Positions 1 through 29,343 of a DNA stretch of 29,343 bases are shown here, in pieces (positions within the stretch are counted from its first letter, which is position 1; each line of letters begins with the position of its first letter). The notes under the pieces were generated by a model that was not told the DNA's origin, did no database searches, and was given only the letters and a program-made list of their open reading frames with translations. A program made the translations under genes and the position numbers. Origin of the DNA: a virus; the IMG/VR virus record IMGVR_UViG_3300025645_000331, positions 1-29,343 of that record. One strand, given 5' to 3'.

Positions 1-1
1 G

Positions 2-175
2 CGTAATGCACAATGGAACTTAGAGTCAAAAGTTGATGGTAAACTACAGTCAGTAGATACAAAACTTACTAGCTACGATACAAAGTTAGATAGATTCGAG
101 GTAAAAGTAGAAAAGACTAAGATAGATATGGAAAACAGAATACAAGAGTCTTTAGATAACCCACTAGCAAACTAG
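2..175 (+). CDS. C-terminal end of a truncated gene, probably tail/fibre region
   Basis: An open frame enters from the left edge (first full codon at base 2) and ends at TAG 173-175, giving 57 visible residues. The visible part is a charged, heptad-like stretch (SKVDGKLQSVDTKL, then KVEKTKIDMENR), which suggests a short coiled coil. The start and main domains lie outside the window, so the family is not recognised. It is followed 8 bases later by the small basic genes, so it is probably the last gene of the tail-fibre group. A fibre or tail-associated role is inferred from position only. Confidence 0.6.
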   Translation, partial: RNAQWNLESKVDGKLQSVDTKLTSYDTKLDRFEVKVEKTKIDMENRIQESLDNPLAN

Positions 176-183
176 GAGATTAT

Positions 184-258
184 ATGCCATACGGAAAAGG
201 AACATACGGAAAAAAAAGAGGTCGCCCACCAATGAAGAAAAAAGGTAAAAAGAAATAA
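184..258 (+). CDS. 24-residue basic protein, MPYGKGTYG type
   Basis: A very short gene that begins MPYGKGTYGKKRGRPP and ends in a lysine tail. GAG lies about 10 bases before the ATG, and the stop TAA overlaps the next ATG (TAATG at 256-260), which argues for coupled translation. The RGRPP motif resembles an AT-hook core, so binding to DNA in the minor groove is possible. Similar tiny MPYGKGTYG proteins occur beside structural genes in aquatic phages (from memory). Function unknown; a DNA-condensing or head-associated role is a guess. Confidence 0.6.
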   Translation: MPYGKGTYGKKRGRPPMKKKGKKK

Positions 259-518
259 TGGCTAAAGATTCAAGACTAACTAGGGCAGGTGTATCTGGCT
301 TTAATAAACCAAAGCGTACACCTAGTCACAAAACTAAAAGTCATGTAGTAGTAGCTAAAGAAGGTGGTAAAGTTAAGACTATAAGATTTGGACAACAAGG
401 TGTTACTGGTGATAGAAAAAGTACAGCTAGGTCTAAATCATTTAAAGCTAGACATGGTAAAAACATAGCAAAAGGCAAGATGAGTGCTGCTTTTTGGTCT
501 AACAAGGTGAAATGGTAA
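258..518 (+). CDS. Small basic phage protein, DUF6321-like
   Basis: The 86-residue protein begins MAKDSRLTRAGVSGFNKPKRTP and contains KSHVVVAKEGGKVKTIRFGQQG followed by KSFKARHGKNI and a C-terminal AAFWSNKVKW. This pattern matches the phage family I know as DUF6321, whose function is not established. It is strongly basic throughout with no membrane segment. It overlaps the genes on both sides by one base (TAATG junctions), so it belongs to a tightly coupled set of three small basic proteins. A role in packaged DNA or in the virion is inferred from charge and context only. Confidence 0.75.
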   Translation: MAKDSRLTRAGVSGFNKPKRTPSHKTKSHVVVAKEGGKVKTIRFGQQGVTGDRKSTARSKSFKARHGKNIAKGKMSAAFWSNKVKW

Positions 519-643
519 TGGCTAAACGAGGACTATACGCAAACATTAATGCTAGAAAAAAAGCTGGTACAAGTAGAAGTAAAAAGAAATCTACTATTAG
601 CAAAAAAGCCTATGCAAAAATGAAAAAGGGGTTTAAAAAGTGA
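518..643 (+). CDS. 41-residue basic protein, MAKRGLYAN type
   Basis: The gene starts at an ATG that shares a base with the previous stop (TAATG) and ends at TGA 641-643, which overlaps the GTG start of the next gene by four bases. The product begins MAKRGLYANINARKKAG and continues as a Lys/Ser-rich tail ending KKGFKK. Proteins with the same MAKRGLYAN opening are common small genes in phage structural regions. It has very few acidic residues, so nucleic-acid binding is plausible but unproven. Confidence 0.65.
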   Translation: MAKRGLYANINARKKAGTSRSKKKSTISKKAYAKMKKGFKK

Positions 644-846
644 TTGAAGATAATAGAATACAGTTACAATTAGACAAACATTCTGGTCAGATAGCTAAGT
701 TATTTAGTAAAATTGATGACACTAACGAAAAAATACAAAAAATATTTCATATATTAAATCAGATTAGATACTTTGTATTAGGTGGTGTTGCTTATTTTGT
801 AGCGTCAGAAGTAGGCATGTTTAACCTACTGAAGTTGGTAGCATGA
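640..846 (+). CDS. Small coiled-coil protein with one membrane segment
   Basis: The start is GTG at 640, with AGGGG about 8 bases upstream and a four-base overlap with the previous gene. Residues 1-40 form a charged helical region (LQLDKHSGQIAKLFSKIDDTNEKI), followed by one hydrophobic stretch at about 43-60 (RYFVLGGVAYFVASEVG). This is the layout of small one-span phage membrane proteins such as holin partners or antiholins. It overlaps the putative holin gene downstream by four bases, which supports a shared lysis role. No family is recognised with certainty. Confidence 0.65.
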   Translation: MIEDNRIQLQLDKHSGQIAKLFSKIDDTNEKIQKIFHILNQIRYFVLGGVAYFVASEVGMFNLLKLVA

Positions 847-1274
847 TAGGATTTCTAACAAACATAGCACCAATAGCTTTAGGATTTATTGGCAAATTGT
901 TTGCTTTAAAGAGTCAAGCAGCACAAGAACAACAAAAATTAATGATACAGAATCTACAAGTTCGTAACGATTCTATTAATCAAGCAAGAGAAATGGCAAC
1001 CAAAGAAAGTCCAATGGCTGCTATGAACAGAAGAATTATAATATTAACTATATTAGCCCTAGTTATATTTACACAGGTAGCCCCTGTGTTTTGGGATGTG
1101 CCTACAGTTATACCAACTGTTATAGAGGGTGCTAGTATATTAGGATTTCAATTGACACCAGATGTAGTAGAATATGTTACTGTAGAAGGGATGTTGAAGT
1201 TTGATGAAATATTTAGATGGGCAACAATGATAATCGAATTCTACTTTGGAGCACAATTAGCAAAAGGTAGGTAG
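843..1274 (+). CDS. Putative holin, 3-TM GTA-holin type
   Basis: The 143-residue protein has a hydrophobic N-terminal segment (about 3-22), a polar helix rich in Gln and Lys (25-65), a second strong membrane segment (about 65-85, IIILTILALVIFTQVAPVFW) and a C-terminal amphipathic segment ending in FYFGAQLAKGR. The FYFG...R ending after a central hairpin is typical of the 'holin of 3TMs' family known from gene-transfer agents and many phages. Such proteins open the inner membrane at the end of infection. It overlaps the one-span protein upstream. The matching lysozyme is the gene at 11836, about 10 kb downstream on the same strand. Confidence 0.65.
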   Translation: MIGFLTNIAPIALGFIGKLFALKSQAAQEQQKLMIQNLQVRNDSINQAREMATKESPMAAMNRRIIILTILALVIFTQVAPVFWDVPTVIPTVIEGASILGFQLTPDVVEYVTVEGMLKFDEIFRWATMIIEFYFGAQLAKGR

Positions 1275-1276
1275 TA

Positions 1277-2032
1277 ATGAAAAGGGCGATAGTTATACCC
1301 GACCAGCATTTTCCGATACATGATGAAAGTGCAGTCAAAGTTGTACTAAAAGCGATAGATTTTGTAAAGCCAGATATATTTATTAATCTGGGTGATGTTG
1401 GAGAGTGGAGTTCTGTGTCTGGACATAGATACAAAAGACGCAAACGACCACCACTAGAGTACCAATTGCCAGAAATAGATAAAGAAATTAAAGAGGTCAA
1501 TAAACAAATTGATAGGTTTGACAAAGCATTAGATAAAGTTAAGTGTAATACTCGACATATTCTTGCTGGTAATCATGACGAATGGCTAGATGCGTTTGTA
1601 GAAGAGAATCCATACTTAGACCAGTACACTTTTAGAAATGCGTGTAAATGGGATGAAAGAGGATATGAGTATCGTAAGTACAATGAGGTTTTAACCATTG
1701 GTAAATTGTCTTTTATACATGGTGCGTATACAGGACTTAACCACGCTAAAAAACATTTAGATGCTTATGGTACAAATATTATGTATGGGCATGTACACGA
1801 TGTAGCTAGATACTCAGCTACTAGATTGTTAGATGGAAATATTAGTTCGTGGGCGATGGGTTGTTTAAAAGATATGTCAGCAGAAAACAACACATGGTTA
1901 AAAGGCAGACTACATAATTGGAATCATGCTTTTGGAATTGTAACTTTTTTTGACAATGGTAATTTTCAAGTAGAAGTAGTTGACATTGTAGAAGGCAGAG
2001 GTTCAGTATGGGGAAAAATAATTAAAGGATAA
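1277..2032 (+). CDS. Calcineurin-like metallophosphoesterase
   Basis: The 251-residue protein carries the full set of metal-ligand motifs of this superfamily: D9-x-H11 (PDQHFP), G39-D40 (GDVGEW), G98-N99-H100-D101 (GNHDEW), H148 (FIHGAY) and G171-H172-x-H174 (GHVH). These hold a two-metal centre that hydrolyses phosphodiesters or phosphomonoesters. The substrate cannot be told from sequence; phage members may act on DNA ends, cyclic nucleotides or RNA. It sits between the holin and the head-tail adaptor genes, an unusual place for an enzyme, so it would be made late. All key residues are present, so it should be active. Confidence 0.9.
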   Translation: MKRAIVIPDQHFPIHDESAVKVVLKAIDFVKPDIFINLGDVGEWSSVSGHRYKRRKRPPLEYQLPEIDKEIKEVNKQIDRFDKALDKVKCNTRHILAGNHDEWLDAFVEENPYLDQYTFRNACKWDERGYEYRKYNEVLTIGKLSFIHGAYTGLNHAKKHLDAYGTNIMYGHVHDVARYSATRLLDGNISSWAMGCLKDMSAENNTWLKGRLHNWNHAFGIVTFFDNGNFQVEVVDIVEGRGSVWGKIIKG

Positions 2033-2035
2033 AGT

Positions 2036-2737
2036 ATGACATATAGAGAATTAATAAATCAAGTGTTGATACGACTAAGAGAAGATACTATAACTAGCGA
2101 TTGGTCTGGTGCAATAAACGATTCTACTACAGTATCAGCATATCAAAAAGTAATAGGTGCATTAATTAACGACAGTAAAAAAAGTATTGAAGGTTATCAT
2201 GATTGGTTAAATCTTAGAGAAACAGTTAATGTATCTACAGTAGCAGGTACTAAAAATTATAATTTAAGTTCTGGTCAAGAAATAAAAGTTGTAGATGTTA
2301 TAAACAATACAACTGGTATTCATCTTAGTCAAGTAAGTAGACAATATATTAACACTGTAAAATACCCTACAGACGATACTGGTGAGCCATTGTACTATGC
2401 TTTTAATGGTACAGATACTTCTAATAATCTGAAAATAGATTTGTCGCCTGTGCCTACATCAGTACAAACTTTATCTTTTGATATTGTTAAACCTCAAGAT
2501 GATTTAACTTTAGCTGCTACAGTATTAAAAATACCAGCTAAACCAGTAATACTCGGAGCATGGGCAAGAGCCATAGCAGAACGTGGTGAAGATGGTGGAA
2601 CACAATCTAGTCTTATGGCACAAGAAGCTAATGACGCAATCAAGCAAGCAATTATGTTAGATAGTGGAAACACTCAATATGAATCTGATTGGTATATAAA
2701 AGAAAATTATTCACATGGAACTGTTAATTTTAGATAA
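2036..2737 (+). CDS. Head-tail adaptor protein, SU10-adaptor-like
   Basis: The 233-residue protein opens MTYRELINQVLIRLREDTITSDW, followed by a helical part (YQKVIGALINDSKKSIEGYHDW) and a strand-rich part with TVNVSTVAGTKNYNL. This opening helix, the 'W' and the 'Y-L' strand are typical of the adaptor that binds below the portal ring in short-tailed phages (SU10-type adaptor, same role as T7 gp11 or P22 gp4). Its stop overlaps the ATG of the tail nozzle gene (TAATG), consistent with co-assembly. Assignment is from sequence pattern and gene order, not from an alignment. Confidence 0.75.
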   Translation: MTYRELINQVLIRLREDTITSDWSGAINDSTTVSAYQKVIGALINDSKKSIEGYHDWLNLRETVNVSTVAGTKNYNLSSGQEIKVVDVINNTTGIHLSQVSRQYINTVKYPTDDTGEPLYYAFNGTDTSNNLKIDLSPVPTSVQTLSFDIVKPQDDLTLAATVLKIPAKPVILGAWARAIAERGEDGGTQSSLMAQEANDAIKQAIMLDSGNTQYESDWYIKENYSHGTVNFR

Positions 2738-4332
2738 TGGCTAAACAACTAGACTATTTACCTTTAGAAAATTTTGGTATTAATGGATTAAATTTACAAA
2801 GTAATCCTGCAACATTAGACCAAACATATCTTACAACTGCTGATAATGTAGTTATGAGAGAGTCTGGTAGAATATCTTTTAGAAAAGGTTTAAAACAAAA
2901 AGTAGTTCCTACTGGTACAGCTATAGGTTCTATGGTGGAGCATAATGATTCTGGTACTAATAAAATATTTGCTAGTCACGGTACTTCTATTTACACAGTG
3001 GATTTTACAACTCCTAATGCTGCCTTTCCTAGTAGTGGTGCTGATGTTAAGCATACCGTTGCTAACAGTACAGGCAATTGGCAGTTTATTAATTTTAATA
3101 AAAGATTACATTGTGTACACACAGGAGTAGTACCACAAAGATATGATGGTGCACAAAGTTCTGGCTCAAGATGGGCAGCACATGCAACAGACCCAGCGTC
3201 TATAAGTACACTATTTGACCCTAGTTGTGGGTTTGGTGGGTATGGAAAGTTGTGGGTAGGAGGAGTTACAGAAGCTCCAGATGTAGTATTTTACTCAGTT
3301 TTGCTTGATGGAGATGATTGGACTGGTACTGGTTCTGGTTTTATTGATTTAAAAACTGTATGGGGTAATGATGAAATAGTAGCATTAGCACCTTTTTATG
3401 GACAGCTAGTTATATTTGGTAAGAACAATATTGTTTTGTATGATGGCCCAGAGTCGGGTGGAACATTAGCACTTAATGAAGTTATACGAGGAGTAGGTTG
3501 TGTAGCACGAGATAGTGTACAAGCTATTGCTGATGATTTAGTTTTTTTGTCAGAAACAGGATTAAGGTCATTAGCCCGTACAACTGAAAAAGATAAATTA
3601 CCTTTACAAGATTTATCTTTAGCTATTAAAGATACATTAATAAGAAACATTGCTGTTAGTACAGCAGTTAAATCAGTTTATCTAGAAAACGAAGGCATAT
3701 ATCTTATGACTTTTACTGATAAAAATATAACATATGTATTTGATTTTAAACATAGAACACCAGCAGGAACACCTCGAGTAACAACATGGACATTTGATAA
3801 TGACCGTGAGCCTTCTGCTATGATACAATCTGTATTATATGCTGGTTTAATAGCAGGACAAAAAGATGGAGGCATAGCAGGATATGAAGGATATTTTGAT
3901 ACTGATTTGGCTTGGGTTAGTTCGGCTGCTAGTTATACTAATTCTCCTATTAATGCTGATGTATCTAGTATATGGATTAGAATGGGGCAAAGCGTTACCT
4001 CTGCTTTATTAAAACGAATGATATTAATTTTAGAAGGTGGCTCTGGTGCAACACTAGGTTTGCGTTGGTATAAAGATTATAGTTTAAATTCTTCATCAAC
4101 AACAAATATATCTTTGCGGCCTGCAACAACTGGTACAACAGCTTTATGGGGAGCGTCTACATCTTTGTATGGTGCTTCAAAGTTTACACCTATTTATGGT
4201 TTACAAGAATATACAACACCATTGACAGGTAGTGCTAAACATTTAAAATTAAATTTATCTATTTTAAGTAATGGATATGATACTTCGATTCAAGATTTGG
4301 CAATAATTTCAAAACAAGGAAAAATAAGATGA
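2737..4332 (+). CDS. Tail nozzle / tail hub beta-propeller protein (P22 gp10-like)
   Basis: The 531-residue protein is rich in beta strands with repeated blade-like elements, for example WGNDEIVALAPFYGQLVIFGKNNIVLYDG (about 209-237) and LVFLSETGLRSL (268-279). The N-terminal region has the pattern LTTADNVVMRESGRISFRKG, seen in phage 'stabilisation'/tail hub proteins that cap the adaptor ring and keep packaged DNA in. It directly follows the adaptor gene and precedes the fibre gene, the usual order in short-tailed phages. There is no signal peptide or membrane segment. Confidence 0.75.
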   Translation: MAKQLDYLPLENFGINGLNLQSNPATLDQTYLTTADNVVMRESGRISFRKGLKQKVVPTGTAIGSMVEHNDSGTNKIFASHGTSIYTVDFTTPNAAFPSSGADVKHTVANSTGNWQFINFNKRLHCVHTGVVPQRYDGAQSSGSRWAAHATDPASISTLFDPSCGFGGYGKLWVGGVTEAPDVVFYSVLLDGDDWTGTGSGFIDLKTVWGNDEIVALAPFYGQLVIFGKNNIVLYDGPESGGTLALNEVIRGVGCVARDSVQAIADDLVFLSETGLRSLARTTEKDKLPLQDLSLAIKDTLIRNIAVSTAVKSVYLENEGIYLMTFTDKNITYVFDFKHRTPAGTPRVTTWTFDNDREPSAMIQSVLYAGLIAGQKDGGIAGYEGYFDTDLAWVSSAASYTNSPINADVSSIWIRMGQSVTSALLKRMILILEGGSGATLGLRWYKDYSLNSSSTTNISLRPATTGTTALWGASTSLYGASKFTPIYGLQEYTTPLTGSAKHLKLNLSILSNGYDTSIQDLAIISKQGKIR

Positions 4333-5009
4333 GTAATTATACTTTAGCAGTAAATTGGTCAGGAAAAGATGCTCTCTCAGATAGTGATGCTGCGAAAGTT
4401 ATATCTGGTTCTGATTTTAATACTGAATTTACAACAGTAAGAACAGCAGTTAATTCTAAAGCTGATTTAAACGGAGATTCTGGCGAAGATTTTGTTATGA
4501 ATAATGGTACTGCTGCTACACAATCAGCAGGAAACAATACTACTAAAATAGCAACAACAGCTTTTGTTACAACAGCAGTAGCAGCTTTAGACGCAGCAGC
4601 TATTAATGCTATTGTTTATCCTGTAGGTTCTATATACACGACAATATCAAGCACTGCCCCTGCTACTCTTTTAGGAATGGGAACTTGGGCAGCATTTGGA
4701 GCAGGTAAAGTTCCAGTAGGTATTGACGCAAGTGATACAGACTTTGATACTGCTGAAGAAACAGGTGGTACAAAAACACATACTTTAACAACATCTGAGT
4801 TGCCTTCACACACGCATACTTTTAGTTTTACACAGTCACCAAGTACTGCTGGTGCAAATGCACAACAACAGCCTATATCAGCAGATGGTGGCAGTAACAC
4901 TTCTTTCAATGTTATAGGAACTAAAACTACTGATGCTACAGGAAGTGGCTCGGCACATACAAATGTACAACCATATATCGTAGTGTATATGTGGAAACGC
5001 ACAGCATAG
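4329..5009 (+). CDS. Short tail fibre with collar-type C-terminal domain
   Basis: The start ATG overlaps the previous stop by four bases (ATGA). Residues about 54-86 hold the common fibre segment 'QSAGNNTTKIATTAFV'. From about 97 there is a tail-collar/baseplate type domain: YPVGSIYTTISSTAP, GMGTWAAFGAGKVPVGID, TGGTKTHTL, LPSHTHTF (159-165) and a final AHTNVQPYIVVYMWKRTA. In related fibres the HTH histidines coordinate a metal along the trimer axis. It is only 226 residues, so it is a short fibre or tip; receptor contact at the host surface is inferred. Confidence 0.8.
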   Translation: MSNYTLAVNWSGKDALSDSDAAKVISGSDFNTEFTTVRTAVNSKADLNGDSGEDFVMNNGTAATQSAGNNTTKIATTAFVTTAVAALDAAAINAIVYPVGSIYTTISSTAPATLLGMGTWAAFGAGKVPVGIDASDTDFDTAEETGGTKTHTLTTSELPSHTHTFSFTQSPSTAGANAQQQPISADGGSNTSFNVIGTKTTDATGSGSAHTNVQPYIVVYMWKRTA

Positions 5010-5018
5010 GAGAATAGA

Positions 5019-5909
5019 ATGGCATATATAGAAGGAACAGGAATTGGTCAAGGCAAAGGTAATTCAAATTTTATGCTTAATGGCTCATATGTAAATGCAC
5101 CCACATACAATAAAGCCAAGCCAAGAACATTTAAAAAACAAAACACAAGTAGTTTTGACATACCTATTGGTGGTTTAGGTGGTAGGGGTAACAATGTTCA
5201 ATATGCACAAGAGGACTATGATAGACAAATGGCTCTTATGGATAAGATTGGAGAAATGTCAGCAGGTTATTCTACTGATAATACTCTTGGTACTACTGAT
5301 ATAGACTACGAAAACAAGATGATAACTGAGAAGTTATCACCAGAGTTACAAGCTGAATATGATGCGTTACTTGCTCGTAGTAAATTACAAAGAGAAAGAG
5401 CAGCAGCTATGGGTGATGACCCATATGAGATGCAACAGTATCTTTACAATCAAAATCTTGCATTAAAAGTAGATGAGCAAAATGCTTTGCGTGATGATAC
5501 TATGGCTGCTTTACAAGCTAAAGGAATACTAGGTTCTACTGGTGGACAAGGAATGTATGCAGGTGTTGAAGAATCTATATTAAGGTCTAACGCTATGGAC
5601 TTTAATGATGCTATGGCACAATCACAAGCTATGTTTGACATGGAAAGAAAACGAGGACAAGAAGATTTAAGTACTGCGGTTGCATTAGGTACAAAACAAA
5701 TACCATATATTACAGCAGGTACAAATCAAGGAAAAGCAATTGAAATTGGTAATGTTGCAGGTGTAAGTTCTGCTTCAAGAAATATTGCAAATCAACTTGC
5801 AGGTCAAGATTATAGTAAGAGAAAAGGTTTATGGGATATGCTAGGTAGTGGTGGTACTGGAGGGGGTGGTGGTGGACTCTTTGGTATGCTAGGTAGTATT
5901 TTTGGATAA
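5019..5909 (+). CDS. Putative internal (ejection) virion protein with Gly-rich C-terminus
   Basis: The 296-residue protein is preceded by AGGAG 7 bases before the ATG. The middle (about 105-215) is helical and rich in Gln, Met and Ala; the C-terminus has a run of glycines followed by the small hydrophobic helix LFGMLGSIFG (287-296). Glycine linkers followed by an amphipathic helix suit a protein that inserts into a membrane during DNA ejection. It starts the block of three internal-protein genes that ends with the 1260-residue protein. No family is recognised; the role is from context. Confidence 0.65.
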   Translation: MAYIEGTGIGQGKGNSNFMLNGSYVNAPTYNKAKPRTFKKQNTSSFDIPIGGLGGRGNNVQYAQEDYDRQMALMDKIGEMSAGYSTDNTLGTTDIDYENKMITEKLSPELQAEYDALLARSKLQRERAAAMGDDPYEMQQYLYNQNLALKVDEQNALRDDTMAALQAKGILGSTGGQGMYAGVEESILRSNAMDFNDAMAQSQAMFDMERKRGQEDLSTAVALGTKQIPYITAGTNQGKAIEIGNVAGVSSASRNIANQLAGQDYSKRKGLWDMLGSGGTGGGGGGLFGMLGSIFG

Positions 5910-5918
5910 GGAGTAAAA

Positions 5919-7190
5919 ATGGCAAGTATGTTTAATAATATCTATGATGTTGAACAAGACATTAATAAAATGATGTCTGATACAGCAATAAGTTTTGGCA
6001 GATTAGATACAAATGGTTATGGGCCAATGACAGCTAGTACATTTGGTCAAGGCGAAATGTTTGGCAGGGCGTTAGGAAGCATGCTAGGTGGTAAAGACCC
6101 TCGTATAGAAGAAGCAGAGTTGCAACAAGAGTTAATGCGTAGACATCCAGACCCTAGAACAAAAGAAGATTTACTTGCTGTAGCTAAAGATGCAGGACTC
6201 ATGGGTTTACCAGATGTACAAGCAGAAATACTAAAAATTGCAACACAAATGCCAGAACCTAGTCTTGCTAGTGGAGCAGATTTAAAAAGTTTGACTGGTA
6301 TTTTATCATTAACACAAGGTAGTGATAAGATGGTTGTTGATTATTTAAGAAAATTAAATCCAGAATTTGATAGCCAAAAAGAAGATGCAAAAAATGCTGC
6401 AATAAGAGAAGTTCGTGCTGAATTTAATAAAATTATAGGTGGATATGAAACATTCTTAGGGTCAAAACAACTTAAAAAACAAGATATTAATAGCATGATG
6501 TTTGACAATACTGGTCGGTTAAAAAACATTAGTATGTTTAAATCATATTTAGGTGCTCTTAGTTTAGATGAAACAGCAAATCCATTTGCAAAACATTTGT
6601 TTGATGCGAATACTATTATATTAAGTCAAGGTAGTGATACAGATACAAGTAGTGATGTTGATAGTAATGATTTAAAAATAAAAAAAGTAATTAAAAAAAT
6701 GCCAGATGATACAACATTTATCGAAAGTTCTTATAATGCTAGTGTTGATGAAGTAGTTGTAGGTAAAAATGATTATAATAATTTATCTAAAAATGCAAAA
6801 AAACAAGCTAATTCGAACTACAAAATGGAAATGATGAATAAATTAAATTCTGTTTATGTTGATTTAGCAAATTTTGGTGGTGGTTTTTTAGGTGAAGAAA
6901 ACATGAGTGCCTCAGATTTAAAACAAGAAAACCAAAATGATGAAATACAAGACTGGATTTCTGGTGGTGTGCCTATGCTTGGTACAGTTTATAGTGAAGG
7001 CATGCAATATTTTTTAGATAAACCACCTGAAGAATTAGAAAAATTTATAAAAAATCCAGAATGGTACTATAGAACAGTAATTTTAAAACAACCATTTCGT
7101 GTAGATAAAGAACGCAATATGTCAATTGCAGAACCATTTCCTAAAGATACAAGTGGGGAAATAATTTCACTTTGGGGAATATCAAACTAA
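5919..7190 (+). CDS. Putative internal virion protein
   Basis: The 423-residue protein is mostly helical and polar. It has a glycine-rich opening (GQGEMFGRALGSMLGGKDPRI, about 44-64) followed by a helical module (EELMRRHPDPRTKEDLLAVAKDAGLMG type) that resembles proteins encoded between fibre and large internal protein genes in marine podoviruses. No enzyme motif is seen. Its TAA overlaps the ATG of the giant gene downstream (TAATG at 7188-7192), which implies coupled synthesis at a fixed ratio. An ejection-complex role is inferred. Confidence 0.6.
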   Translation: MASMFNNIYDVEQDINKMMSDTAISFGRLDTNGYGPMTASTFGQGEMFGRALGSMLGGKDPRIEEAELQQELMRRHPDPRTKEDLLAVAKDAGLMGLPDVQAEILKIATQMPEPSLASGADLKSLTGILSLTQGSDKMVVDYLRKLNPEFDSQKEDAKNAAIREVRAEFNKIIGGYETFLGSKQLKKQDINSMMFDNTGRLKNISMFKSYLGALSLDETANPFAKHLFDANTIILSQGSDTDTSSDVDSNDLKIKKVIKKMPDDTTFIESSYNASVDEVVVGKNDYNNLSKNAKKQANSNYKMEMMNKLNSVYVDLANFGGGFLGEENMSASDLKQENQNDEIQDWISGGVPMLGTVYSEGMQYFLDKPPEELEKFIKNPEWYYRTVILKQPFRVDKERNMSIAEPFPKDTSGEIISLWGISN

Positions 7191-10100
7191 TGGGTCAAAA
7201 ATATGTTGATGGTATAGGTTTATATACTTATGATGATAAACTGTCTGAGGAAGAAGTACAGGCAAATATAGACTATCGCATAGCAACTACACCTAAATAC
7301 GCTAAACAAACTTTTGCAACTGGATTTAATGATACACAATCTATGATATATAGATGGTGGCAAAAACTTACAGATGAAGAAAATGAGTATGGCAGATGGA
7401 TGGAAGGTCAAACAAAAGAGTGGGCACAGAATGTAGGGTATTATGATTCTATTGCTTTAGAAGCATATTATGCAGAAATAGCAAATGCTAGAAATTTAAG
7501 TGGTACAGAAAAATCAGACAGAGTTACTAATCGTGAAGTTATAGCTGAATTTCAAGATGATATGCGTAATGCATATGAAAATAATAGTGGTGATGTATCA
7601 GCAGTACAACAAAAATATGGATATACGCCAGAAGATATCAGTGTTCTTGATGGTCTTATGGCTATGATGCAAAATCCAGCAGCGTCATTAGGTGCATTAA
7701 CAGGTATGGCAGTTAAAGACCCAGAGTTATTATTAATTAATTTTTTAAGAATACCTAAGATTGTTGCACAAGGTACAGAAATGGCTAGAAAAACTGTTAC
7801 TGCTGCAACAAGAATGCAACCACAGTATGTAAAAAAACTAGGTAAAGCCATGACAAATGCTAGAGCAGCTAACATGGTAGGTAGAGGAGCAGAAGGTGCT
7901 GTGTATGGTGGCGTGTATGAAGCACTACATGATTTAACTTTTAAAGGTAAGATAAATACAAAAAACATTAAGACTGGTGCGTCTATGGGCTTTTTATTAG
8001 GCACAGCATTTGGTGCAATTACACCTACATCCTCTAACAGTTGGTTTGTAGATAGAGTTGGGTCAAAAAACGCAGAAAAAAAATGGAATAGTACTAGACT
8101 TAACGAAAGATGGCAACAAGCACAAGAAAGAACTGACCCTAGCAGACCAAAATATGAAACTGCTAGAGTAAATCCTAATAACACACCGCTTAAACCACCT
8201 AAGAAACCACCTATTTTTAGACCAGTGCCTAAAGATGCTGAACTGCCAGATGGTTTTACACATAAGAATAGGTATGATTATTGGAAAGACCAAGCATTAA
8301 ATACTTTCCCAATAAACAAAAGAATTACTGTAGAAACTCTTGATAAGAGAATAGAAAATCTCACTAAACAATTAACTAAAAAGAAAAATCCAGATGGTAG
8401 TCCATTGTTTACTGTTGAAGAGGCTGCAGGTTTAGCAGCTAGACATCAAGCAGAAATAGTATTAAGTAAGAAAAAGCCAGAAGTATGGTCTGTAATTATG
8501 GACAATGCTCTTACTAATCCACAGAAAAATAGAAAGTGGGGAGAGTTTGAAGAAGGTTTACAGGGCAAAAATAACAAAAGACAGCCAGACTATGAAGCAC
8601 CTCCTAGAAAAGCAGAAGAGTTTGAAAACATATATGACCCAGTAGATTTAAACGCAACACAAGCTGTTCCTAAAGGCAAACTTGCTAAAGCAGCAGCTAT
8701 AGGTGCTGTAGCAGGAGCATTAGTTGCTGAAGATGACAAAGAATTAATGGCATTTTTAGGTGCATTATCTTTTGGTGTAGCTAGAGGTACAGTACTTAAA
8801 GGCATTAATCCTAGTGTGGCTAAAATGAAATTAGTTGGTCATAAGATAGCTAATGAAGGTAAGAAAGTAGAAGAAGGCATGCAAAAAGGTGCTGCTATGG
8901 TTGGTCAGTTAATCCAAAAAATAGCTATGGATGATGCTAAACGACTTGAGTTTCTTACAAATTTAGAAAATTTTAGTAAAACTTATTATGATAAACCGCT
9001 TGAAGGTAAATACAAAACACATAAAGAATATATCCTTGCAAAACATGGTGAAGATTATTTAGAAGCTGCAACTGCTTACCATAATACAATGGAAGAATTT
9101 TGGAAAATGGGAAATGATGCAGGTGTGTTAGCTGATTACGCACATATTCAAGATTATGTTACGCACATATTTGGCAAAGAGTTATCGCCAGAAAATATGA
9201 AACTTTTACGAGATAAATTTCTTGAACTTGCAGACCAACAATCATTTGATTTTAGAAAACAAAGAGCATTATTTGACACAATAGAAAACATTGCTAAAGA
9301 AAGAAATATAATAGTTGACCCTGTAAGAATTTTAACTGCATATACTAACTCATTACAAAAAGTATTAGCAGGAAAAGAAATTGTTAAACATTTAAATAAA
9401 AGTGGTGTTCAATATGGTGATGAATACTTAGGTCTTGCTGTTAATAAAGCTAACAAAAAACAAGTTGAAATTGCAAAAAGAGAGGGTTATAAAGAAAGTG
9501 AAATGCCTTTTCTAAAAGACCAATTATTACATCCGTTGATAAAAACAGCTATAGAAGATTTTTATCAGCCTAGTATTGGAAGTAAAGGATTTGCACACAA
9601 AGCGTCTGTATTAAACAATGCTATGAAAAGAGTAGTGTTATCTGGTTCTTTATTCCACGCACAAGCATTATTGCTATCTGGTATATATGCAGGTGGATTA
9701 GTACATGCGTTCACTAGCAAAGGTAGAGAAACTAGAAAATTAGTAAGAGAATTTTTAAACAATGAATACGATTTAAATGCAGTTGTATACGACAAAAGTG
9801 GCAATGCAATTAAAGTAAGAAACAAAGTAAGTGGAAAGTTTGAAGATTTAAAAGGTAATTATGTACACGCAGAGTTAGTTAGAGAAATAGTAGATGCTAG
9901 ATTAGGTATCGGATATGCCAAAACAAATGAACTAACTAACGCAGGTTATCGTACAGTTAAAGATTTTTTAGATAAAAGATTACCACCATTAGGTAAAGCA
10001 CAAGATAAAATTGATAGAATTACATGGGATATAATTCACGACAGGTCTAAAATGTTTGCTTATCTTACTTGGAAAGATAGATTAATGAATCCTAAAAAAA

Positions 10101-10972
10101 GGATGTTAGATAATTTATTTCTTGGCAGAAAAGATAAGGCTTTAGATGAATTAGAAGCTAGAGAGGTAGCAGCTCAATATGCTAATGATGCTTATGGTGG
10201 ACAAAACTTTAATAAATTAAGTTTAGACTGGGAAGCATTAGCAATTGAAAATGCTAATAATCCTAAAGGTGTATTTTATAATTGGTTGGCACTAGCAGCT
10301 ACACCTTCAAGAAAAAATTTATCTAACTGGTTGTTACTATCACCAGACTGGACTATATCAAACATACAAATTGGTTTTAAATGGGCAGGGTATAGTACTA
10401 ATGCTGTGAAAAAATTATCTAAAGGACAAAAATTAACTGCTAAAGAATATGCAGAAATGAGAATGTACTGGGGTTATACAGCTAGAGCAGCAGTATCTAC
10501 AACTGCATTAGCATATGTTCTGCATGAAACTTTTAAAGAAGAAGGTAGTGGTGAATTTGACATTCAAGAGTTTTGGAAAACAGGTAGATTAAATTTAGGT
10601 AATGGTGAACAAATGGTTGTTTCGAAACAAATTGCAGAGCCCGGTCATTGGGTTATGAATCCTATTCATACATTTATGAACAAGGGTGCGTCACTACCAA
10701 AGGCTGCTACAGAAATATTATTTGGTAAACAATGGATATCAGTTAAACATGGAGGCAGTATTACAGGACCAACTTTTGATAGAACAGACCCTAAAGACTG
10801 GTTAAACTGGATGTCTAACAAGGCTACACCAATTTCACTGCAGCCATTTAAACAGGCAATTGTAGATGAAGATACCCCTGCAGGGTATAAGATGTTTCAA
10901 AAGGCAGCAGGAGGATTTATCGGTTTCCCTCGATATGGTAGACCAGATAAAAAGAAAATAAGAATTTACTAG
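7190..10972 (+). CDS. Giant internal / DNA-ejection protein, about 1260 residues
   Basis: I chose ATG 7190 because it overlaps the previous stop; the longer frame would need a TTG at 7172 inside the upstream gene. The protein begins MGQKYVDGIGLYTYDDKLSEEEVQ. It has several small-residue hydrophobic stretches that could enter membranes (near 98-115, 245-285, 495-530, 855-880), separated by long helical, lysine-rich parts. The last 250 residues, with LSNWLLLSPDWTISNIQ, then LGNGEQMVVS and a P-rich end, look like the phage 'large polyvalent protein' C-terminal domain (LPD38 type); this is from memory. The size and place after the tail genes fit a T7 gp16-like ejection protein. No transglycosylase motif is seen. 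Confidence 0.7.
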   Translation: MGQKYVDGIGLYTYDDKLSEEEVQANIDYRIATTPKYAKQTFATGFNDTQSMIYRWWQKLTDEENEYGRWMEGQTKEWAQNVGYYDSIALEAYYAEIANARNLSGTEKSDRVTNREVIAEFQDDMRNAYENNSGDVSAVQQKYGYTPEDISVLDGLMAMMQNPAASLGALTGMAVKDPELLLINFLRIPKIVAQGTEMARKTVTAATRMQPQYVKKLGKAMTNARAANMVGRGAEGAVYGGVYEALHDLTFKGKINTKNIKTGASMGFLLGTAFGAITPTSSNSWFVDRVGSKNAEKKWNSTRLNERWQQAQERTDPSRPKYETARVNPNNTPLKPPKKPPIFRPVPKDAELPDGFTHKNRYDYWKDQALNTFPINKRITVETLDKRIENLTKQLTKKKNPDGSPLFTVEEAAGLAARHQAEIVLSKKKPEVWSVIMDNALTNPQKNRKWGEFEEGLQGKNNKRQPDYEAPPRKAEEFENIYDPVDLNATQAVPKGKLAKAAAIGAVAGALVAEDDKELMAFLGALSFGVARGTVLKGINPSVAKMKLVGHKIANEGKKVEEGMQKGAAMVGQLIQKIAMDDAKRLEFLTNLENFSKTYYDKPLEGKYKTHKEYILAKHGEDYLEAATAYHNTMEEFWKMGNDAGVLADYAHIQDYVTHIFGKELSPENMKLLRDKFLELADQQSFDFRKQRALFDTIENIAKERNIIVDPVRILTAYTNSLQKVLAGKEIVKHLNKSGVQYGDEYLGLAVNKANKKQVEIAKREGYKESEMPFLKDQLLHPLIKTAIEDFYQPSIGSKGFAHKASVLNNAMKRVVLSGSLFHAQALLLSGIYAGGLVHAFTSKGRETRKLVREFLNNEYDLNAVVYDKSGNAIKVRNKVSGKFEDLKGNYVHAELVREIVDARLGIGYAKTNELTNAGYRTVKDFLDKRLPPLGKAQDKIDRITWDIIHDRSKMFAYLTWKDRLMNPKKRMLDNLFLGRKDKALDELEAREVAAQYANDAYGGQNFNKLSLDWEALAIENANNPKGVFYNWLALAATPSRKNLSNWLLLSPDWTISNIQIGFKWAGYSTNAVKKLSKGQKLTAKEYAEMRMYWGYTARAAVSTTALAYVLHETFKEEGSGEFDIQEFWKTGRLNLGNGEQMVVSKQIAEPGHWVMNPIHTFMNKGASLPKAATEILFGKQWISVKHGGSITGPTFDRTDPKDWLNWMSNKATPISLQPFKQAIVDEDTPAGYKMFQKAAGGFIGFPRYGRPDKKKIRIY

Positions 10973-10982
10973 GAGAAATAAA

Positions 10983-11834
10983 ATGAACCCCAATGAAGAA
11001 AGATTAAAAGAGTTGCAAGCAGAAATTGAGCAAAAGAAAGCTGAGATTGCTGCAATAAAAGCTGATGACCAACAAGTTAAAGCTGATGAAATGGCTAGTA
11101 CTGACCCAACAGCAGAACAAATGGCTCTTCTACAAGGAAGAGGACTAACAGGTAACAGGGATGCTGATGGTAATTTAGTAACAGAACCCGAAGTAGCAAA
11201 GCCTTCATTAGAAGAAGTTTTGAATGGATTAAATATTCCTGGTGTTCTTAATATGGACATGCAAGACAGCAAGAAAAAACAAGTTCTAACTGATGCTGCT
11301 CTTGGAATAGATATGGATAGAGAAAGTTTAGTTATGTCACCAGAATTTCAAGCTATATTTGGTGATTCCTATAATGATGTAGCAGACCCACTTAAAGTAA
11401 CAATAAAAAAAGGGCCAACAGATGAAGAGATTGATGAAGCTGCTGATAAAAAAATACAAGAAACTATGTATGATATAGATGGCAATTATCGTAAAGATGA
11501 AAAGTCAAACAGGATGCGTGACATGGGAAATCCAGAGCAAGATAGAAGAAGTTCTATGGTTGATGATATGGATGACCGTTCTATGGGATTCAAAGCTGAT
11601 GATGGTGGTAACATGAGTGTTGATGAGAAGGATGACTTCTGGAAAACACAAGAAGGGTATAATAAAGCTATGGAAATGTATGGTAGTAAACCTGCATTTG
11701 TTCCAGACGAGCCAACAATGGTGTTTAATCCAACAACACAAGAGTATGAAGAAATCAAAGATGAAGATAAAGAAGAGTTTGTTGATTTTGCTCAGCCTCG
11801 TATGTCTGCTGACCTTAAAGCCTTGCTTGGGTGA
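10983..11834 (+). CDS. Acidic helical protein of unknown function, probably virion-associated
   Basis: AGGAG lies 9 bases before the ATG. Residues 1-40 are a coiled coil (EERLKELQAEIEQKKAEIAAIKAD); the remainder is very acidic and low in hydrophobic residues, with a C-terminal 'RMSADLKALLG' tail. It sits between the giant internal protein and the lysozyme gene. It could be a chaperone or small internal protein; no family is recognised. Its last 30 codons overlap, in another frame, a stretch that would read as a signal peptide in front of the lysozyme (see findings). Confidence 0.65.
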   Translation: MNPNEERLKELQAEIEQKKAEIAAIKADDQQVKADEMASTDPTAEQMALLQGRGLTGNRDADGNLVTEPEVAKPSLEEVLNGLNIPGVLNMDMQDSKKKQVLTDAALGIDMDRESLVMSPEFQAIFGDSYNDVADPLKVTIKKGPTDEEIDEAADKKIQETMYDIDGNYRKDEKSNRMRDMGNPEQDRRSSMVDDMDDRSMGFKADDGGNMSVDEKDDFWKTQEGYNKAMEMYGSKPAFVPDEPTMVFNPTTQEYEEIKDEDKEEFVDFAQPRMSADLKALLG

Positions 11835-11835
11835 T

Positions 11836-12366
11836 ATGACTGCTGATGAAATAAGAGCCTCGTTAAAGAGAGCAGGGTTTGAAGATGATGAAATCCCTGC
11901 TTTACTAGGCAACATAGATGTAGAAACTGGTGGGAGTTTTGACTTTCGCCAGATAGAAGATACTACGAAAGAACAAAAAGGCTATGGTTTATTTCAGTTT
12001 ACTGGTGGACACCTTACATCTTACCTTGATTACTTAGAAGATACTCAGCAAGAAGATAGTGCTGATGCTCAGACTAGATTTGTATTTGCTAATATCTATG
12101 ACAAAGAACCACCTCATGTTATAGGTGCAGGGAATCAAAGAAAAATACAAGAGGCATTTGATGATGGAAACTTTAGTGAAAAGTCTGATGTCTTTGCTAG
12201 GTGGTATGAACGCTTTGAAGGTTCAGAAGATGACGATACTATAGTTCCTAGTATGTTTCGTGGGCGTTGGTATGACAAATACCTAGATAAATTTGATAGA
12301 TTTATCGATGATAGTCAAGCCCCATCATACAATGAAAGAATAAAGAGGGCTAGAAAGTACGATTAG
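11836..12366 (+). CDS. Phage lysozyme (tail-lysozyme type endolysin or virion hydrolase)
   Basis: From ATG 11836, one base after the previous stop, the product has 176 residues. It shows LLGNIDVETGGSFDFRQIED (23-42), with Glu30 the likely catalytic acid, followed by KGYGLFQFTGG (48-58). This is the pattern of the Phage_lysozyme2 family, which cleaves peptidoglycan glycan strands. A WYERFEGS and RWYDKYLDKF part follows. It may be the endolysin that works with the putative holin at 843, or a virion-borne hydrolase. The frame stays open 73 codons upstream and includes an export-signal-like segment beginning at 11746 or 11761, so a longer secreted form is possible. Confidence 0.8.
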   Translation: MTADEIRASLKRAGFEDDEIPALLGNIDVETGGSFDFRQIEDTTKEQKGYGLFQFTGGHLTSYLDYLEDTQQEDSADAQTRFVFANIYDKEPPHVIGAGNQRKIQEAFDDGNFSEKSDVFARWYERFEGSEDDDTIVPSMFRGRWYDKYLDKFDRFIDDSQAPSYNERIKRARKYD

Positions 12367-12396
12367 TTACCTGTTTGTCGGCACAAGTACAGGTAA
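12367..12396. terminator. Hairpin right after the late operon
   Basis: TTACCTGT (12367-12374) pairs with ACAGGTAA (12389-12396). An inner stem TTGT/ACAA with loop CGGC adds four pairs after a two-base bulge. It begins directly after the lysozyme stop, where + and - strand genes converge. No U-run follows on either strand, so it is a weak or factor-assisted terminator, or an mRNA end-protecting hairpin. Confidence 0.5.
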
Positions 12397-12546
12397 ACTT
12401 GCCAAAAAAGGGTATAACCACCTTCGCCTTGTTGATTGTACATACCCACATCAACTGTAGTTTTAACTTGCACTAACACCTCATGAATAATGGAGGGAGT
12501 GATAGTGCTCAAGGATGTACTCCCTGTAAGGATTACCCCTCCTAAA
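12397..12546. other. Convergent intergenic region with further inverted repeats
   Basis: No gene is seen here. Two more inverted repeats occur: GTTGAT/ATCAAC (12431-12436 and 12450-12455) and AGGGAGT/ACTCCCT (12494-12500 and 12519-12525, 18-base loop). They lie between the ends of the late (+) and early (-) transcription units and may help to end one or both transcripts. Confidence 0.4.
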
Positions 12547-12726
12547 TTAGGTAACTGGTAATCTTAATTTATCTCTATCTAAATTTGCTACGGATAGTTC
12601 ACCGTTTAAAGCAAATATCTTTAGCAAAGACGAGCGACTAATTCCATATCGTTCTGCTTTAGCGTCTATAAATTTCAAATCACGCTTGTTAATCTTAATA
12701 TTAATTTGTTCTGTCGCTTCGTTCAT
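12547..12726 (-). CDS. Ribbon-helix-helix (Arc/CopG-like) DNA-binding protein
   Basis: I start at ATG 12726 (59 residues) rather than the TTG four codons upstream; GAGAAA precedes this ATG. The sequence TEQINIKINKRDLKFIDAKAERYGISRSSLLKIFALNGEL fits a ribbon-helix-helix fold: one beta strand with alternating residues (QINIKI), helix A (DLKFIDAKAERYG), turn (IS), helix B (RSSLLKIFALNG). Such proteins bind DNA as dimers at palindromes. A perfect 17-bp palindrome lies just upstream (12764-12780) across its promoter, so autoregulation is likely. It is the last gene of the leftward cluster and has its own promoter. Confidence 0.75.
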   Translation of the reverse strand: MNEATEQINIKINKRDLKFIDAKAERYGISRSSLLKIFALNGELSVANLDRDKLRLPVT

Positions 12727-12751
12727 AACTTTTCTCAATCAAATAAAGCGT

Positions 12752-12762
12752 ATTATATACCA
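12752..12762 (-). promoter_or_regulatory. Promoter -10 for the ribbon-helix-helix gene
   Basis: On the - strand the sequence reads TGGTATATAAT, offering TATAAT (12757-12752) or an extended TGG-TATATA. No clear -35 hexamer is present; the -35 region is occupied by the palindrome at 12764-12780. Transcription would start about 20 bases before the ATG at 12726. Confidence 0.5.
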
Positions 12763-12763
12763 G

Positions 12764-12780
12764 TAAATAGAATCTATTTA
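12764..12780. promoter_or_regulatory. 17-bp perfect palindrome, likely repressor operator
   Basis: TAAATAGA (12764-12771), a central A, and TCTATTTA (12773-12780) form a perfect 8-1-8 inverted repeat. It covers the -35 to -19 region of the promoter for the ribbon-helix-helix gene and includes the stop codon of the upstream gene. The most likely ligand is the ribbon-helix-helix protein encoded directly downstream. Confidence 0.6.
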
Positions 12781-13041
12781 AAGTTTACACACACCATCTT
12801 CGCAATCATCGTCTGCTGGTGCTGATACAATATACTCGTTTTTATTTAGTTTAGGAATTGGTGTTTTAGATGATTTAGTTAGTAGGTTTCCGTGTTGGTA
12901 TTGTTCAATTAGATTATCATAGGTTCGTATCTCGCACCTCTTATAGTATATTTGATAAGCCTCTTCAAACCTAAGACTTAATACTTTCGCCCTGTGTGCG
13001 TAATCTGTAGCCAATGCGTCACATAATTCTAACCTCGTCAT
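12778..13041 (-). CDS. Hypothetical 87-residue early protein
   Basis: AAAGGAG lies about 10 bases before the ATG at 13041. The N-terminal half is helical (LELCDALATDYAHRAKVLSLRFEEAYQIYYKR), the C-terminal half polar with an acidic, cysteine-containing end (DDDCEDGVCKL). The cysteine pair is spaced C-x4-C, too little for a metal site alone. It overlaps the RusA gene by 23 bases and is co-transcribed with it. Function unknown. Confidence 0.6.
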   Translation of the reverse strand: MTRLELCDALATDYAHRAKVLSLRFEEAYQIYYKRCEIRTYDNLIEQYQHGNLLTKSSKTPIPKLNKNEYIVSAPADDDCEDGVCKL

Positions 13042-13438
13042 TTTGTTCTAACTCCTTTTGTTTGTAAAGTATGTAGCCTTCATTGCTATATATTTTTCTA
13101 GCAAATATCTCTACTACTTGTCTGTCATCTATAAAAAAAACACCATTCAAAGAATCTAATATTGCTTTGATGTAGTTATCAATGTCTGAATTGTTACTAC
13201 AGTATGTGTTGTTTAACTCTTGCTTCTTTTTCTTAGACCAAGACACTGGTATCTTAATCATAAAATCTATTTCAACACGGACTAGCTTTTCAGAGAGAGT
13301 CGTATTCAACTCACTGGTTAGTGCTTCCATGTCTTGTTTAAACTTAGTGTACTTCTTTGGATAATAAGTAGACCATCTGCTGACTCTTGGTCTACTGGCT
13401 GGTACTGGATTTATTTCAAATCTCTGAGTACAAATCAT
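13019..13438 (-). CDS. rusA: RusA-like Holliday junction resolvase
   Basis: The 139-residue protein has the RusA hallmarks: FEINPVPASRPRVSRW at the N-terminus, then NSDIDNYIKAILDSLNGVFFIDDRQVVEI (83-111). D85, D87 and D95 correspond to the acidic residues that bind the catalytic metal in E. coli RusA, with K91 and D104-D105 also conserved. The enzyme cuts four-way junctions as a dimer, here probably to resolve branched DNA from ERF-driven recombination before packaging. It is in the leftward operon next to the NinB-like gene, a common pairing in phages. Confidence 0.92.
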   Translation of the reverse strand: MICTQRFEINPVPASRPRVSRWSTYYPKKYTKFKQDMEALTSELNTTLSEKLVRVEIDFMIKIPVSWSKKKKQELNNTYCSNNSDIDNYIKAILDSLNGVFFIDDRQVVEIFARKIYSNEGYILYKQKELEQNDEVRIM

Positions 13439-13589
13439 ATCTTAAAGACTCTAGTTTGTCTATAGTAATAGACAATAAAAATCTTACTTCCATATCTCTA
13501 GGTTCGTCTTGCTCTCTCGCTACTTCTAAAGCGTCTTGAATGTTGGTTCTAATTTCATCAAGTAATGCTTCATGCTGATGTATACTCAT
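13416..13589 (-). CDS. Small 57-residue helical protein
   Basis: A frame from ATG 13589 to TGA 13416-13418 encodes a protein starting MSIHQHEALLDEIRTN, helical and acidic (ALEVAREQDEPRDMEV), ending KLESLRYDLYSEI. It overlaps the NinB-like gene end by 20 bases and the RusA start by 23 bases, and fills what would otherwise be a 130-base gap in a gap-free operon. There is no clear ribosome binding site, so translational coupling would be needed. Function unknown. Confidence 0.55.
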   Translation of the reverse strand: MSIHQHEALLDEIRTNIQDALEVAREQDEPRDMEVRFLLSITIDKLESLRYDLYSEI

Positions 13590-13989
13590 TGTAAACTGCT
13601 ATTTTATAATCACTGTTGTGAGGTAACTTGATGCCCCACTCACCCGAAAACATTTCAATCTCGCAAATGTAATCTATAAATTCATCAATGTTTAGTTTTC
13701 TAGTTGATGGTATTTGAGAAATCTTCTTGCCTTTCTTAGTTGTAAATTCTATTTTAGGTAGAAATTTATCTGCCAATATTAAATGCATTTCATCTTTGGA
13801 GTAACCTACCTCTTGAGAAAGGATGCCTACCCAGTAGAAATACAATCTGTTTTGTGCGTCTGAACGACTAGATTTTTGTATAGTGACTACTGCTTCTTTA
13901 GCAGTTGGATTTTCTAAAAAGTAATCTTGGACTAAACTTTTAAATGCAGCTTGTTTTGGTTGGTCTTTTTGTATAACTTTACTAATCAT
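13570..13989 (-). CDS. NinB-like recombination protein
   Basis: The 139-residue protein contains VVTIQKSSRSDAQNRLYFYWVGILSQEVGYSKDEMHLILADKFLP (34-78), the pattern 'R-S-x-x-Q-N-x-x-Y/W' typical of the NinB (lambda Orf) family. NinB proteins bind single-stranded DNA or branched DNA and help strand exchange. It neighbours RusA and is in the same operon as ERF, giving a complete phage recombination set. Its ATG (13989) touches the DUF3310 stop. Family call is from motif recognition, not alignment. Confidence 0.7.
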   Translation of the reverse strand: MISKVIQKDQPKQAAFKSLVQDYFLENPTAKEAVVTIQKSSRSDAQNRLYFYWVGILSQEVGYSKDEMHLILADKFLPKIEFTTKKGKKISQIPSTRKLNIDEFIDYICEIEMFSGEWGIKLPHNSDYKIAVYNEYTSA

Positions 13990-14213
13990 TATAGCATACT
14001 GTCAATCTGTAGTTGGATATATTGCATAGCTTTTCTTAGGTCTTGTATCTGACCCTCGCCCTCATGCTTATACTGATACCTCGCAAGATATTTAACTGCG
14101 TTCCCAATACAGAAGTTCATGTCTTGAGAAATGATAAAGTCGATAGGCTCTATCTCGCCTTTAGTATAATGCGAGGGGTTAGTTATAGTATCGTGTATCT
14201 TGTCTTTAGCCAC
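13989..14213 (-). CDS. DUF3310 family protein
   Basis: I choose GTG 14213, whose start overlaps the stop of the small membrane protein (GTGGCTAA), giving 74 residues; an upstream TTG would extend into that gene. The core NPSHYTKGEIEPIDFI, then FCIGNAVKYLARYQYK and DLRKAMQYIQLQID, is the signature of DUF3310, a very common small phage family sometimes labelled nucleotide kinase without evidence. It lies among recombination genes. Biochemical role is not established. Confidence 0.85.
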   Translation of the reverse strand: MAKDKIHDTITNPSHYTKGEIEPIDFIISQDMNFCIGNAVKYLARYQYKHEGEGQIQDLRKAMQYIQLQIDSML

Positions 14214-14304
14214 CGACCCAGCCAAGCAACAAGCCCACAATAACAATAGCTAAAAAAACCGTAAGGCTTTTATCAGCTAATACTTTCTCAATCATTTCTT
14301 TCAT
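14206..14304 (-). CDS. 32-residue single-span membrane protein
   Basis: ATG 14304 has a strong AGGAGT ribosome binding site 6 bases upstream; the frame ends at TAA 14206-14208. The product is MKEMIEKVLADKSLTV followed by a strong membrane segment FLAIVIVGLLLGWVGG to the end. It overlaps the DUF3310 start by eight bases, so it drives that gene's translation. Its early-operon location argues against a lysis role and for a host-membrane or superinfection-exclusion role, which is inference. Confidence 0.7.
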   Translation of the reverse strand: MKEMIEKVLADKSLTVFLAIVIVGLLLGWVGG

Positions 14305-14326
14305 ATCTTACTCCTAATATTAAAAA

Positions 14327-14382
14327 TGGGTATAGACTTCAAAGTTGTAAGCACTAAATGAAGATAGAAAAAACTATACCCA
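14327..14382. other. Long-range inverted repeat between early genes
   Basis: TGGGTATAG (14327-14335) is the exact reverse complement of CTATACCCA (14374-14382), with a 38-base interior that contains a second pairing, CTTCA/TGAAG (14337-14341 and 14359-14363). On the - strand the stem is followed by TTTTTAA, so it could act as a terminator or attenuator between the YbcO-like nuclease and the small membrane protein gene. The core GGTATAG/CTATACC is shared with the acceptor stem of the tRNA-like element at 18590-18726. Confidence 0.55.
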
Positions 14383-14388
14383 GAAGTA

Positions 14389-14679
14389 TTATAACTTAAT
14401 TAAATTACTTAGTATTAATAATTTTTGTGTTTTAAATACTGCTCGTGCTACCTGCAGTTCAAGCCACTCTCTTTCTATAGGTGGGTCTAACTGTCGTCTG
14501 CCATCTATAATGTCATGACAATTACAACAGGCATACATGCCAAACAGGTCTGATTGTTTAGTTCCCATGCCTCCACCGTTCATGTGTGCGTAAACTACGG
14601 TTTCATTTTCGGGCATACAGCCCTCTAATCTTACTTGGCAAGGCTTACCCCTTGCTGATTGTTGTATTTTAGTGGTCAT
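14389..14679 (-). CDS. YbcO-like (DUF1364) putative nuclease
   Basis: AGGAG lies 10 bases before ATG 14679. The sequence SARGKPCQVRLEGCMPENETVVYAHMNGGGMGTKQSDLFGMYACCNCHDIIDGR carries the family's paired cysteines (C14, C21, C48/C49, C51), a central histidine (H32) and CCNCHDIIDGR, the pattern of the DUF1364/YbcO group with an HNH-like zinc site. YbcO is proposed to be a structure-specific nuclease in lambdoid recombination regions. It overlaps the DnaB helicase gene by 11 bases. Confidence 0.8.
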   Translation of the reverse strand: MTTKIQQSARGKPCQVRLEGCMPENETVVYAHMNGGGMGTKQSDLFGMYACCNCHDIIDGRRQLDPPIEREWLELQVARAVFKTQKLLILSNLIKL

Positions 14680-15943
14680 AAATGTTTAACTCCTCGTCTG
14701 AAAATCTTGAATACTCACCTTGAAATCTACATTTAACCCAACCAATCTGCCCCATTCTATTCTTGGCAACAATGATTTCAGCTAAACCTCTATCATCTGA
14801 CTCTTCTTTATTGTAATACTCATCACGGTACACCATAATAATACAGTCTGCGTCTTGCTCAATTTCACCAGAAGAGCGTAGGTCACTCATAAGAGGGCGT
14901 TTGTTTTCTCTCTGCTCTACCCCCCTACTTAATTGTGATAGTAAAACTATGGGTATGTCTAGTTCCTTAGAAAGATATTTTAGTTCACGAGTTATGCTAC
15001 CTAGTTCTGATATCTCTCTGCCTTTATCGTACTTCATAATCTGTAAGTAGTCAATTACTATAAAGTCTAGACCAACCTTGCCATCCATCTGTCTAGCTTT
15101 AGCAACTATATCTTTAACTGCAACCCCACCTCTATCTAATATAGTCATGTGTTGCTCTTGTTTTTTAGCTAATGCACCAAAGAATCTATCGTTTTCTGCT
15201 TCTGTTAGTTGATTACTATCTACCTTGTTCAGATTAATAAGCGTGTCACTGGCTACCATCTTCATCATGAGTTGTACCTGTTGCATCTCAAGTGAGTAGA
15301 ACAAAACATTCTTGGTCTTACTAATGTTGTCTGCTATGTTAAGTGCTAGTGTACTCTTACCCATGCTTGGTCTGCCTGCTAGAACAGTTAGTGTACCCCC
15401 TCTCATTCCCCCGAGAAGTGAGTCAATAGAATCAAAGCCAGTTGATAAACCTGTGCCATTTGTGTGCATGTCATGTATGTAGTCAACAGTCTTACTGATT
15501 ACATTATCCATTGAACCCTCTTCATCATCTGCTAGTTGCATCTCAAGGTTTTGAATATTTGTTACTGTTGTTTGATAGTTATCGTAATCAATTTTAATTT
15601 TTAGATTTTCAATATCATTATTGATTCTTGTGTTACGAATATGATTTGCATAAGTTGCTATGTTAGCTACACCAACACACTCTTCCATCATGGTACATAA
15701 GTATGGAAAGCTAGTCCACTCACCACTATGGTCGCCACCTATATCAATCCAGTTTCTTAAATGTAGTGGGTCGATATGTTCTTCTTCCTCTTGCATCTCA
15801 CGCATGTATTTAAATAACAAACCTAAGTTTGTCATACTAAAATCTTTATCACTAAGCCCTGTCATGTTGACCTGTGTTAATACTGTTGAGTCTAAGAGTA
15901 TTCCTCCTAGTACTTGACGCTCTGCATCGATTGATGTTTTCAT
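14669..15943 (-). CDS. dnaB: Replicative DNA helicase, DnaB family
   Basis: The 424-residue protein has the two DnaB parts: an N-terminal helical domain (1-105, AERQVLGGILLD) and a RecA-like motor. Walker A is AGRPSMGKST (189-198), Walker B is FIVIDYLQIM (294-303), and LLSQLSRGVEQR...LMSDLRSSGEIEQDAD (334-366) includes the arginine and sensor motifs. It unwinds DNA at the phage fork as a hexamer. The start has GGAGG 6 bases upstream and overlaps the preceding gene (ATGA). As no polymerase or primase is seen, it presumably recruits host primase and polymerase III. Confidence 0.96.
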   Translation of the reverse strand: MKTSIDAERQVLGGILLDSTVLTQVNMTGLSDKDFSMTNLGLLFKYMREMQEEEEHIDPLHLRNWIDIGGDHSGEWTSFPYLCTMMEECVGVANIATYANHIRNTRINNDIENLKIKIDYDNYQTTVTNIQNLEMQLADDEEGSMDNVISKTVDYIHDMHTNGTGLSTGFDSIDSLLGGMRGGTLTVLAGRPSMGKSTLALNIADNISKTKNVLFYSLEMQQVQLMMKMVASDTLINLNKVDSNQLTEAENDRFFGALAKKQEQHMTILDRGGVAVKDIVAKARQMDGKVGLDFIVIDYLQIMKYDKGREISELGSITRELKYLSKELDIPIVLLSQLSRGVEQRENKRPLMSDLRSSGEIEQDADCIIMVYRDEYYNKEESDDRGLAEIIVAKNRMGQIGWVKCRFQGEYSRFSDEELNIYDH

Positions 15944-16338
15944 GATTTCCTCCAGTCGTGTTGTTGTCCGTATGGGTTAGTCTGTTTGACTGGTTCGTCT
16001 GCAAACATTTCCCATCTTCTTTGGTTAATAAAAGTTTGTAAGTGTGGGATGTATCTAACATCCTCACCTTTATAATAACTGTTGTCATAAAGTTCTTGTA
16101 TTACTTTCTTCCAGTCTTTATGTTTGAGTAAGTTATTTAGTTCAGTATCAAGCCCACGCTTTTTACCTTTGTAAGCTACTCTAAACGCTTCAAACATATT
16201 CCGTTCTTGTTCTGTTGGTTTTGCTTTTGTGTCTGTTGCGAGTTCTTCTGTGTGTCCACAACTAGGGCATGTATATTCCATATCAGTTACTCCTGTTCGT
16301 TGTATGTGCCACATTAACCTTCTAAGTTTTCTGTTCAT
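15940..16338 (-). CDS. Zinc-ribbon replication protein, candidate helicase loader
   Basis: Two starts are possible: ATG 16338, overlapping the previous stop (ATGA), or ATG 16281, with AGGAG 9 bases upstream, giving 113 residues beginning MEYTCPSCGHTEELATD. The second has the better ribosome site; the first fits the operon's overlaps. After the CPSCGH knuckle comes a helical domain with NMFEAFRVAYKGKKRG and DVRYIPHLQTFINQRRWEMFAD. The YIP-x-x-x-TFINQ-x-RW pattern is typical of the C-terminus of phage replication proteins encoded next to DnaB. A loader or origin-binding role is inferred from position. Confidence 0.65.
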   Translation of the reverse strand: MNRKLRRLMWHIQRTGVTDMEYTCPSCGHTEELATDTKAKPTEQERNMFEAFRVAYKGKKRGLDTELNNLLKHKDWKKVIQELYDNSYYKGEDVRYIPHLQTFINQRRWEMFADEPVKQTNPYGQQHDWRKS

Positions 16339-16622
16339 ATTGATTTTAATGCTAGGTTCATCATCTCTCTAGCAGTATCTTCTTCTGATTTAGTTAATAT
16401 AGTTCTTGGTCTTGTTGTTATAGGTCTGCTAAATATAATCTCTGGATTAGTAGACTTGTTTAATCTACCTCTCATCATATGAGTTGAGATATCTTTGCGT
16501 TTCCACTTAGCATTCATTTTGTTTTGGGCTTGTTCTATTGTCCATTGTGTGCCATCATCAAGGGTATAGACTCGCAACGCTCTACCTCTAGCGTCACGAG
16601 TTGTAGCCTTCTTACTTACCAC
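16335..16622 (-). CDS. Small basic DNA-binding-like protein
   Basis: The 95-residue basic protein has YTLDDGTQWTIEQAQNKMNAKWKRKDISTHMMRGRLNKSTNPEIIFSRP (19-67), which reads like a helix-turn-helix module for base contacts, of a kind also found in phage homing-enzyme accessory domains; the family is not recognised. It sits between the SSB-like and loader-like genes and overlaps both, so a role in origin recognition or as a replication accessory is plausible. Confidence 0.6.
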   Translation of the reverse strand: MVSKKATTRDARGRALRVYTLDDGTQWTIEQAQNKMNAKWKRKDISTHMMRGRLNKSTNPEIIFSRPITTRPRTILTKSEEDTAREMMNLALKSI

Positions 16623-16873
16623 GGCAAATCGTCATCATCTGCATGTGTCGTAGCAACAACTGGCTCTTCAACCATTGGCTGATTGTCCTTTAGCTTGACA
16701 CTGAATGTAAGTTCTGGTGCTTTAGGATTACTGTTCTTATCCTTTGCCCATGCTGATACCCAGTATTCTTTGCCCTCAACATTCATCGTACCTGTTAAGT
16801 GTGGGTGTCTATCTGTTTCTCTCTTTGCATTTTTCCAAATGCTACCACGATTGGTATTGTCGTACTCTGCCAT
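16616..16873 (-). CDS. SSB-like OB-fold protein with acidic tip
   Basis: AGGAGG lies 9 bases before ATG 16873. The 85 residues begin MAEYDNTNRGSIWKNAKRETDRHPHLTGTMNVEGKEYWVSAWAKD, a pattern of five strands (DUF736-like), and end THADDDDLPW. The acidic tip with a terminal proline-aromatic pair mimics the C-terminus of bacterial SSB (DDDIPF), the docking point for replication partners. The likely role is binding single-stranded DNA at phage forks and recombination sites. It is the first gene after a promoter at 16906-16911. Confidence 0.65.
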   Translation of the reverse strand: MAEYDNTNRGSIWKNAKRETDRHPHLTGTMNVEGKEYWVSAWAKDKNSNPKAPELTFSVKLKDNQPMVEEPVVATTHADDDDLPW

Positions 16874-16905
16874 AATTCCTCCTATGACTGTTGATTAAAA
16901 TAACT

Positions 16906-16914
16906 ATTATACAC
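16906..16914 (-). promoter_or_regulatory. Promoter -10 upstream of the SSB-like gene
   Basis: The - strand reads AGTGTATAATAG, giving a perfect TATAAT at 16911-16906, 33 bases before the SSB-like ATG. The -35 region (AATTGT about 16 bases upstream) is poor. The same string AGTGTATAAT recurs upstream of the tRNA-like element (18748-18757). Confidence 0.5.
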
Positions 16915-17303
16915 TAAGATTGTTGAAACAATTTATAAATTTGACGCTCTCTTTTTGGAGGTATCGCCTCTCTACCATTAACCCATCTTGACAATACTGA
17001 TTTATTAATTTTTAATTTCTTAGCAACAGTTGTATATGGAATACCTTTTTGTTTATTTGTTTTAAGTAAATTAATTATGGGTGAATCTTTATTTATTATT
17101 TGCAACTTAGCTTTGAGTTCTTTCCTTTCAAATTCCTCAATCCTTTTTTGTAGATTTAAAATTGTATCGTCATTCCAAATGTATTCTAATTTTTGTTCAT
17201 AACGCTGACATTTTCTTTGAAGTCTATGTATTTCATCTACCAAATAATCTTTAGTAAACTTAACCATATCTTCTTTATCATGTATGTGTTCATGTCTTGG
17301 CAT
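16914..17303 (-). CDS. Coiled-coil protein with C-terminal helix-turn-helix
   Basis: I place the start at ATG 17303, which has GGAGGAG 8 bases upstream, giving 129 residues (the frame extends further but lacks a good site). Residues 20-75 form a long coiled coil (YLVDEIHRLQRKCQRYEQKLEY, ILNLQKRIEEFERKELKAK). The C-terminal part (about 85-129) is a Cro/C1-type helix-turn-helix: IPYTTVAKKLKINKSVLSRWVNGREAIPP. It probably binds DNA as a dimer or larger and may control the early or late promoters. It could also be a host-directed regulator. Confidence 0.7.
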   Translation of the reverse strand: MPRHEHIHDKEDMVKFTKDYLVDEIHRLQRKCQRYEQKLEYIWNDDTILNLQKRIEEFERKELKAKLQIINKDSPIINLLKTNKQKGIPYTTVAKKLKINKSVLSRWVNGREAIPPKRERQIYKLFQQS

Positions 17304-17308
17304 ATTCT

Positions 17309-17524
17309 TTACTCCTCCATGTATGGTGTAGTACTGATTTGAATACAAGCACCATTGAAACAAACAGTATCTATATCCTCTAATGTGCCGAGTTCGTAAT
17401 GAAATATTTTAATTCTATCTGCATTAATTTCAATCAATCTAAGTACATCTGATAGTGGCAAGTTGTTTGCCAAACCTATAAAGCTATCTTCAATTTCTTC
17501 ATCAATAGTTTTTTTCTTAGCCAT
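17309..17524 (-). CDS. Hypothetical 71-residue early protein
   Basis: The product begins MAKKKTIDEEIEDSFIGLANNLPLSDVLRLIEINADRIKIFHYEL and ends TPYMEE; it is acidic and mostly helical. Its ATG overlaps the stop of the upstream gene (TAATG). The codons for its last residues hold the ribosome site of the HTH gene, so the two are coupled. No family recognised. Confidence 0.6.
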   Translation of the reverse strand: MAKKKTIDEEIEDSFIGLANNLPLSDVLRLIEINADRIKIFHYELGTLEDIDTVCFNGACIQISTTPYMEE

Positions 17525-17784
17525 TATGTTTCCCCTACAAAAATGTATTCACCAACAGTACATGACTCACCGAATTGATTCTTAACTTTCTTATCTCTTG
17601 TTAGGATATCAATTCCTTTTTTTCTTAACTCATGTATGACTGCTGACAAACGATAGACTCCGCATTTGTTCCATGAATCCAAAGCATTAATCTTTCCATG
17701 CATAAAGTATTCATCGTTAACATCTTGGACTACATTTGATTTAGAGTATTCAAGTACTCTTTCTTGTTGCTTAGAAAGTTTCAT
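17524..17784 (-). CDS. Winged-helix-like protein
   Basis: The 86-residue protein starts MKLSKQQERVLEYSKSN and contains INALDSWNKCGVYRLSAVIHELRKKGIDILTRDKK followed by a strand pair ending VGEYIFVGE. The 'GVYRLSAVIHELRKKG-I-I' pattern is typical of small phage helix-turn-helix proteins in which the second helix is followed by a beta wing. It may be a transcription or replication regulator. It overlaps the gene upstream by 14 bases. Confidence 0.7.
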   Translation of the reverse strand: MKLSKQQERVLEYSKSNVVQDVNDEYFMHGKINALDSWNKCGVYRLSAVIHELRKKGIDILTRDKKVKNQFGESCTVGEYIFVGET

Positions 17785-18001
17785 TCTTCTTGCCCTCCCA
17801 ATAATTTTTCATTACTCTTTTACCTGTTTCACTTTTGTGTGTGAATTTGTCATCAGTTAACTTCAACCACTTATGAACCTCACGCCATGTGTGTGATTCT
17901 AACATGGTGCAGTCTTGCAGTTTAAGTTCTGAGTATTCTAGTAAAAAACCTAGTGCAAAATTTGCGTTAGCTTTACGATTTTTCTTTTCTCTTGTCATCA
18001 T
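17771..18001 (-). CDS. Hypothetical 76-residue basic early protein
   Basis: Two ATG codons in tandem start the gene, with GGAG 8-11 bases upstream. The protein is basic (REKKNRKANANFALGFLLEYSELKLQDC) and ends KRVMKNYWEGKKNETF. It has no membrane segment and no recognised motif. It lies directly after ERF in the operon, separated by 56 bases. Confidence 0.6.
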   Translation of the reverse strand: MMTREKKNRKANANFALGFLLEYSELKLQDCTMLESHTWREVHKWLKLTDDKFTHKSETGKRVMKNYWEGKKNETF

Positions 18002-18057
18002 TATTATTCTCCAAATAGTTGTATGTGTTTGTCTTGTACTTGGGTGTGACCGTTATC

Positions 18058-18555
18058 TTATGCCCACTCCCAAATTTGCGTAGCCTTTTCTATATCTTTA
18101 TTTTTCTGTGCTTCGACTAACGCTTCCATTGCTTTGTTTATTTCTTGATTGCGTTTCTGTGTTGCTGTTAATTTCTTACTCGCTGACTGTCCATCATCAT
18201 CTTCTGTTTCTAAACCAAACATAGAGATGAGGGCGTAGCGTCTTGCATATGTAATTGCTGACCCTAGCTTTTGCATGTCTGCACTAGGTAACAAGAGTCT
18301 AACTTCCGAGTCAATGAATTGCTCGTTGTTATCTTGAAGTGTTAACCTTGTGTAAAGTACATCCTTGCCATCAATTACTTTAGGGCATTGAGTGAATACA
18401 ATCCCTAACGATTCGCAAACTGGTGTGATAGTTTCAATCACGTTGTTAATGTCTGCGTAATTAGATTTAAAGAAAGGGTTCTTTGCATTCTTACTGACTG
18501 CACCAATCATCCCCCTTGCCTGTAATATTACTGAGTATATATTTCTGTCTTTCAT
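18058..18555 (-). CDS. erf: ERF-family single-strand annealing recombinase
   Basis: The start is ATG 18555, with a near-consensus AGGAGG 7 bases upstream, giving 165 residues; the longer frame would read into the tRNA-like element. The core SVILQARGMIGAVSKNAKNPFFKSNYADINNV (7-38) and LGSAITYARRYALISMFGLETEDDDG (97-122) are the signature of the ERF family, which anneals complementary single strands in phage recombination. The C-terminus is helical and ends QIWEWA. Together with NinB-like, RusA and SSB-like proteins it forms the phage recombination set. The tRNA-like element lies just upstream in the same direction. Confidence 0.93.
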   Translation of the reverse strand: MKDRNIYSVILQARGMIGAVSKNAKNPFFKSNYADINNVIETITPVCESLGIVFTQCPKVIDGKDVLYTRLTLQDNNEQFIDSEVRLLLPSADMQKLGSAITYARRYALISMFGLETEDDDGQSASKKLTATQKRNQEINKAMEALVEAQKNKDIEKATQIWEWA

Positions 18556-18589
18556 CTTGCCTCCTTTGGCTTTGTTAAAATTGCTTAAA

Positions 18590-18726
18590 GGTATAGGGTG
18601 GACTTGAACCACCGACTCAGTACTTCTGTGTGTATACCCACTTCATACTGTATTCATTACCTAGTAGCAGGCTGGTTTGCATGAGAAATATCTTCCTCCC
18701 CTCCCCACTAGCTGAACTACTATACC
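18590..18726 (-). ncRNA. 137-nt tRNA-like RNA with non-standard middle
   Basis: On the - strand the element begins GGTATAG-TA-GTTCAG and ends CTATACC (18596-18590). The 7-bp acceptor-like stem directly abuts a perfect T-arm: GGTGG-TTCAAGT-CCACC (18613-18597), as in true tRNAs. The outer stem extends to 12 perfect pairs (18585-18596 with 18720-18731). The roughly 100 bases between do not fold as a normal D-arm plus 7-base anticodon loop. Possible stems there are GAGGAA/TTTCTC, CTAGTGG/CTACTAG and CAGTA/TACTG. No CCA is encoded. It could be a degenerate tRNA, a tRNA mimic or a new structured RNA. Confidence 0.6.
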
Positions 18727-18738
18727 TTTAAACAATCT

Positions 18739-19011
18739 TTAATAATTATTATACACTTTCTTTACTGACTTGGGAATATTTTTTTCCTTTCTGTAATATT
18801 CCTTTGCCATCTTATGTACCATCTTGACTGCGTACATCATCTGTCTTGGTGTGTCGTACTGTTCTAAGTGTATGACTGGCGTATCATTTGCTATCTTCCT
18901 TACTCTGATTGGGTGCTCGTAGTATACAACATGTGTCCACTTGCTACCCTTGTTAATCTGTAAGGCACAACGCCAACCCTCTTTTGTGTGGTGATTAATT
19001 ACTTTGTACAT
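18739..19011 (-). CDS. Hypothetical 90-residue basic early protein
   Basis: AAGGAGT lies 5-11 bases before ATG 19011. The protein begins MYKVINHHTKEGWRCALQINKGSKWTHVVYYEHPIRVRKI (strand-rich), then a helical part with RQMMYAVKMVHKMAKEYYRKEK and a basic tail KSVKKVYNNY. No family is recognised. Its last codons contain the -10 element proposed for the tRNA-like RNA. It is overlapped at its start by the small gene upstream. Confidence 0.65.
   Translation of the reverse strand: MYKVINHHTKEGWRCALQINKGSKWTHVVYYEHPIRVRKIANDTPVIHLEQYDTPRQMMYAVKMVHKMAKEYYRKEKNIPKSVKKVYNNY
18748..18757 (-). promoter_or_regulatory. Promoter -10 before the tRNA-like RNA
   Basis: The - strand reads AGTGTATAATAA with TATAAT at 18753-18748, about 22 bases before the predicted 5' end of the tRNA-like element. 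It shares the ten bases AGTGTATAAT with the promoter before the SSB-like gene. The -35 match is poor. It lies inside the end of the upstream gene. Confidence 0.4.
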
Positions 19012-19141
19012 TATTACTCCTTAGTCTTTTCCGTTGTCTTGTTGTTAAGTTTTTGGTATGTTGCCAGTTACCCTTGTAATTAACTTTATCTTTCAAAGGT
19101 AGCTGACAAGCATTTTGTTTTCTATTAAGTTTCTTACTCAT
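18995..19141 (-). CDS. 48-residue basic protein
   Basis: A frame from ATG 19141 to TAA 18995-18997 encodes MSKKLNRKQNACQLPLKDKV followed by NYKGNWQHTKNLTTRQRKRLRSNN. AGAAGG lies 6 bases upstream of the ATG. It overlaps the next gene by 17 bases and fills the gap behind a well-formed promoter at 19170-19198. It is highly basic; nucleic-acid binding is a guess. Confidence 0.55.
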   Translation of the reverse strand: MSKKLNRKQNACQLPLKDKVNYKGNWQHTKNLTTRQRKRLRSNNVQSN

Positions 19142-19169
19142 TATAGCCTTCTCTTTTTGCATTGCGTAC

Positions 19170-19198
19170 AGTGTAGCATACTTCTATACATCTGTCAA
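19170..19198 (-). promoter_or_regulatory. Sigma-70-type promoter, TTGACA-N17-TACACT
   Basis: On the - strand TTGACA (19198-19193) is followed after exactly 17 bases by TGC-TACACT (-10 at 19175-19170), so the -35 is perfect and the -10 is of the extended type. It starts in the gap right after the zinc-finger gene stop and would drive the 48-residue gene and the genes downstream, perhaps including the tRNA-like element and erf. Confidence 0.7.
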
Positions 19199-19393
19199 CT
19201 AACAAAAAAAACATTTAACAAATTCATGGCGACAATTTTCTGAACACCATAAACCTTGTTCAACCTTAATAGCTGGTCTATCACAATTCAAACAAGTTGG
19301 ATTCTGTTCGGTGGGTAACTCAGTCCATGCAGTTACCCCAGCCCTCCGTTCTCTTTCTTCTTCATAGATTGCATCAGCTTGAAATTCATTCAT
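19199..19393 (-). CDS. Small zinc-finger protein
   Basis: GGAGTGA lies 6-12 bases before ATG 19393. The 64-residue protein has an acidic helical N-terminus (MNEFQADAIYEEERERR) and a Cys-rich C-terminus: CLNCDRPAIKVEQGLWCSENCRHEFVKCFFC. The CxxC-x12-CxxxC-type arrangement plus a terminal CFFC suggests one zinc ribbon with extra ligands. It overlaps its upstream neighbour by four bases. A role in binding nucleic acid or a host factor is possible. Confidence 0.7.
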   Translation of the reverse strand: MNEFQADAIYEEERERRAGVTAWTELPTEQNPTCLNCDRPAIKVEQGLWCSENCRHEFVKCFFC

Positions 19394-19620
19394 AAGAAAT
19401 CACTCCAACTCATACCAGCATCACGCCATGCGTCTTGCTCTGGCTCTTCATCTCTTCTCAATTCATCACGCATCAAATCGTCTTGCTCTTTTTGAAATTC
19501 TTTTTTATTTAATTCGGCAAGTTCTCTTTGGTCTGCGTCTTGCATTGACTCCCAATTACTAGCCAACAATTTTTGCTTGGCTAGTTCCGTTGTGTCTTTC
19601 ATAAAATTAAATGAGTTCAT
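19390..19620 (-). CDS. Hypothetical 76-residue acidic helical protein
   Basis: ATG 19620 has GAGG 7-10 bases upstream. The protein is almost entirely charged helix (ELAKQKLLASNWESMQDADQRELAELNKKEFQKEQDDLMRDELRRDEEPEQD) ending WRDAGMSWSDFL. The extreme acidity and early position recall small phage inhibitors that mimic DNA or bind host enzymes; this is a guess. No family recognised. Confidence 0.6.
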   Translation of the reverse strand: MNSFNFMKDTTELAKQKLLASNWESMQDADQRELAELNKKEFQKEQDDLMRDELRRDEEPEQDAWRDAGMSWSDFL

Positions 19621-19811
19621 AATATTCCCTCGCTTTGCATTGTTGAATAAATTTCCATGAAACTTTTAATACCTGTTTCATTCTCTGTCATTACATCCAG
19701 ACTTAGCTGGTGCAAATCTGGGTGAGCGTCTGACCATGATTCAAACTCAGTGCCTCCAAACTCGAACCAAATATCTGTTGCCTCTATAACTGCGTCTTTC
19801 ATATTAATCAT
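19617..19811 (-). CDS. First gene of the leftward early operon, 64-residue acidic protein
   Basis: ATG 19811 follows AAGGAG with about 9 bases spacing. The product (MINMKDAVIEATDIWFEFGG...) is acidic, with two likely helices and no recognised motif. It is the first gene behind the promoter at 19860-19889 and so is probably expressed immediately after infection. First early genes of phages often encode host-takeover proteins; this is inference. Confidence 0.6.
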   Translation of the reverse strand: MINMKDAVIEATDIWFEFGGTEFESWSDAHPDLHQLSLDVMTENETGIKSFMEIYSTMQSEGIL

Positions 19812-19854
19812 TTGACTTGCTCCTTAAAATTAAAATTATTTTTTTGTGTAACTG

Positions 19855-19889
19855 GTGTTATTATAACACAGGTAAATAATAAAAGTAAA
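19855..19889 (-). promoter_or_regulatory. Early leftward promoter with palindromic -10
   Basis: On the - strand TTTACT (19889-19884), 18 bases, then TGT-TATAAT (extended -10, TATAAT at 19865-19860). The -10 lies inside a perfect 7-1-7 palindrome GTGTTAT-T-ATAACAC (19855-19869). The transcript would start CAGTTACACAAAAAAA, very like the starts from the two + strand early promoters. It drives the 19811 to 12547 gene cluster. Confidence 0.7.
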
Positions 19890-20068
19890 GAGATTTTATA
19901 TATTTATTTATGTTTCCTCAGAAGAAACTTTTGTTTACTGAGAGTATCAATTCAACGAACGCCCTCCTACCTATAGCATTGCATGGCTAAAAATAAACAG
20001 GGCTAGAATCAAGGCTAAGATACCTTAGAATTAATTAAACTTTTTTTACTTTATTTTAAAGAAAAGTG
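19890..20068. other. Non-coding AT-rich gap between divergent promoters
   Basis: No gene is seen. The stretch holds a hairpin CTCAG-AAG-AAAC-tttt-GTTT-A-CTGAG (19917-19942), a small stem CTAAG-ATAC-CTTAG (20015-20028), the motif GGCTAGAAT (20001-20009), which recurs as a repeat at 20640-20661, and long A/T runs. A replication origin or regulator-binding sites would fit here, but nothing is proven. Confidence 0.4.
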
Positions 20069-20097
20069 TTGACAATATATATACCTTGATATATAAT
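20069..20097 (+). promoter_or_regulatory. Perfect consensus sigma-70 promoter
   Basis: TTGACA (20069-20074), exactly 17 bases, TATAAT (20092-20097). This is a full match to the bacterial housekeeping consensus, so it should be very strong and active at once after infection. It drives the 89-residue gene at 20147. The expected start is the A of CAGTAACAAAG (about 20104). Confidence 0.93.
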
Positions 20098-20146
20098 GTA
20101 CCCAGTAACAAAGAAAAAAACAACTATAACTATATAAGGAAATAAA

Positions 20147-20416
20147 ATGAAAAAAGCAAACACAATTATTCAATTCAAATTTAAAGATGTTCACGCAATG
20201 TTCACAGCTAGAAAAATATTAGTAGCAAGTTTCCATTTTTTAGATGACGCATATAATACTGAAACAGTAGAAACAACTCTTGACCATGACGTCAATATGT
20301 TTTTCGTTACTCTTTCAATAAATTTTTCTGAGTCATCAGATACACACAAACTTGAAAGCTGTGTTGAATTATTCAATGAGTTAGATTTATTCCTAGAGGA
20401 AGATGAAGAAAGTTAA
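20147..20416 (+). CDS. Unknown 89-residue early protein under a consensus promoter
   Basis: AAGGAA lies about 6 bases before the ATG. The protein begins MKKANTIIQFKFKDVHAMFTARKILVASFHFLDDAY, with alternating strands and helices like a small alpha/beta fold, and ends in the acidic tail ELDLFLEEDEES. No family is recognised and there is no membrane segment. It forms its own transcription unit: a perfect promoter in front and a strong terminator 22 bases after its stop. This isolation and strength suggest an immediate-early host-takeover or counter-defence protein. Confidence 0.75.
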   Translation: MKKANTIIQFKFKDVHAMFTARKILVASFHFLDDAYNTETVETTLDHDVNMFFVTLSINFSESSDTHKLESCVELFNELDLFLEEDEES

Positions 20417-20417
20417 A

Positions 20418-20432
20418 CGATAATCATTCGCA
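20418..20432. promoter_or_regulatory. Weak Fur-box-like sequence
   Basis: CGATAAT-C-ATTCGCA matches 12 of 15 positions of the 7-1-7 Fur consensus TGATAATnATTATCA. It lies between the stop of the 89-residue gene and its terminator, not at a promoter. It would be ignored alone, but a perfect site exists at 22245-22259. Confidence 0.3.
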
Positions 20433-20437
20433 TTAAG

Positions 20438-20466
20438 TACCCGACCAAAACAGTCGGGTATTTTTT
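20438..20466 (+). terminator. Rho-independent terminator
   Basis: TACCCGAC (20438-20445) and GTCGGGTA (20453-20460) form an 8-bp perfect stem with a 7-base loop (CAAAACA), followed directly by TTTTTT (20461-20466). It closes the transcription unit of the 89-residue early gene. Confidence 0.93.
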
Positions 20467-20915
20467 CGCCTGTCTTTCAGTCCTCGCACCAATTGCTTTT
20501 CACTTTGGCAGATGGCTCTTGCTCTTGCTCTTGCCTTTGCTCTTAGCATAACCGAGCGATGAGCGAGTCCTTACTTAGCCCGAACTTGTGAGGGCAAAAA
20601 TTTTTTGAAGGATTCGCCTAAGAGTCGGCTCAGCTCATGGCTAGAATAACCCTAGAATAACTTGAGTTGTTTTTGGACTCCGTTATTGCCAGTCTTATTG
20701 CCAGCCATTCGCTATGTCAAAAGCGTGAAGGTCAAGCCTTGTCGGCTTGGTAAATGCAAAGCGTGGTCAAGCCTAGTCGGCTTGGTCTATGCTCTTAATG
20801 TTTCAAAGAACAGAAACAACCGAGCGAAAGGCAAAGAGCAATCGGCAATGAAAAAGCTAGGGCGAAAATTTCATGACAGCACCTATTTTTTTTTTGAAAT
20901 TAATTAATTATTCTC
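20467..20915. repeat. Non-coding block of mixed short direct repeats
   Basis: No convincing gene lies here. Direct repeats seen: CTCTTG three times in tandem (20516-20533); CTAGAATAAC twice, period 11 (20641-20661); TTATTGCCAG twice, period 12 (20683-20704); a 22-base unit twice (20730-20751, 20765-20786) that starts GGTCAAGCC and ends GGCTTGGT; AACCGAGCGA twice (20550-20559, 20818-20827). Each 22-base unit can fold as CAAGCC-N5-GGCTTG. By eye the block is less AT-rich than its surroundings. It may be a replication origin, a packaging site or a structured RNA. Confidence 0.65.
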
Positions 20916-20943
20916 TTGACAAATGGTGTAGAAGTGTTATAAT
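20916..20943 (+). promoter_or_regulatory. Sigma-70 promoter for the ArdC-type gene
   Basis: TTGACA (20916-20921), 16 bases, TGT-TATAAT (20938-20943). Both hexamers are perfect, and the extended -10 TG is present. The predicted transcript starts at the A of CAGTAACAAAAC (about 20950) and resembles that of the promoter at 20069. Confidence 0.9.
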
Positions 20944-20988
20944 ATACTCAGTAACAAAACAAAAAAACTATTAACTAACGAGGATATT

Positions 20989-21855
20989 ATGATTACTTCA
21001 GAACTACAAAATAAAGTCACACAAAATGTCATTGCTCAAATGGAAACACATGGAACTAACTGGCTCAAGTCATGGGTGGGCGATTCAAGAATGCCAATTA
21101 ATTGTGAAACAAAAAAATCATATAGTGGAATAAATTTATTTATTCTGCTTGGTGAAGAAATGACTTCTCACGAGTGGGGAACTTATAAAGCATGGTCAAG
21201 AGTTGGCAAGCAAATCCGCAAAGGTGAGAAAGCTACAACGATTGTTTTTTTCAAATCGCTTGAGCATAAAACAGATGTTGACACACAAGGCAACCCTTTA
21301 AAAATTCCAATGATGAAATGTTATTATGTTTTCAATGAGTCACAGACTCAAGACTACGAAGTCGCACCAGTTGTAGGCGGTTCAGACTTCTCGCATGTCT
21401 TAGCTGATGAGTGGATTCAGAACACAGGGGCAAAGATTGAACACCTCCACGCAAGAGCATTTTATAATCCGAACTCAGACCATATAAACATGCCACCAAT
21501 GAAAACATTTTTTGCAACTGATGACGCAAACGCTGAGCAAAATTATTATGGAACTTTGTTTCACGAGTTAACTCACTGGACTGGTCACGCGTCAAGATGT
21601 GACAGAAATCTTAAGGGCAAGAGTGATAAAAAAAGTTATGCGTTCGAGGAACTTGTTGCGGAACTGGGTGCATGTTTTCAGTCAGTCCATTTCGGAATTG
21701 AGCCAGTTGAAGTGAATGCCGACCATGCAAAATATTTAAACTCATGGATGCAAGCACTGAAAGACGATAACAAATTTATTTTTCAAGCGTCAGCAAAAGC
21801 AAACAAAGCAATTGGTTTTTTAAATCAATTGCAAGATACACAGAAAGTCGCTTGA
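20989..21855 (+). CDS. ardC: ArdC-type antirestriction protein (ssDNA-binding plus zincin domains)
   Basis: CGAGGAT precedes ATG 20989. The 288-residue protein has an N-terminal ArdC-like ssDNA-binding domain (about 5-120): KSYSGINLFIL (43-53), WGTYKAWSRVGKQIRKGEKATTIVFFK (63-89). The C-terminal polyvalent metallopeptidase domain has FHELTHWTGH (191-200, zinc site H192-E193-x-x-H196) and YAFEELVAELG (217-227) with the likely third ligand Glu. ArdC proteins of conjugative plasmids protect incoming DNA from type I/II restriction. With a strong early promoter, this gene probably guards phage DNA just after entry. Full length and intact motifs suggest activity. Confidence 0.92.
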   Translation: MITSELQNKVTQNVIAQMETHGTNWLKSWVGDSRMPINCETKKSYSGINLFILLGEEMTSHEWGTYKAWSRVGKQIRKGEKATTIVFFKSLEHKTDVDTQGNPLKIPMMKCYYVFNESQTQDYEVAPVVGGSDFSHVLADEWIQNTGAKIEHLHARAFYNPNSDHINMPPMKTFFATDDANAEQNYYGTLFHELTHWTGHASRCDRNLKGKSDKKSYAFEELVAELGACFQSVHFGIEPVEVNADHAKYLNSWMQALKDDNKFIFQASAKANKAIGFLNQLQDTQKVA

Positions 21856-21862
21856 CTAGATA

Positions 21863-21903
21863 GGGGTTTATCTGCTAAAATCAACGCTTAGCAGTTAAGC
21901 CCC
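21863..21903 (+). other. Hairpin 1 after the ArdC-type gene (15 of 16 bp)
   Basis: GGGGTTTAT-CTGCTAA (21863-21878) pairs with TTAGCAG-TTAAGCCCC (21888-21903), one T-T mismatch and one G-T pair, loop of 9 bases. It starts 8 bases after the gene's stop codon. No T-run follows, so it may terminate poorly and could instead stabilise the mRNA 3' end. Confidence 0.65.
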
Positions 21904-21913
21904 AACAGCATAG

Positions 21914-21943
21914 AATTAGATATCTAGTAATTGCATTCTAATT
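21914..21943. repeat. Inverted repeat with inner palindrome
   Basis: AATTAGA (21914-21920) pairs with TCTAATT (21937-21943). The palindrome TAGATATCTA lies inside (21917-21926). It is the second of the structures in the gap after the ArdC-type gene. Confidence 0.35.
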
Positions 21944-22009
21944 TTCACGCTCTTTTCATTGGTGATAATCTTTTAGAAAAATAGTATATCCCTCTCTCTT
22001 ACACTCGGA

Positions 22010-22045
22010 CTTGGCTTTGCGAGCAAAGAACGCTATCGCTCCAAG
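22010..22045. other. Hairpin 2, nested stems
   Basis: Outer stem CTTGG (22010-22014) with CCAAG (22041-22045); inner stem CTTTG-CGAG-CAAAG (22015-22028). Part of the hairpin array before the late promoter. Confidence 0.45.
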
Positions 22046-22053
22046 AATAAATG

Positions 22054-22092
22054 TATAACTAAGTACCAATGCCTTGCATTGGCTTAGTTATA
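22054..22092. other. Hairpin 3, 17 bp with bulge
   Basis: TATAACTAAG (22054-22063) pairs perfectly with CTTAGTTATA (22083-22092); after a two-base bulge (TA) an inner stem CCAATGC-CTT-GCATTGG (22066-22082) adds seven pairs. This is the longest perfect stem in the window and is outside any gene. Confidence 0.75.
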
Positions 22093-22099
22093 AGAGCAT

Positions 22100-22127
22100 C
22101 AAAGGTGCAGCATAGCTGCAATCTTTG
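22100..22127. other. Hairpin 4
   Basis: TGCAGC-ATA-GCTGCA (22106-22120) is flanked by CAAAG (22100-22104) and CTTTG (22123-22127), giving 11 pairs with a small internal loop. Confidence 0.65.
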
Positions 22128-22133
22128 GCCTAC

Positions 22134-22154
22134 AAAAAGCATTACATGCTTTTT
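22134..22154. terminator. Hairpin 5, terminator-like 9-bp stem
   Basis: AAAAAGCAT-TAC-ATGCTTTTT (22134-22154) is a perfect 9-bp inverted repeat with a 3-base loop and T5 at its right end, A5 at its left end. It may serve as a weak terminator in either direction, ending read-through from the ArdC-type gene. Confidence 0.5.
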
Positions 22155-22165
22155 GCTAAGAGCAG

Positions 22166-22185
22166 CATGGGGCAGGGGCCCCATG
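22166..22185. other. Hairpin 6, GC-rich 8-bp stem
   Basis: CATGGGGC-AGGG-GCCCCATG (22166-22185) is a perfect stem of eight pairs, six of them G-C, standing out in an AT-rich genome. Confidence 0.7.
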
Positions 22186-22200
22186 TACCGAGCAGTACAT
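22183..22200. other. Hairpin 7, alternative to hairpin 6
   Basis: ATGTAC-CGAGCA-GTACAT (22183-22200) is a 6-bp stem that shares three bases with hairpin 6, so both cannot form fully at once; this allows a switch between two folds. Confidence 0.4.
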
Positions 22201-22242
22201 ATATAAACCCTCCTAATCACAAAAAACAGGATTTGAAAAAAG

Positions 22243-22261
22243 AATGATAATCATTATCATT
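22243..22261. promoter_or_regulatory. Fur box over the terminase/late promoter
   Basis: AATGATAAT-C-ATTATCATT is a perfect 9-1-9 palindrome. It contains TGATAAT-C-ATTATCA (22245-22259), a 15 of 15 match to the 7-1-7 Fur consensus, and 22240-22258 matches 17 of 19 bases of the classical Fur box. It lies directly upstream of the -10 element at 22269, where a bound repressor would block polymerase. The ligand is presumably the host ferric uptake regulator; no Fur gene is in the window. Confidence 0.75.
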
Positions 22262-22264
22262 ACT

Positions 22265-22274
22265 GTGTTATAAT
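22265..22274 (+). promoter_or_regulatory. Late promoter -10 (extended), before the terminase genes
   Basis: GTGTTATAAT with TGT-TATAAT (TATAAT 22269-22274). The -35 position (about 22246-22251) is inside the Fur palindrome and reads GATAAT, a poor match, so the extended -10 probably carries the promoter. Transcription should begin near 22281 and run through the terminase and head genes. Confidence 0.65.
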
Positions 22275-22303
22275 ACCCACAAGACAACTCTAATCTGAGC
22301 CTT

Positions 22304-22714
22304 ATGGCAGAACCTAAGAAAAAACGAGGAAACCCTAATCTTCATAAAGGTATGAAATCACTTAACGGTGATGGTAGACCAAAGGGTTCTGTAAACAAGT
22401 TTACTGCTTTGGCACGAGAGTTAATGTCAAACAAATCTCCAGAGATAGTAGAAAAGGTTATAGAAAAAGCTATGGAAGGGGATGTACATTGCCTTAAAAT
22501 GTGTCTGGATAGAATCCTCCCTGTTCACAAAGCTGTAGACTCTACACGCACTAAGGCTGATGCCCAAGTGATAATTAATGTTTCCTCTCTGGATAACATT
22601 CAACAAAAACTTGATGTGACTCCAGAGGGTGAACTTATCGAGCCAATAGAAAAAACCGATGATGAGGTTATTGTTAATATAGACTCAACACCAATGGCAG
22701 AAAAGTTTGGCTGA
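22304..22714 (+). CDS. terS: Terminase small subunit (putative)
   Basis: The 136-residue protein begins with a basic tail (EPKKKRGNPNLHKG), then GDGRPKGSVNKFTALARELMSNKSPEIVEKVIEKAMEGDVHCLKMCLDRILP (32-83), the helical DNA-binding pattern common in small terminase-like phage proteins (DUF5681-like). The C-terminus is acidic. It lies directly before the large terminase and overlaps its TTG start by eight bases. The usual role is to recognise the packaging site and load the motor. Call by position and pattern. Confidence 0.8.
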   Translation: MAEPKKKRGNPNLHKGMKSLNGDGRPKGSVNKFTALARELMSNKSPEIVEKVIEKAMEGDVHCLKMCLDRILPVHKAVDSTRTKADAQVIINVSSLDNIQQKLDVTPEGELIEPIEKTDDEVIVNIDSTPMAEKFG

Positions 22715-23960
22715 ATTAGACATTAATTTACACCCTGCTCAACTGCAGATATTCCAATCGAATAAAAGGTTTAAGATAGTCGCTGCTGGAAGGCGATTTG
22801 GAAAGTCCTACCTATCTGCTTGGTTATTATTAATAAACGCTATACAGTCCGAATCTAAGGATGTATTTTATATAGCACCTACCTTTCAACAAGCTAAAGA
22901 CATTATGTGGGCTATGCTGAAAGAACTAGGAAGAGATTTAATAATACAAGCATACGAGAACACCGCAGTTCTTACTCTGATAAATGGTAGGAAAATCTAT
23001 TTAAAGGGAAGTGATAGACCAGAAACCTTGAGGGGCGTGGGGCTTTCTTATGTCGTGCTAGACGAATATGCGTCTATGAAACCTATTGTATGGGAACAGA
23101 TTATACGACCAACACTTGCTGATGTAAAAGGTAGAGCCTTATTTATAGGTACACCTGCTGGTAAAAATCATTTCTTTGATTTGTATCAAGACGCACTAGA
23201 AGATGAGGAAAACTGGGATGCGTTCCAATTTACCTCTGTTGATAATCCTTTCTTACCTCAAGAAGAAATAGAAGCTGCGAGTAAGTCAATGTCGTCTATG
23301 TCTTTTAGGCAAGAGTTTGAAGCGTCATTTGAAACCTTTAGTGGTGGAATATTTAAAGAAGATTGGTTTAAAGAGGATGACGAACCAGATGAAGGTAGTT
23401 ACTGTATAGCAGTTGACCCAGCAGGTTACGAGGATAGTGAGAAAGAACGCAATCTTAAACGCTCTCGACTAGATGAAACCTCTATTGCTGTAGTAAAGAT
23501 AGACCGTGATAAGTGGTGGGTTAAAGATATCATACATGGTCGTTGGAACATTAAAGAAACAGCTAAAAAAATTCTTGGTGCTGCGATTAGGGTTGAATGT
23601 AACTCTATAGGTATAGAAACTGGAGCATTGCGTAATGCTATATTACCTTATTTGGAAGATGAAATGAGGACAGAAAACAAGTGGCTGTCGCTCGTAGAGT
23701 TGCGTCACGGTGGTAAAAAGAAAATAGATAGAATAACATGGTCGCTACAAGGTAGAATGGAACATGGTCAAATAACATTTAATCCAGATAAAGACTGGAG
23801 GGCGTTCAAAAACCAAATGTTAGATTTTCCAAACAAGATGGCACATGACGATTTACTCGACTCGTTAGCGTATATAGACCAAGTGAGCGTAAGTGACTTC
23901 GCCCACACAATCGAACTAGAGGAAGAATGGAGTCCAGTAGATGATATTGCAGGATATTGA
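22707..23960 (+). CDS. terL: Terminase large subunit (packaging ATPase/nuclease)
   Basis: The TTG at 22707 is used as start because Walker A comes so early: AAGRRFGKS (26-34). Walker B with catalytic Glu is VVLDE (116-120) and the coupling motif is FIGTPAG (147-152). The RNase H-like nuclease follows: D237 in IAVDPAG, GIETGALRN (302-310), and the acidic DDLLD (381-385). The protein drives DNA into the prohead and cuts it. At 417 residues it is on the short side for the family but all motifs are present. It overlaps genes on both sides. Confidence 0.95.
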   Translation: MAELDINLHPAQLQIFQSNKRFKIVAAGRRFGKSYLSAWLLLINAIQSESKDVFYIAPTFQQAKDIMWAMLKELGRDLIIQAYENTAVLTLINGRKIYLKGSDRPETLRGVGLSYVVLDEYASMKPIVWEQIIRPTLADVKGRALFIGTPAGKNHFFDLYQDALEDEENWDAFQFTSVDNPFLPQEEIEAASKSMSSMSFRQEFEASFETFSGGIFKEDWFKEDDEPDEGSYCIAVDPAGYEDSEKERNLKRSRLDETSIAVVKIDRDKWWVKDIIHGRWNIKETAKKILGAAIRVECNSIGIETGALRNAILPYLEDEMRTENKWLSLVELRHGGKKKIDRITWSLQGRMEHGQITFNPDKDWRAFKNQMLDFPNKMAHDDLLDSLAYIDQVSVSDFAHTIELEEEWSPVDDIAGY

Positions 23961-24180
23961 AGATTTGAACGATAAAGATTATGAAGATGTATTAGAATTT
24001 AGTGCTGACCCGACTACTTTAAAAATAAGGTATGTCGCAGCGTTGTCTATTATTGCAAATTTTGCTAATGACATAGACCCTACTTTAATACCCGATGATG
24101 AAAAAGTAGACTTATCTATATGTAAGATGATTATGGATGGTCATATTGAAATAGAAGAACTCAGTGATAGCGTACACTAA
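23941..24180 (+). CDS. Hypothetical 79-residue acidic protein between terminase and portal
   Basis: ATG 23941 has GGAG 8 bases upstream and lies inside the end of the large terminase gene. The protein is acidic and helical (EDLNDKDYEDVLEFSADPTTLKIRYVAALSIIANFANDIDP). No family recognised. A small helper of packaging or head assembly is possible by position. Confidence 0.6.
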   Translation: MILQDIEDLNDKDYEDVLEFSADPTTLKIRYVAALSIIANFANDIDPTLIPDDEKVDLSICKMIMDGHIEIEELSDSVH

Positions 24181-24191
24181 AACTGTGTTTT

Positions 24192-24201
24192 GTGTTATAA
24201 T
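24192..24201 (+). promoter_or_regulatory. Promoter -10 (extended) before the portal gene
   Basis: GTGTTATAAT again, with TGT-TATAAT (24196-24201), in the 49-base gap before the portal start. It is the same ten bases as at 22265, 20934 and (- strand) 19860. The -35 is poor. It may boost head-gene expression independently of the Fur-covered promoter. Confidence 0.6.
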
Positions 24202-24229
24202 CGCAACAATTTCTTAGGAATACATTTTT

Positions 24230-26188
24230 ATGCTTGACAAGAAAGAACTACAATACCAAGCCCTAGCTAGTTGGTTAATGTATAGATTAGATGGGTGGCG
24301 TAATCATCGTTCTCAAAACTATACTGCCAAGTGGGATGAATACTATCGTATCTGGCGAGGTATCTGGGATTCTTCTGACCGTACAAGAACATCAGAACGC
24401 TCAAGAATTATTGCACCTGCTACACAACAAGCTGTAGAATCATCTGTTGCCGAACTCGAGGAAGCAACATTTGGCAGGGGAAAATGGTTCGATATACAAG
24501 ATGACATGCTTGACCAAGACAATAGTGAAGCAGAATACATAAGAAATCTATTACAAGAAGATTTAGAAAAAACTGGCTGTAAAGATGCAATTGCAGAAGT
24601 ATTTTTAAACGCTGCAATCTACGGAACAGGTATTGCAAAAATTGTTGTTAATCAAAGTATAGAAAGAGCACCATCAGAACAGCCTGTTGAAGGTTCAATG
24701 ACTGGTATGCGTGGTATTACTGAGTACTCATCTATTGATGTTAAAGTAGAACCTATATCACCACACGAATTTTTGTTTGACCCTGCTGCAAATACAATTG
24801 ATGAAGCATTAGGTGTCGCCCACGAAGTAATTAAACCTAGATATCATGTAGTTGAGGGGATTCAATCAGGCATATACCGTGATGTACCCCTAGATGGTGA
24901 TTACGATACTGCAAAATTAGGGTTTGATGGAGAAATAAAACAAGCAGATGAGTCTGATTCTGTCAAAATAACAGAGTATTGGGGTTTAGTACCTAAAAGA
25001 TTCTTAAAGAAAAGTGCTGATAAGGATGACTTTGAATATACAAAGAAAGATGAGTTAGTAGAGGCTGTAGTAACTATATGTAATGATGAGTACATCTTGC
25101 GTGTAGAAGAAAATGCCTTTATGATGAAGGATAGACCCTTTGTTGCGTACCAACATGACATTATTCCTAACCGTTTTTGGGGTAGAGGGGTAGTTGAAAA
25201 AGGATATAACGCACAAAAAGCACTTGATGCAGAGATGAGGGCAAGAATTGACTCTATGGCACTGCGTAACACTATGATGATGGCTGCAGATGCTACTCGT
25301 TTACCTCGTGGAAGTAAATTTGAGGTTAGGGCAGGTAAGACTGTACTAACTAATGGTAACCCTAGAGATGCAATCATGCCATTAGACATGGGTCAAATGG
25401 ATGCAAGTACATTTAACCAAGTATCTAGTCTACAAAACATGATTCAAATGGGTACTGGTAGTGCTGATATGTCTATGCCACAACAAGAAACTGCAAGTGG
25501 TATGTCAATGATGCAGTCAGCGTCTATCAAGCGTCAGAAACGCACCTTGATGAATTTCCAGAACACATTTCTTATACCAATGATTAACAAAGCTATGTAT
25601 CGTAAGATACAGTTTGATGTTGATAGATACCCTGTAACTGATTATAAGTTTATACCTTATTCTACTATGGGTATTATGGCAAAAGAGTTAGAAATGCAAC
25701 AGATGGTGCAAATGTTACAGTCTATACCTGCTGATTCACCTGCATTTAATGTAATATTGCTCGCTATGTTCCAAAATTCTAGTATACATAACCGTGACCA
25801 GATTGTATTTGGACTACAGCAAGGGCTACAAACAGACCCACAGATGCAACAAATGCAAGATATGGCTACTCAGTTACAAATGCAACAAGCACAAGCTACG
25901 ATACAAAAGACAACAGCAGAAGCAGCAGAAGAAAACGCTAAAGCACTTAAACATCAAGCAGAAGCAGCAGCATTAGTACCAACTGAAATAGATGCACAAG
26001 CTAAAGCTATTAGATTGCAAAGAGAAGCTATGGGAATAGAAAAAGACAAGGTAGATATGGCAAATACAATTTCTGAAACAGCTAGAAATCTACCAGAAGT
26101 AGAACATTTAAAATCTGAAACAATTTTGAACCTTGCTAGAGCAAAACAAGCAGGTAAAAAATCAGATATAAGTACACGAATACAATAA
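24230..26188 (+). CDS. Portal protein, podovirus type
   Basis: The 652-residue protein has the usual portal opening (RLDGWRNHRSQNYTAKWDEYYRIWRGIWDSSDRTRTSERSRIIAP, about 20-62), the clip/wing region with HEFLFDPAANTIDEA (180-194) and DRPFVAYQHDIIPNRFWGRGVVE (about 301-323). The C-terminal 120 residues are Gln/Ala-rich coiled coil (MQQMQDMATQLQMQQ...), which fits the barrel extending into the capsid as in P22-like portals. It forms the 12-subunit ring where DNA enters and the adaptor binds. Confidence 0.88.
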   Translation: MLDKKELQYQALASWLMYRLDGWRNHRSQNYTAKWDEYYRIWRGIWDSSDRTRTSERSRIIAPATQQAVESSVAELEEATFGRGKWFDIQDDMLDQDNSEAEYIRNLLQEDLEKTGCKDAIAEVFLNAAIYGTGIAKIVVNQSIERAPSEQPVEGSMTGMRGITEYSSIDVKVEPISPHEFLFDPAANTIDEALGVAHEVIKPRYHVVEGIQSGIYRDVPLDGDYDTAKLGFDGEIKQADESDSVKITEYWGLVPKRFLKKSADKDDFEYTKKDELVEAVVTICNDEYILRVEENAFMMKDRPFVAYQHDIIPNRFWGRGVVEKGYNAQKALDAEMRARIDSMALRNTMMMAADATRLPRGSKFEVRAGKTVLTNGNPRDAIMPLDMGQMDASTFNQVSSLQNMIQMGTGSADMSMPQQETASGMSMMQSASIKRQKRTLMNFQNTFLIPMINKAMYRKIQFDVDRYPVTDYKFIPYSTMGIMAKELEMQQMVQMLQSIPADSPAFNVILLAMFQNSSIHNRDQIVFGLQQGLQTDPQMQQMQDMATQLQMQQAQATIQKTTAEAAEENAKALKHQAEAAALVPTEIDAQAKAIRLQREAMGIEKDKVDMANTISETARNLPEVEHLKSETILNLARAKQAGKKSDISTRIQ

Positions 26189-26191
26189 ACT

Positions 26192-26434
26192 ATGCCTAAA
26201 ACAGATGAGCAGTTTTTTATAGACAGAATGTCTATGATGGAACATGAAGGCTGGTTAGATTTAAAAGAAGATATATCAAATTTAGAATCTAATATTACTA
26301 ATGTAGATAATATTAATTCTGAGCAAGACCTTTGGGCAGTCAAGGGTCAGTTGCGAGTTATAAACTTTATATTAAGTTTAGAAACAGCAACTACAATAGC
26401 GTTGGAAGAACTCCAAGATGGAAATCCAACATAG
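26192..26434 (+). CDS. Small 80-residue protein between portal and scaffold
   Basis: The protein begins MPKTDEQFFIDRMSMMEHEGW and is acidic, with one long helix and the segment DLWAVKGQLRVINFILSLE (46-64). Small proteins of this pattern, with a 'kGQlrvinfil' motif, are often found in this gene position in aquatic podoviruses (from memory). Function unknown, perhaps capsid assembly. Confidence 0.65.
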   Translation: MPKTDEQFFIDRMSMMEHEGWLDLKEDISNLESNITNVDNINSEQDLWAVKGQLRVINFILSLETATTIALEELQDGNPT

Positions 26435-26468
26435 TTAAACTTCATAACCCCACGAGGGCGGAGAAAAA

Positions 26469-27287
26469 ATGAGTATAGTAGTAAATGGCACACCAGAAAC
26501 AGGAGAACCTGTACAAGAAACGCAGGTAGAACAAGTAATTGAGGCAGAAGCAGTAGCAGAACCAGAAGGTAATGTAGTTGAAGAAACCCCAGAAGTTGAA
26601 ATACCAGCAAAGTATGCAGGAAAAACTCTCGAAGAGGTAATTGAAATGCATCAGAACGCTGAACAGGCGTTTGGTAAACAAGGAACGGAAGTTGGTGAAC
26701 AACGAAAGTTAATCCAAAGTTTACTTGAAGCACAAAACAAAGCACAAACTACTATAGAAGAGCCACAAGAAGAGGAATATAGTTTTGAAGATGCTTTTTA
26801 TACTGACCCTGCGAAAGCAGTTAATGCAGCTATAGAAAAACATCCAGATGTACTCAAAGCTAGAAAACAAATGGCACAACAAGAACAACAAGCTAAACTT
26901 GGTGTACTTGAAAAAGCATATCCAGACTGGGAAACTCGAGTCGCAGACAAGAATTTTCAAGAATGGGTAGGTGCTAGTGAAATAAGGAAAGATATTTTCC
27001 GTAAAGCTGATACACAATTTAGACCAGACTTTGCTATTGAACTTTTTGATATGTACGATAAAATAAATATGGTACAAAAAACACAAGAAGTTAAAAAGAA
27101 AGAAAAGGCTAAAGTTGATAAAGCATTACGACAAACTGTATCTGAAACTCGTTCCACACAATCTGTCGGTGGCAAGAAAATGTATCGTAGGTCTGATTTA
27201 ATTAACCTACAGATAACAGACCCCAACCGTTATGCGTCACTTGCTGATGAAATTCAAGAAGCGTATGCAGAAGGAAGGGTTAAATAA
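26469..27287 (+). CDS. Scaffolding protein (putative)
   Basis: GGAG precedes the ATG by 6 bases. The 272-residue protein is acidic and helical with no predicted globular core: ETGEPVQETQVEQVIEAEAV at the start, KYAGKTLEEVIEMHQNAEQAFGKQGTEVGE (about 50-79), coiled coil at 110-145, and a basic C-terminal part (QEVKKKEKAKVDKALRQ) ending DPNRYASLADEIQEAYAEGRVK. A disordered acidic protein with a basic C-terminal hook directly before the coat gene is typical of a scaffold that guides prohead assembly. Confidence 0.85.
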   Translation: MSIVVNGTPETGEPVQETQVEQVIEAEAVAEPEGNVVEETPEVEIPAKYAGKTLEEVIEMHQNAEQAFGKQGTEVGEQRKLIQSLLEAQNKAQTTIEEPQEEEYSFEDAFYTDPAKAVNAAIEKHPDVLKARKQMAQQEQQAKLGVLEKAYPDWETRVADKNFQEWVGASEIRKDIFRKADTQFRPDFAIELFDMYDKINMVQKTQEVKKKEKAKVDKALRQTVSETRSTQSVGGKKMYRRSDLINLQITDPNRYASLADEIQEAYAEGRVK

Positions 27288-27307
27288 TCATTTAATGGAG
27301 AAGTAAA

Positions 27308-28237
27308 ATGGCTTTAGGTTCAAACCAAGTAACGACTACTATCGCCAACAACTTCATCCCCGAACTATGGAGCGATGAAGTTATTGGTGCGTATAAGTCA
27401 AATTTAGTGGTTGCTAATTTAGTAACTAAACTATCTCATAAAGGAAAGAAGGGGGATACTATATATATACCAGTACCCGCTAGAGGTAGTGCAAGTGCAA
27501 AAGCAGCAAACACACAAGTAACATTATCAGCAGCAACTAATACTGCTGTAACAGTATCTATCAATAAGCATTATGAGTATTCAAAGCTAATTGAAGATAT
27601 TGCAGAGGTGCAAAGTTTAGCAAGTATGCGAAAGTTCTACACGGACGATGCTGGCTACGCGCTCGCGAAGCAAGTCGATACTGACTTGTTTGCTTTATCT
27701 GAAGGTTTTCAAGGTGGAACAGTAGGTGGAGCAGATGCAGCTTCTTACGAGAAAGCTGTTAAAGGTAGTGATGGTACTACTCTTTACACAGGTAACTCAT
27801 CTAACGCTGCCGACATCACAGATGCTGGTATTCGTAGAATGATTCTTACACTTGATGATGCAGATGTACCAATGGACAGTCGTGTAATGGTTGTACCACC
27901 TATCTGTGCTAATGACATGCTAGGAATCAACAGATTCACAGAGCAGCAGTTCATTGGTTCTGGTGATGCTATCCGTACAGGCAAGATTGGTCAAATCTAC
28001 GGTGTTGATGTGTTTATTTCTAGTAACTGCCCTACAGCTTCAGGTAACTCTGGCGCTGATAGAGTGGGTACTTTGATGCACAAAGATGCTCTAGTTCTAG
28101 CCGAGCAAGTTGGTGTACGCTCACAAACACAGTACAAGCAGGAATATCTTGGTGACTTGTTCACTTCAGATACTATTTATGGAGTTGCAGAACTTCGTAA
28201 CGATGCTGGTGTTGCGTTTGTTGTACCAGGAACTTAA
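27308..28237 (+). CDS. Major capsid protein, HK97-fold
   Basis: GGAG lies 7 bases before the ATG. The 309-residue protein begins MALGSNQVTTTIANNFIPELWSDEVIGAYKSNLVVANLV, the N-arm of P22-type/N4-gp56-like coat proteins. It goes on with GDTIYIPVPARG (49-60), a helical spine (YALAKQVDTDLFALSEG), DVPMDSRVMVVPP and GKIGQIYGVDVFISSNC (about 220-240), typical of the HK97 P-domain, and ends YGVAELRNDAGVAFVVPGT. It is followed by a terminator-like hairpin, as is usual for the most highly expressed late gene. Confidence 0.9.
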   Translation: MALGSNQVTTTIANNFIPELWSDEVIGAYKSNLVVANLVTKLSHKGKKGDTIYIPVPARGSASAKAANTQVTLSAATNTAVTVSINKHYEYSKLIEDIAEVQSLASMRKFYTDDAGYALAKQVDTDLFALSEGFQGGTVGGADAASYEKAVKGSDGTTLYTGNSSNAADITDAGIRRMILTLDDADVPMDSRVMVVPPICANDMLGINRFTEQQFIGSGDAIRTGKIGQIYGVDVFISSNCPTASGNSGADRVGTLMHKDALVLAEQVGVRSQTQYKQEYLGDLFTSDTIYGVAELRNDAGVAFVVPGT

Positions 28238-28254
28238 TAGTTAATTAAGTTGTA

Positions 28255-28278
28255 GCCCCCTTTAACGAGGGGGTTATT
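28255..28278 (+). terminator. Terminator-like hairpin after the capsid gene
   Basis: CCCCCT (28256-28261) pairs with AGGGGG (28268-28273), 6-base loop TTAACG, followed by TTATT. The T-run is imperfect, so it probably ends only part of the transcripts and sets the capsid to tail expression ratio. Confidence 0.7.
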
Positions 28279-28299
28279 CTGAATTAATTAGGAGTTGTT

Positions 28300-28521
28300 A
28301 TGCCTTTTTACGATTTTAAATGTAAAGAAAACCATGTAACAGAAGAAAACATATCGTACACAGATATGCAAAAAGGAATTAAGTGTTCTAAATGTGGTCA
28401 ACACGCAGAAAGAATATATTCAATTAACTCTTTGCGACCTAGTTTTGGGTATGAAAGCACTAGGTGGACTCAAAGAGAAAAGAAAAGACTAAGCAAGGAT
28501 AAATTTAATGGACATATTTAA
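28300..28521 (+). CDS. FmdB-like small zinc-ribbon protein
   Basis: AGGAG precedes ATG 28300 by 6 bases. The 73-residue protein begins MPFYDFKCKENHVTEE, and has IKCSKCGQHAERIYS (27-41), the pattern of FmdB-type zinc ribbons, with one classical CxxC knuckle; the first knuckle is reduced to C8 and H12. The C-terminus is basic. In phages such proteins sit between coat and tail genes. Function unknown. Confidence 0.75.
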   Translation: MPFYDFKCKENHVTEENISYTDMQKGIKCSKCGQHAERIYSINSLRPSFGYESTRWTQREKKRLSKDKFNGHI

Positions 28522-29068
28522 CGATACATCTAATACATTAGAACTAGAAAGGTTTAAAGCTAAGATTAGAGAAATCTGGGCAAGGATGTTAGATGAAAGC
28601 TATGACCAAATACATGATGAAGAAGATGAAGATTGCCCATCAAAAGAAGAGTTTATGTTAATGAACGCTTTAAAATTTGCTGATGAGCCACAAGAAGAAA
28701 CTGAAATTGATTCACTTATGAATATGCTTGATGGTCTTATGGATGAAGATGAAGAGTTAGAAAGTGTACAATCAGAAAGTAAAGCACCTAAATACGGTAG
28801 TAGTACTTTAAAATCAAATAACGAACAAGGAAAGAAAGAAGCAGGTACATATGAATATAAACACACAACTACAAAAACTCCGAGCGAATCTCATTCTGGA
28901 ATTAAAGGTGGCTCGTATATGGGTACGCCATCTAGTCAAATCAATAAAGCAAAAAATGACAAAGTTATTATTAAATATTCTCCATTAATAGAACAAATTA
29001 AAGACGAGTTAAAAGATTTGGCATCAAGACAGAAGATTGGTAGAAGAAAACTTAGGTTTAGACTCTAA
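28508..29068 (+). CDS. Acidic protein of unknown function (186 residues)
   Basis: The gene overlaps the zinc-ribbon gene by 14 bases. The N-terminal half is acidic and helical (DEEDEDCPSKEEFMLMNALKFADEPQEETEIDSL), the middle is low-complexity (Ser/Thr/Lys), and the end is basic (LKDLASRQKIGRRKLRFRL). This looks like a flexible linker with sticky ends; a head-completion or decoration role is inferred from position. No family recognised. Confidence 0.6.
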   Translation: MDIFNDTSNTLELERFKAKIREIWARMLDESYDQIHDEEDEDCPSKEEFMLMNALKFADEPQEETEIDSLMNMLDGLMDEDEELESVQSESKAPKYGSSTLKSNNEQGKKEAGTYEYKHTTTKTPSESHSGIKGGSYMGTPSSQINKAKNDKVIIKYSPLIEQIKDELKDLASRQKIGRRKLRFRL

Positions 29069-29253
29069 TGGCTACACAAAGAAATTGGAGAAAGAAAAAA
29101 ACTATTGGGATGTATCTTAATAGAAGGCAATGGGAAAGAGAATTTGACCCAAATGCGTCAACAGTATCAGAAATAGAAATTGAACAAGGTGGAAGTTATA
29201 TTGTTATTGAATCTTCACAAGCAGCAACACCTTACTACATTATTACGGAGTAA
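29068..29253 (+). CDS. Small 61-residue virion-region protein
   Basis: Its ATG overlaps the previous stop (TAATG). The protein has a basic start (MATQRNWRKKKTIGMYLNRRQWEREFDP) and a beta-rich end (VSEIEIEQGGSYIVIESSQAATPYYIITE). No family recognised. It is two bases from the next gene, so part of the same unit. Confidence 0.6.
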   Translation: MATQRNWRKKKTIGMYLNRRQWEREFDPNASTVSEIEIEQGGSYIVIESSQAATPYYIITE

Positions 29254-29255
29254 AT

Positions 29256-29343
29256 ATGGCAACAACTAAGGTATCAGAACTCGCAGCATTAACTACCCCA
29301 GATGGAGCAGAAGAACTACTTATTAATGATGGCGGTACTTCTA
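29256..29343 (+). CDS. 5' end of a gene cut by the window edge, likely tail/fibre
   Basis: The ATG at 29256 opens a frame that runs to the edge: MATTKVSELAALTTPDGAEE, then LLINDGGTS. The 'KVSEL-ALTTPDGAEELLINDGGTS' opening is typical of phage tail fibre or head-fibre N-termini. The rest is missing. The frame does not continue into the partial gene at the window start. Confidence 0.65.
   Translation, partial: MATTKVSELAALTTPDGAEELLINDGGTS

Follow-up and report, generated by a model that had tools for sequence, protein, structure and literature searches.

A putative host Fur operator at the terminase promoter of an uncultured phage and some of its relatives

Introduction

Can a phage place its DNA-packaging genes under the iron-responsive repressor of its host? 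The question is raised by a 19-bp palindrome of the Fur-box type in a 29,343-nucleotide stretch of viral DNA (hereafter the window, meaning the whole stretch analyzed), where it precedes the terminase genes. An earlier note on this DNA had read the palindrome as a perfect Fur box across a late promoter. Here, we evaluate that reading from the sequence and promoter context of the palindrome, its distribution among related and unrelated phages, and its likeness to known Fur-controlled genes.

Results

A perfect Fur box overlaps a predicted terminase promoter

Re-reading of the window confirmed the sequence and coordinates of the palindrome (Table 1) and, by eye, the 17/19 fit to the classical Fur box noted previously at 22240–22258. 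The core, TGATAATCATTATCA, agrees at 14 of 14 fixed positions with the 7-1-7 inverted repeat TGATAATNATTATCA, which is one form of Fur operator, the alternative being at least three GATAAT-like hexamers. A scan of the window returned no other perfect match, and the 19-mer is exact and single-copy. Under a first-order Markov model, the window is expected to hold 6.8e-4 exact 15-mer cores and 6.2e-6 exact 19-mers by chance. With up to three mismatches allowed, five matches to the consensus are found in total and 5.07 are expected; the four weaker ones are thus at chance level, and only the perfect core stands out. Of the 19 positions of the Vibrio consensus AATGATAATAATTATCATT, the palindrome shares 18, the exception being the center base. 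Aliivibrio Fur shifts the same consensus in gels (PMC7536154). Fur operators in Vibrio and other gamma-proteobacteria control iron-uptake genes, whereas the window box is in a phage and at packaging genes.

The box lies 9 bp upstream of a predicted extended –10 element, composed of TATAAT (22269–22274) and an extended TG (22266–22267), and the start codon of terS follows 45 bp downstream of the box. No good –35 element was found at this predicted promoter; a –35 hexamer at 17-bp spacing (22246–22251) would fall within the box, which spans –36 to –22 if transcription starts near 22281. The major head protein is also encoded downstream, after the terminase, and from gene content we infer that the terminase and head genes are expressed late. 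Since the portal gene has an extended –10 promoter of its own, the box would directly control at most the terminase transcript in the window. Of the earlier proposal that it sits at the promoter for both terminase and head genes, the terminase part therefore stands, while the head part falls to the separate, unboxed promoter.

Two further elements lie upstream. A conserved G-rich motif, GGGGCAGGGGCCCC, is present at 22160–22190, with GGGGGAGGCTCAT at equivalent places in relatives, and recalls a cosQ-like element or a packaging element of these phages. The weaker Fur-like site at 20418–20432, listed in the earlier note at 12 of 15, could not be upheld as a second regulatory site of the window phage: its score is at chance level alone, and its neighbors are an ORF stop on one side and, on the other, a conserved terminator-like hairpin (about 20439–20464) followed by a T run, with no promoter there. 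Its better-matching orthologues are at positions 355 (L013), 673 (L014) and 71 (L043), and the window copy is decayed.

Table 1. Positions of the elements and genes discussed, in window coordinates.
Feature	Position	Strand	Remarks
Ribbon-helix-helix-like protein	12547–12738		phage-encoded
HTH_3-like protein	16914–17363		phage-encoded
Winged-helix protein	17524–17784		phage-encoded
Degenerate box CGATAATCATTCGCA	20418–20432	.	11/14; orthologues 13/14 in L013, L014, L043
19-bp palindrome AATGATAATCATTATCATT	22243–22261	.	perfect 7-1-7 Fur box; core 22245–22259; center about –29
Extended –10 TGTTATAAT for terS	22266–22274	+	predicted start near 22281; kept in close relatives with and without box
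terS candidate	22304–22714	+	136 aa, DUF5681; first gene past the box; directly before terL
Terminase large subunit (terL)	22707–23960	+	phrog_2, E 4e-47
Second extended –10 TGTGTTATAAT, before portal	24191–24201	+	unboxed in window, boxed in relatives
Portal gene	24230–26188	+	first gene past second promoter

Boxes recur patchily at two promoters in related phages

Relatives were taken from 80 TerL relatives in IMG/VR and two further sets centered on other members, giving a non-redundant set of 103 loci, to which the window came in addition. When close relatives are aligned at terS, TGTGTTATAATACC and its flanks are common to them, and the stretch from an upstream ACAAAAAAC motif to TGTGTTATAATACC is either boxed, or unboxed and then usually shorter. 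The window box recurs in L001 and L088, and TGAGAATCATTCTCA occupies identical spacing in L018–L022, L071, L074 and L086. Compared with the window box, TGAGAATCATTCTCA is altered in both half-sites and is still of the Fur type. L002–L015 (TerL 95–97% identical) carry no terS box and retain the promoter, so the box is dispensable.

Other relatives have Fur-type boxes at one or both of the terS and portal promoters, with half-sites TGATAAT, TGAGAAT or TGCGAAT, or in one case with a GATAAT array. Portal promoters with a box are those of L017–L022, L024, L118, L120 and L147: in L017–L022, TGAGAAT..ATTCTCA or ATTCGCA stands 19 bp upstream of the –10, and in the remaining four TGAGAATGATTATCA stands 24 bp upstream of it. 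The portal promoter of L059 carries four tandem GATAAT hexamers and that of L062, whose TerL is near-identical, carries two; E. coli Fur is reported to need at least three (PMC7536154). Because mixed forms such as TGAGAAT..ATTATCA occur, as Fur permits, we do not claim that the left and right halves of the box co-vary strictly.

The related loci, 688 kb in all, contain 33 sites that match at 13/14 or better, and 23 of these are in the 23 kb of sequence directly ahead of terS and portal. After upstream regions had been collapsed at 90% identity, 12 of the 81 distinct regions carried a site. Permuting the half-site in 420 ways gave a mean of 0.16; none of the permutations beats the Fur order, which takes first rank, and its best rivals are near-shifts of it. 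Recurrence at orthologous promoters thus exceeds chance, with a patchy presence. On the TerL tree, from which the L039 terS label was left out as an artefact of truncated upstream sequence, boxed and unboxed phages are interleaved, so that repeated gain or loss of boxes has taken place. Lack of conservation in relatives, which the earlier note had named among the outcomes that would refute its reading, was checked with a mixed but positive answer: many close relatives are without the box, yet others have it again at these promoters, often with unchanged spacing. The box centers fall at –29, –31, –39, –44, –50 and +11 relative to the predicted start; helical phase varies and most boxes overlap the promoter, which fits repressor sites.

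One phage, G005, has four boxes in its genome. Its perfect TGAGAATGATTCTCA at 33048–33062 (L090) falls inside a tail gene, at its end, and 22 bp upstream of the gene that follows; by its position it is either a chance match or an unusual operator.

The box is probably read by a host protein

A search for Fur homologues (PF01475) gave no match in 12 phage records, some of which are fragments, and control genomes were positive. The reader is therefore probably a host protein. Among the regulators encoded by the phage itself, the ribbon-helix-helix protein was rejected as the reader, being 97% identical in G010, which is unboxed at both promoters.

The host class cannot be read from the motif by itself, since SAR11 Fur boxes, where present, are likewise described as 7-1-7 (PMC4771312); in strain HTCC1062 a classic Fur box was not found (PMC3090418). 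Searches for the host gave little: TerL returned distant Ignavibacteria matches only and no host genome from GTDB genomes, and ArdC on plasmids was about 40% identical across many lineages with no host signal. A near-DNA search of cultured phages gave no match, and the window has no tRNAs. A sub-threshold Rfam match to a Staphylococcus sRNA was rejected. Marine Pelagibacter, Roseobacter and further phages give distant structural matches, and the uncultured window phage is probably marine.

Perfect Fur boxes adjoin terminase genes in unrelated phages, and cosQ in lambda

In IMG/VR, 97 stretches contain the exact 19-mer and four contain one permuted palindrome. The 97 stretches amount to 39 distinct contexts; some are prophage contigs, in which part of the DNA may be that of the host. 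Most commonly, the 19-mer is directly beside cos and terminase small-subunit genes of unrelated families: 21 stretches belong to the lambdoid cos cluster (Nu1-type and DUF1441-type), and further ones are beside HK97-type phrog_83 (6), phrog_641 (2) and the window phage's own family (L269, a relative in which the box is beside a G-rich cos-like motif). In one context each, the 19-mer precedes a terminase large subunit and a major head protein whose PHROG families are also those of the window genes.

Two other settings were encountered. In many prophage contigs, a perfect Fur box is repeatedly upstream of a phage gene of phrog_2473 (about 143 aa; function unassigned), as at L185:784–1212 and similarly in L194, L207, L215, L217, L224, L225, L229 and L246, which makes this gene a candidate iron-regulated accessory gene. 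In the 118-kb viral contig L179, around 4870–5080 (also in L186 and L222), a tight array of Fur-like palindromes with TTTAAAAAGCGG-like linkers looks like a Fur sponge.

Phage lambda (L277) has a single perfect box at 48452–48466, a few bases from cosQ; boxes in DE3 and 2H10 are also perfect, and phage 21 has a 13/14 version. The Qin prophage of E. coli MG1655 (L286) carries a box of the same sequence as that of lambda, again directly left of cosQ, at 1636593–1636607, which is 226 bp before nohA, a Nu1 homologue. nohA appears among Fur-repressed operons in Table 4 of PMC3688515, citing Chen 2007 and Vassinova and Kozyrev 2000. What lambda, nohA and the window have in common is a perfect 7-1-7 Fur box ahead of the gene for the terminase small subunit. 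They differ in that, for lambda and nohA, about 225 bp or more separate box and gene, with the box left of cosQ (GGGTCCT) in temperate or cryptic lambdoid phages, whereas the window box is on the terS core promoter with no lambdoid cosQ beside it, in a phage unrelated to the lambdoids, for which no integrase was recognized in the window and whose relatives add portal boxes. The stx1 promoter of Shiga-toxin phages is likewise a phage promoter with a Fur box, and its expression rises as iron drops (PMC5552940), but the gene controlled is an accessory toxin gene and not a packaging gene.

Full-text literature searches returned no report that places Fur boxes of phages, lambda included, at cos or at late genes, nor one of Fur control exercised through a promoter-core operator, at a portal promoter, in this phage group or phage-wide. 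The earlier statement that no precedent is established is partly wrong, given the entry for nohA in that table and the lambda box beside cos; for settings of the window type, it stands within the literature searched.

Discussion

Taken together, we consider it likely that the palindrome is an operator for the host Fe2+-dependent repressor Fur at the terS promoter, and that its effect is probably repressive. The earlier proposal of a Fur operator over the terminase promoter is thereby strengthened, by (i) recurrence of the box, (ii) the altered forms in relatives that are still of the Fur-box type, and (iii) the negative search for Fur genes in the 12 phage records. We infer Fur binding, the direction of control and the response to iron from DNA sequence. 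In the proposed mechanism, holo-Fur occupying –36 to –22 would obstruct RNA polymerase at the terS–terL extended –10 promoter, such that terminase expression would be lowered while intracellular Fe2+ is sufficient. Release would come with low iron, with inactivation of Fur, or with titration of Fur by replicating phage genomes, and in relatives the portal/head promoter would be under the same control. Titration by phage DNA could also lift repression late in infection; that it serves as a copy-number cue is speculative. Against an operator, it can be argued that many close relatives do without the box, that several boxes are away from promoters, and that a lytic phage gains no obvious benefit from repressing packaging in iron-replete cells, unless the repression is temporary.

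Multicopy Fur boxes titrate Fur, as exploited in the FURTA assay, and a serious rival to the operator is that phage boxes are decoys that draw Fur away from the promoters of the host and so turn iron uptake on, with promoter overlap being secondary. Boxes away from promoters, such as sites of the 20418 type, several boxes in one genome, as in G005, and the tight array in the unrelated contig L179 are all in keeping with natural titration. Yet the window has a single good box, and most boxes of the phage group are at two promoters, often at fixed spacing, and we regard titration as the main function as unlikely. A phage-encoded regulator, for which the likeness to a Fur box would be incidental, could also own the palindrome; the phage encodes three proteins of DNA-binding type (Table 1), and several similar sites per genome are typical of phage operators. 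We judge this improbable, because the variant half-sites and GATAAT arrays track the degeneracy of Fur and the exact 19-mer is common to unrelated phages with other regulators; the argument from G010 counts against the ribbon-helix-helix protein only.

That the element belongs to a cos or packaging site, and acts in DNA cleavage or packaging and not in transcription, would fit the position of the lambda box and the perfect or near-perfect boxes adjoining cosQ in DE3, 2H10, phage 21 and many lambdoid contigs, as well as L269. It does not fit the portal-promoter boxes, which are about 2 kb from terS, nor the overlap of the window box with a core promoter, and unrelated TerS families, which are expected not to share a TerS site, have the same sequence; a cos-related role is less probable still. 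As for a functionless chance match or relic, the many close relatives that lack the box speak in its favor, but recurrence at the same two promoters over scattered branches of the TerL tree, and the first rank of the Fur half-site in the permutation test, leave it very little probability.

The Fur operator that we favor for the window may be one instance of something broader. We advance only tentatively, and with some doubt, that host Fur has been recruited widely and convergently to regulate packaging, with perfect boxes at terminase/cos or head promoters of unrelated phages (lambda included), such that packaging is timed or gated by intracellular iron or by replicating phage DNA that titrates Fur. 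This pattern, of boxes by terminase genes in several unrelated groups and at lambda cosQ, is testable in lambda, the best-studied phage. If the operator is real, late-gene expression in an abundant group of uncultured phages would depend on host iron status, and virus production would be tied to iron through a transcription factor and not through receptors or tail iron, as in the Ferrojan idea. Host iron status may thus influence the timing of DNA packaging in some phages.
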